This document shows positions 1 to 64,000 of a stretch of 64,000 nt of DNA, piece after piece. The DNA comes from Rhodocyclaceae bacterium (GTDB taxonomy: Bacteria; Pseudomonadota; Gammaproteobacteria; Burkholderiales; Rhodocyclaceae): the NCBI GenBank assembly GCA_006218025.1, contig VBWA01000017.1, positions 1 to 64,000 on the forward strand, written 5' to 3'. How positions within the stretch are numbered: position 1 is the first letter of the stretch; each line of letters starts with the position of its first letter. The notes beneath the pieces are model-generated. The model had not been told where the DNA came from and made no database searches. It saw nothing but the letters and a program-made list of their open reading frames with translations. Position numbers and translations under genes: made by a program.

Positions 1-1
1 C

Positions 2-91
2 GACACCTCCAAAGATATTGTCTACCTTCAAATGTGTCCGGGAAAGCCGGTCTACCTCACGCTGACCCCAATAGTTATTGTGATTCCTTAA
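2..91 (+). CDS. possible C-terminal end of an unrecognised protein (partial)
   Basis: An open frame enters from the left edge and ends at a TAA at 89-91, giving 29 residues that read like an ordinary beta-strand-rich tail (…VYLQMCPGKPVYLTLTPI…). It runs convergently into the minus-strand gene that ends at 75, overlapping it by 17 bases. No family can be named from so short a piece, and it could be a chance open frame. Confidence 0.25.
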   Translation, partial: DTSKDIVYLQMCPGKPVYLTLTPIVIVIP

Positions 92-926
92 TTGGCATCT
101 TTCCGAATGTGAGCCAGTCGGGATAACTTTCATCGTTCGGCATCAAGGCGAGGTCTTTCGCAGGACTGAAATCGGTCCGATTAATCTTTGGCGCATCCTC
201 TCTGAAAGTATCTTTGAACTGAACAGCAATCCGATTGCCGTGCTCAGCAAAATCCTTACACAAGAGCTGACTGAAGAAGATTCCGTCATCTACTTGATTG
301 CAGATGGCGCTAATCGCTGCTGGATAGTTTTGATCTATTTGGCCAGCTATTGGAAGGCCAAAGTATTGAGCTGGAGTGACCCCACCAGCTGCCTTGTATG
401 ACTCAATCAGCTCATTACGCTTTTCAAGAAAAGCACTCAAAGCATGCACTGTTTGACCCAAGGTTGTAGTTAGCGCAAGCGGGCGCCCCGTAAGCGATAG
501 CCTTTCAAAGACCAGTCCTTGGAGAATGTCTCCCGGAAGCGGGGGTAAAGAGAGTGTTTCAAGATCAGCCCTAAAGTGAAATATTTCATCTTTGCTAATC
601 TGGCCCAACTTACGCTTCTCCTGATGCTCTAGCAGGGCTGACTTCTGAGTCTCAAAATTCTCTTTGAGTGCCTTGAGGTGTTGCTTCTTTATTGTTATGA
701 GCGAGTTACAGATACCAAATGCCACCATCATTGCTGTATTCGTGTCTCGTATCTCCTTAAGCAATTGATCCCTAATTTTCGCCCTCTCAGCAATCCGTTG
801 AGCACCATACGCGCCCGCGAACGCGCCTGCTAAAGAGCCTGCAATCGCCGTGAAGAATACTGAATTAAAAAACTCCTTGATCTCCCCCCAATGAGCGGTC
901 AAGTAAGTAGGCAGTTGGACGTCCAA
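75..926 (-). CDS. hypothetical membrane-anchored protein with coiled coil
   Basis: A 283-residue protein of unknown function. Residues about 19-42 form one hydrophobic, glycine/alanine-rich membrane segment near the N terminus. It is followed by a long charged helical stretch (about 45-115) likely to form a coiled coil, then a mixed soluble domain. I recognise no catalytic motif. The coding sequence is clearly richer in A and T than everything after about 1.1 kb, which suggests a horizontally acquired gene. The ATG at 926 was chosen because it opens the frame just before the membrane segment. A perfect 14-base palindrome lies 20 bases upstream. A phage or defence-related role is possible, but nothing in the sequence shows it. 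Confidence 0.6.
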   Translation of the reverse strand: MDVQLPTYLTAHWGEIKEFFNSVFFTAIAGSLAGAFAGAYGAQRIAERAKIRDQLLKEIRDTNTAMMVAFGICNSLITIKKQHLKALKENFETQKSALLEHQEKRKLGQISKDEIFHFRADLETLSLPPLPGDILQGLVFERLSLTGRPLALTTTLGQTVHALSAFLEKRNELIESYKAAGGVTPAQYFGLPIAGQIDQNYPAAISAICNQVDDGIFFSQLLCKDFAEHGNRIAVQFKDTFREDAPKINRTDFSPAKDLALMPNDESYPDWLTFGKMPIKESQ

Positions 927-946
927 GACAACCCTCCCATATTATT

Positions 947-960
947 GAACAAGCTTGTTC
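947..960. promoter_or_regulatory. 14-base perfect palindrome, possible operator
   Basis: GAACAAGCTTGTTC is a perfect inverted repeat 20 bases upstream of the minus-strand membrane-protein gene that starts at 926. Its position suits an operator. It is not the CTGT-N8-ACAG box of proteobacterial LexA, and its regulator is unknown. The rest of 926-1096 shows nothing recognisable. Confidence 0.3.
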
Positions 961-1095
961 CGGCTATGGGTCCCCGGTCAGGTGACACGGGAGCATACGG
1001 ATGCTAATAACATTTAGCGCAAAACATTACTCTCACCGCATGCAATTAGCAATTAGTGACTAGCCGTGTCTATGGTCGCCATCTTTATGCGGCCT

Positions 1096-1998
1096 CTATC
1101 CGGAATTCGCCACCCCGCTAACCACATGCCCCGTCGGCACCAGTCTTGACGCCGGCTCGCAGTGCCGGGTCTGGTCATCGAAGAAGAAGTCGGGTTCGAA
1201 TTCGCTGAGGAAGCGCGACTTCTCCAGGCCGCCGAGGAACATGGCTTCGTCGACCTCGACCTTCCATTCCATCAGGGTGCGGATCGCGCGTTCGTGCGCG
1301 GGGGCGCTGCGCGCGGTGACCAGTGCGGTGCGGACCTTCATTTTTCCGCCGGCGCTGTCGGCGCGCAGGCGGTGCAGGGCTTCGAGCAGGGGCAGGAAGG
1401 GACCGGGCGGCAGCGGGTGCAGGGCGCGGCGTTCTTCGTGGTCCTGGAAGGCGGCGAGGCCTTGTTCCTGGAACACGCGCTCGGCCTCGTCGGAAAACAG
1501 CACCGCGTCGCCGTCGAAGGCGATGCGCACTTCCAGCGGGTGCTTCTCGGCCTCGGTCAGCGATGCCGCATACACGCGCGCGGCGGGGAAGCCGGCGTTG
1601 AGCGCTTCGCGCACGTCGGCTTCGTTGGCGGAAAGGAACAGGTTGGCGCCCAGCGGTTTGAGGTAGTGGTAGGGCGGCCGCCCGCGCGTGAATACGCCGC
1701 GTTCGAGCGACAGCCCGGCGGCGCTGGCGGACTTGAAAATACGCAGGCCCGAGACCGGGTCGTTGCGCGAGAGGATGACCACGGCCACGCGCTGGCGTTC
1801 CGGCGAGTTGAAGGCCAGCAGCTTCTGCACCAGCGGAAAGGCGACGCCGGGCCTTGCCGGCTGGTCCATGCGTGCCAGCTGCAGGCGCATGTAGGCGGAA
1901 TCGTCCTGGTCCTCGAAGACCTGGTTTTCTTCCTCGAAATCGAACAGCGCGCGCGACGAGAGCGCGACGACGAGCTGGCCTTCGAGGCTGGCGGGCAT
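1096..1998 (-). CDS. cytosolic 5'-nucleotidase (NT5C1-like family)
   Basis: Predicted 300-residue soluble enzyme that removes the 5'-phosphate from nucleoside monophosphates. The assignment rests on the overall match to the bacterial family related to animal cytosolic 5'-nucleotidase I: the segments around FTRGRPPYHYL and LGANLFLSANEADV in the middle, and FDGDAVLFSDEAERVF and an acidic FFFDDQTRHC segment toward the C terminus, the last two suiting the acidic metal-binding loops of HAD-like phosphatases. The ATG at 1996-1998 overlaps the TGA of the upstream ATPase gene by one base (TGATG), so the two are probably translationally coupled. Substrate preference cannot be told from sequence. Confidence 0.75.
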   Translation of the reverse strand: MPASLEGQLVVALSSRALFDFEEENQVFEDQDDSAYMRLQLARMDQPARPGVAFPLVQKLLAFNSPERQRVAVVILSRNDPVSGLRIFKSASAAGLSLERGVFTRGRPPYHYLKPLGANLFLSANEADVREALNAGFPAARVYAASLTEAEKHPLEVRIAFDGDAVLFSDEAERVFQEQGLAAFQDHEERRALHPLPPGPFLPLLEALHRLRADSAGGKMKVRTALVTARSAPAHERAIRTLMEWKVEVDEAMFLGGLEKSRFLSEFEPDFFFDDQTRHCEPASRLVPTGHVVSGVANSG

Positions 1999-3191
1999 CA
2001 GGTTTGCTCCGTTTGCGCGAGCTTCGCTTGCAGCCAGGCGGGGAAGGATTTCCACGGCATGGCGACATGGCCGCCGGGCATGCCGCGCTCCTTGTCCGTG
2101 CGGCAGACGATGAGGCCCGTTGCGGTGGCGTCGCCGCCGGCCACGGCGAGGAAGCGATTGAGCGGCTCGACGTGGCCGGCGCCTGGAGTCGCCGTGAGCT
2201 TGACCTCCACGGGCTGCAACTTTCCGTCGATCACGATCAGCAGGTCGACTTCCAGCCCGTCGTGCGAGCGCCAGCAATACACATCCGGTTTGCGGCCGAG
2301 GGCCATGAAGGCCTTGACGGCTTCCGTGACCACCCAGCCTTCCAGCAGCGGCCCGCCCATCGGCCCGGCCAGCGCGGCGGCGGCATCCGGCTGGCGGGTC
2401 AGCAGGCTGACGAGGGCGGAATCGTGGAAATAAAACTTGGGCGTCTTGACCACCCGTTTGCCGTAGTTGCGGAACCACGGCGGCAGGAAGTGGGCGATGT
2501 AGGACGCTTCGAGCACACCGGCCCAGGATTTCACCGTGGGCTGGCTGATGCCAAGCTCGCGGGCCAGGTCGGCGGCATGGAATTCCTGGCCGTGCCGGGT
2601 TGCCGCCAGATTGAGGAACTGGTTGAAGCTGCGCAGGTCGGGGATGTTGCGTATCTGCCTGACGTCGCGCTCAATGTAGGTCGACACATAGCCGCGCAGC
2701 CACAGGTCGCGCCGATCGGGATGCAGTGCGGGAATCGGATAGCCGCCGTTCCAGAGCAGCTTGTCCAGGCCGGGCCGGGGCAGTTCCGTGTAGGAAAAGG
2801 GCGGCAATTCGAGGATAGCGACGCGGCCGGCGAGGGATTCGCTGACGTCGCGCATCAGGCCGAACTGTTGTGAGCCTGTGAGCAGCCAGCGCCCGCAACG
2901 ACGAGGTTCGGCATCGATGCGCATCTTGAGGTGCGACAGCAGGGCGGGAACGTACTGAATTTCGTCGAGGATCACCGGCCGCTTGGCGAAGCGGCCAAGG
3001 AAGCCGGCGGGATCCACCGACGCAAAGTCGCGTTCGAGCGGATCGTCGAAGCTGACATAGTCGACCTGTTCCCCCGCTTCGTGCCGCAGGAATGTGGTCT
3101 TGCCGGATTGCCGCGGGCCGGTGACCAGGATGGCGGGGAAACCGGTCAGGGCTTGGCGCAGGGTGGCGGCGAGTTGCCGTTCTCGGTACAT
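1998..3191 (-). CDS. AAA-family ATPase with DUF4143 domain
   Basis: 397 residues. Residues 25-33 are a Walker A loop (GPRQSGKTT). A Walker B-like VILDEIQ follows near 71-77, and LLTGSQQF resembles sensor 1. The second half contains a winged-helix-like segment (ELGISQPTVKSWAGVLEASYI) and ends in a DUF4143 region with EVDLLI…VEVK, which resembles restriction-endonuclease-fold acidic/lysine residues. Members of this family are common, patchily distributed and often found near mobile DNA; their cellular role is not settled. A near-perfect palindrome lies 9 bases before the ATG and may mediate autoregulation. The gene overlaps the downstream nucleotidase by one base. Confidence 0.85.
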   Translation of the reverse strand: MYRERQLAATLRQALTGFPAILVTGPRQSGKTTFLRHEAGEQVDYVSFDDPLERDFASVDPAGFLGRFAKRPVILDEIQYVPALLSHLKMRIDAEPRRCGRWLLTGSQQFGLMRDVSESLAGRVAILELPPFSYTELPRPGLDKLLWNGGYPIPALHPDRRDLWLRGYVSTYIERDVRQIRNIPDLRSFNQFLNLAATRHGQEFHAADLARELGISQPTVKSWAGVLEASYIAHFLPPWFRNYGKRVVKTPKFYFHDSALVSLLTRQPDAAAALAGPMGGPLLEGWVVTEAVKAFMALGRKPDVYCWRSHDGLEVDLLIVIDGKLQPVEVKLTATPGAGHVEPLNRFLAVAGGDATATGLIVCRTDKERGMPGGHVAMPWKSFPAWLQAKLAQTEQT

Positions 3192-3199
3192 TCGGCAAT

Positions 3200-3218
3200 A
3201 CTAAAATCTGATTTTAGT
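3200..3218. promoter_or_regulatory. 19-base palindrome at the DUF4143 ATPase start, probable operator
   Basis: ACTAAAATC-T-GATTTTAGT is a perfect inverted repeat with 9-base arms around one central base, ending 9 bases before the ATPase ATG. It stands out from the GC-rich surroundings. Its position would block a promoter or ribosome entry, as expected for an autoregulatory operator. The binding protein is unknown. Confidence 0.45.
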
Positions 3219-3359
3219 TTTGTCAAACCGGCTTTGTCGAAGCAACGGGCTTGGGCATTTGCGGATTCCTGTCCGTGTGTGTCCATCGATCCGGCATGCG
3301 GATTGGAAACCGATGCCAGCGACCGTACAGTGAAACATTCAGGATTTCCCTCCACGACC

Positions 3360-4208
3360 ATGCGCCTCTCAACGACGGCTCTTCGCACGCTTCACCATTT
3401 CGCCCTGCTCGCGGCGGCCATGCTGCTGGCGGCCTGTGCCGCCGTACCACCAGCGCCGACTCTTGCGGTCTCGCAACTCGCGCCGGGCGGCACGCTGCGC
3501 GCGGCCATCAACTACGGCAACCCGCTGCTGGCGACGCGCGATGCAACGACCGGCGAGCCGCGCGGCGTGTCGGTCGATCTGGCGCGCGAACTGGCGCGGC
3601 GCCTGGGCGTGGCCTTTGAGCCGGTCATCTACACGGCGGCGGGCAAGGTGGTCGAGGGCATCAAGGCCGGCGCCTGGGATGTCGGCTTCTTCGCCATCGA
3701 TCCGGTGCGCGCGGCGGATACCGATTTCAGCGCGGCCTATCTGCTGATCGAGGGGGCCTACCTGATGCCGGAAGGTTCGCCGATCCGGCGCAACGAGGAC
3801 GTCGACCGCGCTGGCGTGCGCGTGGTGGTCGGCCGCGGCAGTGCCTACGACCTCTACCTCACGCGCAATCTGAAGCAGGCCAAACTGCTGCGCGTGCCGA
3901 CCTCGCCGGAGGTGACGAACACGATGGTGGTGGAAAAGATCGAGGTGGCGGCGGGAGTGAAGCAGCAGATGCAGGCCGATGCCCGGCGCGTGCCCGGCTT
4001 GCGCCTGCTCGACGGGCGCTTCATGGAAATCCGGCAGGCGATGGCGGTGCCGAAGGGCCGCGCGGCGGGGGCGGCCTACGTGGCGGCGTTCGTCGAGGAG
4101 ATGAAGGCCTCGGGCTTCATTGCCGACGCGCTCAGGCGCCACGGCGTCGAGGGCGCGAGGCTGGCAGACCCGGTTGCAAACCCGGTGGCCGGGCCGGCGC
4201 GCCAATGA
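3360..4208 (+). CDS. periplasmic solute-binding lipoprotein (SBP family 3)
   Basis: 282 residues. The N terminus has a signal sequence ending in a lipobox (LLAAC, Cys near 25), so it is probably a lipid-anchored periplasmic protein. The rest matches the type-3 extracellular solute-binding fold used by polar amino acid ABC transporters: LRAAINYGNPLL, then RGVSVDLARELARRLG, GAWDVGFFAIDPVRA and a second lobe that includes VVVGRGSAYDLYL. No permease or ATPase gene is adjacent, so the ligand and partners are unknown. I chose the ATG at 3360 because it begins the signal peptide. A bidirectional stem-loop follows the stop. Confidence 0.75.
   Translation: MRLSTTALRTLHHFALLAAAMLLAACAAVPPAPTLAVSQLAPGGTLRAAINYGNPLLATRDATTGEPRGVSVDLARELARRLGVAFEPVIYTAAGKVVEGIKAGAWDVGFFAIDPVRAADTDFSAAYLLIEGAYLMPEGSPIRRNEDVDRAGVRVVVGRGSAYDLYLTRNLKQAKLLRVPTSPEVTNTMVVEKIEVAAGVKQQMQADARRVPGLRLLDGRFMEIRQAMAVPKGRAAGAAYVAAFVEEMKASGFIADALRRHGVEGARLADPVANPVAGPARQ
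3442..3461 (-). repeat. dispersed 20-base motif, copy 1 (AGTCGGCGCT-N6-ACGG)
   Basis: Minus-strand copy with N6 = GGTGGT, lying antisense within the binding-lipoprotein gene where it reads PPAPTLAV. One of eleven copies in the window; all share the ten-base core and an ACGG (ACGC in one) six bases on. Confidence 0.75.
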
Positions 4209-4211
4209 AAA

Positions 4212-4239
4212 GGGGCGACGCGGCTAGCCGCGTCGCCCC
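4212..4239. terminator. bidirectional stem-loop terminator
   Basis: A perfect 12-bp stem (GGGGCGACGCGG with CCGCGTCGCCCC) around a CTAG loop lies between two convergent genes. On the minus strand the stem is followed by TTTT, so it suits an intrinsic terminator for the MBL-fold gene; it also follows the lipoprotein gene by a few bases. Confidence 0.8.
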
Positions 4240-4266
4240 CCCCCGGAACGGATATGCAGTCTTGAT

Positions 4267-5229
4267 TCAGCAGCCGGCGGCGCACTTGCCGCCGCTGTCG
4301 AACTCCATGGTCTTGCCGCTGAGCGGCACATGGGCCGGCACCTTGACGGCCTTGAGGAAGGCCTCGGTGCGCGAGCCCGGGCGTACCTTGCCGCCGACGG
4401 TGCCGACTTCATTGACGTGCGAGGCGATCACCGAGGCGGGCCTGACCAGGTCGTTGATCACGTAGGCGGCTTCGGTCGGGCCGGTGGTGAAGGTATCTCC
4501 GATGTTCATCACCGCCAGCTTGGCTGCGTAATGGCCGCGCACCACCTTCTCCTGCTCGCCGGTGATGCCGGTGTCGCCGGAGAGATAGACCACCAGGCCG
4601 TTGCTGAACTTCAGGACGTAGCCGGTGGCCTCGCCGACATAGCCGGCAATGCCGGCGTCCTTCATGTGCTTGCCGAGGTCGCCGCCGATGTATTCGGGGT
4701 CGAGGCCGTTGCTGTGGCTCGCCGGCACCGTGGCGATGGTGACGCCGCCGATTTTCACGCTGGCGCCGAAGCGGGCGAGGACGGAATTCTTCGGGTCGCC
4801 GCCGGCGGCCTTGAGCTTGTTGGCGAAGAAGGGCGGCATCTCGCTGCCGGTGACGATCTTGGCGTTCTTGGCCAGCGCGATGTTGACGGCGCTCGAATTC
4901 GGCAGGGCCGAGACCGAGGTGTCCGGCTTGTCGCAGGCGCCGGAGTTGGGCGCCTTGTTGTGCGCGTTGCCGACGTGGTCGCCATGCATGTGGGTGACGA
5001 GGATGATGTCGATCTTGCCCAGGCGCGGATCGTCGGCGCCGGCGACGGTGCGGCCCGGATCGTAGAGGATGCGCGTGCCGTTGGGGTCCTCGAAGATCAT
5101 GGCGCGGTCGAGCGGGCAGAGCTCGCCCTCCTGGCCGCCGAGCGGCGTGATTTTCACGTTCGAGGCGAGCGCCGGCTGCGCAATCAGCGCGCCGACGGCG
5201 AGCGCGGAAAGCAATGATGCGATTTTCAT
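4267..5229 (-). CDS. secreted metallo-beta-lactamase-fold hydrolase
   Basis: 320 residues. The first 22 form a clear signal peptide ending ALA, so export to the periplasm is expected. The MBL metal-binding signature THMHGDH sits at residues 79-85, followed later by ASHSNGLDPEY and YLSGDTGITG, which supply further metal ligands. The general form resembles the UlaG-like subgroup of MBL hydrolases. The substrate cannot be inferred. The ATG at 5229 was chosen over an upstream in-frame start because it has AGGAGA close upstream and begins the signal peptide directly. Confidence 0.8.
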   Translation of the reverse strand: MKIASLLSALAVGALIAQPALASNVKITPLGGQEGELCPLDRAMIFEDPNGTRILYDPGRTVAGADDPRLGKIDIILVTHMHGDHVGNAHNKAPNSGACDKPDTSVSALPNSSAVNIALAKNAKIVTGSEMPPFFANKLKAAGGDPKNSVLARFGASVKIGGVTIATVPASHSNGLDPEYIGGDLGKHMKDAGIAGYVGEATGYVLKFSNGLVVYLSGDTGITGEQEKVVRGHYAAKLAVMNIGDTFTTGPTEAAYVINDLVRPASVIASHVNEVGTVGGKVRPGSRTEAFLKAVKVPAHVPLSGKTMEFDSGGKCAAGC

Positions 5230-5343
5230 GGTGGGTCTCCTGTTGGGCAATACTTTTTTTGGTTTGGGACTACGCCAAAACGGTAGCACGATTTGGCGCC
5301 AACAGGCGGTGCGGTGCAGCAGCGACGTTGCGTTTATCGCGCT

Positions 5344-6372
5344 TCAGGCTTGCTTCGGCTTCACCGCTTTGGCAGTTTTGGGCGCGGCGGCATAGAGCTG
5401 CGTCATGCGCGCGGCCTCGTCGGCGACTCTCTGCCGCAGGTCGGGTGGGGCCAGCACCTCGACATCGGCGCCGAACTTGAGGATGTCCATGATCAGCTCG
5501 CGGTGGTCGGCGTAGGGGAATTCGAGCAGCCAGGAGCCGTCCGCGTTGTAGGCTCCCTTCTGTTTCGGATGCCAGGTTTCCTGCGCTACCCAGCGCGCGC
5601 GCTTGGGGGTGAAGCGCAGCCTGGCGTGCTGCAGCTTGCGTCCGGAGAAGATGCCGTAGCCGGCGCCGAGGACTTCGTCGAGGCTGCGATGCGAGACCTC
5701 GCGCGCCTTCCTCTCGATGACGTCGGCCTGGCGGATGGAATCGAGGGAGAAGTTGCGGATGTCGTTGCGCAGGTGGCACCAGGCGTCGAGGTACCAGTTC
5801 TCGCGGTAATACACGAGGCGCTGCGGCGAGACTTCGCGCTCGGTGGTTTCGCCGCTGCCGCGGGCGAAGTAGGTGATGGCGAGGCGCTTCCTGCGCAGCA
5901 GCGCGGCGCCGACTTTCTCGAAATGCGCGAGCTTGAGGTCGCGCTTGCCCAAGCCCACGATCAGGACGCGGCGACGGATCTCCTCGGCGGTGTTTTCGGC
6001 GCTGCCGAGCAGGCTGTTGAGGCGCGCGATCAGCGGCTGGATGTGCGGCGTGAGGATGCCGCCGGGGTCGAGGTCGGTGAGCAGATGCTGCATAGTCAGC
6101 AGCGCATGCACCTCGCCCGAATTGAACCAGAGGCCGGGCAGTTCGTACTGCGCGCCGGCTTCGGCGTGTGGCGTGTCGAAGCGGTAGCCGCCGCCAGTTC
6201 CACCATGCCTGTCCCAGACGATGGGCGCGTTGAGGCGGTTGCGCATGTATTCGAGGTCGCGCTTGAGCGTGGCGCGCGAGACTTCCAGCGCCGCCATGAG
6301 ATCGACGAAAGGCACCAGCTTCCGGTCGTGGATCATCTGGTCGATCTTGTAGAAACGCTCAGTGCGATCCAT
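5344..6372 (-). CDS. WYL-domain transcriptional regulator (YafY type)
   Basis: 342 residues. The N terminus is a helix-turn-helix of the DeoR/HTH_11 type (ALEVSRATLKRDLEYMR). The centre holds a WYL domain, with LVYYRENWYLDAWCHLRNDIRNFSLDSI carrying the typical W-Y-L and arginine pattern, followed by a C-terminal WCX-like region. Such proteins act as ligand-responsive regulators, often of DNA-damage or nucleotide-related genes. The start overlaps the end of rsgA by 14 bases, so it is the last gene of a minus-strand M48-pterin dehydratase-rsgA run. Its target is unknown. It carries a partial copy (AAAGTCGGCGC) of the dispersed motif near 5906-5916. Confidence 0.85.
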   Translation of the reverse strand: MDRTERFYKIDQMIHDRKLVPFVDLMAALEVSRATLKRDLEYMRNRLNAPIVWDRHGGTGGGYRFDTPHAEAGAQYELPGLWFNSGEVHALLTMQHLLTDLDPGGILTPHIQPLIARLNSLLGSAENTAEEIRRRVLIVGLGKRDLKLAHFEKVGAALLRRKRLAITYFARGSGETTEREVSPQRLVYYRENWYLDAWCHLRNDIRNFSLDSIRQADVIERKAREVSHRSLDEVLGAGYGIFSGRKLQHARLRFTPKRARWVAQETWHPKQKGAYNADGSWLLEFPYADHRELIMDILKFGADVEVLAPPDLRQRVADEAARMTQLYAAAPKTAKAVKPKQA

Positions 6373-7255
6373 GACGACTCTCGGAGATGAATTGACGGAA
6401 GTGGTCGAGGCGGCGCGGGTGGATCACGCCGGCGGCGACGGCCTCCTTGATCGCGCAGCCGGGTTCGGCGTCGTGCTGGCAGTCGCGGAAGCGGCACTGG
6501 CCGAGGAAGGGGCGGAACTCGGCGAAGCCGAATTCGATCTGCTGGGCGGTGAGGTGCTTGAGGCCGAATTCCTGCAGCCCGGGGCTGTCGATCAGCGTGC
6601 CGCCGGGACATTTGTCCTGCGGCAGTTTGTAGAGCCGGGCGTAGGTGGTGGTGTGCTTGCCGCTGTCGAGAGCGGTTGACAGTTCGCGCGTCGGCGCCGC
6701 GGCGCCGGGCACCAGGGCGTTGGTCAGGGTCGATTTTCCCATGCCGGATTGCCCCACCAGCACCGAGCTCTCGCCCACCAGCAGCGGCAGGAGCGGCGAG
6801 GGGTCGAACTTGGCCGAGAGCTCGACGACGCGGCAACCGAGCGCGACGAAGGGCGCCAGGAGCTTCCTCGCGCCGGGCAGTGCGGCGGTCAGGTCGCTCT
6901 TGTTGAGCACGATGGTGGTAGTGAGCCCTTCATTTTCGGCGGCGACCAGCGCGCGGCTGAGCAGCATGTCGGAGAAGGAAGGATCGGTGGCGACCACCAG
7001 CAGCAATTGCGTGGCGTTGGCGGCGATCAGCTTCTGGCGGTAGAGGTCGCTGCGGTAGAGCAGGCTGCGGCGCACGGCATGGCCGTTGATCTGGCCGTCG
7101 GGGGTGAGTTCGACTTCGTCGCCGACGGCGAAAGGGCTTTTCTTGCCGCGCGGATAACCGGTGGCGAGGCTGCCGTCGGCCAGCTCGATCTCGTAGTGCC
7201 GGCCGAAGGCGGCAACGATGGTGCCGCGCTTCAGCAGGGGAGACGAGCCGCTCAA
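6359..7255 (-). CDS. rsgA: ribosome small-subunit-dependent GTPase RsgA
   Basis: 298 residues. RsgA checks late maturation of the 30S subunit. The circularly permuted GTPase order is visible: N-terminal OB fold (about 1-75), then G4 NKSD at 118-121, G1 GQSGMGKST at 168-176 and G3 DSPG at 223-226. The C-terminal zinc motif uses C254, C259, H261 and C267. Length is typical. It follows the pterin dehydratase gene by a few bases. In many proteobacteria rsgA neighbours orn, as it nearly does here, with orn divergent beyond the M48 gene. Confidence 0.96.
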   Translation of the reverse strand: MSGSSPLLKRGTIVAAFGRHYEIELADGSLATGYPRGKKSPFAVGDEVELTPDGQINGHAVRRSLLYRSDLYRQKLIAANATQLLLVVATDPSFSDMLLSRALVAAENEGLTTTIVLNKSDLTAALPGARKLLAPFVALGCRVVELSAKFDPSPLLPLLVGESSVLVGQSGMGKSTLTNALVPGAAAPTRELSTALDSGKHTTTYARLYKLPQDKCPGGTLIDSPGLQEFGLKHLTAQQIEFGFAEFRPFLGQCRFRDCQHDAEPGCAIKEAVAAGVIHPRRLDHFRQFISESRHGSH

Positions 7256-7261
7256 AGGCCG

Positions 7262-7600
7262 TTACAGCGTGAGCAGCGCATCGATCTTCGCCGCGCAGAT
7301 GAAGTCGTTTTCCGAGAGGCCGCCGATCGCATGCGTGGTGTAGCTGACCGTGCACTGGCCCCAGCCGACGGCGAGATCGGGATGGTGATCCTCGCGATGC
7401 GAAATCCAGGCCGTGGCGTTCACGAAGGCCATGGTTTCGTAATAGTTCTTGAACGTGTAGGTCTTGGTGATCAGGGTGCCCTGACGCTGCCATCCGTCGA
7501 GCGTGGCGAGCAGTTCGGCAGCTTCATCGTCGGTCAGCGGCGGCACGCCGCCCTCGCAGGGTTTACATTTGCCTTTCGACAGGTCGCAGACCATGTTCAT
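7262..7600 (-). CDS. phhB: 4a-hydroxytetrahydrobiopterin dehydratase (pterin carbinolamine dehydratase)
   Basis: 112 residues. It dehydrates 4a-hydroxy-tetrahydropterin, recycling the cofactor of aromatic amino acid hydroxylases; in bacteria without those it may act on other pterins. The family signature HREDHHPDLAVGWGQCTVSYTTH is present with the catalytic histidines. The N terminus carries a short cysteine cluster (CDLSKGKCKPC) common in the betaproteobacterial form. The ATG at 7600 follows AAAGGAG. It sits between the M48 protease and rsgA with tight spacing, so it is probably co-transcribed with them. No phenylalanine hydroxylase gene is in the window. Confidence 0.92.
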   Translation of the reverse strand: MNMVCDLSKGKCKPCEGGVPPLTDDEAAELLATLDGWQRQGTLITKTYTFKNYYETMAFVNATAWISHREDHHPDLAVGWGQCTVSYTTHAIGGLSENDFICAAKIDALLTL

Positions 7601-7611
7601 GTCGGGCTCCT

Positions 7612-8856
7612 TTAGAGTGGTTTCAGCCGCGCGATGCGCTGGCTGGCGGGTGGATGGGAATCGTGGAACAGCGAGTGCAGCGGATCGGGGGTCAGAGTCG
7701 CGGCGTTGTCGCGATACAGCTTGACCAGCGCGGCGACCAGATCGGTGGCGGCGGTCTGCTTGGCGGCATAGGCGTCGGCTTCGTATTCGTGGCGGCGCGA
7801 CAAGGCGGAGGTCAGCGGCGCCAGCGGAAAGAGGAACACCGGCAGCACCATGGAGAACAGCAGCAGGCCCATCGCCGTACTGCCGGCGCCGACTCCCAGG
7901 CCGGCGAAGAACCACGGCTGGTCGATCAGCTGGCCGAGCAGCCAGAGAAAGGCCAGGCTCAGGGCGCCGGAGAGCGCGATGCGCTTGATTACATGGCGGT
8001 GGCGAAAGTGGCCGAGTTCATGCGCCAGCACGGCTTCGATTTCCTCGGGCGCGAGCTTTTCCAGCAGGGTGTCGAAGAACACGATGCGCTTGGCGCGGCC
8101 GAAGCCGGTGAAATAGGCGTTGCCATGCGCCGAGCGCTTCGAGCCGTCCATGACGAAGAGGCCCGAGGCGGAAAAGCCGCAGCGGGCGAGCAGGGCTTCG
8201 ATGCGCTGCTTGAGCGATCCGTCTTCCAGCGGCGTGAACTTGTTGAACAGCGGCGCGATCACCGTCGGGTAGAGGAACAGCACCAGCAGGTTGGTGCCGA
8301 GCCAGAGCAGCCAGACATACAGCCACCAGGTCTTGCCCATGACGTCCATCAGCCACAGCACCGCGAGCAGCAGCGGCCCGCCGATCAGCACGGTGAGCGC
8401 GGCGCCCTTGGCCAGGTCGGCGAACCACAGCGGCCAGGTCAGCTTGTTGAAGCCGAAGCGCGCCTCGATGCGGAAGGTGCGGTAGAGGCTGGCCGGCAGG
8501 CCGATGACGAAGCCGAGCAGGCCGACGCAGGCGAACAGCACCAGGCCCTGCAGGTAACCGCCGCCCAGCCAGGTGCGCAGCCCCTGGTCGATCAGGTTGA
8601 GCATGCCGCCCAGCGTCAGGGCCAGCAGCACGACGGTGTCGACGGCGATCTCGATCATCCCGATGCGCAGCTTGGCCACCGTGTAGTCGGCGGCCTTGCG
8701 ATGGTCCTCCAGGTCGATGCGGCCGGCAAAGTCGGCCGGCACCCGGTCGCGGTGCGCGACGACATGGCGCCGGTGGCGGAGGTCGAGCCAGACGCGGAGC
8801 GCAGTGGACGCGGCGAGGACGACGAGAAACAGCAATGTGAATTGGTATGGGGTCAT
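7612..8856 (-). CDS. M48 family membrane metalloprotease (Ste24-like)
   Basis: 414 residues with several membrane segments (about 1-20, 65-85, 100-120, 150-170, 175-195 and two after 285). The zinc protease motif HELGH lies at 279-283, and EADAYA nearer the C terminus supplies the third ligand. The architecture matches Ste24/CAAX protease 1 homologues, which in bacteria are thought to handle membrane-protein quality control. First gene of the minus-strand run toward rsgA; orn is divergent with a 56-base gap. Confidence 0.9.
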
Positions 8857-8912
8857 GGACAGGGGCCCGCTGTGCGAAAATGCAGCAACACAGGAACAGG
8901 CTTTGGAAAATT

Positions 8913-9458
8913 ATGGCACAGGATCAAAACGCGCTCGTCTGGCTGGACATGGAAATGACCGGCCTCAATCCCGACAATGATCGCATCATCGAGCTGGCCT
9001 TGGTTGTCACCAACTCGAATCTCGACATTGTGGCCGAGGCGCCGACCTGGACGGTGCATCAGTCCGATGAGGTGCTGAATGGAATGGATGAGTGGAACAC
9101 CAAGACGCATGGCCGTTCGGGTCTGGTCCAGCGGGTCAAGGATTCGATTCTCGGCGAAGGAGAGGTCGAGGCGCAGGCGCTTGAGTTTCTGCGCCGTCAC
9201 GTGCCGCGCCAGACGACGCCGATGTGCGGCAATTCGATTTGCCAGGACCGGCGCTTCATGGCGCGCTACATGCCGAAACTCGAGGACTGGTTTCATTACC
9301 GGAATCTCGACGTGTCGACCCTCAAGGAATTGTGCAAGCGCTGGAAGCCGGAAGTGGCGAAGGGTTTGAAGAAGCATGGCAAGCACGAGGCGCTGGCGGA
9401 TGTGCTCGAGTCGATCAACGAACTCAAGTATTACCGCGAGCATTTCCTCAAGATGTAG
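8913..9458 (+). CDS. orn: oligoribonuclease
   Basis: 181 residues, the usual length. Orn is the 3'-5' exonuclease that degrades di- and short oligoribonucleotides to mononucleotides, including pGpG from cyclic di-GMP turnover. The DEDD-family motif I is WLDMEMTGL (D12, E14), with later acidic positions in the [12 protein letters not shown] region and HEALADV near the end. The ATG at 8913 follows GGAAAA and gives the canonical N terminus. The 100 bases after the stop hold no gene. Confidence 0.96.
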
Positions 9459-9559
9459 GGCTCGCGAATAAATCTACTGCGCGTGCCGGATCGGGGCTTG
9501 GGCGGTGCTCGCTATCCTCATGTACCGCTCGCTACGATTTCTTCGCAAGCCAAACACCT

Positions 9560-11167
9560 TCAGTCCGTCCGCCTGTAAAGCCGCAGACGTTCGCTCTTGT
9601 CGCCGGGGCGCGAAGTCTCGCGCACCAGAGTCCAGCCCGGCAGGTCCTTCTCTGCGCGCGGCCCGGTCTGCATGATCAGGTGCCGGCAGTCTTTGGCGCG
9701 GTTGCCGCTCACGGTGCGGATGCCGTCGAAGTAGTCGAGCGAGGCGCGCTGCGCCAGGCCCAGGCCGCGCCGGGCGATGCAGCCGGGATGATTGCCCAGC
9801 GCATGGCGAAAGTCGGCGCTGACGGTACGGTAACTTTTGCCGTAGTCGATCCACGGCAGCCAGAGCGCCATCAGCAGCAGCCAGATGGTCGTCAGCCCCA
9901 CGCTCCAGCGCGCGGCCGCGCGCCAGGGCGAGCGCGGCGTGCGCAGCATCACGGCGATCCAGCCGACACTGACGGCGATCGCCAGCACGATGGCCACGAA
10001 GGAGGCCTCGGCTATGAAGCCGGGGGCCGGTTTGCTGAAGTTCTTGGCGACCCGGGCCGGTTCCCCGGTCAGCATGGCAATGCCGCCCAGCCAGATCAGG
10101 CCGGCGACGAGCGTGAAGGTCATCATGCCGAACCAGTCGAAGGCGTTCGCGGCGCCGCGGCGCAGGCGACCTGCGGCGGCTGTTGCCAGCAGGATGAGAG
10201 GGACGAGTGCGGGCAGCAGCACCGTCGGCCGCGGCATGTCGGCGAAAAAGATGAACAAGGCTACCGCGGCGGCAGCCAGCAGCAAGGCGGTGGGCGCCTT
10301 GAACAGATGCCGGCGTTCCAGCCAGAGGCTCCACAGGGCCAATGGCAGCACCGGCCAGCCGGCCCAGGCCAGCAGTTCGAGATGGTCGCGACTGAAGCCG
10401 CCGCGCAGTGTCAGGCTGGCTTGCTCGGCGTTCCACCAGACATCGAACAGGGCAGGCGCCTGCTGCCGCAGCAGGAGAGGCCAGGGCAGCATCAGCAGCA
10501 ACGCGACGGCTGCAGCGGCGGGCCACGCGACCAGACTGCCGCGGATCCGCCACGCGGGGTGCAAGGCCAGAATCAGGCCCGTCGCCAGCGGAACGACCAC
10601 GCTGTCGATGCCGGCGCCGAGGAAGCCGATGCCTATCCCGGCGCCGAAGATCAGCCCGCCACGCAGCGGCGCTTGTCGCCAGACAGAGAGACCCCAGAGG
10701 GAAATCGCGCAACCCGCAATCGCAACGATGGCCGGTTGCGCCTCGTGCAGCGGTACCAGCAGGCCGAGGGTGCCGATGGCAAGCAGGGGCGCGGCCAGTG
10801 CGGCGCTGGCGCCGAACAGTTGCTGCGCCAGGCGCGAAATGGTCGCGAGAAAGGCGGCGCCGACCAGAACCGAGGCGAGTCGGGCGGCATCGTGCCAGGG
10901 CAGCAGGCCACCCAGCAGCTTGCCGCACAGCGCCGCGATCCAGTGATACAGGGGTGGCGAAACCAGCCACGGATCGCCGGCGATGCGCGGCACCAGCCAG
11001 TCGCCGCCTGCCATGCCGAAGGCGACGCCGAGGTGCATGGCGTCTTCGGCTTTCCATGGATCGTGCCCCACGGTCCCGGCCAGCAACCAGATGGCGCAGA
11101 GCAAAAATGTCCCGTACCGCGCCAGGCTCGGCGCAGGGCTAAGGTCGCGGTCGGTCAGGTCAGGCAC
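9560..11167 (-). CDS. ArnT-like membrane glycosyltransferase (GT-C fold, GT39/GT83 type)
   Basis: 535 residues with about eleven or twelve membrane segments. The first periplasmic loop has the paired acidic residues expected of a GT-C enzyme (DPWKAEDAMHL, E41/D42), as in ArnT and PMT-type transferases that move a sugar from a polyprenyl-phosphate donor. The C-terminal third is a soluble periplasmic domain. The acceptor could be lipid A or another envelope glycan; there are no aminoarabinose genes nearby. Convergent with orn. The region encoding RTVSADFRH contains antisense copy 2 of the dispersed 20-base motif. Confidence 0.8.
   Translation of the reverse strand: MPDLTDRDLSPAPSLARYGTFLLCAIWLLAGTVGHDPWKAEDAMHLGVAFGMAGGDWLVPRIAGDPWLVSPPLYHWIAALCGKLLGGLLPWHDAARLASVLVGAAFLATISRLAQQLFGASAALAAPLLAIGTLGLLVPLHEAQPAIVAIAGCAISLWGLSVWRQAPLRGGLIFGAGIGIGFLGAGIDSVVVPLATGLILALHPAWRIRGSLVAWPAAAAVALLLMLPWPLLLRQQAPALFDVWWNAEQASLTLRGGFSRDHLELLAWAGWPVLPLALWSLWLERRHLFKAPTALLLAAAAVALFIFFADMPRPTVLLPALVPLILLATAAAGRLRRGAANAFDWFGMMTFTLVAGLIWLGGIAMLTGEPARVAKNFSKPAPGFIAEASFVAIVLAIAVSVGWIAVMLRTPRSPWRAAARWSVGLTTIWLLLMALWLPWIDYGKSYRTVSADFRHALGNHPGCIARRGLGLAQRASLDYFDGIRTVSGNRAKDCRHLIMQTGPRAEKDLPGWTLVRETSRPGDKSERLRLYRRTD
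9811..9830 (+). repeat. dispersed 20-base motif, copy 2
   Basis: AGTCGGCGCT with N6 = GACGGT then ACGG, antisense to the glycosyltransferase gene, which reads TVSADF across it. Confidence 0.75.
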
Positions 11168-11222
11168 GGTGCGAGCTTACCCGGGAAGCGGCCGTGGCGG
11201 CGGAGTCCGTGCGCCGCAAAAC

Positions 11223-11249
11223 AAAAGGCAGCCCGCAGGCTGCCTTTTT
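11223..11249 (-). terminator. intrinsic terminator of rpmE
   Basis: AAAAGGCAGCC-CGCA-GGCTGCCTTTTT forms an 11-bp stem with a four-base loop and flanking A/T runs on both sides, 26 bases past the rpmE stop. It would end the rpmE transcript before the glycosyltransferase gene and could act in both directions. Confidence 0.88.
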
Positions 11250-11275
11250 GCGCTGCTTGCTGCGCTGGCGCAGAG

Positions 11276-11485
11276 TCAGGCCGCCTTCTTGCTGTACTTC
11301 TGGCGGAAGCGCTCGACGCGTCCGGCGGTGTCGACGATCTTCTGCTTGCCGGTGTAGAACGGGTGGCAGGCGGAGCAGACTTCGATATGCAGCGGCTTGA
11401 TGTTGGTGGATTGAGTCGTGAACTTGTTGCCGCAACTGCAGGTAACTTCAATTTCGGCGTACTTCGGGTGGATGGCGTCTTTCAT
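11276..11485 (-). CDS. rpmE: 50S ribosomal protein L31 (zinc-binding form)
   Basis: 69 residues. The four-cysteine type of L31 is recognised by CSCG near residues 16-19 and [13 protein letters not shown] near 37-49, which bind zinc. It lies downstream of rho with a 90-base gap that contains a good promoter of its own, and is followed by a strong terminator. The rho-rpmE neighbourhood is common in beta- and gammaproteobacteria. Confidence 0.97.
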
Positions 11486-11545
11486 TTCGATGTCCTTTCA
11501 GTTGCAGGCGCGGTTCGTGGATTTGGCGAACCGACAAAACGCGGC

Positions 11546-11574
11546 ATTATCCGCTAATTTACAGCTATGCGCAA
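11546..11574 (-). promoter_or_regulatory. predicted sigma-70 promoter of rpmE
   Basis: On the minus strand TTGCGC (11569-11574) and GATAAT (11546-11551) are separated by exactly 17 bases, close to TTGACA/TATAAT, about 60 bases before the rpmE ATG and immediately after the rho stop codon. Confidence 0.5.
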
Positions 11575-12834
<1,260 letters not shown>

Positions 12835-12976
12835 GGACTACCTGCGCAGAGATACCGGCGGGACGCCGGAACTGGGGGTGTAGGGGATGAATTCAGGAAA
12901 GAATTCGATCAGGAAGGGAACTGAATCGGCGCCCTTACGGCTGGTGCGCGGCTGGCGCGCCGCTCTTGCTGCTCGG

Positions 12977-13001
12977 CGGCCCGGAATCAGACTCCGGGCC
13001 G
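12977..13001 (-). terminator. stem-loop after trxA
   Basis: CGGCCCGGA and TCCGGGCCG form a 9-bp GC stem around a 7-base loop, just past the trxA stop on the minus strand. It lacks a strong U-tract, so it may be a weak terminator or a 3'-end stabiliser between trxA and rho. Confidence 0.5.
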
Positions 13002-13014
13002 AAATGTAACGGGA

Positions 13015-13341
13015 TCAGAGATTGCTGTCAATGAATGCAGTGAGTTGCGATTTCGACAGGGCGCCGACTTTTTGCGCCTCGACGTTGCCGCCCTTGAACA
13101 GGAGCAGCGTCGGGATGCCGCGGATTCCAAACTCGCCGGGAACCTTGGGATTGTCGTCGATGTTCAGTTTGGCGACGCGCAGCTTGCCGGAATAATCCTT
13201 GGCCACCTCGTCGAGGATCGGGGCGATCATCTTGCAGGGGCCGCACCACTCGGCCCAGAAGTCGACCAGGGTCGGAATGGCGGAGTCGAGCACTTCGGCC
13301 TTGAAAGTGCTGTCGGTGACGTGGTTAATGTGTTCGCTCAT
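13015..13341 (-). CDS. trxA: thioredoxin 1
   Basis: 108 residues with the active site WCGPC at 32-36 and the cis-proline segment [11 protein letters not shown]. It reduces disulfides in cytosolic proteins with electrons from thioredoxin reductase. The ATG at 13341 follows GAGGAATC and gives the normal N terminus. Upstream of rho. Its codons for KVGAL contain a partial copy (AAAGTCGGCGC) of the dispersed motif, at 13061-13071. Confidence 0.97.
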
Positions 13342-13522
13342 GGATTCCTCGGGGAGTTTTGCGTTTCGGTCGCCGCATCTGCGGCCGTGCGACGCGATGG
13401 ATTGCAGCGAAGCTTCGCTGGCATGGCCGAATGCTAGCAAAAAAATTCAGCCATGGCGAACACTGGCTGGTGCCAATAACACACGGCGATGGTACATTGT
13501 CCCCCAAAACCGGAGCCCCATC

Positions 13523-13846
13523 ATGACTTATGTTGTCACCGAAGCCTGCGTCAAATGCAAATACACCGATTGCGTCGATGTTTGCCCCGTCGATTGTTTC
13601 CACGAGGGACCGAACTTTCTGGCGATCGACCCAGAGGAGTGCATCGATTGCACCCTGTGTGTTGCCGAATGCCCCGTCGAGGCCATCTTTGCCGAGGACG
13701 ACGTGCCAAAGGGGCAGGAACATTTCACTGCGCTGAATGCCGAATTGGCAAAGATATGGCCGGTCATCATCGAGCGCAAGGAGCCGCCGGCCGACGCCGA
13801 CGCATGGGCGGGAAAGCCCGGGAAACTCGACTTGCTGGAGCGCTGA
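13523..13846 (+). CDS. fdxA: 7Fe ferredoxin (one 3Fe-4S and one 4Fe-4S cluster)
   Basis: 107 residues. Cysteines at 9, 12, 17, 21, 25, 40, 43, 46 and 50 show the FdxA pattern: an altered first motif for a [3Fe-4S] cluster and a CxxCxxCxxxCP motif for [4Fe-4S]. The C-terminal extension ([17 protein letters not shown]) is typical. It acts as a low-potential electron carrier. The ATG at 13523 follows GGAGCCCCATC. aroC starts 6 bases after the stop, so the two are probably co-transcribed. Confidence 0.95.
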
Positions 13847-13852
13847 AACTAC

Positions 13853-14959
13853 ATGTCCGGCAACACTTTCGGCTCGCTTTTCAGCGTCACTTCATTCGGT
13901 GAATCCCACGGCCCGGCGATCGGCTGCGTGGTCGACGGCTGTCCCCCGGGTCTCGAAATATCGGCAGCGGAAATCCAGGCCGACCTCGACCGGCGCAAGC
14001 CCGGAACCTCGCGCCACGTTACCCAGCGCCGCGAATCGGATACGGTCGAGATTCTCTCCGGTGTCTATGAAGGGCGCACCACGGGCACGCCGATCGGCCT
14101 GCTGATCCGCAACGAGGACCAGCGCAGCAAGGACTACGGCAATATCGCCGAAATGTTCCGGCCGGGCCATGCGGATTACACCTATTGGCAGAAATATGGC
14201 ATTCGCGATCATCGTGGCAGCGGTCGCGCCTCGGCGCGCGAGACGGCGGTGCGCGTCGCCGCCGGTGCCATCGCCAGAAAATGGCTGCAGCAGCGCTACG
14301 GGGTGACGGTACGCGGCTGGATGAGCCAGCTGGGAAGCATCGCGATTCCATGGCAGGACGAAGCGGCGATCGATACCAATCCCTTCTTCGCTCCCAATGC
14401 CGGGATCGTTCCCCAGCTCGAAGAGTACATGGATGCCTTGCGCAAGTCGGGCGATTCCGTGGGGGCGGAAATCACCGTCGTGGCGCGTGGAGCGCCCGTC
14501 GGCTGGGGCGACCCGGTGTACGGCCGCCTCGATGCCGACATCGCCTACGCGATGATGGGCATCAATGCGGTCAAGGGTGTGGAAATCGGAGCGGGTTTCG
14601 AGTCGGTGACGCAAAAAGGCAGCGAACACGGCGACGAACTGACCCCCGAGGGCTTTCTCGGCAACAATGCAGGCGGCGTTTTGGGCGGCATCTCGACCGG
14701 GCAGGATGTGGTGGTGAGGATGGCGGTCAAGCCGACGTCGAGCATTCGCCTGCCGCGCCGGACCATCAATCTCGCCGGCGAACCGGTCATCGTCGAAACC
14801 CACGGCCGGCATGATCCCTGCGTCGGCATTCGCGCCACGCCGATCGCCGAAGCCATGCTGGCGCTGGTGCTGATCGACGCCGCCCTGCATCATCGCGCCC
14901 AGTGCGCCGATGTCACGTGTCCGACGCCGCGAATCCCTGGACGGCCGATAGTAAAATAA
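13853..14959 (+). CDS. aroC: chorismate synthase
   Basis: 368 residues. It makes chorismate from 5-enolpyruvylshikimate-3-phosphate using reduced FMN, the last shared step of aromatic amino acid synthesis. The first signature [18 protein letters not shown] and the others ([16 protein letters not shown] near 125, [15 protein letters not shown] near 280) are intact. Length is typical. It supplies the chorismate needed by the trp genes further along. Confidence 0.98.
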
Positions 14960-14996
14960 CTCTACGCAATCGAATCTGTACAGAACAGGATCAGCA

Positions 14997-15242
14997 ATGA
15001 ACGTCGATCATCACGACCTGCACCACGAATTTCCCGAATTTGCCGAAGCCATTCATGGCTTGAAGGCGAGCAGCACGCATTTCGCCCGCCTGTCCGACGA
15101 GTACGATGCGCTGACCGCCCGGATCGAAGCGCTTGAAGAGAACGACGCGCCCATCGCCGATACCGCGCTCGAGGAGATGAAGAAGCAGCGCCTGAAGCTC
15201 AAGGACGAGCTCTACGGTATGCTGAAGGCCGCCAAGGCCTGA
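14997..15242 (+). CDS. YdcH-like DUF465 small coiled-coil protein
   Basis: 81 residues. The helical HDLHHEFPEF…HFARLSDEYDAL…LKDELYGMLK pattern is that of the DUF465 (YdcH) family of short, widely conserved proteobacterial proteins with no established function. The whole sequence is predicted helical with heptad-like leucines. It sits 37 bases after aroC. Confidence 0.85.
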   Translation: MNVDHHDLHHEFPEFAEAIHGLKASSTHFARLSDEYDALTARIEALEENDAPIADTALEEMKKQRLKLKDELYGMLKAAKA

Positions 15243-15297
15243 AGGGGAGCGGCCCTTAGACCAGCGGAGCCGCCGGCAACGGTTGGCGGTATTTGTC

Positions 15298-16449
15298 ATG
15301 GGACAAAGCGGGCGTCTGTCTGCCTGGTATTTCTGGTATTTCGCCTTCATCGGCGCCTTCCTGCCGTACTTCGCCCTCTACCTTCAGTCCATCGGGTTTT
15401 CTGCCGGTCGCATTGCGGTGCTGATGTCGCTCGGGCAGTTCATGCGGCTGCTGGCACCCCTGCTGTGGAGCTGGCTGGCCGACAGCGGCGGCAGGCGCGT
15501 ACGGATCGTCGTGGCGTCGACGGCGGCGGCAGTGGCCAGTTTTTCGGTGGTATTCCTGACGCAGGATTTCGTCGGCCTGTTGATCGGCATGGCGATTCTG
15601 CACTTCTTCTGGAGCGCTTCGCTGCCCCTGGTCGAGGCGCTGACGCTCGGGCATCTTGCCGCCGAGCCGGAACGCTATGGCCGCATCCGGCTCTGGGGTT
15701 CGGTCGGTTTCGTCGTCACGGTAATGGGCGTCGGCTTCCTGCTCGATTCGGCGCCGATCGGATCGTTGCTCTGGGTCAGCTGGGCCCTGTTGCTGGGTAC
15801 CCTGGTCAGCGCGCTGACGCTGACCGAGGTTGGGAACAATGCGGGTCAGTTCGCCGGTCCGATCCTCGAAGTATTGCGCCAGCGCAAAGTCGTATTCCTG
15901 CTTGGCGCCGGAATGTTGATGTCCGCGGCGCACGGCGCGCTTTATGTCTTCTACTCGATCCACTTGGTGGCGCAAGGCTACGGCAAGACCGTGGTCGGAC
16001 TGCTGTGGACCCTGGGCGTTGTCGCCGAGATCGTGGTGTTCCTGCTGATGCCGCGGCTTTCCGCCCGGATTTCCATGCGGTCGATCCTGCTCGCCTGCTT
16101 TGCGCTGGCGGCCTTGCGTTTCCTGTTGATCGGCTGGGCGGTTGAATTCATCGGCCTCCTGGTGTTCGCCCAGTTGCTCCATGGGGCCAGCTTTGGCGCA
16201 CACCATGCCGCGACCATGGCGGCGCTCAATCGCTGGTTCGTGGCGGGCCACCAGGCGCGGGCGCAGGCGCTCTACGGCAGCACTGCCTATGGTGCCGGCG
16301 GTCTGGGCGGTGCCTTGCTGGCGGGTGCTTTGTGGGAAAGTGCCGGTCCCGGGATCACTTTCAGCGCTGCGTCGCTGCTCGCTTTGTTCGGCCTGATTCT
16401 GGTCTGGCGCGGCGTTCCGGGTGATTCGGCCGGTGCTGCTGTGCGATAA
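15298..16449 (+). CDS. MFS transporter (HcaT/NupG-like MFS_1 type)
   Basis: 383 residues with twelve predicted membrane segments. The N-terminal WYFWYFAFIGAFLPYFALYLQSIGFSAGRIAVLMS segment and the loop WSWLADSGGRR (motif A variant between TM2 and TM3) are typical of the MFS_1-like group that includes the phenylpropionate permease HcaT. The substrate cannot be inferred from context, which is biosynthetic. The ATG at 15298 was preferred to an in-frame TTG five codons earlier. leuC follows after 30 bases. Confidence 0.85.
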   Translation: MGQSGRLSAWYFWYFAFIGAFLPYFALYLQSIGFSAGRIAVLMSLGQFMRLLAPLLWSWLADSGGRRVRIVVASTAAAVASFSVVFLTQDFVGLLIGMAILHFFWSASLPLVEALTLGHLAAEPERYGRIRLWGSVGFVVTVMGVGFLLDSAPIGSLLWVSWALLLGTLVSALTLTEVGNNAGQFAGPILEVLRQRKVVFLLGAGMLMSAAHGALYVFYSIHLVAQGYGKTVVGLLWTLGVVAEIVVFLLMPRLSARISMRSILLACFALAALRFLLIGWAVEFIGLLVFAQLLHGASFGAHHAATMAALNRWFVAGHQARAQALYGSTAYGAGGLGGALLAGALWESAGPGITFSAASLLALFGLILVWRGVPGDSAGAAVR

Positions 16450-16479
16450 TTCGCAATCCACGCCAACGCTGCAGAAATC

Positions 16480-17886
16480 ATGTCAAGAACGCTTTACGAG
16501 AAACTCTGGGACAGCCATGTCGTCCATGTCGAAGAGGACGGCACGGCGCTGCTTTACATCGATCGTCATCTGGTCCATGAAGTCACCAGCCCGCAGGCCT
16601 TCGAAGGTCTGAAGCTGGCGAACCGCAAGCCCTGGCGGGTGTCTTCCATCGTCGCCACGGCCGATCACAACACGCCGACTTCGCACTGGGAGCTCGGCAT
16701 CGTCGACCCGATCTCGCGCCAGCAGGTCGAGACCCTCGACGCCAACATCCGTGAGGTGGGGGCGCTGGCCTATTTCCCGTTCAAGGATAAACGCCAGGGC
16801 ATCGTGCATGTCGTCGGTCCGGAAAACGGCGCCACGCTGCCGGGAATGACCGTGGTTTGCGGCGATTCGCATACCTCGACGCACGGCGCTTTTGCCTGCC
16901 TCGCGCACGGCATCGGCACTTCGGAAGTCGAACACGTGCTGGCGACCCAATGCCTGCTGCAGAAGAAATCGAAGACGATGCTGGTCAGGGTCGAAGGCAA
17001 AGTCGGCGCTGGCGTTACGGCGAAAGACATCGTGCTGGCCCTGATCGGCCGCATCGGCACGGCGGGCGGCAACGGCTACGCCATCGAATTCGGCGGCTCG
17101 GCCATCCGCGCCCTGTCGATGGAAGGCCGCATGACGGTGTGCAACATGGCCATCGAGGCCGGCGCCCGGGTCGGCTTTGTCGCCGCGGACGAGACCACCA
17201 TCGCCTATCTCAAGGGCCGCAGCTTCGCCCCCAAGGGCGGCGACTGGGACAAGGCCGTGGCTTACTGGCGCACGCTGGTATCGGACGCGGATGCCAAATT
17301 CGACAAGGTGATCGAGATGGATGCGCGCCAGATCGTGCCGCAGGTGACCTGGGGCACGTCGCCGGAGATGGTCACGGGAATTGACGGTACGGTCCCGGCG
17401 CCCGAGGATTTCAGCGATCCGGTCAAGAGCGAAGGGGTGGCCCGGGCGCTGCAGTACATGGGCCTGACGCCGCGCATGCGGATCGACCAGATCCCGATCG
17501 ACAAGGTATTCATCGGTTCCTGCACCAATTCCCGGATCGAGGACTTGCGTGCCGCCGCCGTCGTGGCCAAGGGGCGCAGGATTGCCGCCAATGTCAAACT
17601 GGCGCTGGTGGTGCCGGGCTCCGGCCTGATCAAGGCGCAGGCCGAATCCGAGGGACTGGACAAGATTTTCATCGCCGCCGGTTTCGAGTGGCGGCAGCCG
17701 GGCTGTTCCATGTGCCTGGCGATGAACGACGATCGGCTCGGTCCGGGCGAACGTTGCGCCTCGACCTCGAACCGGAACTTCGAAGGGCGGCAGGGCGCGG
17801 GTGGCAGAACGCACCTCGTCAGCCCCGCCATGGCGGCGGCGGCGGCGATTGCCGGCCGTTTTGCCGATGTTCGCGAATTACTCTGA
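16480..17886 (+). CDS. leuC: 3-isopropylmalate dehydratase large subunit
   Basis: 468 residues. With LeuD it isomerises 2-isopropylmalate to 3-isopropylmalate in leucine synthesis. The three ligands of the [4Fe-4S] cluster are visible at C348 (CTNSR), C409 and C412 (CSMC). The catalytic aconitase-type DHNTPTSH is near the N terminus. It is followed by an entericidin-like gene, then leuD and leuB, the usual betaproteobacterial order. The codons for KVGAGVTAK contain copy 3 of the dispersed motif. Confidence 0.98.
17001..17020 (+). repeat. dispersed 20-base motif, copy 3
   Basis: AGTCGGCGCT with N6 = GGCGTT then ACGG, sense within leuC and read as KVGAGVTA. Confidence 0.75.
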
Positions 17887-17896
17887 GGAGAAGATT

Positions 17897-18016
17897 ATGT
17901 CCCGCATTCTTATCGCTTGCGCCCTGATGCTCGTCCTGTCCGCCTGCAATACCGTGTCAGGAATCGGCAAGGACATCAAGAAGGGTGGCGAAGCCATCGA
18001 GAAATCGACCAAGTAA
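17897..18016 (+). CDS. entericidin A/B family lipoprotein
   Basis: 39 residues. A short signal sequence with lipobox LSAC (Cys 17) is followed by [20 protein letters not shown], the entericidin signature. These tiny outer-membrane or periplasmic lipoproteins were described as toxin/antidote pairs in enteric bacteria, but single copies inside leu operons are widespread and of unclear role. The ATG at 17897 follows GAGGAG. Its TAA overlaps the leuD ATG (TAATG), so translation is coupled. Confidence 0.9.
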
Positions 18017-18654
18017 TGGAAAAGTTCATCAAGCTCGATGGCGTCGTGGCGCCGCTCGATCGCGCCAATGTCGATACCGACGCCATCATTCCCAAGCAGT
18101 TCCTCAAGTCGATCAAGCGCTCCGGCTTCGGCCCGAACGCGTTCGACGAGTGGCGCTACATGGATCACGGCGAGCCGGGCCAGGACTGCGCCAAAAGGAT
18201 GAAGAATCCCAATTTCGTGCTCAATCAGGAGCGCTACCAGGGCGCGTCCATTCTGCTTGCGCGCAGCAACTTCGGTTGCGGCTCGTCGCGCGAACATGCG
18301 CCGTGGGCGCTGCACGATTTCGGCTTTCGCGCCATCGTCGGCGAGTCTTTCGCCGACATCTTTTTCAACAACTGCTTCAAGAACGGACTGCTGCCCATCG
18401 TGCTGCCGAAGGCCGAGATGGATGCGCTGTTCGGCCTGACCGAGCATACGCCCGGCTTTCGCCTGAGCATCGATCTGCCGGCGCAAAGGGTGGTGCGTCC
18501 CGACGGACACGCGATCCCGTTCGAGGTGGACGCCTTCCGCAAGGAATGCCTGATTAACGGCTGGGACGACATCGGCCTCACCTTGCGACACGCCGACAAG
18601 ATCCGCGAGTTCGAGACCCGTCGTCGCGCAGAGCAGCCCTGGCTATTTGCATAA
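18016..18654 (+). CDS. leuD: 3-isopropylmalate dehydratase small subunit
   Basis: 212 residues, the swivelling subunit that completes the LeuCD isomerase. Signature segments [15 protein letters not shown] and [16 protein letters not shown] are present. The ATG overlaps the entericidin stop. leuB starts 10 bases after the stop. Confidence 0.98.
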
Positions 18655-18664
18655 AGGATTTTCA

Positions 18665-19717
18665 ATGAAGATTTGTGTTCTGCCCGGCGATGGCATCGGG
18701 CCGGAAATCATAGCCGAGGCCGTTCGCGTCCTGAAGGCGCTCGATCTTGGGATCGAGATGGAAGAAGCCCTGCTCGGAGGCTGCGCGGTGGACGCCACCG
18801 GCAGCCCCTATCCCGACGCGACCCAGAAGCTCGCGCAGGCGGCGGACGCCGTGCTGCTAGGCGCCGTGGGCGGCCCGCAGTGGGACAACAATCCGCGCGA
18901 GCAGCGACCGGAGCGCGGCCTCCTGGGCATTCGCAAGCAGCTTGGACTGTTCGCCAACCTGCGGCCGGCCATTCTCTATCCGGAATTGGCCAATGCCTCC
19001 ACGCTAAAGCCGGAAGTGGTAGCCGGGCTGGATATCCTGATCGTGCGCGAACTGACGGGCGACATCTATTTCGGTCAGCCACGTGGCATCGAAACGCGAA
19101 ATGGCGAACGCTTCGGCTTCAATACCATGCACTACACCGAGAGCGAGATCCGGCGCATTCTGCGCGTGGCTTTCGAAGCAGCGAGGAAGCGCAGCCGCAA
19201 GGTGTGCTCGGTGGACAAGATGAACGTCTTGGAATGCACCCAGCTGTGGCGTGACGTCGCCACCGAGACCGGCAAGGAATATCCGGACGTGGAACTCACG
19301 CACATGCTGGTCGACAACGCGGCGATGCAGCTGGTGAAGAATCCGAAGCAGTTCGACGTCATGGTCACCGGCAACATGTTTGGCGACATCCTGTCGGACG
19401 AGGCCTCGATGCTGACTGGATCGATCGGCATGCTGCCGTCGGCTTCGCTGGACGCCAACAACAAGGGGCTTTACGAGCCTTCGCACGGTTCTGCGCCGGA
19501 CATCGCCGGCAAGGGCGTGGCCAATCCGTTGGCGACGATCCTGTCGGCGGCCATGATGATGCGCTACACTTTTGCCAACGAGGCTGCCGCAGGGCGAATT
19601 GAGAGCGCCGTGAAGAAAGTCCTTGCACAGGGTTTCCGCACCGGCGACATTTTCGAGGCGGGAATGAACAAGGTCGGCACCCGGGAAATGGGCGACGCGG
19701 TACTCGCGGCACTGTAA
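18665..19717 (+). CDS. leuB: 3-isopropylmalate dehydrogenase
   Basis: 350 residues. It oxidises and decarboxylates 3-isopropylmalate using NAD. The start ([10 protein letters not shown]) and the metal and substrate site ([20 protein letters not shown], then [12 protein letters not shown]) are intact. The ATG at 18665 gives the standard N terminus. Last of the leuC-leuD-leuB set, with asd 21 bases beyond. Confidence 0.98.
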
Positions 19718-19738
19718 TTCGATAACGAAAGATTGATC

Positions 19739-20848
19739 ATGAAGCGTGTGGGTCTGGTGGGTTGGCGTGGCATGGTGGGTTCGGTCCTGATGCAGCGTAT
19801 GCGTGAGGAGGACGACTTCGCCCATATCGAGCCGGTATTTTTCACGACATCGAATCCCGGCGGCAAGGCGCCCGAGTTCGCCACGGGAGCGCCGCCGCTC
19901 AAGGACGCGAAGAACATCGATGAATTGAAGACGCTGGACATCATCATCAGCTGCCAGGGTGGGGACTACACCACCGAGGTCTTCCCGAAGCTGCGCGCGG
20001 CGGGCTGGAAGGGGCACTGGATCGACGCCGCATCGAGCCTGCGCATGAAGGACGACACCGTGATCATTCTCGATCCGGTGAACCTCGACGTGATCAAGGA
20101 CAGCCTGGCCAAGGGCGGCCGCAACTGGATTGGCGGCAACTGCACGGTAAGCCTGATGCTGATGGCCCTGGGCGGTCTCTTCAAGGCGGGGCTGATCGAG
20201 TGGATGACGTCGATGACCTATCAGGCGGCGTCGGGCGCGGGCGCGCAGAACATGCGCGAACTGCTGGCGCAGATGGGCGAGACGCATCGCGTGGTGAAGA
20301 ACCTGCTCGACGACCCCGCCTCGGCAATTCTCGACATCGATCGCGAGGTCGCAGGCATTCTGCGCGACGAGAGTTTCCCCACTGCGAATTTCGGTGTGCC
20401 GCTGGCCGGTTCGCTGATTCCGTGGATCGACAAGGATCTCGGCAACGGTCAGAGCCGCGAGGAATGGAAGGGGCAGGCCGAAACCAACAAGATTCTCGGC
20501 CATACTTCCGCGCCGATTCCGGTTGACGGTCTCTGTGTGCGTATCGGCGCCATGCGCTGCCACTCTCAGGCGATGACCATCAAGCTGACCAGGGATGTGC
20601 CGTTGGACGAGATAAACGGCATCCTGGCGGCGCACAACGATTGGGTCAAGGTCGTGCCGAATCAGCGCGAGATCACCCTGAAGGATCTGACGCCAACGGC
20701 TGTAACCGGGACCTTGAGCGTTCCCGTGGGGCGCCTGCGAAAACTCAGCATGGGGCCACAGTATTTGTCGGCCTTTACCGTGGGCGACCAGCTGCTTTGG
20801 GGGGCTGCAGAGCCCTTGCGGCGCATGTTGCGCATCCTGTTGCATTGA
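19739..20848 (+). CDS. asd: aspartate-semialdehyde dehydrogenase
   Basis: 369 residues, the gamma/betaproteobacterial form. It reduces aspartyl phosphate to the semialdehyde for lysine, threonine, methionine and diaminopimelate. The NADP loop is [11 protein letters not shown], and the catalytic cysteine is C135 in [10 protein letters not shown] chose the ATG at 19739 rather than an in-frame TTG two codons earlier because it gives the family N terminus. The product feeds DapB (51.1 kb) and MetZ (32.9 kb). Confidence 0.97.
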
Positions 20849-20917
20849 AGCCGCGTGGCGGATGCGACATGAATGTGATGGGAAGGTTGAGCTTGCATCG
20901 CTAACACCATGATGTTA

Positions 20918-20976
20918 TTTTAGTTACGGCCGCTGCGCTGAACGCCGATAGGGCTGGCGTTAGCCTTCACTGAAAC
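20918..20976 (+). repeat. structured dispersed element B, copy 1 (upstream of fimV)
   Basis: 59 bases that can fold as a stem within a stem: TTTTAGT pairs with ACTGAAA at the ends, and GCT-g-AACGCC pairs with GGCGTTAGC inside. About 90 percent identical to the copy at 38300. It lies in the 200-base gap between asd and fimV, in direct tandem with copy 2. It could be a cis-acting RNA or a REP-like DNA element. Confidence 0.65.
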
Positions 20977-20982
20977 AGAAGG

Positions 20983-21033
20983 TTTTAGTTCCGGCATAGC
21001 GCCGATAGCGCAGGCGTTAGCCCTCACTGAAAC
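20983..21033 (+). repeat. structured dispersed element B, copy 2 (tandem, shortened)
   Basis: 51 bases, six bases after copy 1 and in the same orientation. It keeps both ends (TTTTAGTT and CACTGAAAC) and the AGCGCC/GGCGTT inner stem but lacks eight bases of the left arm. It ends 14 bases before the fimV ATG and 41 before an alternative GTG start. Confidence 0.65.
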
Positions 21034-21047
21034 TTCGTTTTGATACC

Positions 21048-23771
21048 ATGATAAAAAGCCCGCCGGGAGTCACAGTGCCCAATACTGACAAGCGAAATCG
21101 TCTCAAGGCCACCGTCATAGCGGCGGCGATTGCCGTCCTGCCTTTCGCGGCACATGCTGCGGGATTAGGAAAGATCACCGTGCTCTCGGCGCTGGGGCAG
21201 CCCCTCAAGGCCGAACTTGAAGTCACCGCGAGCCGCGAGGAGGCGACGTCGCTGCTGGCAAAGGTGGCTCCTGCCGAGGCTTTCCGCCAGGCAGGAATCG
21301 AATACTCCCCGGCGTTGGCCTCTCTGCATTTTTCTCGCGATATCAAGGAGCGCGGTGGTCGCCGTTATCTCGAGCTAAGCACAGATCGGCCATTGAACGA
21401 GCCGTTCATCGACATGCTGGTCGAATTGAGCTGGGCTTCGGGACGCTTGGTCCGGGAGTACACCTTCCTGCTCGATCCACCCGATCTGGCCGTGAAAGCA
21501 GCTCCGGCGCCGATTGCGGCACCCGAGGTCAGGATTGAACCCGCGATGCCCAGATCGGGCGACAGAGCTGTGCCGATGCCGGCGGAAACCCGTCCGGTGA
21601 TCGAGAGCCGTCCCCCCGAGTCAAGGCAACCGGCTGAGAAACCCACTACCGGTTCACGCACGGTGGTCGTCGGCGATACCTTGGGCAAGATCGCGGCGCA
21701 GACAAAGCCGGAGGGCGTAAGCCTCGATCAGATGCTGGTTTCGCTGTTCCGCAGCAACCGGGAGGCGTTTGACGCCGGCAATATGAATCGCCTCAAGGCC
21801 GGCAAGATTCTTTCGATCCCTGATGCCCAGACGGCGAGTAAAGTCTCCGCCAGCGAAGCGCGCCGAGAGGTTGTCGCCCAGTCCGCCGATTTCAATGCCT
21901 ACCGCAAGCGCCTGGCAGCTGCTGCGGCGGCTGAGCCGGCCAGGGACCAGGGTGCGAAACAAGCTGTCAGCGGCAAGATCGCGCCAAAGGTGGAAGACAA
22001 GGCGCCGCCGGCGACGGGCAAGGACAAGCTTGAGGTTTCCCGCACGGAAGCGGCGAAGGACGCCAAGGGCCGGCCGCTGCAGGGCCGTATCGCCGCTCTT
22101 GAAGAGGATCTGGTGGCGCGCGACCGGGCGCTCAAAGAAGCCGGCAGTCGCATCGCCGAACTGGAAAGGAATCTCGGTGACCTGAAGAAGCTCGCCGAGT
22201 TGAAGAGTCAAGCGGGCACCGATCTGCAGAAGCAGGCGCAGGCCGCGAAACCTGCTGCTGCGGAAGTCAAGAAGCCGGAGGCACCGGCGCCGGCAGTGAA
22301 ACCCGCCGAGACCGCGAAGCCGGCGGAGACACCGAAGGCAGCAGAAGCACCGAAGCCCGCTGAGCCGCCGAAACCGGCGGAAGCCGCCAAGCCCGCCGAG
22401 GCAGGCGCTGCCATGAAGCCGGCGGATGAAGCGAAGCCGGCCGAGGCATCCAAGCCGACTGCGCCGAAGAAGAAAATCGTTCCTCCCCCACCTCCGCCTG
22501 AGCCGGACTTCATGGAGGAAAACGCCCCGCTGGTGTTTGGCGGTGGCGCCGTGCTGGCACTTCTGTTCGGATGGCTCGGAATTTCGGCGCTCCGCAGGAA
22601 GCGCGCCGCGGCGGCCGAAGCCAACGCAACCATTGCCGAATCCGATCTTTCGGCACACTCCGTGTTCAGCACGACCAGTCTCGCGCCTCCCCCGAGCGAG
22701 CAGGAAGCCAGCCAGTTCAGTTCTACCGCCTTGGGCATGGCGGCGCATCAGGAGACGGTTGATCCGGTCGTCGAAGCGGATACCTTCCTTGCCTTCGGCC
22801 GTGATGCCCAGGCGGAAGAGATTCTTTTGGAGGCTCTCAAGACAGATCCGCAGCGGGAGGCCATCTACACCAAGCTGCTCGACATCTATGCCGCGCGCAA
22901 GAATGTTTCGCAGTTCGAGTCGGTAGCGAAGGAGCTGCACGTCCTGACCGACGGCAAGGGGCCGACTTGGGACAAAGCTGCCGCGATGGGTCTGGCTCTT
23001 GATCCCAATTATTTCCTCTACAGCTCCGCAGTGCCCGATGAGACGGCGCCTGCCCCTGCCGCTGCGTCGGAGATGGATGCCACGATGGTGCTCAACGTCG
23101 CTGCGCCGTTCGCCGAAGAGACAGCAACCCCGGCTGCAGTGGCTCCTGCCGCCGCTGAACCTGTCAGCGTGGACTTCGATCTGGATATTGGCACTGCATC
23201 CGCATCCGCATCGGCGCCGGCGGCCACGGCGGAGCCTGCGCTGGATTTCGACCTCGACCTGGGTGCGCCGGAAACGAAGCCATCTGCTGAATCGACTGCG
23301 CCGGCTGAGGCCAAAGGAGCCCTTGACATCGAATTCGACATGCCGGGCAAGCCATCCGAGGTCGCTGCACTCGAGTTCCCGTCGTCTGCCGAGAAACCTC
23401 CTGCGGCGCCGGAGACATCTGCTGCCGCGCCAGCCGACTCGGGAAGTATCGATTTCGACTTCGATCTTGGCACGCCCGAGGCTGCCGCGCCAGCGCCGCT
23501 GCCTGAGATGTCGATTGAGATCCCTGCCGCGCCAGCGGCGGCGCCGCTCGATCTCGGCGGCATCAGCCTCGAACTGGAGACACCGGCCGCAGGCGGCGCC
23601 GAGGCTGGCATGCCTGACAATCCAGAAGTGGCTACCAAACTGGAACTGGGAGCCGCCTACGAGGAAATGGGCGACAAGGACGGCGCCCGCGAGCTGTTCA
23701 AGGAAGCACTGGCCGAAGGCAGTCCGGCGCAGCAGAAAGCGGCCCGCGCCAAACTTGACAGCCTCGGCTGA
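21048..23771 (+). CDS. fimV: FimV-like pilus-assembly / peptidoglycan-binding protein
   Basis: 907 residues. In order: signal peptide (about 18-37, ending AHA), FimV N-terminal domain (LGKITVLSALGQPLKAELEV), a LysM module near 203-262, a coiled coil and Ala/Pro/Lys-rich linker, one membrane helix near 494-515, and a C-terminal TPR-like motif (AAYEEMGDKDGARELFKEAL). FimV proteins organise type IV pili and polar machinery. A short acidic motif of the DFDLDLG type recurs four times at about 23170-23480. The ATG at 21048 lacks a clear Shine-Dalgarno; a GTG at 21075 has GGGAG five bases upstream and may be the true start. Two copies of element B lie just upstream. Confidence 0.92.
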   Translation: MIKSPPGVTVPNTDKRNRLKATVIAAAIAVLPFAAHAAGLGKITVLSALGQPLKAELEVTASREEATSLLAKVAPAEAFRQAGIEYSPALASLHFSRDIKERGGRRYLELSTDRPLNEPFIDMLVELSWASGRLVREYTFLLDPPDLAVKAAPAPIAAPEVRIEPAMPRSGDRAVPMPAETRPVIESRPPESRQPAEKPTTGSRTVVVGDTLGKIAAQTKPEGVSLDQMLVSLFRSNREAFDAGNMNRLKAGKILSIPDAQTASKVSASEARREVVAQSADFNAYRKRLAAAAAAEPARDQGAKQAVSGKIAPKVEDKAPPATGKDKLEVSRTEAAKDAKGRPLQGRIAALEEDLVARDRALKEAGSRIAELERNLGDLKKLAELKSQAGTDLQKQAQAAKPAAAEVKKPEAPAPAVKPAETAKPAETPKAAEAPKPAEPPKPAEAAKPAEAGAAMKPADEAKPAEASKPTAPKKKIVPPPPPPEPDFMEENAPLVFGGGAVLALLFGWLGISALRRKRAAAAEANATIAESDLSAHSVFSTTSLAPPPSEQEASQFSSTALGMAAHQETVDPVVEADTFLAFGRDAQAEEILLEALKTDPQREAIYTKLLDIYAARKNVSQFESVAKELHVLTDGKGPTWDKAAAMGLALDPNYFLYSSAVPDETAPAPAAASEMDATMVLNVAAPFAEETATPAAVAPAAAEPVSVDFDLDIGTASASASAPAATAEPALDFDLDLGAPETKPSAESTAPAEAKGALDIEFDMPGKPSEVAALEFPSSAEKPPAAPETSAAAPADSGSIDFDFDLGTPEAAAPAPLPEMSIEIPAAPAAAPLDLGGISLELETPAAGGAEAGMPDNPEVATKLELGAAYEEMGDKDGARELFKEALAEGSPAQQKAARAKLDSLG

Positions 23772-23817
23772 GCAAGCACACTCTCTCGGCGCCTGCGCGC
23801 CGAGAGATGCTGTTCCA

Positions 23818-24399
23818 GTGAATCGTAGTCCGCATCCCGCCAGCCTGATCCTTCTTGGCCTGGCGGTGCTTCTGGTAGCCTCCTCCCGCGATGGAACGGC
23901 CTTGTTGTTCGGGGCCTTGAGTCTCGCCCTGACGGCGCTGCTCGCGGCGACAGCGCATTTTGGTCTGCTCCTGCGCCGCAGCCGCTGGCTGCTGTTGACG
24001 ATGCTCGTGATGTTCGGCTGGCTGACGCCGGGGACGCCGGTGCCGCTGATCCCCGGCGCGACGCAGGAAGGCTTGCTGCTCGCTGCCGACAACCTGGCGC
24101 GCCTGCTGGTCGCTCTCTCGACGGTCGCCCTGCTCCTGAAGGCCTTGTCGCCGCCCGAACTGGTCGCCGGCATTCGCTCGCTGCTGGCGCCGCTCGCCCT
24201 GTTGAAGATTTCCCGCGACAGGGTCGCAGTGCGCCTGGCGCTGACTTTGAACGAGGTCGAAGCTTCGCGCAATGCCGGGAGCGGCGAGGCGGCATCCACG
24301 GCAAGTGCGCTGACCCTTCCGGCGTCGACTATCGGTGTGATGGATCTCGCTCTCGGCACCCTGACCGGTGCTCTGCTCCTGGGCGCGTGGCTGACATGA
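23818..24399 (+). CDS. membrane protein resembling CbiQ / ECF transporter T component
   Basis: 193 residues, strongly hydrophobic, with about four or five membrane segments. The central NLARLLVALSTVALLLKALS followed by PPELVAGIRSLLAPLALLK resembles the conserved region of CbiQ-like energy-coupling transmembrane proteins, where an arginine and a Pro-Pro-Glu segment contact the ATPases. No ECF ATPase or S component is nearby, so a true transport role is uncertain. The GTG at 23818 is the best start. The TGA overlaps the truA ATG (ATGA). Confidence 0.6.
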   Translation: MNRSPHPASLILLGLAVLLVASSRDGTALLFGALSLALTALLAATAHFGLLLRRSRWLLLTMLVMFGWLTPGTPVPLIPGATQEGLLLAADNLARLLVALSTVALLLKALSPPELVAGIRSLLAPLALLKISRDRVAVRLALTLNEVEASRNAGSGEAASTASALTLPASTIGVMDLALGTLTGALLLGAWLT

Positions 24400-25181
24400 G
24401 GATCGTCCTCGGACTCGAATACGAGGGTTCGGACTTCTGCGGCTGGCAGTCGCAGGCCGGCGGTGGGGCCGTGCAGAACGTGCTGGAATCGGCACTTTCC
24501 ATCGTCGCCGATGCGCCGACGCGCGTGGTGTGCGCCGGCCGCACCGATGCCGGCGTGCACGCACTGGCGCAGGTGGTGCATTTCGATACTGAAGCCGTGC
24601 GCCCCGACAGCGCCTGGGTCCGCGGCGTCAACGCCCATCTGCCGGACAGCGTGGCGGTGCGCTGGGCTCAGCCGGTGTCCGGCGAGTTTCACGCCCGCTT
24701 TTCCGCGCGCGGCAGACGCTACCGCTATCTCCTGCTCAATCGCGCCGAACGACCGGGCCTGATGGCGCGCCGCGTCGGCTGGTTTCATCGTCCGCTCGAT
24801 GCGGATGCGATGGGGGCGGCGGCGGGCTTGCTGCTGGGCGAGCATGACTTCTCCGCCTTCCGTTCCATCGAGTGCCAGGCCAAGTCTCCGGTCAAGACCC
24901 TGCGGCGGGCTGATGTGACGCGCCACGGCGACCTGCTGGTGTTCGAGTTCGAGGCCAGTGCATTTCTGCATCACATGGTGCGCAATCTCGTCGGTACGCT
25001 GGCGTATGTGGGCAAGGGCGCATATTCGCCGGAGTGGGTCGGCGAACTCCTGGCGGGCGGCGACCGCGCCCGTGCTGCGCCAACCTTCGAAGCCTGCGGA
25101 CTGTATTTCGCCGGCGTCGATTATGATCCGGTCTGGCAACTGAAAGTCGGCGCTGGCGAGACGGCGATCCTTCTGCCCTGA
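24396..25181 (+). CDS. truA: tRNA pseudouridine(38-40) synthase
   Basis: 261 residues. It makes pseudouridine at positions 38-40 of the anticodon arm. The catalytic aspartate is D51 in GRTDAGVHA. The start is coupled to the upstream membrane gene by an ATGA overlap. trpF begins 14 bases after the stop, an arrangement (truA-trpF) frequent in beta- and gammaproteobacteria. The last codons (KVGAGETAI) contain copy 4 of the dispersed motif. Confidence 0.97.
   Translation: MRIVLGLEYEGSDFCGWQSQAGGGAVQNVLESALSIVADAPTRVVCAGRTDAGVHALAQVVHFDTEAVRPDSAWVRGVNAHLPDSVAVRWAQPVSGEFHARFSARGRRYRYLLLNRAERPGLMARRVGWFHRPLDADAMGAAAGLLLGEHDFSAFRSIECQAKSPVKTLRRADVTRHGDLLVFEFEASAFLHHMVRNLVGTLAYVGKGAYSPEWVGELLAGGDRARAAPTFEACGLYFAGVDYDPVWQLKVGAGETAILLP
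25145..25164 (+). repeat. dispersed 20-base motif, copy 4
   Basis: AGTCGGCGCT with N6 = GGCGAG then ACGG, sense at the very 3' end of truA and read as KVGAGETA. Confidence 0.75.
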
Positions 25182-25195
25182 CCGGCCATCGACCT

Positions 25196-25840
25196 ATGAC
25201 CCGTACCCGTATCAAGATCTGCGGCATCACGCGCGAGGAAGACCTGGCCGTTGCCGTTGCGGCCGGCGCCGATGCGCTCGGCTTCGTCTTCTATGCGTCC
25301 AGCCCGCGCTATGTAACGCCGGAGCGGGCTGCTCAGCTGGTTGTTCATGTGCCGGCTTTCGTTACCCGGGTCGGACTCTTCGTCAATGAAAAAGCGGAGA
25401 CTGTGCGCGCCGTGCTGGCTCGGGTGCCGCTGGAGTTGCTGCAGTTTCACGGCGACGAAGATGCGGCCTATTGTTCCCAGTTCGGCCGGCCCTGGATCAA
25501 GGCGGCGCGAGTGAAGCCGGGTTTCGATTTGCTAGAATACGCGCTGGCTTTTGCGCAGGCTCCCGGGGTATCGGGCTTGCTGCTGGATGCCGATGTCGAA
25601 GGCTATGGCGGCGGTGGCAAGACCTTCGACTGGGCCCTGATTCCGCGGAACTTGCCGTTGCCCGTCATTCTGTCCGGCGGCCTGCATCCGGGCAACGTAG
25701 CCGAGGCGGTGCGCGCGATACGGCCGTGGGCAGTGGATGTCAGCAGCGGCGTGGAGGCCGCCCGCGGCATCAAGGATGCGCAAAAGATCACCGAATTCAT
25801 AGCCGGAGTGCGAGATGCAGATGCAGGAACTTCCCTATAA
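25196..25840 (+). CDS. trpF: phosphoribosylanthranilate isomerase
   Basis: 214 residues forming a TIM barrel. It converts phosphoribosylanthranilate to its carboxyphenylamino-deoxyribulose product in tryptophan synthesis. The catalytic cysteine is in [10 protein letters not shown] and the catalytic aspartate in [19 protein letters not shown]. It overlaps trpB by 26 bases. trpC, trpD and trpE are not here, so the trp genes are split in this genome. Confidence 0.97.
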
Positions 25841-27026
25841 CTTGCCCGACGCGGGTGGCCACTTCGGTCCCTACGGCGGGGTTTTTGTCGCCGAGACGCT
25901 GATGCCGGCGCTGGCCGAACTGCGCGCGGCGTATGCCGCCGCGCAGGCCGATCCTGAATTTCGTGCCGAGTACGAATACGACCTGAAGCACTATGTCGGC
26001 CGGCCCAGCCCGGTCTATCACGCCAAGCGCTGGTCGGGCCTGCTCGGCGGCGCACAGATTTTCCTGAAGCGCGAAGACCTCAATCACACCGGCGCCCACA
26101 AGATCAACAACTGCATCGGCCAGGCCCTGCTGGCGCGGCGCATGGGCAAGCCGCGCGTGATCGCCGAAACCGGCGCCGGCCAGCATGGCGTGGCCACGGC
26201 CACGGTTGCCGCCCGCTATGGCATGGAGTGCGTGGTCTATATGGGCTCGGAAGACATCAGGCGCCAGGCCGCCAACGTCTATCGCATGAAGCTGCTGGGG
26301 GCCACGGTGGTCCCGGTGGAATCCGGATCGAAGACGCTCAAGGATGCCCTGAACGAGGCGATGCGCGACTGGGTGACCAACATCGGCAATACCTTCTACA
26401 TCATCGGCACCGTCGCCGGTCCGCATCCCTATCCGATGATGGTGCGCGACTTCCAGGCGGTGATCGGCGAGGAGTGCAAGACCCAGATGCCGGAACTTGT
26501 CGGCTGCCAGCCGGATGCCGTGATCGCCTGCGTCGGCGGCGGCTCCAATGCGATGGGCATCTTCTATCCCTACATTCCGCTCGCCGACGTCAAGCTGATC
26601 GGTGTCGAAGCAGCCGGTCACGGGCTCGACTCTGGCAAGCATGCCGCTTCGCTGACGGCCGGTCGTTCCGGCGTGCTGCACGGAAATCGCACTTACCTGC
26701 TGCAGGACGAAGACGGACAGGTGATCGAAACCCACTCGGTATCGGCCGGCCTCGATTATCCCGGCGTTGGCCCTGAGCATGCTTGGCTCAAGGATTCGGG
26801 CCGCGCCGAGTATGTCACGATCACCGATGACGAAGCGCTGCAGGCCTTTCACGACCTCTGTCATTTCGAAGGCATTATCCCGGCGCTCGAATCCAGCCAT
26901 GCGCTGGCCTATGCGGCCAAGCTCGCGCCGACGCTGGCCAGCGACAAACTGCTGCTGGTCAATCTGTCCGGTCGCGGCGATAAGGATATGCATACGGTCG
27001 CCGAAAAGTCCGGCATCAAGTTCTGA
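25815..27026 (+). CDS. trpB: tryptophan synthase beta chain
   Basis: 403 residues. It joins indole and serine with pyridoxal phosphate; the Schiff-base lysine is K96 in HTGAHKINN. The phosphate-binding loop [10 protein letters not shown] and the [10 protein letters not shown] segment are intact. It overlaps the end of trpF and is followed 12 bases later by trpA, its partner in the alpha2-beta2 complex. Confidence 0.98.
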
Positions 27027-27038
27027 CTTCATATAGTT

Positions 27039-27863
27039 ATGTCGCGCATCCAGACCACATTCACAGCCCTTGCCGCGCAAGGCCGCAAGGCCCTGATCCC
27101 TTTCATTACCGCCGGCGATCCCGATCCGGACCTGAGCTTGCCGTTGATGCGGGCACTGGTTGCAGGCGGCGCCGACATCATCGAACTCGGCGTGCCGTTT
27201 TCCGATCCGATGGCGGACGGCCCGACTATCCAGCGCGCATCCGAACGCGCGCTGGCGCACGGCATGAGCTTGCGCCGAGTGCTGGCGCTGGTGAGCGAGT
27301 TCCGCAAGGAGAACGCGACCACGCCGGTGGTGCTGATGGGCTATGCCAATCCGGTCGAAGCCTACGGTGTCGAGGCCTTTGCCTGTGATGCGAACAAGGC
27401 CGGCGTCGATGGCGTGCTCGTGGTCGACTACCCGCCGGAGGAATGCGCTGGTTTTGCCGCATTGATGAAGCAGGCGGAAATCGATCCGATTTTTCTGCTG
27501 GCGCCGACGTCCACCGAGAAACGTTACGACGAAGTCGCGCAGATCGGCAGCGGCTACATTTACTACGTATCGCTGAAGGGCGTGACCGGCTCCGGCAATC
27601 TCGACCTGGACGAAGTCGCGCGCCGCATTCCGCTGATCCGCGAGAGGGTCGGCATGCCGGTTGGCGTCGGCTTCGGCATACGAGACGGTGCCACTGCCGC
27701 GCGTATTGCCGCCGTAGCGGATGCAGTGGTGATCGGCAGTCGCATCATCGAAGAAATCGAAAGTGCCCCCGCCGGTGAAGCGGCGGCACGAGTGCAGAGC
27801 TTTCTCTCCGGCGTACGCGCGGCGATGGACGCCGCTACTGACAAACGAGGTGCCATCGCATGA
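27039..27863 (+). CDS. trpA: tryptophan synthase alpha chain
   Basis: 274 residues. It cleaves indole-3-glycerol phosphate and passes indole to TrpB. The catalytic residues lie in [15 protein letters not shown] (Glu and Asp), and the phosphate site in GVGFGIRDG. Its TGA overlaps the accD ATG (ATGA). Confidence 0.98.
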
Positions 27864-28720
27864 GTTGGCTACAAAAACTGCTGCCGCCGAAGATCAAGCG
27901 GTCGGAAGGTACACGCAAGTCGATTCCCGAGGGACTCTGGGCCAAGTGCCCGGCCTGCGAGGCGGTGCTCTACAGCACCGACCTGGAGAACAATCAGAAC
28001 GTCTGCCCCAAATGCGCCCATCATCTCCGGCTGCGCGCCAGGGCCCGACTCGATGCCCTGCTCGATCCCGAAGGCCGTTTCGAGATCGGCACTGAAGTCC
28101 TCCCGATGGATCCGCTCAAGTTCAAGGACAGCAAGCGCTATGTGGATCGCCTCGCTGCCGCGAACGAGGATACCGGCGAGGCCGATGCCATGGTAGTGAT
28201 GCAGGGCGCGATCAAGACCGTGCCGGTGGTGGTCGCCTGCTTTGAATTCGAGTTTCTCGGCGGGTCGATGGGCGCCGTGGTCGGCGAGCGCTTCGTGCGC
28301 GGCGTCAAGGCGGCGATCGAACTGCAGTCGCCCTTCATCTGCATCACGGCTTCGGGCGGCGCACGCATGCAGGAGGGTCTGTTCTCCCTGATGCAGATGG
28401 CCAAGACCACGGCGGCCGTGACCCAGTTGGCGCATCATCAACTGCCCTTCATTACCCTGCTGACCGATCCCACGATGGGCGGCGTTTCGGCCTCCTTCGC
28501 GTTTGTCGGCGATGTGGTGATTGCCGAACCCGGTGCGTTGATCGGCTTCGCCGGGCCGCGGGTGATCGAGCAGACGGTGCGCGAAACGCTGCCGGCAGGC
28601 TTCCAGCGTGCCGAGTTCCTGATCGAAAAGGGCGCGATCGACATGATCGTCGATCGGCGCCAACTGCGCGACAAACTGGCATCACTGATTACCCTCCTGC
28701 AGCGCGTCCCGGCTGTTTGA
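27860..28720 (+). CDS. accD: acetyl-CoA carboxylase carboxyltransferase subunit beta
   Basis: 286 residues. With AccA it transfers the carboxyl group from biotin to acetyl-CoA, committing carbon to fatty acid synthesis. The N-terminal four-cysteine zinc finger (CPACEAVLY … CPKCAHH) and the crotonase-fold [10 protein letters not shown] segment are present. It overlaps trpA by four bases and folC by one (TGATG), so a long coupled operon runs through here. Confidence 0.98.
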
Positions 28721-30048
28721 TGCCGCAACTTCAGGGTTTGCCAGACGCGAGCCTGGACGGCTGGCTGGCGCACCTCGAAGCGCTGCATCCGCGCGGCAGC
28801 GCCGGTATCGAACTGGGTCTCGAACGTGTTGCCGCCGTCAAGACGCGGCTGGGTCAGCGCGAGACCTGTCCGGTGATCCTGATCGGCGGCACCAACGGCA
28901 AGGGCTCCACCTGCGCGATGCTGGAGCGCATCCTGCTCGCTGCCGGTTATCGCGTCGGGCTATATACCTCGCCGCATCTGCTGCGTTACAACGAGCGCGT
29001 CAGGATCAACGGCATCGCCGCCGATGATGCCAGTCTCTGCGCCGCATTCTCCCGCGTCGAGCAGGCGCGGGGCGACGCTGCGCTGACTTATTTCGAGTTC
29101 GGCACCCTGGCGGCGTGGGAAGTGTTCGCTGCGGCGAATCTCGATGCCGTCATTCTCGAGGTCGGCCTCGGCGGCCGGCTCGACGCCACGAACGTCTATC
29201 AGCCCGCCTGCGCCATCGTCACCGGTGTCGATTTCGATCACATGGATTTCCTTGGCGCGGACCGCGAGGCCATCGGCTTCGAGAAGGCTGGAATCTTCCG
29301 CAGCGGCGTGCCGGCGATCTGTGGTGATCCGCAACCGCCGCAGTCCTTGCTGGCTCACGCAGATGCGATTGGCGCCAAGCTGCAGCTCATGGGACGGGAC
29401 TTCGGCTATCAGCGTCAGGAGCAGCAGTGGCTGTATTGGTGGCGTCCCGCCGTTGGCGGCGGCGAGCACGGCAACACCGCAGCAATCCGGCGCGGCGGAC
29501 TGGCATTTCCGGCCCTTCGTGGCGGCCAGCAACTGGCCAACGCGGCTTGCGCACTCGCTGCACTCGACGTGCTGCACCATGCTTTGCCGGTAGCGATGAA
29601 GGACATCCGCCAGGGCTTGATCGCGGTCGAGTTGACGGGACGTTTTCAGGTCCTGCCCGGACGTCCGTCAGTGGTGCTGGATGTTGCCCACAATCCGCAG
29701 GCTGCCCGGGTGCTGGCCGCCAATCTGGGCGATATGAGTTTTCATCCGAACACCTGGGTCGTGTTCGGCATGCTCGGCGACAAGGATATCGATGGCGTGA
29801 TCGACGCTTTGCGCGAGCGCGTAACGCACTGGCTGCCGTGCACGCTGGAAGGCCGCCGTGCCGCCAGCGCCGACTTTCTGGCGGGTCGCCTGGAGGCGAA
29901 GGGAATCAGGGTCGCGGGCAAGTTCGATTCGCCGGCCGCGGCACTCGCCTGGGCGCAAGAGAACGCGGGCGAAGATGATAGAATTCTGGCCTTCGGATCC
30001 TTCCTCACTGTTGCTGCGGCCTTGCAAGCGCTGGGCCGTTCAGCGTAA
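28720..30048 (+). CDS. folC: bifunctional folylpolyglutamate / dihydrofolate synthase
   Basis: 442 residues. It adds glutamate to dihydropteroate and to reduced folates. The P-loop GGTNGKGSTCAM (about 54-65) and the Mur-ligase-like LEVGLGGRLDATNV are visible. I used the ATG at 28720, which overlaps the accD stop, rather than the TTG one codon earlier. The codons for [10 protein letters not shown] contain copy 5 of the dispersed motif on the opposite strand. FolP, the preceding pathway step, is at 60.5 kb. Confidence 0.96.
   Translation: MPQLQGLPDASLDGWLAHLEALHPRGSAGIELGLERVAAVKTRLGQRETCPVILIGGTNGKGSTCAMLERILLAAGYRVGLYTSPHLLRYNERVRINGIAADDASLCAAFSRVEQARGDAALTYFEFGTLAAWEVFAAANLDAVILEVGLGGRLDATNVYQPACAIVTGVDFDHMDFLGADREAIGFEKAGIFRSGVPAICGDPQPPQSLLAHADAIGAKLQLMGRDFGYQRQEQQWLYWWRPAVGGGEHGNTAAIRRGGLAFPALRGGQQLANAACALAALDVLHHALPVAMKDIRQGLIAVELTGRFQVLPGRPSVVLDVAHNPQAARVLAANLGDMSFHPNTWVVFGMLGDKDIDGVIDALRERVTHWLPCTLEGRRAASADFLAGRLEAKGIRVAGKFDSPAAALAWAQENAGEDDRILAFGSFLTVAAALQALGRSA
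29856..29875 (-). repeat. dispersed 20-base motif, copy 5
   Basis: Minus-strand copy with N6 = GGCGGC, antisense within folC, where the gene reads AASADFLA. Confidence 0.75.
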
Positions 30049-30053
30049 CCACG

Positions 30054-30728
30054 ATGGCGGAACAAGACACATCGCCTGACGCAGATTTGCAACTGAAGAA
30101 GCGTGCTCGCCGCCGGCTTGTCGGCGCCGCCGCGCTGGCGCTGTTGGCCGTCATTGTCCTGCCGATGGTGATGGATCGCGAGCCGCGTCCTCTGAGTCAG
30201 GACATTCAGGTGCGCATTCCCAGTCAGGATTCGACGGGCCTTGTCGCCAAGGTCTTGCCGGGCAAACCCGTGGCAACGCCCATGCCGGCACCGGAGCCGC
30301 AGCCCGTGGCAGAACCGAAGGCGGAGGTTCAGGCCAAAGCCGAACCCGTCACCACGGCAGCCGCGGCAGCGCCTGCGGTGACCAAGCCGGCTGCTCCGAC
30401 GGCGGCGCCGCCAGTGAAGGCCGCTCCAAAGCCGGTGGAAAAGCCGACAGCCCCCGAAAAGAAGCCTGAGGCTGCGGCAACGCCGGCGAACGAAGCCTCC
30501 GGTCAGTGGGTGGTTCAGCTCGGTGCCTACAAGGAAGCGGGCAACGTCAAGCTCCTGCTGGCCAAGTTGAAAGGCGTCGGCGTCCCCGCATATACAGAGA
30601 AGTCCGATACACCGCAGGGACCCCGCACTCGTGTCCGGGCAGGCCCCTTTGCCACGCAGGAAGCTGCAGAGAAGGCTCGCTCGAGAATCAAGATCATCGG
30701 CGTAGACGGCCCGGTAGCACCAAAGTAA
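30054..30728 (+). CDS. SPOR-domain membrane protein (DedD-like)
   Basis: 224 residues. A short cytoplasmic N terminus, one membrane helix (about 22-42), a long Pro/Ala/Lys-rich periplasmic linker (about 75-150) and a C-terminal SPOR domain (GQWVVQLGAYKEAGNVKLLLAKLKG). SPOR domains bind septal peptidoglycan stripped of stem peptides, so this is probably a cell-division-site protein like DedD. It lies between folC and cvpA, the same order as dedD in enteric bacteria. Confidence 0.9.
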   Translation: MAEQDTSPDADLQLKKRARRRLVGAAALALLAVIVLPMVMDREPRPLSQDIQVRIPSQDSTGLVAKVLPGKPVATPMPAPEPQPVAEPKAEVQAKAEPVTTAAAAAPAVTKPAAPTAAPPVKAAPKPVEKPTAPEKKPEAAATPANEASGQWVVQLGAYKEAGNVKLLLAKLKGVGVPAYTEKSDTPQGPRTRVRAGPFATQEAAEKARSRIKIIGVDGPVAPK

Positions 30729-30732
30729 GGCA

Positions 30733-31224
30733 ATGACCGCGTTCGATTACGCCGTGCTGGCGGCAATTCTGGCGTCGGTGCTGGTAGGTTTGTGGCGCGG
30801 TGTGGTGAGCGAGATTCTGGCGCTGGTCGCCTGGATAGTGGCGTTTCTGATTGCGCGCGCCGAGGCGTCCGTGGTGGCCAATTGGCTCTCCGGGCAGGTC
30901 GCCGAGCCGGGCATGCGGCTGGCAGCGGCTTACGTACTGGTTTTTGTCGGTGTATTGTTAGTCTTCGCGATAGCGCGCATGCTTGTTTCGCTGATGCTGA
31001 AGGCGGCAGGCTTGGGTTTGCTGGACCGCTTGCTGGGCGCCGGTTTTGGCGTCCTGCGCGGGGTTCTGGTGGTGTGGGTGGCGGTGCTGGTGGCGGGTAT
31101 GACCCCGCTGCCGAAGGCTGACTGGTGGCGTGAGGCGACGTTGGCGCCGCCGCTGGAAACCGCGGTGATTGCAGCAAAGCCCTGGTTGCCGGCAGAAGCG
31201 GCAAAACGGATTCGGTTTCGATAG
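30733..31224 (+). CDS. cvpA: CvpA family inner-membrane protein
   Basis: 163 residues with four membrane segments (about 5-25, 28-48, 62-84, 100-120). The FDYAVLAAILASVLVGLWRGVVSEILAL start is characteristic. CvpA was first linked to colicin V production and more recently to envelope homeostasis; its mechanism is unresolved. It directly precedes purF, as in many proteobacteria. Confidence 0.92.
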   Translation: MTAFDYAVLAAILASVLVGLWRGVVSEILALVAWIVAFLIARAEASVVANWLSGQVAEPGMRLAAAYVLVFVGVLLVFAIARMLVSLMLKAAGLGLLDRLLGAGFGVLRGVLVVWVAVLVAGMTPLPKADWWREATLAPPLETAVIAAKPWLPAEAAKRIRFR

Positions 31225-31247
31225 AGGAATATGACCATCCTCCCTTT

Positions 31248-31266
31248 CCCCTTCCCGGGGAAGGGG
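31248..31266. promoter_or_regulatory. hairpin in the purF leader
   Basis: CCCCTTCC-CGG-GGAAGGGG is a perfect 8-bp stem with a three-base loop, 24 bases after cvpA and about 75 before the purF ATG. It lacks a U-tract, so it is not a clear terminator; it may be an mRNA-processing or stability element. Nothing else is visible in this 118-base gap. Confidence 0.4.
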
Positions 31267-31342
31267 GCGATAATTGCTCGCGGGCGCTGCCCGCTCGATA
31301 TTTTGGCTGCTTCCCCTTGGGGCGGCCCTGCGGAGAAGGACC

Positions 31343-32884
31343 ATGTGCGGAATTCTGGGTGTGGTGGCCACCACGCCGGTGAATCAGTTGCTCTACGACG
31401 GCTTGCAGGTGCTCCAGCACCGCGGCCAGGATGCCGCAGGCATCGCCACGGCGGAGGGCGGGCGCTTCCACATGCACAAGGGCTCCGGCCTGGTGCGCGA
31501 TGTTTTCCGTACCCGCAACATGCGCAGCCTGCTGGGCAACTGGGGCATCGGCCATTGCCGCTACCCGACCGCCGGTTCTGCCGACAACGCCGCCGAGGCG
31601 CAACCGTTCTACGTCAATTCGCCCTTCGGCCTGATGTTGGCGCACAACGGCAATCTGACCAATGCCGACCAGTTGAAGCAGGACATGTTCCTGCAGGATT
31701 TGCGGCACATGAACACCAACTCCGATTCGGAGGTGCTGCTCAACGTCCTGGCGCATGAATTGCAGGCCGCGTCGAGCAAATATCAGGTGGACGCCGAGAC
31801 CATCTTCAAGGCGGTAGCCGGCGTGCATCGCCGCGTCAAGGGCGCCTATGCCGTGGTGGCGATGATCGCCGGCTACGGCCTGCTGGCTTTCCGCGACCCC
31901 TACGGCATTCGTCCGCTGGTGATGGGCAAGAACGAGACGCCGCAAGGCACCGAATACATGGTGGCGTCGGAGAGCGTGGCGATCGATACGCTCGGTTTCA
32001 AGATGCTGCGCGATGTCGAGCCGGGCGAGGCGGTGTTGATCGACATGCGCGGCAATTTCGTCAGCCGGCAGTGCGCCGAGCGCACGCTCCATGCACCCTG
32101 CATGTTCGAGTTCGTCTATCTGGCGCGTCCCGATTCCGTGATGGACGGCATATCGGTGTACGAGACGCGGGCCAAGATGGGCGACTACCTGGCCGACAAG
32201 ATCCGCCTGACCATGCCGCATCTGGCGATCGATGCGGTGATCCCGATTCCCGATTCGAGTCGTCACTCGGCCATGGAGCTGGCGGCGCGCCTGAACCTTC
32301 CCTATCGCGAGGGCTTCGTCAAGAATCGCTACATCGGGCGTACCTTCATCATGCCCGGCCAGGCGACGAGGCGGAAATCCGTGCGGCAGAAGCTCAACGC
32401 CATCAGCCAGGAGTTCAAGGGGCGCAACGTGCTGCTGGTCGACGATTCCATCGTGCGCGGCACCACCAGCCGCGAGATCATCATGATGGCGCGCGAGGCC
32501 GGCGCGAAGAAGGTCTATTTCGCCTCCGCCTCGCCGCCGGTGCGCTTCGCCAACGTCTATGGCATCGACATGCCGACGCGCAGCGAACTGATCGCCGCCT
32601 TTCGCAACGACGACGAAATCTGCCGCGAGATCGGAGCCGATGCGCTGATCTACCAGGATCTGGACGCCCTCAAGGCCGCGGTGCGCTCGGTCAATCCGAC
32701 GGTGACCCAGTTCGAGACTTCCTGTTTCGACGGCCAGTACATCACCGGCGACGTCAGCGCCGCCTATCTGCAGAGCATGGAGGACAAGCGTTCCCGGACC
32801 CCGCTGCCGCTGCCGGACGACCAGGACGGCTTCGACGGGCAGGATGGCGAACAGCTCGACCTGAATCTGGTGCAGGCGGGATGA
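31343..32884 (+). CDS. purF: amidophosphoribosyltransferase
   Basis: 513 residues. It makes phosphoribosylamine from PRPP and glutamine, the first step of purine synthesis. The ATG at 31343 places the nucleophile cysteine directly after Met (MCGILGVVA), as required for the Ntn-hydrolase domain. The PRPP-binding loop [17 protein letters not shown] lies in the C-terminal half. The TGA overlaps the metZ ATG by the ATGA pattern. Confidence 0.98.
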
Positions 32885-34074
32885 GCGTTCTGGACACCGA
32901 TCCTGACAAGGCAGGCTGGTCTTTCGAGACCCTCGCCGTGCGCGCCGGTCAGGAGCGCAGCCAGTTCGGCGAGCATTCGGAGGCGCTCTACCTCACCTCG
33001 AGCTTCGTCTTTGCCAGCGCGGCACAGGCGGCGGCACGCTTTTCCGGCGAGGAGCCGGGCAATGTCTACGCGCGCTTCACCAACCCGACCGTCACCACCA
33101 TGCAGGAACGGCTGGCGGCGCTTGAGGGTGCAGAGGCCTGCGTCGCCACCGCCACCGGCATGGCGGCGATCCTGTCCACCGTGATGGCGCTGATGAAGGC
33201 GGGCGAACACATCGTCGCCTCGCGCAGCATCTTCGGCGCTACGCAGCAACTGTTCGGCAACATATTGCCGCGCTTCGGCGTCGAGACCAGTTTCGTCGAC
33301 AAGGGAAGCATCGAGGCATTTCGCGCGGCGCTGCGCCCGACCACGCGGCTGGTCTTCATCGAGACACCGTCCAACCCCCTGACCGAAGTCTTCGACATCG
33401 CGGCCCTGGCCGACGTTGCCCACACCGCGGGCGCGCTGCTGGTGGTCGATAACTGCTTCTGCACGCCGGCATTGCAGCGGCCGCTCGAGTTGGGCGCCGA
33501 CCTGGTGATTCATTCCGCGACCAAGTACCTGGACGGGCAGGGCCGCGTGCTGGGCGGCGCCGTCTGCGGCGTCCGTGCGCTGACCGACGAAGTCTTCAAG
33601 TTTCTGCGTACCGCCGGGCCGACGCTCTCGCCGTTCAATGCATGGGTAATTCTCAAGGGGCTGGAAACCCTGTCGGTGCGAATGAAGGCACAGTCGGCAA
33701 ATGCCCTCGAACTCGCGCAGTGGCTGGAAGCGCAGCCGCAGGTCGCTCGCGTGTATTACCCCGGGCTCGCTTCACATCCGCAACACGCGCTGGCAATGCG
33801 GCAGCAGGCCAGCGGCGGCGCCATCGTGTCCTTCGAGGTCAAGGGCGAGCGTGCAGCGGCATGGCGCGTGGTGGACAACTGCCGCCTGCTGTCGATTACC
33901 GCGAATCTGGGCGACACCAAGACCACCATCACGCATCCGGCCTCGACCACGCACGGTCGGATTACGGCCGAAGCGCGGGCCGCCTCGGGCATAGGCGAAG
34001 GTTTGTTGCGGATTGCCGTCGGACTGGAAAGCCCGGCCGATCTGAAGGCCGATCTGGCGCGGGGGCTGCGTTAG
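32881..34074 (+). CDS. metZ: O-succinylhomoserine sulfhydrylase
   Basis: 397 residues, a PLP enzyme of the Cys/Met metabolism family. It makes homocysteine directly from O-succinylhomoserine and sulfide. The PLP lysine is in [16 protein letters not shown]. The purF-metZ order is that of Pseudomonas and betaproteobacteria, which supports MetZ over MetB. Its last four bases overlap the end of the convergent lpxH. Confidence 0.93.
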
Positions 34075-34817
34075 GTCGACAGGTTGATGCGGCGGATGCC
34101 TGCCGCGTCGATTTCCAGCGCATCGCCGCGCCCGGTATCCCAATCGGAAAGCACCCAGCGTTCGGCGCTGCCGGACGCCAACTGAATCACCTCGTGTCCG
34201 GGGCGGTGCGTGTGACCGTGGATCAGGCGGGTGCAACCGTGAGCCGTCAGCGCCTCGCGGATCGCGGCGCCGTTGGCATCCATGATCGCGGCCGTCTTGC
34301 CCTGCATTGCCTCTGCGCTGCGGCGTCGGAGGCTCGCCACCTCGGCGCGGCGCTCGGGCAGGGGGCGGGCCAGAAAATCCGCCTGCCATTGCTGCGAGCG
34401 AACCATGCGCCGGAACTCCTGGTAGGGAAGGTCGTCGATGCAGACGGTATCGCCATGCATCAGCAAGGTTGGCGTACCGCCAGCGCCGACTTTCTCAGTC
34501 TCGCTGAGCAGGCGCATCCCGGCCGCCGCGGCGAAGGTCTCGCCGATCAGGAAATCGCGGTTGCCGGCGATGAAGAAGATGCGCGTGCCCCGATCCGCCA
34601 GATCGCGCAGCAGTTTGCACACCCGCGCATTGAAAGGATCACCGAGATCGTCGTCGCCGATCCAGTACTCGAACAGGTCGCCGAGGATGAACAGCGTCTC
34701 GACCCTGGCGGCTGCCGTAGCGGCGAGAAAGTCGGCGAAGCGCTGGGTCAGATCGGGCCGTTCGGCCCGCAGGTGCAGGTCGGAAACGAAGCGGGCAGTT
34801 CCGGCGATGGTCAGCAT
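34071..34817 (-). CDS. lpxH: UDP-2,3-diacylglucosamine diphosphatase
   Basis: 248 residues. It cleaves UDP-2,3-diacylglucosamine to lipid X in lipid A synthesis at the inner membrane. The calcineurin-type metal motifs are seen in order: SDLHL, GDLFEYWIGDDD, GNRDFLIG and HGHTHRPGH. The codons for EKVGAGGTPT contain copy 6 of the dispersed motif. It follows ppiB with a 15-base gap on the minus strand. Confidence 0.96.
   Translation of the reverse strand: MLTIAGTARFVSDLHLRAERPDLTQRFADFLAATAAARVETLFILGDLFEYWIGDDDLGDPFNARVCKLLRDLADRGTRIFFIAGNRDFLIGETFAAAAGMRLLSETEKVGAGGTPTLLMHGDTVCIDDLPYQEFRRMVRSQQWQADFLARPLPERRAEVASLRRRSAEAMQGKTAAIMDANGAAIREALTAHGCTRLIHGHTHRPGHEVIQLASGSAERWVLSDWDTGRGDALEIDAAGIRRINLST
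34472..34491 (-). repeat. dispersed 20-base motif, copy 6
   Basis: Minus-strand copy with N6 = GGCGGT then ACGC (the only copy differing in the last base), sense within lpxH and read as KVGAGGTP. Confidence 0.7.
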
Positions 34818-34832
34818 GGAACCGCCGCTGGA

Positions 34833-35321
34833 TCAGATTACTTCCGCGCGCTCGATGACGACGTCGTTTGCAGGCACGTTCTGGTGGAAGCCCTTGTTGG
34901 CTGTTTTCACCGCCTTGATCTTGTCCACGATATCCTTGCCTTCGACGACACGACCGAATACGCAATAGCCCCAGCCGTCCTGGCATTTGTCGTTGTCGAG
35001 GAAGTCGTTGTCGCCGACATTGATGAAGAACTGCGCGGTGGCCGAATGCGGGTCGCTGGTGCGCGCCATGGCGACGGTGTAGCGCTCGTTCCTGAGGCCG
35101 TTCCTGGCTTCGTTCTCGATCGGCGCCTTGACCGGTTTCTGGTCCATGCCCGGCTCGAAGCCGCCGCCCTGGATCATGAAGCCATCGATCACGCGATGGA
35201 AAATCGTATTGTCGTAGTGGCCGGCTTCAACATAGGCAATGAAGTTGGCGACGCTCTTGGGAGCCTTCTCGGCATCGAGTTCGAGCGTGATGACGCCGTG
35301 GTTGGTGGTGAGCTTGATCAT
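34833..35321 (-). CDS. ppiB: cytoplasmic peptidyl-prolyl isomerase (cyclophilin B type)
   Basis: 162 residues without a signal peptide. The cyclophilin core is complete: [32 protein letters not shown] and [11 protein letters not shown]. It speeds cis-trans proline isomerisation in the cytosol. The ATG at 35321 was chosen because it gives the standard MIKLTTNHG start; a longer open frame upstream has no family match. It is paired with the exported ppiA just upstream. Confidence 0.96.
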
Positions 35322-35340
35322 GACGTTTGTCCTGTGTGAA

Positions 35341-35904
35341 TTATTTCTTGGTCGGCAGCAGCTTGACGGATTCGATGAGAACCGGCGTGGTCGGCACGTT
35401 CTGGTGGGGCCCGGCATTGGCGGTCGGCACCGTGGCGATCTTCTGCACTATGTCGAGGCCTTGCACCACCTTGCCGAATACGGCGTAGCCCCAGCCGTCG
35501 CGGCCCGGGTAATCGAGAAAGCTGTTGTCCTTGAGGTTGATGAAGAACTGCGCGCTGGCGGAGTGCGGATCGCCGGTGCGCGCCATGGCCAATGTGCCGG
35601 TTTCGTTCTTCAGGCCATTCTTGGCTTCATTCTGGATCTGCGCGCGCGTTTCCTTCTGTTTCATGTCCGGCGTGAAGCCGCCGCCCTGGATCATGAAGCC
35701 CGGGATCACGCGATGGAACACGGTGCCGTTGAAGAAGCCGTCCTTGGCGTACTGCAGAAAGTTCTCCACCGTCTTCGGTGCCTTGTCCTGGTACAACTCG
35801 ATGATCAGAGTGCCCTGCGAGGTTTTCAGCTCGAGCTGCGGGTTGGCGGCATGAGCGGCGATGCTGAACAGAAGCGCGAAAGCGAGCAGAAACAGGCGAT
35901 ACAT
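35341..35904 (-). CDS. ppiA: periplasmic peptidyl-prolyl isomerase (cyclophilin A type)
   Basis: 187 residues. The first 20 form a signal peptide (ending AHA), so it acts in the periplasm. The cyclophilin motifs [31 protein letters not shown] and [11 protein letters not shown] are intact. The ATG at 35904 follows GGAGGTTCC. Adjacent to the cytosolic ppiB, probably from an old duplication. Confidence 0.95.
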
Positions 35905-35962
35905 GGAACCTCCGGAAAAACGGGTGAGGGAAATGGTGACTCAGCCAGCGAAAGAGGCCGCC

Positions 35963-37213
35963 TTACGCGGCGCCTTCGAAGACGATTTTCCAGCGGCCGC
36001 CTTCCTTGATCCAGTACTGACGTTTTTTCATCTGGCTGGAAAGGTTGCTGGAGCGGTAATCCTGCTCGAAGGTGACGACGACGTATTCTTCCTTGCCGGG
36101 ATTGCGGAACATGCTGATATTGCCGGTATCGACCTTGATCCAGCTCTTGGCCGCGTTGACCTTGCGCTTCTGTTCGATCCAGCCCTGATAGCCCTGCCCG
36201 TCGGAATGGAACTTGTGCGAGTAGTGCCGCGCGTAGTGCTCGATGTTGCGGCTCTCCCAGTCCTGCCGCCATTCCTCGACATTCTTGAGCAGTGACGTGC
36301 GTTCGCTCTGCCAATCGTCGAGCGACAGCCATTCGATGCTGTTGCTGATGATCACCGGGGTCAGGCCTATCTGCAGGCTTTTCGACAGCGTATCGAGATC
36401 CTGGTTGGCCAGAACCACGCAGCCGTCGGAGGCCCTGGGCGGGCGCGAGAAGGTGTCGGACGGCGTGCCGTGCAGCCAGATGCCGTGGCCGTTGCGCCCC
36501 TGGCGCTTGTCCCAGTCGTTGGGATAGTTGATCGGGAAGGCGCCGCTGCCGTAAAAGTCGGTCAGCTTCTGCCGCGGCAGGCTGGAGGTGACGTGATAGA
36601 CGCCGATCGGCGTCTTCTTGTCGCCCTCTCTGGCCTTGTCGGAACCGAGCTTGCCCTGCGAGATGTAGTAGTCGGCGACGAACCGCGGCGTGCCGTTGTC
36701 ATTCTGGTAAAGATAGAGGCGGGACTTCTGCGTATCCACCACCACCGCGTGCTTCTGTTCCGGATGCATCTGCAGCAGATACCGCGGTACATAGTCGGCC
36801 GGCGGCTTGGTGCGGTAGCCCTTGAGGCGGACGATGGCTTCGTCGCGCAGATCGGCGATCTTTTCCCCCGCCCCCGCTCCAGCTCCGCCGCCTTCGCCAA
36901 AGGACATCAGGGGGCGGGAGCGCGCCAGCAACAGGTCGCCCTGGACCAGATGCGCCAGACGGAAATTGGGATAGGCCTTGATCAGCATGTCGGTCTGCTG
37001 CATGGCGACTTCAAGCCGGTTGGCTTCGATGGCATCGAATACTTTTGCCAGTAGCGGCTCCGGCCCCGAATCGGTATAGCTCGCCGCGACGGCGCCCGTG
37101 CCGGCAGTCTTCTTGAGATGCTTGGGTGCCTTGCCCGCAGCATTGGACGCGCCTGCAGCAAGCAGCAGGCTGCAGGCGGCAATGACTGTCAGGAGGCGCA
37201 ACGGGTGGCGCAT
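35963..37213 (-). CDS. L,D-transpeptidase (YkuD) with C-terminal NTF2-like domain
   Basis: 416 residues. Signal peptide (about 1-25), a helical TPR-like region (about 50-100), then a YkuD catalytic domain with the histidine in WLHGTPSDTF (near 245) and the nucleophile in ASDGCVVL (near 264). The last 120 residues form an NTF2/SnoaL-like domain (W-x-x-D-W … FEQDYRSSN … GGRWKIVFE). Such enzymes make 3-3 crosslinks in peptidoglycan or anchor outer-membrane proteins to it. The gene shares its start with the end of the upstream TPR gene, whose C-terminal domain is of the same kind. Confidence 0.88.
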   Translation of the reverse strand: MRHPLRLLTVIAACSLLLAAGASNAAGKAPKHLKKTAGTGAVAASYTDSGPEPLLAKVFDAIEANRLEVAMQQTDMLIKAYPNFRLAHLVQGDLLLARSRPLMSFGEGGGAGAGAGEKIADLRDEAIVRLKGYRTKPPADYVPRYLLQMHPEQKHAVVVDTQKSRLYLYQNDNGTPRFVADYYISQGKLGSDKAREGDKKTPIGVYHVTSSLPRQKLTDFYGSGAFPINYPNDWDKRQGRNGHGIWLHGTPSDTFSRPPRASDGCVVLANQDLDTLSKSLQIGLTPVIISNSIEWLSLDDWQSERTSLLKNVEEWRQDWESRNIEHYARHYSHKFHSDGQGYQGWIEQKRKVNAAKSWIKVDTGNISMFRNPGKEEYVVVTFEQDYRSSNLSSQMKKRQYWIKEGGRWKIVFEGAA

Positions 37214-38262
37214 CAGCTACCGACCCGCTCCTGCAGGATCTGCCACTTGCCGTCGCGCTTGCCCATCAACAGCGTCTTGTTGCTGGATGTCTTCAGCGAA
37301 GCCGACTTGTAATGCTGACGGAACTTCACTGTCGCGGTGTCGCCATCGACGCTTATGCGCAGGTTTTCGTAGCTGACCTGGATTGCCCCCGGCTTGGCGA
37401 TGCGTTTCTGGCGCTCGGCATCCCACGCCGAACGCGATTCGCCGGCCGGGGTCTTGAAGTCGCGGGCATAGGTCGCGAGGTAGGCCTTTACGTCCTTGCG
37501 CGACCAGGCAGCAGCCCACAGGTCGATGGCATTGGTGATCTCGGCATTGGGATCGCCTGCGGCTTTTGCCGCAGCGGGCTTGGGCGCTTCGGCGGGCTTG
37601 GCCGACACGGCCGCGGGCGCTGCGGCTACCGGGGCGGCAGCGACAGGGGTGGGTGCGGCTTTGGGTGCTTCGGCGAGCTTGACGGGTTCGGCCGGGCGCG
37701 CATCGCCTATCGGTTTGGTGGTCTTGCCGGGACGGCTGGCGGTGCCCATCAGATCGCGAATCAGGGCCAGCTTGTTCTGCGCGCTGGAATTCGATGAATC
37801 AATCTGCAGCGCCTTGTCATAAGCCTGACTGGCGAGTCGCGCGTAAATGTCGCCGAGGTTCTCGTGGGCGGTCGCGTAGGACGGATGGGTGCGGATGGCC
37901 ATTTCCAGCGCCTGCTTGGCCTTGTCATACTGTTTCTGCTGGGCGTAGATGACGGCGAGGTTGTTGTAGGGTTCAGGCAGTTCCGGGTAATCCTCGGTCA
38001 GTTTGGTAAACATCACGATGGCCTCGTTGGGCTTGTTCATCTCGGTCAGCACGATGCCCTTGAGAAAGCGCCCCTGCGCATCCTTGGGCTTGGCAGCAAG
38101 ATACTTGTCGACCTGTTCCAGCGCCTGGGCATGCTGCCCCTGCTTGATCTGCTTGCTGATGTCCTGCAGCGCGTCGGCATGGACGGCCGGTGCCAGTGCC
38201 AGGAGCGTGACGGAAAGGGCTGATGCCAGTAGGCGTGCGGCGGTGAGGCGGATTTGGGTCAT
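37213..38262 (-). CDS. exported TPR-repeat protein with C-terminal NTF2-like domain
   Basis: 349 residues. Signal peptide (about 1-29, ending VHA), three or four TPR units (about 30-150, for example EPYNNLAVIYAQQKQYDKA), an Ala/Pro-rich linker (about 185-235), and a C-terminal domain resembling that of the neighbouring L,D-transpeptidase (W-x-x-A-W-x-x-K-D, KFRQHYKSAS, GKWQILQE). It overlaps the transpeptidase by one base, so the two are probably coupled and may act together in the envelope. Confidence 0.82.
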   Translation of the reverse strand: MTQIRLTAARLLASALSVTLLALAPAVHADALQDISKQIKQGQHAQALEQVDKYLAAKPKDAQGRFLKGIVLTEMNKPNEAIVMFTKLTEDYPELPEPYNNLAVIYAQQKQYDKAKQALEMAIRTHPSYATAHENLGDIYARLASQAYDKALQIDSSNSSAQNKLALIRDLMGTASRPGKTTKPIGDARPAEPVKLAEAPKAAPTPVAAAPVAAAPAAVSAKPAEAPKPAAAKAAGDPNAEITNAIDLWAAAWSRKDVKAYLATYARDFKTPAGESRSAWDAERQKRIAKPGAIQVSYENLRISVDGDTATVKFRQHYKSASLKTSSNKTLLMGKRDGKWQILQERVGS

Positions 38263-38299
38263 GGTATATACTTCTCGTTGACGGTTGCCCGAAAATGAA

Positions 38300-38357
38300 T
38301 TTAGTTACGGCCGCTGCGCTTAACGCCGATGAAGCTGGCGTTAGCCTGCTCTGAAAC
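38300..38357 (+). repeat. structured dispersed element B, copy 3 (between TPR gene and cysS)
   Basis: 58 bases closely matching the fimV-upstream copy 1, with the differences mostly in the apical loop and the 3' arm. The inner stem TAACGCC/GGCGTTA is preserved, and the outer stem is shortened. It lies in the 252-base gap between two divergent genes, 38 bases from the TPR gene start and about 157 from cysS. The rest of the gap shows nothing recognisable. Confidence 0.65.
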
Positions 38358-38514
38358 TGCGTCTTCGCGGGGACAAACCATGCGGGATTCAGCGGTGGAT
38401 TCTACCAAGAAGCCCGCACTCCCTACAACCTGACCGCGTTTGATCGATGGCCCGATAATGTCGGCCTTTCGTGTCCATTTTTCTGCTTACCCCGGCATTT
38501 AGACGATTTCCCCC

Positions 38515-39885
38515 ATGTTGAAGCTCTACAACACCCTGGCCCGCGAGAAGCAGGTCTTCGTTCCTATCGAGCCCGGGCGTGTCAGCATGTATGTCTGCGG
38601 CATGACGGTTTATGACTTTTGTCATCTAGGGCACGCTCGCGTCATGGTGGTGTTCGACTTGGTGGCGCGCTGGCTCCGGGCCAGCGGTTACGCCTTGACC
38701 TATGTGCGCAATATCACCGATATCGACGACAAGATCATCCGCCGCGCGCAGGAGAACGGCGAGACGATCCGGCAGTTGACCGACCGCTTCATTGCCGCCA
38801 TGAACGAAGACGCGGCGGCGCTGGGGGTGTTGCGCCCGGACGCGGAGCCACGCGCTACCGACTATGTACCGCAGATGCTGGACATGATCGGCACGCTGGA
38901 AAAGAACGGTTACGCCTATGTCGCGGGGAGCGACGACGTCTGCTACTCGGTGCGCAAGTTCGAAGGCTACGGAAAGCTTTCCGGCAAGTCGCTGGAAGAT
39001 CTGCGTGCCGGCGAACGCGTCGATGTCATGGCCGGCAAGCACGATCCGCTCGATTTCGTGCTGTGGAAGCACGCCCGGGATGACGAGCCTGCCGAAGTGA
39101 AGTGGGATTCGCCCTGGGGACCGGGGCGCCCGGGCTGGCATATCGAATGCTCGGCCATGGGATCGCGGTTGCTCGGCAAGCATTTCGACATCCACGGCGG
39201 CGGCCAGGATCTGCAGTTTCCGCACCACGAAAACGAGATCGCGCAATCGGAAGGTGCCCATCAGTGCCAGTTCGTCAATTACTGGATGCACAACGGTTTC
39301 GTCCGCGTCGATGACGAGAAGATGTCGAAGTCGCTGGGCAACTTCTTCACCATCCGCGAGGTGCTGAAAAAGTATGACGCCGAAGTGGTGCGCTTCTTCA
39401 TCCTGCGTGCGCACTACCGCAGTCCGCTCAACTATTCCGATGTCCACCTCGACGATGCGCGGCAGGCACTGACTCGGCTTTACACGGCACTCAAGGGCGT
39501 CGACGGCGAAGCGGAAGTGGATTGGAACGAGCCGCATGCGGTGCGCTTCAAGGCCGCGCTGGATGACGACTTCGGCACGCCGGAAGCGATGGCGGTGTTG
39601 TTCGATCTGGCGACGCTGGTGAATCGCGGCGAACCGGCGCTGGCCTCGCAACTCAAGGCGCTGGGCAACGTGCTGGGCCTGCTGCAGCGCGACCCGCAAA
39701 GCTTCCTGCAGGCAGCGCCTGCAGGCGGCCTGAGCAACGAAGAGATCGAAGCAAAAGTCGGCGCTCGCAGCACGGCGAAGAAGGCGAAGAATTTTGTCGA
39801 GTCCGACCGCATTCGCGATGAACTGAAGGCGGCCGGCATCGTGCTGGAGGATGGATCGCAGGGGACCACCTGGCGTAGAGCCTGA
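38515..39885 (+). CDS. cysS: cysteinyl-tRNA synthetase
   Basis: 456 residues, class I synthetase. The HIGH-type motif (CHLGHAR near 38-44) follows the zinc cysteine in YVCGMTVYD, and [11 protein letters not shown] is the KMSKS loop. The C-terminal anticodon region contains [14 protein letters not shown], whose codons carry copy 7 of the dispersed motif with the most divergent spacer. Confidence 0.98.
39756..39775 (+). repeat. dispersed 20-base motif, copy 7
   Basis: AGTCGGCGCT with N6 = CGCAGC then ACGG, sense within cysS and read as KVGARSTA. Confidence 0.7.
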
Positions 39886-39972
39886 TCGTGTGATGGCGCC
39901 CGGCTTGCCCGGCGATCATGCGATATGAGAAGGCTTGCGTGTGCCGGTGCTCCCAACTGCTACCATTCGGTC

Positions 39973-40353
39973 ATGATCGAATGGACTCCGGCACTCAGCA
40001 CAGGCGTTCCGCTGCTCGACGAGCAGCACAAGGCGATTTTCCAGTGGCTTGCCGAACTGGAAAGTGCCGCTGTCGATGAGCGCACGCTTTTCGGCGTTTA
40101 CGCGCTGACCCGGTTGAAACACTACATGCGGGAGCACTTCGCGGCAGAGGAAGCCCTGATGAAGGCAGCGGAGTATCCCGGTCTGGGCGCACACATGGCG
40201 GAGCATGCCAAGTTTCGCGCCAAGCTGGGGGAGCTCCAGATCAAGTCGATCGGAGAGGACATTTCAGCGGATACCGTGGAATTCCTCGTGGATTGGCTCA
40301 CCAATCACATCGCCAAGACCGACATGGCGTATGTGCCCTATCTGAGCTCATAG
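39973..40353 (+). CDS. bacteriohemerythrin
   Basis: 126 residues forming a single hemerythrin domain. The di-iron ligands are visible in order: the histidine in LDEQHK, HYMREHFAAEE (two His and a Glu), HMAEHAKF, and a final WLTNHIAKTDMAY. It is likely to bind oxygen, as an oxygen store or sensor in low-oxygen life. The ATG at 39973 gives the family N terminus (IEWTPALSTGVPLLDEQHK). It stands alone between cysS and the convergent dnaJ. Confidence 0.93.
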   Translation: MIEWTPALSTGVPLLDEQHKAIFQWLAELESAAVDERTLFGVYALTRLKHYMREHFAAEEALMKAAEYPGLGAHMAEHAKFRAKLGELQIKSIGEDISADTVEFLVDWLTNHIAKTDMAYVPYLSS

Positions 40354-40427
40354 CCTGTTCAACGGCGTCTCGTCCGGTTCTGCGATGATTCATTCCGCCG
40401 AACTGAAAGAGCTTGGCCGGGCGGATC

Positions 40428-41549
40428 TCAGCCGCCGAAGAAATCCTTGACCCGGTCCAGCCAGCCTTGTGCGCGCGGACTGTGGCGCTGGGCGTTGCCC
40501 TGACTGATCTGCTCGAATTCCTGCAATAGTTCCTTCTGCCGCTCGGTGAGGCTGACCGGGGTTTCCAGCACGACATGGCAGAGCAGGTCGCCCCGGCTCG
40601 ATGAGCGGACGCCCTTGATGCCTTTGCCGCGCAGGCGGAATACCTTGCCGGTCTGCGTTTCGGCGGGGATCTTGAGCTTGGCGACGCCGTCCAGCGTGGG
40701 AATCTCGATTTCGCCACCGAGCGCCGCTGTGGCGTAGCTGACCGGCATCTCGCAATGCAGGTCGTCGTGGTCGCGCTGGAACACTGCGTGGGCCTTGAGG
40801 TGAATCTGAACGTAGAGGTCGCCCGGCGGGCCTCCGTTGACGCCATGTTCACCCTCGCCGGTGAGGCGAATCCGATCGCCTTCGTCTATCCCCGGCGGAA
40901 TCTTGACCGACAGGGTCTTGTGTTCCTTGACGCGGCCCGAGCCGTGGCAGGTGCCGCAGGGGTCGGGAATGTAGCGACCGGTGCCGTGGCACTTCGGGCA
41001 GGTTTGCTGGATCGAGAAGAAGCCTTGCTGCATGCGTACCTGGCCGTGGCCGCCGCAGGTCGGGCAGGTCTTCGGCTCGGTACCTTTCTTGGCGCCGCTG
41101 CCGTCGCAGGTTTCGCATTCGGCCATGGTCGGAATGCGAATGCGGGTTTCGGTGCCGCGCGCGGCTTCTTCGAGCGAGACTTCGAGGTTGTATCGCAGGT
41201 CGGCGCCGCGATAGACGTTGGAACGGCCGCCGCGCTGGCCGCCACCGCCGAAGATGTCGCCGAAGATGTCGGAAAAGGCATCGGCAAAGCCGCCCGCGCC
41301 GCCCTGGCCGCCCGCCTGCGGGTCCACTCCGGCATGGCCGTACTGGTCATAGGCAGGGCGTTTCTGCGGGTCGGAGAGGACTTCGTAGGCTTCCTTGGCC
41401 TCTTTGAACTGATCCTCGGATTTCGGGTTGTCCGGATTGCGGTCCGGATGGTGCTTCATGGCCAGCTTGCGGTAGGCCTTCTTGATGTCCTCATCCGAGG
41501 CGTCGCGATTGACGCCGAGGACTTCGTAGTAGTCGCGCTTCTTTGCCAT
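40428..41549 (-). CDS. dnaJ: chaperone protein DnaJ
   Basis: 373 residues. J domain with HPD (HHPDRNP, about 33-39), a Gly/Phe-rich linker, four CxxCxGxG zinc repeats ([32 protein letters not shown]) and the C-terminal substrate-binding domains. It stimulates DnaK ATPase and delivers substrates. It follows dnaK on the minus strand after a 101-base gap with a long hairpin. Confidence 0.98.
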
Positions 41550-41580
41550 GTCAGATCATTCCAGAGCCATTACGTGCATC

Positions 41581-41624
41581 GGCCGGATTGAGGGGCGCGT
41601 CGTTTGCGCCCCTCGAATCCGGCC
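41581..41624 (-). terminator. long hairpin between dnaK and dnaJ
   Basis: GGCCGGATT plus GAGGGGCGC pairs with GCGCCCCTC plus AATCCGGCC around a seven-base loop, an 18-bp stem with a single bulged G. No U-tract follows on the minus strand, so it may cause partial termination or an mRNA-stability step between dnaK and dnaJ rather than full termination. Confidence 0.55.
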
Positions 41625-41650
41625 AGTTAAACCGGCGCTTCGCGCCGTGT

Positions 41651-43563
<1,913 letters not shown>

Positions 43564-43624
43564 GATTTTTCCTTTAAAAATGTTGCTCGCCGGGAATGTC
43601 CTGCAGCGAATCTCTATGCCTGAT

Positions 43625-43650
43625 ATGGGGGTATTGCGGGTTGCTTCAAG
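43625..43650 (-). promoter_or_regulatory. sigma-32 (RpoH) promoter of dnaK
   Basis: On the minus strand CTTGAA (43645-43650) and CCCCAT (43625-43630) are 14 bases apart, an exact match to the heat-shock consensus. The -35 overlaps the grpE stop codon, and the predicted start gives a leader of about 55 bases before dnaK. Confidence 0.85.
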
Positions 43651-44230
43651 CCTTGGCCTTCGAAACCACCACCAGCGCGGGGCGAATCACGCGTCCATGC
43701 AGGGCGTAGCCCTTCTGCAGGACGCTGAGCACGGTATTGGCCTCGGTGGCGGCGTCGGGCGCTTCGATCTGGCTGATGGCCTGGTGCTGGTGCGGATCGA
43801 ACTTTTCGCCGAGCGGGTTGATCTCGGTCAGGCCGGATTTTTCGAAGGCCGCCATCAACTGGCGTAGCGTCAGTTCGACACCCTCCTTGAGGTGTTCGGC
43901 GCTCTGGTTGTCGCTGGCCAGCGCGGCTTCGAGGCTGTCCTTGACCGCCAGCATTTCGCCGGAGAACTTCTCGACGGCGAATTTGCCGGCCTTGCCGATG
44001 TCTTCCTGTGCGCGACGCCGCACGTTCTCGGTCTCGGCCTTGGCGCGCAGCCAGGCATCGTGATGCTCGGCAGCCTTGAGTTCGGCGGCCTTGAGCATTT
44101 CTTCAGGGCTGGGCATTACTGTGGCGTCAGAAGTCGGCGCTGGTGATACGGCGGCATCGACCGTCTGGCCGGAGTCCGGCAAAGCCTGGTTGTCCGGGGT
44201 GGGGCTGGAGGTGCTTGAATTGTCCTGCAT
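43646..44230 (-). CDS. grpE: nucleotide exchange factor GrpE
   Basis: 194 residues. GrpE releases ADP from DnaK. The long central helix ([30 protein letters not shown]) and the C-terminal beta domain ([14 protein letters not shown] … [16 protein letters not shown]) are typical. The ATG at 44230 follows AGGAGCCC. The variable N terminus carries antisense copy 8 of the dispersed motif (read as SPAPTSDA). It lies between trxC and dnaK and has its own sigma-32 promoter. Confidence 0.97.
44132..44151 (+). repeat. dispersed 20-base motif, copy 8
   Basis: AGTCGGCGCT with N6 = GGTGAT then ACGG, antisense within the non-conserved N-terminal part of grpE. Confidence 0.75.
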
Positions 44231-44260
44231 GGGTCGGGCTCCTGAAGAAACCCGACGCAT

Positions 44261-44286
44261 ATGAGGGTGAATCCGGGAGCTTCAAG
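44261..44286 (-). promoter_or_regulatory. sigma-32 (RpoH) promoter of grpE
   Basis: Minus-strand CTTGAA (44281-44286) and CCTCAT (44261-44266), 14 bases apart, one mismatch from the consensus. The predicted start lies about 24 bases before the grpE ATG. Confidence 0.8.
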
Positions 44287-44322
44287 CTCCCTTGAACAAT
44301 TTATTTGAACTCCGGGGAAATT

Positions 44323-44757
44323 CTAGGAGTGGCTGCGAACCCAGCGTATCAGGCTGGCGGCATCCATCGCGCCGGCCTGGCGCGCGACTTCGCGACCATT
44401 GCGGAACAGGGCCAGCGTCGGAATCGAGCGAATGCCAAAGCGGGCCGCGAGCTGTTGTTCTTCCTCGGTGTTCACTTTCGCCAGACGGAATCCCGGCTCG
44501 AGCTGTTTCGCCGCCTGCGCGAAGGCCGGCGCCATGGTGCGGCAGGGACCGCACCATGGCGCCCAGAAATCCACCAGCAGGGGAATGTCGGAACGCCCCA
44601 TGTGGGCATCGAAATTCGCCGCCCCGAGTTCCACCGGCTCGCCGCTGAACAGGCGGGCCTTGCACTTGCCGCAGGTGCCGCCATCGGCGAGCCGTTCGGC
44701 GGGAACGCGGTTGGCCGCGTGGCAGTGGGGGCAAACGACAATCAGGGGCTCGGACAT
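44323..44757 (-). CDS. trxC: thioredoxin 2 (zinc-binding TrxC)
   Basis: 144 residues. An N-terminal zinc domain with two CxxC pairs (CPHC near 9-12 and CGKC near 29-32) precedes a thioredoxin domain with WCGPC. TrxC is an oxidative-stress thioredoxin in enteric bacteria. I used the ATG at 44757, which has GGAGTG just upstream, rather than one four codons earlier. A strong palindrome overlaps its presumed promoter. It lies between hemH and grpE on the same strand. Confidence 0.94.
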   Translation of the reverse strand: MSEPLIVVCPHCHAANRVPAERLADGGTCGKCKARLFSGEPVELGAANFDAHMGRSDIPLLVDFWAPWCGPCRTMAPAFAQAAKQLEPGFRLAKVNTEEEQQLAARFGIRSIPTLALFRNGREVARQAGAMDAASLIRWVRSHS

Positions 44758-44765
44758 GATGCACT

Positions 44766-44812
44766 CCATATATCAGGTCCTACTGATATATGGGTGTAGC
44801 GGCCGACTTCAA
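44766..44812 (-). promoter_or_regulatory. trxC promoter with overlapping palindromic operator
   Basis: CCATATATCAG and CTGATATATGG (44766-44776 and 44783-44793) are perfect 11-base arms around six bases. On the minus strand TTGAAG (44807-44812) and TATATC (44785-44790) sit 16 bases apart, so the presumed -10 lies within the palindrome. The -35 is also part of CTTGAA, as in the sigma-32 promoters of grpE and dnaK, but the matching -10 is weaker. The bound regulator is unknown. Confidence 0.6.
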
Positions 44813-44820
44813 GCGAACGC

Positions 44821-45915
44821 TCAGGTCTTTGCGCCCAATGTCTTTGCGCGCGTCGCGGCTGCCGTATCGGATTGAGCCGAAACCGGCCAGCCTGAGAGAT
44901 GCGTCGAAACCAGATCGCGCAGCGCTGCGATCCAGTCGGGTCGTTCGTTCACGCAGGGGATGTAGTGAAATTCCGAGCCGCCGGACGACAGGAACGCCGC
45001 CTTGCATTCCATCGCGATTTCTTCCAGTGTTTCCAGACAATCGGCAACGAAACCGGGGCAGACGACATCGACCCGCGCCACACCTTGCCGCGCTAGCGTT
45101 TCCAGCGTCGGCTGGGTATAGGGCTGCAGCCACTCGGCTTTGCCAAAACGCGACTGGAAGGTGATCAGATAGTGGTCCGGGTCGAGCTCCAGGGCCTCCG
45201 CCAGCAGACGTCCGGTCTTCTGGCACTCGCAATAATAAGGATCGCCCAGATCCAGCGAGCGGCGCGGCAGGCCATGAAAACTCATCACCAGCCGCGCGTT
45301 TTCGTCCAGGCGGCCATTGACCTGCCAGTGTTCCCTGACGCTGGCGGCCAGGGCCGCGATATAGCCCGGGTGGTCGTGAAAGCGTTTGATGAAGCGGAAT
45401 TCCAGCGGATTGCGGCTGCGCTTGATCCAGTCGGCCACGTCATCCATCACGCTGGCGGTGGAGCTGGCCGCGTATTGCGGGTAGAGCGGCACGACCAGCA
45501 CACGCTCGACACCATCGCGCTTGAACTGGTCGAGGACGCTGCCGATCGAGGGCTGACCGTAGCGCATGGCCCACGCCACCGCGAGGTCCGGAGTGCCGGC
45601 TTCCCCCAGCCAGCCCTTGAGCAGCTTGGCCTGACGTTCGGTATGGACCTTCAGCGGCGAGCCGTCCAGCATCCAGATTTTGGCGTACTTGACTGCCGAC
45701 TTGGCCGGCCGCAGGTTGAGGATGATGCCGTTGAGGATCAGCCACCAGACCGGGCGCGGAATTTCGACGACGCGCGGATCCCAGAGAAACTGCTTGAGAT
45801 AGGGGCGCAGTGCCGCCGCTGTGGGTGCTTCCGGAGTGCCGAGGTTCACCAGCAGGACGGCGGTGCGGCGCGGCGCACCGTGCTGTGGCGCGGGTTCGGG
45901 AGCGTAGCGGGGCAT
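44821..45915 (-). CDS. hemH: ferrochelatase
   Basis: 364 residues. It inserts ferrous iron into protoporphyrin IX, the last step of protoheme synthesis. [14 protein letters not shown] is the N-terminal family signature. The catalytic histidine lies in [10 protein letters not shown], and a conserved [14 protein letters not shown] follows. The ATG overlaps the hrcA stop by one base (TGATG). Confidence 0.97.
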
Positions 45916-46934
45916 CAGGGTGTCGAGAGAGCTGACGAGAGGAGCTTGGCCGTGATATCCACGATGGGAATCACGCGTTCGTAGGCCATGCGCGTCGGAC
46001 CGATGACGCCAATGGTGCCGACGATCTGGCCGTCCACCTCGTAGGGTGCGGCGACCACGCTGCACTCGTCCAGCGGCGCGATGCCGGATTCGCCGCCGAT
46101 GAAGACCTGCACCCCTTCGGCTCGGCTGGAGAGTTCCAGCAACTGGGCGAGACCGGTGCGTTGCTCGAACAGATCGAACAGGCGGCGCAGGCGCGTCATG
46201 TTGGACGAGAGGTCCTCGACGCCGAGCAGGTTCTTCTCGCCGCTGATGACGTATTGCGTCGAGGTGTCGGCAATGGCCAGATTGCTGGCGTCCAGTGCGG
46301 CCGTCATCAGTTCGCCCATGTCGGCGCGCAACTGTCGCAGCTCTTCCACCACACGCGCGCGCACCTGATCGAAATCGAGACCGAGGCAGTTCTGGTTCAG
46401 GTAGTTGGCCGCCTCGATCAGCTCGGATGGACTGTAGTTGCGCTGGGTGAACAGGATGCGGTTCTGCACGTCGCCGTCGGCGGTGACGATGATCAGCAGG
46501 ACGCGCTTGTCCGACAGGCTGAGGAACTCGATCTGGCGGATGCGCGGCTGCTGGCGCCGCGGCGCGACGACCACGCCGGCGAAGGCGGTGAGTTGCGACA
46601 GCAGTTGCGAGGCATGGCTGATCACCAGCTGCGGCTGATCGGGCTGGATGGCTTCCTGGATTTCCGACAGTTCGCTGCCTTGCAGGGGCTTCACCGTCAG
46701 CAGGGAATCGACGAACAGCCGGTAGCCCAAGGGCGTCGGCACGCGTCCGGCCGACGTGTGGGGACTGGCGATGAAGCCCATTTCCTCCAGATCCGACATG
46801 ACGTTGCGGATCGTCGCCGGAGAGAGTTCCAGGCCGGAGTATTTCGAGAGCGTACGCGAGCCGACGGGCTGGCCTTCGGCGATATAGCGTTCGATCAGGG
46901 TTTTCAGCAGGGTTTGCGCGCGATAGTCCAGCAT
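45915..46934 (-). CDS. hrcA: heat-inducible transcription repressor HrcA
   Basis: 339 residues. A winged-helix N terminus ([29 protein letters not shown]), a central domain and a C-terminal regulatory segment ([25 protein letters not shown]). HrcA represses chaperone genes through CIRCE operators (TTAGCACTC-N9-GAGTGCTAA). I see no CIRCE near dnaK, grpE or dnaJ here; in betaproteobacteria its main target is usually groESL, which is outside this window. Confidence 0.97.
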
Positions 46935-46995
46935 GGCTTGATTTTAGAGCCAAATGCACCCAAAAAAAGCCGGCGCAAATTGTGGTCTAATCAAT

Positions 46996-47877
46996 ATGAT
47001 GAGCTCTGCATTTCGTACCGTCGCCCTGATCGGCAAATACCAGAGTCGGGAAATCGCCGAATCGCTGCTGTCGCTCGTCGCTTTCCTGCGCGAACGAGGC
47101 GTCGAGGTACTGGTGGAAGAGAGCACGGCGACGGCGGTCGGGGTCGGCGGCTATGCGGTGGCCAGCTATGAAGCGATCGGCGCCCGCGCCGAACTGGCAG
47201 TGATTCTCGGCGGCGACGGCACCATGCTCAATGCGGCACGGCACCTGGCTCGGTTCGAAGTGCCGCTGGTCGGCATCAACCAGGGCCGGCTCGGCTTCAT
47301 GACCGATATCGCGCTGGGGGCGATGCTCGAAAGCATCACGGCCCTGCTCGACGGTAAGTTTTCGCGCGAGCAAAGGTTTCTGCTCAACGCCGAAGTCCTG
47401 CGTGACGGCGAAGTGACGTTCCGGACGCTGGCGCTGAACGACGTGGTGGTCAACAAAGGCGATATCGGCCGCATGATCGAACTTGAAGTAAAGGTCAACG
47501 GCGAACTAATCCACGTCCTGCGCGCCGATGGCATGATCGTGGCAACGCCTACCGGGTCGACCGCCTATGCGCTTTCCGCCAACGGGCCGATTCTCCATCC
47601 CTCGGTGCCCGGCATCGCCATCGTGCCGCTGTGTCCGCATGCACTCACGAATCGACCGATTACCGTCAGCGACAGCAGCATGATCGATATTGCCTTGCTG
47701 CCGCCGCACGACGCACGCGTTCACTTCGATGGCCAGACGCGCTATGAAGCCCGCGCCGGAGACGTCGTGCGGATTGCGCGTTCGCGCTACAACCTCACCT
47801 TGCTGCATCCGCCGGGTTACAGCTATTTCGCCATGCTGCGGGAAAAGCTGCACTGGAGCTCGACTCCCCGCCATTAA
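46996..47877 (+). CDS. nadK: NAD kinase
   Basis: 293 residues. It phosphorylates NAD to NADP. The GGDGTMLNAAR motif is near 63-73, and the catalytic region has TPTGSTAYALSANGP. The start is 46996 or the adjacent ATG at 46999. Divergent from hrcA with a 61-base gap, and followed directly by recN (3 bases). Confidence 0.97.
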   Translation: MMSSAFRTVALIGKYQSREIAESLLSLVAFLRERGVEVLVEESTATAVGVGGYAVASYEAIGARAELAVILGGDGTMLNAARHLARFEVPLVGINQGRLGFMTDIALGAMLESITALLDGKFSREQRFLLNAEVLRDGEVTFRTLALNDVVVNKGDIGRMIELEVKVNGELIHVLRADGMIVATPTGSTAYALSANGPILHPSVPGIAIVPLCPHALTNRPITVSDSSMIDIALLPPHDARVHFDGQTRYEARAGDVVRIARSRYNLTLLHPPGYSYFAMLREKLHWSSTPRH

Positions 47878-47880
47878 CAA

Positions 47881-49533
47881 ATGCTGCTGCGCCTGATCAT
47901 CCGCGATTTTGTCATTGTCGACCGCCTCGAACTCGAGTTCGACGTCGGTTTCGGCGCCCTGACCGGCGAGACCGGCGCCGGCAAGTCGATCCTGGTCGAT
48001 GCGCTGTCGCTGGCCCTGGGCGAGCGCGCGGATGCCACCGTGGTGCGCAATGGCACCGAGCGGGCCGAGATTTCCGCCGAGTTCGATGTCACGCCCGGCA
48101 GCGCACTCGAAGCCTGGCTGCAGGCCAACGATTACGACACCGACGCTTGTCTTTTGCGGCGGGTGATCGACGATACTGGCCGGTCCCGCGCCTATATCAA
48201 CGGCACCGCGGCAACGCTCGGACAGATGCGCGAAGTGGCCGACTTTCTGGCCGACATTCACGGCCAGAATGCCCATCATTCCCTGTTGCGCAGCGACGCC
48301 CAGCGCGACTTGCTCGACACTCATGCCGGGGCGCAGGCGCCGGCCCGCGAGGTCGCCGTTGCCTACGGTGCGTGGCGCGCGGCGCGCGAGGCGCGCCAGG
48401 CTGCCGAGAAGGATGTCGAGGCCACGGTGCGCGAGCGCGAACTGCTCGAGTGGCAGGTGAAGGAGCTTGTCGCCCTCGGATTCGATGCTGCCGAGTGGCA
48501 GGAAACCGAACAGGAACAGCGCCGGCTGGGCAATGCCAATGCCCTGCTGGAAGGTGCAAGCGCCGCGCTGGCCGCGTTGGAAGAGGGCGAGGCGGCAAGT
48601 TTGCCCGTGCTCCAGCATGCCGGGGCGCGGCTGACGGAATTGACCGGCTTCGATCCGGCGCTGAGCGACGCGGCACAGTTGTTCGAGACGGCGCTGATCC
48701 AGCTCGAAGAGTCGGCGCTGGCGCTACGGCGATATCAGGACCGCCTGGAGCTCGATCCGGCGCGGTTGAACGAACTCGACAACCGCATCAATGCGGTGAC
48801 GCAGATGGCGCGCAAGCATCGCGTCACGCCGGAGGAATTGCCCGGCCTGCTGCAGGGTTTGCAGGCCCGCCTGGCCGAACTCACGCTGCGTGCTGATCCG
48901 GCCGCGCTGGCCGAGCGGGAAGCCAAGACGGAAGCGGCCTTCCGTCAGGTGGCGAAGCAGCTTTCGGCCATGCGCACGAAGACCGCGAAGGCCTTGTCCA
49001 AGGCCGTGACGGCCGGCATGCAGGAATTGGCGATGGCCGGCGGGCGCTTCGAAATTGCGCTGGAATCCTTGCCTGAAGGCGCCTCCAGTGGACTGGAGAG
49101 TATCGAATTTCTGGTCTCGGCCAATGCCGGCCAGCCCTTGCGCGCGCTGGCCAAGGTGGCCTCCGGCGGCGAGTTGTCGCGCATCGGCCTGGCCTTGCAG
49201 GTCATTGCCAGCCAGGCGAATCCGGCCGGCACACTGATTTTTGACGAAGTCGATGTCGGCATCGGCGGCCGCGTCGCCGAGATCGTCGGCCGCATGCTGC
49301 GCGAACTGGGCAAGAGCCGCCAGGTGCTCTGCGTCACCCATCTGCCGCAGGTGGCGGCGCAGGCCGACTGGCAATGGTCGATCGCCAAGCAAACCCGTGA
49401 CGGCGCAACGACGTCTTCGGTCAGCGTACTCGACCCGGAAGCCAGGGTCGGCGAGATCGCGCGCATGCTCGGAGGTGAGAAAATTACCGAAACCACCCGC
49501 CGCCATGCGGCGGAAATGCTGGGCCTAGACTAA
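47881..49533 (+). CDS. recN: DNA repair protein RecN
   Basis: 550 residues, an SMC-like ATPase for double-strand-break repair. Walker A is GETGAGKS (about 30-37), followed by a coiled-coil middle, then the ABC signature ASGGELSRIGLALQV and Walker B LIFDEVDVGIGG. The codons for ESALALRR contain copy 9 of the dispersed motif. Its 3' end overlaps the convergent GDT1-type gene by 9 bases. Confidence 0.97.
   Translation: MLLRLIIRDFVIVDRLELEFDVGFGALTGETGAGKSILVDALSLALGERADATVVRNGTERAEISAEFDVTPGSALEAWLQANDYDTDACLLRRVIDDTGRSRAYINGTAATLGQMREVADFLADIHGQNAHHSLLRSDAQRDLLDTHAGAQAPAREVAVAYGAWRAAREARQAAEKDVEATVRERELLEWQVKELVALGFDAAEWQETEQEQRRLGNANALLEGASAALAALEEGEAASLPVLQHAGARLTELTGFDPALSDAAQLFETALIQLEESALALRRYQDRLELDPARLNELDNRINAVTQMARKHRVTPEELPGLLQGLQARLAELTLRADPAALAEREAKTEAAFRQVAKQLSAMRTKTAKALSKAVTAGMQELAMAGGRFEIALESLPEGASSGLESIEFLVSANAGQPLRALAKVASGGELSRIGLALQVIASQANPAGTLIFDEVDVGIGGRVAEIVGRMLRELGKSRQVLCVTHLPQVAAQADWQWSIAKQTRDGATTSSVSVLDPEARVGEIARMLGGEKITETTRRHAAEMLGLD
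48710..48729 (+). repeat. dispersed 20-base motif, copy 9
   Basis: AGTCGGCGCT with N6 = GGCGCT then ACGG, sense within the recN coiled coil but in another frame (ESALALRR). Confidence 0.75.
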
Positions 49534-50094
49534 GCGCGGTGCCCCGAGCATCGTCACGATGCCGGTGGCGATGAATACGGCGGCAGCGATCCAGCGGATG
49601 ACGTTGAGCGGCAGACGCTTTGCCAGCTTTTCGCCGACGATGACGGCCGGCACATTGGCCAGCATCATGCCCAGAGTGGTGCCCATCACCACAGCAATCA
49701 ACGCGCCCTGAAACTGAGCTGCCAGCGCCACCGTGGCGAACTGCGTCTTGTCACCCATTTCGGCAATGAAGAAGGCGATGGTGGTGGTGACGAAGGCGCC
49801 TGCAGGATGAATTTTCGGGTCTTCGTCGAGCGAATCGGGGTGCAATGCCCACAGGCCGAAGACGATGAATACCGCGCCGGTGATCCAGGGCAGCCATTGC
49901 GGCGCGATCAGTTGCGCCAGCCAGACACCGACAGAGCCGGCCAGGGCGTGATTGAGTATCGTGGCGACAAAGATGCCGGCAATGATCGGCAAGGGCTTGC
50001 GCAGGCGGGCGGCGAGAACGAAGGACAGCAACTGCGTCTTGTCGCCGATTTCGGCGATGGCGACCAGCGTGGTCGCGGTGAGGAACGCTTCCAA
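49525..50094 (-). CDS. GDT1/TMEM165 family cation transporter (probable Mn exporter)
   Basis: 189 residues with six membrane segments arranged as two repeats, each with the family motif: AEIGDKTQ (near 14-21) and AEMGDKTQ (near 110-117). Members (UPF0016) move manganese or calcium; bacterial ones such as MneA export manganese. The gene starts only one base after the fur stop codon on the same strand, so the two are co-transcribed, which supports a metal role. Specificity for manganese is inferred. Confidence 0.85.
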   Translation of the reverse strand: MEAFLTATTLVAIAEIGDKTQLLSFVLAARLRKPLPIIAGIFVATILNHALAGSVGVWLAQLIAPQWLPWITGAVFIVFGLWALHPDSLDEDPKIHPAGAFVTTTIAFFIAEMGDKTQFATVALAAQFQGALIAVVMGTTLGMMLANVPAVIVGEKLAKRLPLNVIRWIAAAVFIATGIVTMLGAPRLV

Positions 50095-50095
50095 G

Positions 50096-50542
50096 CTATG
50101 CGGAAGCCTTGCGGTGCGGGCAGTCCGTCTTGTGGCAATCGACGTACAGGTAGAGGGCGTGTTCGCGAACCGTGAAGCCGCGTTCTTCCGCGACCTTGAT
50201 CTGGCGCTTTTCGATTGCGGCGTCGAAGAATTCTTCCACCCGCCCGCATTCCAGGCAGACCAGATGGTCGTGGTGCTGTCCTTCGTTCAGCTCGAAAATC
50301 GCCTTGCCGGATTCGAAGTGATGACGCTGCAGCAAGCCGGCCTGTTCGAACTGGGTCAGCACGCGATAGACGGTGGCCAGGCCAATATCCATGCCGTCGG
50401 CCAGCAGGTGGCGATAGACATCTTCTGCCGTGACATGGCGCGGCGAGCCTTCATCCTGCAGCTTGTGGAAGAGGTCGAGAATCTTGAGGCGCGGATACGT
50501 TGCCTTGAGGCCGATGCTCTTGAGGTCGTCGGGATGGGTCAT
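50096..50542 (-). CDS. fur: ferric uptake regulator
   Basis: 148 residues. A winged-helix DNA-binding part ([13 protein letters not shown] … [18 protein letters not shown]) and a metal-binding part with [19 protein letters not shown] and CHKTDC. It represses iron-uptake genes with Fe2+. Divergent from bamE, the classic fur/bamE (smpA) arrangement of beta- and gammaproteobacteria, and in an operon with a GDT1-type transporter. Confidence 0.97.
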
Positions 50543-50619
50543 GGGACGGTAAGCTCGGCCTGTCGGCCGCTCGCGAAGGCGCAGTGATGGGGTGGGCAGC
50601 TATGATATAGTTTTCGCGC

Positions 50620-50643
50620 CCCGATTGGGATAATGCAATCGGG
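50620..50643. promoter_or_regulatory. inverted repeat in the fur/bamE intergenic region
   Basis: CCCGATT and AATCGGG are perfect 7-base arms around GGGATAATGC. The centre contains GATAAT, a possible -10 for bamE or a partial Fur-box unit. The element lies 77 bases before the fur start on one side and 64 before bamE on the other. Confidence 0.35.
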
Positions 50644-50706
50644 AAGAGACGAGGCGTGCCAGAATACGGCAGCCCTGACCCGATAGTGGTTTTCCGGAAT
50701 TTCCCG

Positions 50707-51129
50707 ATGAAGCGAATCCTGTTGCTCCTGCCTTTTCTGGCAGCCTGTTCCAATACACCGCAGATCACCAGCTATCTCTCGCCCTACCGCATCGATGTGC
50801 GTCAGGGCAATCTGGTCACCCAGGAGATGGTGGCGCAGCTGAAGCCCGGGCAGACCCGCGAGCAGGTGCGCTTCATTCTCGGCTCGCCGCTGGTGGCGGA
50901 CATGTTCCACCAGGATCGTTGGGACTACGTCTATCGCTTCCGTCCTGGACGCGGCGAGCCTCAGCAACGCAATCTGGCGGTGTTCTTCCAGGACAACAAG
51001 CTGACGCGCGTGTCCGGCGACGTAGTGGCCGAAGACACTTCAAAGGCCGAAGCGCCGAGGCCTGCCGCGCAGGTCATCGAGATTCCGGCTCCGGCAGCTA
51101 GCGGCGCCGCCAGCCAAGAGAAGAAGTAG
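50707..51129 (+). CDS. bamE: outer-membrane assembly lipoprotein BamE (SmpA/OmlA)
   Basis: 140 residues. Signal peptide with lipobox LAAC (Cys near 15). The BamE fold motif follows: QGNLVTQEMVAQLKPGQTREQVRFILGSPL and DRWDYVYRF. It is the small lipoprotein of the BAM complex that inserts outer-membrane beta-barrels. The ATG at 50707 begins the signal peptide. dapB starts 3 bases after the stop. Confidence 0.95.
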   Translation: MKRILLLLPFLAACSNTPQITSYLSPYRIDVRQGNLVTQEMVAQLKPGQTREQVRFILGSPLVADMFHQDRWDYVYRFRPGRGEPQQRNLAVFFQDNKLTRVSGDVVAEDTSKAEAPRPAAQVIEIPAPAASGAASQEKK

Positions 51130-51939
<810 letters not shown>

Positions 51940-51981
51940 CGGCGGGATTCACTGGTGGCGGCTTCGGTAGCGCGCGTGGGT

Positions 51982-52010
51982 TTGCGATAGCAGGCCCGAC
52001 AAGCTATAAT
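51982..52010 (+). promoter_or_regulatory. sigma-70 promoter of carAB
   Basis: TTGCGA (51982-51987) and a perfect TATAAT (52005-52010) are separated by exactly 17 bases. The predicted start is near 52017, about 75 bases before the carA GTG. Confidence 0.82.
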
Positions 52011-52021
52011 TCAAAGGTTTG

Positions 52022-52052
52022 CCGGACGCTTTATGAATCAAGCGGTGTCCGG
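52022..52052 (+). promoter_or_regulatory. leader hairpin of carAB
   Basis: CCGGAC-GCTT pairs with AAGC-ggt-GTCCGG around an eight-base loop, directly after the predicted transcription start. No U-tract follows. It may be a 5' stability or attenuation element; its function is unknown. Confidence 0.45.
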
Positions 52053-52090
52053 TTCCGATTGCCGAATTGTCTTGTTCCGGGAGTTCCATC

Positions 52091-53221
52091 GTGCCTCACT
52101 TTCCGCCCGCCCTTCTAGCCTTGGCCGACGGAACGGTTTTTAGAGGCAAAGGCATCGGCGCCAGCGGCAGCAGCGTGGGCGAAGTGGTGTTCAACACCGC
52201 GCTGTCCGGCTACCAGGAAATCCTGACGGACCCGTCCTACGCCCGCCAGATCGTCACCCTCACGTATCCCCACATCGGCAACTACGGCGTCAATCGCGAA
52301 GACTGCGAAGCCGGCCGCATTCATGCCGCCGGCCTGGTGATCCGCGACCTGCCGCTGCTGGCCTCGAATTTCCGCAGCGAGCAGACGCTAGACGCCTACC
52401 TGCAAGCCGAGAATGTCCTCGGACTGGCCGACATCGACACGCGCAAGCTGACCCGCATCCTGCGCGAAAACGGCGCCCAGGCCGGTTGCCTGATGGCGGG
52501 CGAAGTACTCGACGCTGACGCTGCCGTTGCCCAGGCGCGGGCCTTTTCCGGCCTGGCCGGGATGGATCTGGCGCAGGTCGTCAGCGTCCAAGAGTCCTAT
52601 TCATGGAGCCAAGGCGAGTGGAAACTCGGTGCGGGCTTCGCCCAGCCGGAAAGCTTCCGATTTCACGTGGTCGCCTACGACTTCGGGGTCAAGCGCAACA
52701 TCCTGCGCATGCTGGCTTCGCGCGGCTGCAAACTCACCGTGGTGCCGGCCAGGACGCCCGCGGCAGAGGTTCTGGCACTCAATCCCGACGGCATCTTCCT
52801 GTCCAACGGGCCCGGCGATCCGGAGCCCTGCGACTATGCCGTGGCAGCGATCCGCGTGTTTCTTGAGCGGCGCCTGCCGGTCTTCGGCATCTGCCTCGGC
52901 CATCAACTGATGGGTCTGGCGGCCGGAGGCAAGACGCTCAAGATGAAATTCGGCCATCACGGCGCCAACCATCCGGTCAAGGATCTCGAAACCGGGCAGG
53001 TGCTGATCACCAGCCAGAATCACGGCTTCGCCGTCGATCCATCGACTTTGCCGGCGAACGTGAAAGTGACTCACGTCTCGCTGTTCGATGGCAGCTTGCA
53101 GGGCATGGCCTGGACCGACCGGCCGGCGTTCTGTTTCCAGGGGCATCCCGAAGCCAGCCCGGGGCCGCACGATGTGGCCTACCTTTTCGACCGCTTCATC
53201 ATGTCGATGGAGCAGAAATAA
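52091..53221 (+). CDS. carA: carbamoyl-phosphate synthase small subunit
   Basis: 376 residues. It supplies ammonia from glutamine to CarB for pyrimidine and arginine synthesis. The glutaminase triad is in FGICLGHQ (Cys) and [11 protein letters not shown] (His, Glu). The GTG at 52091 was chosen because it follows GGGAG with good spacing and gives the family N terminus ([16 protein letters not shown]). Confidence 0.96.
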
Positions 53222-53222
53222 C

Positions 53223-56464
<3,242 letters not shown>

Positions 56465-56468
<4 letters not shown>

Positions 56469-56944
56469 GCGCCAAATTCCCGATCACCCTGCGCGGCGCC
56501 GAACTGCTGCGAAAGGAACTGCAGCGCCTGAAGACGGCCGATCGCCCGGCCGTAATCGCTGCTATCGCCGAGGCGCGCTCGCATGGCGACCTGTCGGAGA
56601 ACGCCGAGTACGATGCCGCCAAGGAACGCCAGGGCTTTATCGAAGGCCGCATCAAGGAAGTCGAGGGCAAGCTGGGCAACGCGCAAATCATCGATCCGGC
56701 GTCGCTGGATGCCGATGGCCGCGTCGTGTTCGGCTCTACGGTCGAGCTCGAAGACCTGGACAGCGGCGGCACCGTGACCTACCAGATCGTCGGCGATGAC
56801 GAAGCCGATATCAAGTCCGGCATGCTTTCGCTGAATTCCCCGGTGGCGCGCGCGCTGATCGGCAAGTTTGCCGGCGACGTTGCCGAGGTGCAGACACCGG
56901 GGGGGCGACGCGAGTACGAGATTCTGGACGTCAAGTACATCTGA
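56465..56944 (+). CDS. greA: transcription elongation factor GreA
   Basis: 159 residues. The N-terminal coiled coil with the acidic tip ([18 protein letters not shown]) and the C-terminal FKBP-like domain ([25 protein letters not shown]) are intact. It rescues backtracked RNA polymerase by transcript cleavage. carB-greA linkage is common in this class. Confidence 0.98.
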
Positions 56945-57409
56945 ATGAGGAAGCTGGCGTCCGCGCTCTACAGCATCGCGATTGCCGCCTGGGTCGGCGG
57001 CTTGCTGGCGATAGGATTGATTGCCGCGCCCGTGCTGTTCACCCAGCTTGCCGACCGCGGCATGGCGGGCAGTCTGGCTGGCGCGATGTTCACCGTCACG
57101 GCGTGGGTCGGCATCGGCTGCGGGTCTTACCTGACCCTGTTCGTGCTGTTTGCCAAAGGCTGGCGGGCGATCCAGTCAGGCGTGTTCTGGATAGTGCTGC
57201 TGATGCTCGGCCTGACCGTGGCCGGCCACTTCGGCGTTCACCCGATACTGGCGCAGTTACAGGCGGACGCCTTGCCGCGCCGAGTCATGGAAAGCGCCTT
57301 GCGGGATCGCTTCACCACCTGGCACGGCGTGTCGACTGCGCTCTATCTGGTGCAAACCCTGCTGGGAATTGCGCTGGTGGTAATTCAGGAACGAGGCAAG
57401 GGGCGCTAG
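56945..57409 (+). CDS. DUF4149 inner-membrane protein
   Basis: 154 residues with four membrane segments. The WVGGLLAIGLIAAPVLFTQL start and LTVAGHFGVHPILAQLQ in the middle fit the DUF4149 family, found next to greA or yhbY in many betaproteobacteria. Function unknown. Its ATG directly follows the greA stop, and its end faces yhbY with a two-base gap. Confidence 0.8.
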   Translation: MRKLASALYSIAIAAWVGGLLAIGLIAAPVLFTQLADRGMAGSLAGAMFTVTAWVGIGCGSYLTLFVLFAKGWRAIQSGVFWIVLLMLGLTVAGHFGVHPILAQLQADALPRRVMESALRDRFTTWHGVSTALYLVQTLLGIALVVIQERGKGR

Positions 57410-57411
57410 CG

Positions 57412-57801
57412 TCAGCGCTTGCGGTTGCGAGCTTCGCTGCGCGCGGCGGCCTGTTTCTTGGTCATCGGCTCGGACTTTCGCCGTGTCGCCAGCGCCGACT
57501 CCTGTGCCGCGGAATCCTTGGGGTTTTCGCGCCAGAGCACGAGCAGGTTGCCGATGTGCTGCACAGCGACGCAATTGAGCGCGGTGCAGATTTCAGTGAA
57601 CAGGGCTTCGCGATCTTCGCGTTCGATGCCGTAAAGTCGCAGCTTGATCAGTTCGTGGGCCTTGAGGCAACGATCGATCTCCGCCAGAACGGAAGGCGTC
57701 AGGCCTTTCTGGCTGATGGAAACGACAGGATTCAGATGATGCGCGGCGGCTCTGAGGGCGCGGCGCTGGGTGGGGCTCAGTTGAGCAGTATTTTCAGTCA
57801 T
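57412..57801 (-). CDS. yhbY: YhbY family CRM-domain RNA-binding protein
   Basis: 129 residues. The CRM fold is recognised by [20 protein letters not shown] and LIKLRLYG followed by [21 protein letters not shown]. YhbY associates with pre-50S ribosomes. The C-terminal extension is basic and low in complexity and holds copy 10 of the dispersed motif (ESALATRR). Divergent from rlmE by 14 bases, as in many gamma- and betaproteobacteria. Confidence 0.95.
57481..57500 (-). repeat. dispersed 20-base motif, copy 10
   Basis: Minus-strand copy with N6 = GGCGAC then ACGG, sense in the unconserved C-terminal tail of yhbY. Confidence 0.75.
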
Positions 57802-57815
57802 GGCGGAATTGTAAC

Positions 57816-58472
57816 GTGAGCGGCAAGATCGAGAGCAACAAGAAGGATAAGGTCAAGAAGAACAAGACCACCAAGGCCTGGATCACCGAGCACGTCAACG
57901 ATGCCTACGTGCAGCGTGCCCGGACCGAGGGCTGGCGTTCCCGCGCCGCGTTCAAGCTGACTGAAATCGACGACAAGGACAAGCTGCTGAAGCCGGGCAT
58001 GACGGTGGTTGATCTCGGCTCGGCCCCCGGTAGCTGGTCGCAGGTGGCGGCCAAGCGGATTGCCCCCGGCGGGCGGCTGATCGCGCTCGACCTGCTGCCG
58101 ATGGAGCCCGTGCATGGCGTCGAGTTCATCCAGGGCGATTTCCACGACGACGCGGTGCTGAAGGCGCTGGCAGATGCCCTCGATGGCCGCCAGGTAGACC
58201 TTGTATTGTCGGACATGGCCCCCAATATGTCAGGAATAGGCATGGTCGATCAGGCGCGCGTGATGGTTTTGGCCGAGCTGACGCTGGAGTTCTGCGGACT
58301 GCATCTGAAGCCGGGCGGCGACATGCTGGTCAAGGTGTTCCAGGGCGACGGCTTCATGGAATTGCGCCGCGCGTTGCAGGACCAGTTTCAGACCTTGCAG
58401 ATGAGAAAGCCGGCCGCTTCGCGCAATCGTAGTGCCGAGATTTACCTGCTGGCGAGGAACAAGAAGGCCTGA
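57816..58472 (+). CDS. rlmE: 23S rRNA (uridine-2'-O-)-methyltransferase RlmE (FtsJ/RrmJ)
   Basis: 218 residues. It methylates U2552 in the peptidyl-transferase region. The SAM site is [15 protein letters not shown], and the catalytic K-D-K-E set is expected around [16 protein letters not shown] and LVKVFQGDG. The N terminus is lysine-rich. The GTG at 57816 is the only sensible start. ftsH follows after 89 bases. Confidence 0.96.
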
Positions 58473-58561
58473 GGGACGGTCTATGTCGTTTGCAGGTCAT
58501 TACGATCAGCATTAAAATGAATTGATATGCAATCCCTTCTGAGGGAAAGAGAGGCTTCACC

Positions 58562-60389
58562 TTGAATAATATGTTCAAAAATATGGCGATCTGGCTGGTG
58601 ATCGGCATTGTCCTGATGACCGTGTTCAATCAGTTCAACACGCGCCAGGTCGCGCTCGGGTCGCTGGAGTACTCCCAGTTCCTCGAAGAGGTGAAGCAGG
58701 GCCGCGTCACTAAAGTAGTGATCCAGGGCCGCACGCTGGAAGCTACCACCACCGACGGCAAGCGGATTACCACTTACGCGCCGCCCGACCTGTGGATGGT
58801 CTCCGACCTGCTGAAGAACAACGTCAAGGTGGTCGCCAAGCCCGAGGAAGAGCAGTCTTTCCTGACCAGCATTTTCGTTTCCTGGTTCCCGATGCTGCTG
58901 CTGATCGGCGTCTGGGTCTTCTTCATGCGCCAGATGCAGGGATGAATCGTCGAACACGATCACCTTCGCCGACGTGGCCGGTTGCGATGAAGCCAAGGAA
59001 GAGGTCTACGAAATGGTCGACTTCCTGCGCGATCCGTCGAAATTTCAGAAACTCGGCGGCCGCATTCCGCGCGGCGTGTTGCTGGTCGGTTCGCCCGGTA
59101 CCGGCAAGACCCTGCTGGCCAAGGCGATCGCCGGCGAGGCCAAGGTGCCTTTCTTCTCGATTTCCGGTTCCGACTTCGTCGAAATGTTCGTCGGTGTCGG
59201 CGCCGCCCGCGTGCGCGACATGTTCGACCAGGCCAAGAAGGCTGCGCCGTGCATTATCTTCATTGACGAACTCGACGCCGTCGGCCGCCAGCGCGGCGCC
59301 GGCCTCGGCGGTGGCAACGATGAACGCGAGCAGACCCTGAACCAGATGCTGGTCGAGATGGACGGTTTCGAACCCTCGGTGGGCGTGATCGTGGTCGCTG
59401 CCACCAACCGTCCCGACGTGCTCGATCCGGCGCTGCTGCGCCCCGGTCGCTTCGACCGCCAGGTCGTGGTGCCCCTGCCCGACATTCGCGGCCGCGAGCA
59501 GATTCTCAAGGTGCATATGCGCAAGGTGCCGGTGGCGCCGGACATCGACGCATCGATCCTGGCCCGCGGCTGTCCGGGTTTTTCCGGCGCCGATCTGGCC
59601 AATCTGGTCAACGAAGCCGCGTTGTTTGCCGCGCGCAGCAACAAGCGCCTGGTGGACATGGAAGATTTCGAACGCGCCAAGGACAAGATCATGATGGGCG
59701 CCGAGCGCCGTTCGATGGTCATGCCCGAAGAGGAACGCCGGAACACCGCGTATCACGAATCCGGCCATGCCGTGGTGGCCAAGTTGCTGCCGAAGACCGA
59801 TCCGGTGCACAAGGTGACCATCATCCCGCGCGGCCGTGCGCTGGGCCTGACCATGCAGTTGCCCGACCAGGAACGCTACAGCCAGGACCGCGAACGCCTG
59901 CTCAGCACGATTACCGTACTGTTCGGGGGCCGCATTGCCGAAGAACTGTTCATGCAACAGATGACTACCGGTGCGTCCAACGATTTCCAGCGAGCCACCG
60001 ATCTGGCGCGGCGCATGGTGACGCAGTGGGGCATGTCGGAGAGCCTGGGCCCGATGGTGTATGGCGAAGAGGAGGGCGAGATTTTCCTCGGCCGTTCCGT
60101 CACGACGCACAAGAACATGTCGGAATCGACCATGCAGAAGGTGGATACTGAAATTCGTCGCATGCTCGACGAGCAGTACGCCCGTGCTCGCCGGTTGCTC
60201 GAAGACAATCGTGACAAGGTCGAAGCCATGGCTGCGGCCCTGCTGGAGCTGGAAACCATCGACGCCGACCAGATCAACGACATCATGGCCGGCCTGCCGC
60301 CGCGCGCACCGAAGCCTTCCAGTGCGCCACCCGCGCCCAGGGGCGACAGCGCGCCGGGTCCCGAGCCGACGGCGCCGGCGCCGGCCTGA
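58562..60389 (+). pseudogene. ftsH: ATP-dependent zinc metalloprotease FtsH, interrupted by a frameshifting deletion
   Basis: The membrane AAA protease that degrades sigma-32, LpxC and misfolded membrane proteins. The first frame (TTG start at 58562) encodes both membrane segments and ends at RQMQG with a TGA at 58943-58945. The rest, from about [19 protein letters not shown], continues in another frame to 60389 with Walker A GSPGTGKT, the [11 protein letters not shown] motif and the zinc site HESGH. The glycine-rich linker normally between them (GGGKGGAFSFGKSKARML in relatives) is missing, roughly 53 bases. FtsH is essential in most proteobacteria, so an assembly error is likely unless reads support it. 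Confidence 0.9.
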
Positions 60390-60450
60390 ACGCAACGACA
60401 ACCCGGACGGGCCGCCGAAGACTTTCCGATTCGGGGGCCCTCGTTCTTTC

Positions 60451-61281
60451 ATGACACAGAATTTTCACTGCGGCCGCTTTGTCCTCAACGCCGAGCGCCC
60501 GCTCATCATGGGCATCGTCAACCTGTCCGATGATTCGTTTTCCGGCGACGGCCTGCATGGCGATGTCGCAGCCGCGATTGCCCAGGGCCGGCGGCTGATC
60601 GACGAGGGCGCGCACATCCTCGACCTCGGCGCCGAGTCTTCACGGCCGGGAGCGGTACCGGTGCCGGTGCAGCAGGAGATTGATCGTCTGTTGCCGGTCT
60701 TCGAAGCCCTGCACGACTGCGGCATGCCGCTGTCGATCGACACCGTAAAGCCGGAGGTGATGCGTGCCGCGCTGGCGGCCGGCGCCGACATGATCAACGA
60801 CATCAATGCCCTGCGCGCACCGGGTGCCATGGAGCTCGTCGCGGCCAGCAGGGCCGGGGTCTGCCTGATGCACATGCAGGGCGCGCCGGGCACCATGCAA
60901 AATGACCCGCATTACGCCGATGTCGTGCTCGAGGTCGCCGAGTTTCTCGCCGAGCGCGTTGCGGCGGCCGAAGCCGCGGGTATCCCCCTGAACAGGATCG
61001 TGGTCGATCCGGGTTTCGGCTTCGGCAAGACCCTCGAGCACAACCTGGAATTGTTGCGCCGCCTCGACGAACTGGTGGTGCCGGGCCTGCCCCTGCTGGT
61101 GGGTCTTTCGCGCAAGTCGGTGCTGGGCCTGCTGACCGGGCGGGGGGCGCCGGAACGGGTTCATGCCGGAATTGCCGCCAATGTCCTGGCCGTAGAGCGT
61201 GGAGCGCGCATAGTACGAGTGCATGACGTTGCGGCGACGCGCGATGCGCTGGCGGTCCTGCAAGCGGTGGAGGAATACTGA
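60451..61281 (+). CDS. folP: dihydropteroate synthase
   Basis: 276 residues, TIM barrel. It joins p-aminobenzoate to the pterin pyrophosphate in folate synthesis. The segments MGIVNLSDDSFSGDG, DLGAESSRPGA and GLSRKSVLG are the family signatures. It lies between ftsH and glmM, the standard ftsH-folP-glmM order. The ATG at 60451 is 61 bases past the ftsH stop. Confidence 0.97.
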   Translation: MTQNFHCGRFVLNAERPLIMGIVNLSDDSFSGDGLHGDVAAAIAQGRRLIDEGAHILDLGAESSRPGAVPVPVQQEIDRLLPVFEALHDCGMPLSIDTVKPEVMRAALAAGADMINDINALRAPGAMELVAASRAGVCLMHMQGAPGTMQNDPHYADVVLEVAEFLAERVAAAEAAGIPLNRIVVDPGFGFGKTLEHNLELLRRLDELVVPGLPLLVGLSRKSVLGLLTGRGAPERVHAGIAANVLAVERGARIVRVHDVAATRDALAVLQAVEEY

Positions 61282-62637
61282 GTGGCACGCAAATATTTCG
61301 GCACGGACGGTATCCGCGGCCGCGTCGGGCAGGCGCCGATCACGCCGGAATTCGTCATGCGCCTGGGTTTTGCTGCAGGTTCCGCGCTGGCGGCGCGCGA
61401 CGGACTGCCGGCGAACGAGCGTCCCACGGTACTGATAGGCAAGGACACGCGCATTTCCGGCTACATGCTGGAAGCGGCGCTCGAAGCCGGATTTTCAGCC
61501 GCTGGGGTCGACGTGATGCTTTGCGGGCCGATGCCGACGCCGGCGGTGGCCTACCTCACGCGCGCCCTGCGCCTGCAGGCGGGGGTGGTAATTTCCGCCT
61601 CGCACAATCCCTACGACGACAACGGCATCAAGTTCTTTTCGGCGCAGGGCACCAAGCTGCCCGACGCGGTGGAACTCGAGATCGAGGCGCGGCTCGAGCA
61701 GCCGATGACCTGCATGGAGTCGGCCGGCCTCGGCAAGGCCCGTCGGGTCGATGACGCCGCCGGACGCTACATCGAGTTCTGCAAGAGCACCTTCCCCAAC
61801 GATCTCGACCTGCGCGGTCTCAAGATCGTGGTGGACAGCGCCCACGGCGCGGCCTATCACGTCGCTCCCAGCGTTTTCCATGAACTGGGTGCCGAGACAG
61901 TCGGCGTTGGCGACACGCCGAACGGGCTCAACATCAACCAGGACGTCGGCGCGACGGCGCCCCAGGCGCTGCGCCGCGCCGTGCTGGAAAACCGCGCCGA
62001 CTGCGGCATCGCGCTCGACGGCGACGGCGACCGCCTGGTCATGGTCGACGCGACCGGCACACTCTACGACGGCGACCAGTTGCTCTACGTGATTGCCCGT
62101 CATCGGGCGCGCAGCCAGCCTGTACCCGGCGTGGCCGGTACGCTGATGAGCAATCTCGGCTTCGAACACGCGCTGGGGCGACTGGGCATTGCCGTCGGCC
62201 GCGCCAGGGTGGGCGATCGCTACGTGCTGGAAATGATGCAGGATAGGGGCTGGCTGCTCGGCGGCGAGAACTCCGGGCACATTATCTGTCTCGACCGCCA
62301 TACCACCGGCGACGGCATCATCGCGGCCTTGCAGGTCCTGGCCGCGCTGCGCGCGACAAACGAAGCCCTGGCCGAGGCCTGTGCCGATCTGACGCTGTAT
62401 CCGCAAAAGCTCATCAACGTGAAGATGCCCGCCGGTTTCGACTGGGCCACGGATGCCGGCATCAGGTCGGCGGTGAAAACAGCCGAGGCGAAGCTCGATG
62501 GCGGCGGGCGCGTGCTGCTGCGTCCTTCGGGCACCGAACCCCTGCTGCGGGTGATGGTGGAAGGACGCGAATCCGCGCTCGTGACCGGGCAGGCCGAGGC
62601 CATCGCCGGCGCGGTGCGGCGCGCTTTCGGCGACTAG
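61282..62637 (+). CDS. glmM: phosphoglucosamine mutase
   Basis: 451 residues. It converts glucosamine-6-phosphate to the 1-phosphate for UDP-GlcNAc, peptidoglycan and lipid A. The phosphoserine loop is [18 protein letters not shown] (Ser near 105), the metal loop DGDGDR (near 249-254), and the C-terminal phosphate site [12 protein letters not shown]. It begins with GTG immediately after the folP stop. Confidence 0.98.
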
Positions 62638-62652
62638 CCGCAGCAACGCCCG

Positions 62653-62686
62653 GCCGCACCGGCCACCCCCTGGGGTGTCGTGCGGC
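62653..62686. terminator. stem-loop between convergent glmM and phoX
   Basis: GCCGCAC pairs with GTGCGGC, with an inner CACCCC/GGGGTG stem. It lies between the two convergent stops, so it may act as a terminator in both directions, although there is no long U-tract. Confidence 0.55.
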
Positions 62687-62693
62687 GCCTTGG

Positions 62694-64000
62694 TCAGCGG
62701 CTTTGCGGACCGAACGCCGGCAAACCCCCAAGGTAGCCGATGCTGCCGCGCTGGTCGATCTTCTTTCGCAGCTCGACCTTGATCGCTTCGGGATACTTCT
62801 TGAGGTCGTTGGCCGCGCCCGGGTGCTGGATGTTGCCCATGATGTAGGTGTGACCGCCGAGATTGGGCACCACCTGCAGGCCGGTGTGTTCGCCGCCGGC
62901 CGGCGCCGAGAGCAGGCGCGCCAGATTGCCGGAATCGATGTTCAGCGCCCAGAGGAAGTTGTTGAGGTGGTTGCCCGAGTCCTCGCCGATGAACAGCGTG
63001 CGCATCCCGGACGAGTACTTGATGTTGTCCGGGTTGGCGACGCGCTCGGTGTCGCACGTGTCATAGGCGCCCCGGGGCTGGCCGAAGGGTTTCCTGGCGC
63101 CCAGCAGCAGCGCGTCCAGCGTCGCCGCCACCCACTCGCTCTTGATCGCCTCGCCGGTGCTGTCCCGTTGCGCGCCGGAGAGGTGGGCCTGGTAGATGCC
63201 GCCACAGACGAAATCCTTGGCGTCGCCCTTGAGCTTGATGTGATCCTGCGGCCGCTCGCCATTCTGGCCGTCGAGCATGCCGGCTTCGATGTAGGACATC
63301 GCTACATACAGCTTGCGGTCCTCGGCGTTGTGCGTGACGCCTTCCATCTTGGTAAATTCGCTGGTGGCACCGAGCATGGCGCCGTAGCGGCGCGATTCGA
63401 GGAAGGCGGCTGCGGTTTCCATGCTCGGCTTGAGCTTGAGATAGGTCACTTCCTGCTTCATGCCCGAGCCGGGCGCGCCCTTGCCGCCCTGGCCCTCATA
63501 GACGAATACCGGCTTGAAGTCCCGGAACTGTTCGGGGTTGGCCTTCACGTCCGCCGGCGTCGCCGTCTCGAAAATGTCGGAGAATCTGATGCCCCGATCG
63601 ACCAGCGTCTTGACCTCGGCTTCGTGCGAATGGCCGAGACGGATCCACTTCAGGTTGGCCGAGCCGCCGCCATCGTTACCCTGGGCCGAACGCTGCTCCC
63701 ATTTCGCGGCGTAGAGCGTGCCGGTTGACAGGTCGCGCGCCTTGTCGGCGACGAACATGAACAGCATGGTGTCGCGGCCGTCATCGCCCATGTAGGCGGT
63801 GCGCTCGTCCGGCATCACGTCGGCCAGTTCGGTGGCGAGCCGGCCCATGGCGTAGCGCTTGACTGGCTGCGCCGTCCCGTCAGCGCCGACTTTCACCTCG
63901 ACCAGGTGACCGTAGCGGTAGGGGTTGGCGCCGCCCTCGCTGGCAGTCTTGCCGGGTGTGCCGAGGTAGAGGTTCATCGACTCCAGCGGCTCACGTTCGA
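62694..64000 (-). CDS. PhoX-like DUF839 protein (partial, runs off the right edge)
   Basis: The C-terminal 435 or so residues of a PhoX/DUF839 protein; the frame stays open to the end of the window, so the true start is outside. Segments such as GHLVEVKVGADGTAQ, MGDDGRDTMLFMF, EGVTHNAEDRKLYVAMS and YSSGMRTLFIGEDSGNHLNNFLWA match the beta-propeller of calcium/iron alkaline phosphatases of the PhoX type. These are usually exported by Tat, but the signal sequence is not in view. The codons for KVGADGTAQ contain copy 11 of the dispersed motif. Confidence 0.85.
   Translation of the reverse strand, partial: EREPLESMNLYLGTPGKTASEGGANPYRYGHLVEVKVGADGTAQPVKRYAMGRLATELADVMPDERTAYMGDDGRDTMLFMFVADKARDLSTGTLYAAKWEQRSAQGNDGGGSANLKWIRLGHSHEAEVKTLVDRGIRFSDIFETATPADVKANPEQFRDFKPVFVYEGQGGKGAPGSGMKQEVTYLKLKPSMETAAAFLESRRYGAMLGATSEFTKMEGVTHNAEDRKLYVAMSYIEAGMLDGQNGERPQDHIKLKGDAKDFVCGGIYQAHLSGAQRDSTGEAIKSEWVAATLDALLLGARKPFGQPRGAYDTCDTERVANPDNIKYSSGMRTLFIGEDSGNHLNNFLWALNIDSGNLARLLSAPAGGEHTGLQVVPNLGGHTYIMGNIQHPGAANDLKKYPEAIKVELRKKIDQRGSIGYLGGLPAFGPQSR
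63872..63891 (-). repeat. dispersed 20-base motif, copy 11
   Basis: Minus-strand copy with N6 = GACGGG then ACGG, sense within the phoX-like gene and read as KVGADGTA. Confidence 0.75.

Follow-up and report, generated by a model that had tools for sequence, protein, structure and literature searches.

The pair of repeats directly upstream of fimV very probably consists of two copies, in tandem, of a REP-like palindromic mobile element of about 63 bp that is dispersed, non-coding, and non-autonomous and that inserts directly 3′ of TTTT. We are much surer that the element is mobile than that it moves as a folded single strand; for the latter, which is argued by analogy with better-known elements, we would put the chances at about even. 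The features are collected in Table 1, with positions given in the window, by which we mean the whole stretch of 64,000 nucleotides that was analyzed.

Table 1. Features of the fimV upstream region and the third element copy, in window coordinates
Feature	Position	Strand	Basis or detail
41-bp block directly upstream of the insert, ending in the target TTTT	20881..20921	+	23-species comparison
Element copy 1, long form, 59 nt, TTTTAGT...ACTGAAAC	20918..20976	+	inner stem AACGCC/GGCGTT; covariance model 81.0 bits
Net insertion, 120 bp, two units, relative to the empty site TTATTTT-GATAACATG	20922..21041	+	ten sister species
Linker AGAAGG, six bases, separating the tandem copies	20977..20982	+	read from sequence
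Element copy 2, short form, 51 nt, without the 8-nt left insert	20983..21033	+	inner stem AGCGCC/GGCGTT; 61.8 bits
Right tail TTCG plus second TTTT, closing the insertion	21034..21041	+	empty-site comparison
fimV/HubP-family gene	21075..23771	+	GTG start inferred; TIGR03505/TIGR03504
Third copy in the window	38299..38357	+	81.8 bits

The sequence is as the earlier note had described it: a tandem foldable element before fimV, 51 to 59 bases per copy, with a six-base spacer and two stems. The two copies lie head to tail, with ends TTTTAGT/ACTGAAA, and repeat finding places 34 nt of them in register at 91% identity. Copy 2 folds better than shuffled sequence (z = −3.35, 0/200 shuffles as good), as does the pair with its flanks (z = −4.03, 0/200); copy 1 by itself folded not much better than its shuffles (z = −0.73). 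The three window copies score 62 to 82 bits, with E about 1e-13 to 1e-18, under a covariance model built from 17 copies, two of the three window copies having belonged to the training set. Given these scores and the dozens of copies elsewhere, the window pair is more than chance. Even the linker has counterparts, AGAAAA(T) in another tandem pair of the same genome and AGATTG in the orthologous pair of genome G002. The third copy sits between a minus-strand ORF (37213-38262) that looks like a TPR protein and a plus-strand ORF (38515-39885) that looks like cysteinyl-tRNA synthetase, both judged from the sequence alone.

Further copies in the genome, for which the earlier note proposed a search, were readily found. 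With the fimV pair region as query, blastn marked 19 places, and the covariance model raised this to 35 copies (E ≤ 0.01) or 44 (E ≤ 1); the 24 other genomes searched in the genus hold between 3 and 54 copies each. Across the order, which we judge to be Betaproteobacteria from the named relatives found through asd, the model has matches at E ≤ 1e-4 in 70 of the 300 genomes sampled and in 35 of the 133 genera. Of 397 genomes sampled throughout the phylum, only five were positive, four from the same order (own genome included) and one from the same class. Tandem arrays other than the window pair, also head to tail and with a period of 57 to 77 bp, were seen at four loci (L219, L229, L242, and L257). 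The plasmid records searched held no match to the element, and Rfam 15, at the gathering threshold and at E ≤ 5, returned no family for it, the sole match being a tRNA beside one copy. At one locus of genome G044 (L269, 1501-1633), a copy lies directly before a tRNA gene. Searches of the open-access literature by sequence and by topic found no published description of the element, which is weak evidence of novelty.

Comparison of orthologous sites defines what was inserted. When 1.1 kb of asd-fimV was aligned by blastn against the genus, the alignment was broken at the same two points in most species. The fimV site is empty in 10 of 23 species, reading TTATTTT-GATAACATG or a close variant; in the other 13 it is filled by an insert that starts at the same TTTT and reads TTTTAGTTACGG in nearly all cases. 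In the genome studied here, TTTT flanks the insert on both sides. Three other sites (L003, L026, and L030) repeat the fimV junction, TTTT-AGTT...GAAACTTCG-TTTT, and two of these, L026 and L030, each have five empty relatives. The identical junctions at fimV and these three sites thus mark the unit as a mobile element of about 63 bp beside T4. A further clean site (L028) has TATT and TTTC as flanks in place of TTTT, and at two sites, L027 and L032, the junctions were not clean. In general, the flanking 4 bp are nearly always T-rich, not random. Where TTTT stands on both sides as a fixed sequence, target duplication and fixed-site joining look alike.

How often the fimV site was hit is less simple. 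On a tree built from the flanking asd-fimV coding DNA, the filled state requires four changes, at least two of them forced by well-supported branches. The interiors of the inserts differ so widely between species that an old insertion followed by remodeling fits as well as repeated insertion does. An enlarged apical hairpin common to the filled sites of five genomes (G010, G021, G022, G019, and G020) suggests one old insertion, remodeled and then precisely lost several times; alternatively, the same spot may have been hit by insertion more than once. We imagine that copies would spread at TTTT, with tandem copies arising by repeated insertion at, or slippage between, TTTTs, and that loss would occur precisely between two TTTT repeats, either by an enzyme or by replication slippage over the palindrome. 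Such loss would account for the patchy distribution at the fimV site. A palindrome flanked by short direct repeats is a classical substrate for slippage, and so loss of the element could need no enzyme.

Two sets of junctions deserve separate mention. In three genomes (G005, G007, and G018; L169, L170, and L173), the fimV site holds an insert of about 60 bp with the left end TTTTAGTTACGG and a different right end, CGACYTAAAACATG, which may be a decayed element or a different palindrome. At six other copies (L282, L286, L220, L228, L046, and L239), 28 to 72 bp of host sequence from the left side of the element recurs on its right side; gene starts are among the duplicated sequence (a fabD-like one in L046). 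The duplicated stretch stops at the left border or no more than a base from it, and the scores, 12 to 64, exceed the null 99.9% point of 17 in five of the six. Under the simple TTTT model, such duplication of the left flank, seen in about six copies, would not be expected.

The consensus from 89 copies reads TTTTAGTTACGGCCGCTGCGCTTAACGCCGATNNNGCCGGCGTTAGCCTNCACTGAAACTTCGTTTTC, and the composition of their flanks gives a conserved tail, TTCGTTTT. The unit is AGTTACGGCCGCTGCGCTTAAC-(variable stem-loop)-GTTAGCCTTCACTGAAACTTCGTTTT, about 63 bp. Short forms lack eight bases, having GGCATAAC where long forms have GGCCGCTNCGCTTAAC. The inner stem, GC(T)TAAC-variable-GTTAGC, has one extrahelical base, and the outer stem reads TGTTGGC/GCCGAAA in distant genera. 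Folded as DNA, the consensus did no better than its shuffled versions (z about −0.6 to −0.75). Among 31 diverse long copies, the pairing covaries, the number of double-change cells being 31, compared with 10.8 for shuffled data (0/500) and 3 to 7 for slid controls; the covarying column pairs are 28-40 (CG/TA), 5-54 (AT/GC), and 7-52 (TA/CG), and both stems are maintained through compensatory change. Columns 4 and 55 are T.G in 31/31 rows, but the harvesting pattern demanded T and G there, and so the invariance rests only on unfiltered copies, nearly all of which keep it.

The earlier note had held that a lack of covariation, together with copies scattered without regard to gene 5′ ends, would favor a REP element. 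The result of this joint test is mixed: the scatter was found, and the absence of covariation was not. Since the pairing covaries and yet the copies lie regardless of gene 5′ ends, the covariation is to be read as that of a mobile element that folds rather than of a leader of fimV. Genes were called by a simple codon-based method, by which 79 of the 82 copies fell between genes and the remaining three lay antisense inside predicted genes. Both neighbors are sense to the element at 21 of the intergenic copies and antisense at 34, and a further 12 copies lie between convergent and 12 between divergent genes; these counts take in orthologous and nested copies and so are not independent. The downstream gene is sense for 33 and antisense for 46, and these 79 copies showed no preference for lying in sense at the 5′ side of a gene, as a cis-regulatory RNA must.

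This bears directly on the suggestion of the earlier note that the pair might be a tandem riboswitch or thermosensor before fimV. Much at the fimV locus itself would suit such an RNA: the pair directly follows an ultraconserved block of 41 bp and precedes the start codon, it has the same orientation in all 13 filled species, its stems covary, and it folds well. A tandem of two similar folded units ahead of a gene also recalls the glycine and c-di-GMP-I riboswitches. Unlike these, the element is dispersed in both orientations, lying before, behind, or antisense to unrelated genes, and matches no Rfam family; it is not conserved at the gene, since 10 of 23 congeners are without it and show no trace, and the interiors of the inserts vary greatly where it is present. 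We consider a cis-regulatory RNA very unlikely.

A regulatory effect on fimV is nonetheless possible and would be a by-product or a later co-option. The pair is preceded by asd and followed by fimV, recognized by its FimV core and C-terminal models; translation probably starts at the GTG behind GGGAG, rather than at ATG 21048, since the stretch between the two varies in length and frame among species. The 41-bp block is almost invariant in the 23 species, whereas its surroundings vary, and is probably the fimV promoter or a regulator site. By eye, it contains a promoter-like TTGCAT-17-TATTTT with a TG extension one base before, although a consensus promoter scan upstream of fimV found none, this motif included. 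If the block does serve as promoter, the element takes the place of the first part of the leader; situated between the putative conserved promoter and the ribosome site, it would enter the transcript as a 5′ leader. Co-option as a fimV leader is thus possible, but the ten species with an empty site indicate that it is not needed.

That leaves the kind of mobile element. The earlier note offered a REP-type palindrome as its alternative, and the part of that reading that stands is a scattered, mobile, imperfect palindrome; the GTAG/CGTC tag, the association with TnpA-REP/RAYT, and the inverted pairing do not. Like REPs and BIMEs (PMC3733652, PMC2817692, and PMC8266576), the element is short, intergenic, and bulged, with a conserved foot, many copies, clusters, and probable non-autonomous mobility. 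In some copies the left foot is GTAG or TTAG, and many genomes of the genus encode RAYT-like proteins of about 240 to 255 aa. However, the REP superfamilies in the literature carry GTAG or CGTC tags (PMC3733652), and REPs linked to RAYTs are likewise described (PMC2817692), whereas the consensus foot here, TTAG/TTGG, is base-paired and covarying, without an unpaired tag of either kind. Across 89 copies, TTTTAGT pairs with ACTGAAA, with A5-T54 changing to G-C in step. Close clusters run head to tail, an arrangement that is rare in REPs (PMC3733652), and not as the inverted pairs of BIMEs (HH/TT). The element also differs from REPs in inserting beside TTTT and in having fewer copies (tens).

Nor did a REP transposase turn up as a neighbor. 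No model match was found around 29 Y1_Tnp genes of the genus or around 23 Y1_Tnp matches in other genera, with flanks of usually 1.5 kb, and there was no association with Y1_Tnp/RAYT as a neighboring mobilizer in the genus plus 15 other genomes. Six genomes (G053, G182, G290, G124, G220, and G317) carry copies and gave no Y1_Tnp/RAYT match by profile or protein search; two of these, G053 and G182, consist of 1 to 3 contigs, are rated 100% complete, and hold many near-identical copies. TnpA-REP may have been lost from such genomes after the spread. On one contig of genome G021 (C78; L176, L195, and L203), three Y1_Tnp genes lie within about 5 kb, two of them of IS200-like length. A canonical REP, that is, a GTAG- or CGTC-tagged palindrome mobilized by the TnpA-REP/RAYT tyrosine transposase, therefore seems unlikely. 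We rejected filing the element as a REP on the tag, neighbor, and co-occurrence tests, REP-like though it may be in its working.

Somewhat less likely still is a classical MITE, which would derive by deletion from a DDE insertion sequence and have terminal inverted repeats and a target duplication of 4 bp. The insertion is clean, with the 4-bp TTTT at each end, and in three genomes (G053, G182, and G076) the element is nested within a larger dispersed repeat. As in the Correia/NEMIS, RUP, and ERIC families, it is small, non-coding, mobile, near genes, and foldable in transcripts; unlike them, it is shorter, T4 specific, and without terminal inverted repeats, its ends, AGTTACGG... and the complement of ...GAAACTTCG, not being mutual inverted repeats by eye. 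The flanking 4 bp are T-rich instead of random, and the loci examined contained no larger coding relative. A search for unpaired ends that would mark a larger autonomous element gave only variants of complete copies, except for L019, a left end whose right end is lost, and L018, a copy with its left end lost. The larger dispersed repeats (L296-L305, L290, L292, and L293), which start like GGAAACGCTGAATAAGTTGCTGCGC and enclose the element, occur in three genomes that belong to two families and are possibly MITEs spreading it.

An integron-type attC recombination site or cassette remnant is the most improbable of the readings considered. The 59-nt size, the folded imperfect palindrome, and the boxes GCTTAAC and GTTAGCC, which with their extrahelical T resemble R″ and R′, do bring attC to mind. 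GCTTAAC agrees with RYYYAAC, but GTTAGCC does not fit GTTRRRY; the conserved boxes are internal, the variable part is apical, and the outer arms are 7 nt. The copies occur singly and scattered and do not form cassette arrays. We rejected this candidate on geometry.

The element, then, is REP-like, and the fixed T4 on both sides, the lack of terminal inverted repeats, the conserved bulged hairpin, and the precise empty sites favor movement as a folded single strand. A bulged hairpin, a fixed tetranucleotide, precise empty sites, and no terminal inverted repeats characterize IS200/IS605-type elements and REPs (PMC8266576 and general knowledge), and the element shares the fixed target tetranucleotide, the lack of inverted repeats, and the precise donor joint. 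By this analogy, we imagine that the mobilizing enzyme would recognize the folded single strand, as in IS200/IS605 and REP systems, through a hairpin and cleavage at a fixed tetranucleotide. The likeness extends to the ends of IS608 and ISDra2 and their derivatives, which likewise have a hairpin at the end. Unlike these, the element is only 63 bp, has no tnpA, and has no demonstrated guide/cleavage pair. We treat an IS200/REP-like mechanism as an analogy because the loci examined around Y1_Tnp genes contain no copy and some copy-rich genomes have no Y1_Tnp detected.

Short palindromic repeats abound, but those best described are tied to RAYT transposases and have been catalogued mainly in gammaproteobacteria and alphaproteobacteria (PMC3733652). 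One can envision a betaproteobacterial family of 63-bp T4-targeting palindromes that moves without terminal inverted repeats or TnpA-REP, by a mobilizing system so far unconnected with small repeats, and that was co-opted in some species as a transcribed fimV leader, although we regard this fuller picture as rather doubtful. Our findings also carry a warning, that tandem covarying hairpins before a gene need not be regulatory RNA. With its presence in many betaproteobacterial genera, sharp junctions, many orthologous empty sites, and no known partner enzyme, the element makes the spread of REP-like elements testable in another lineage.
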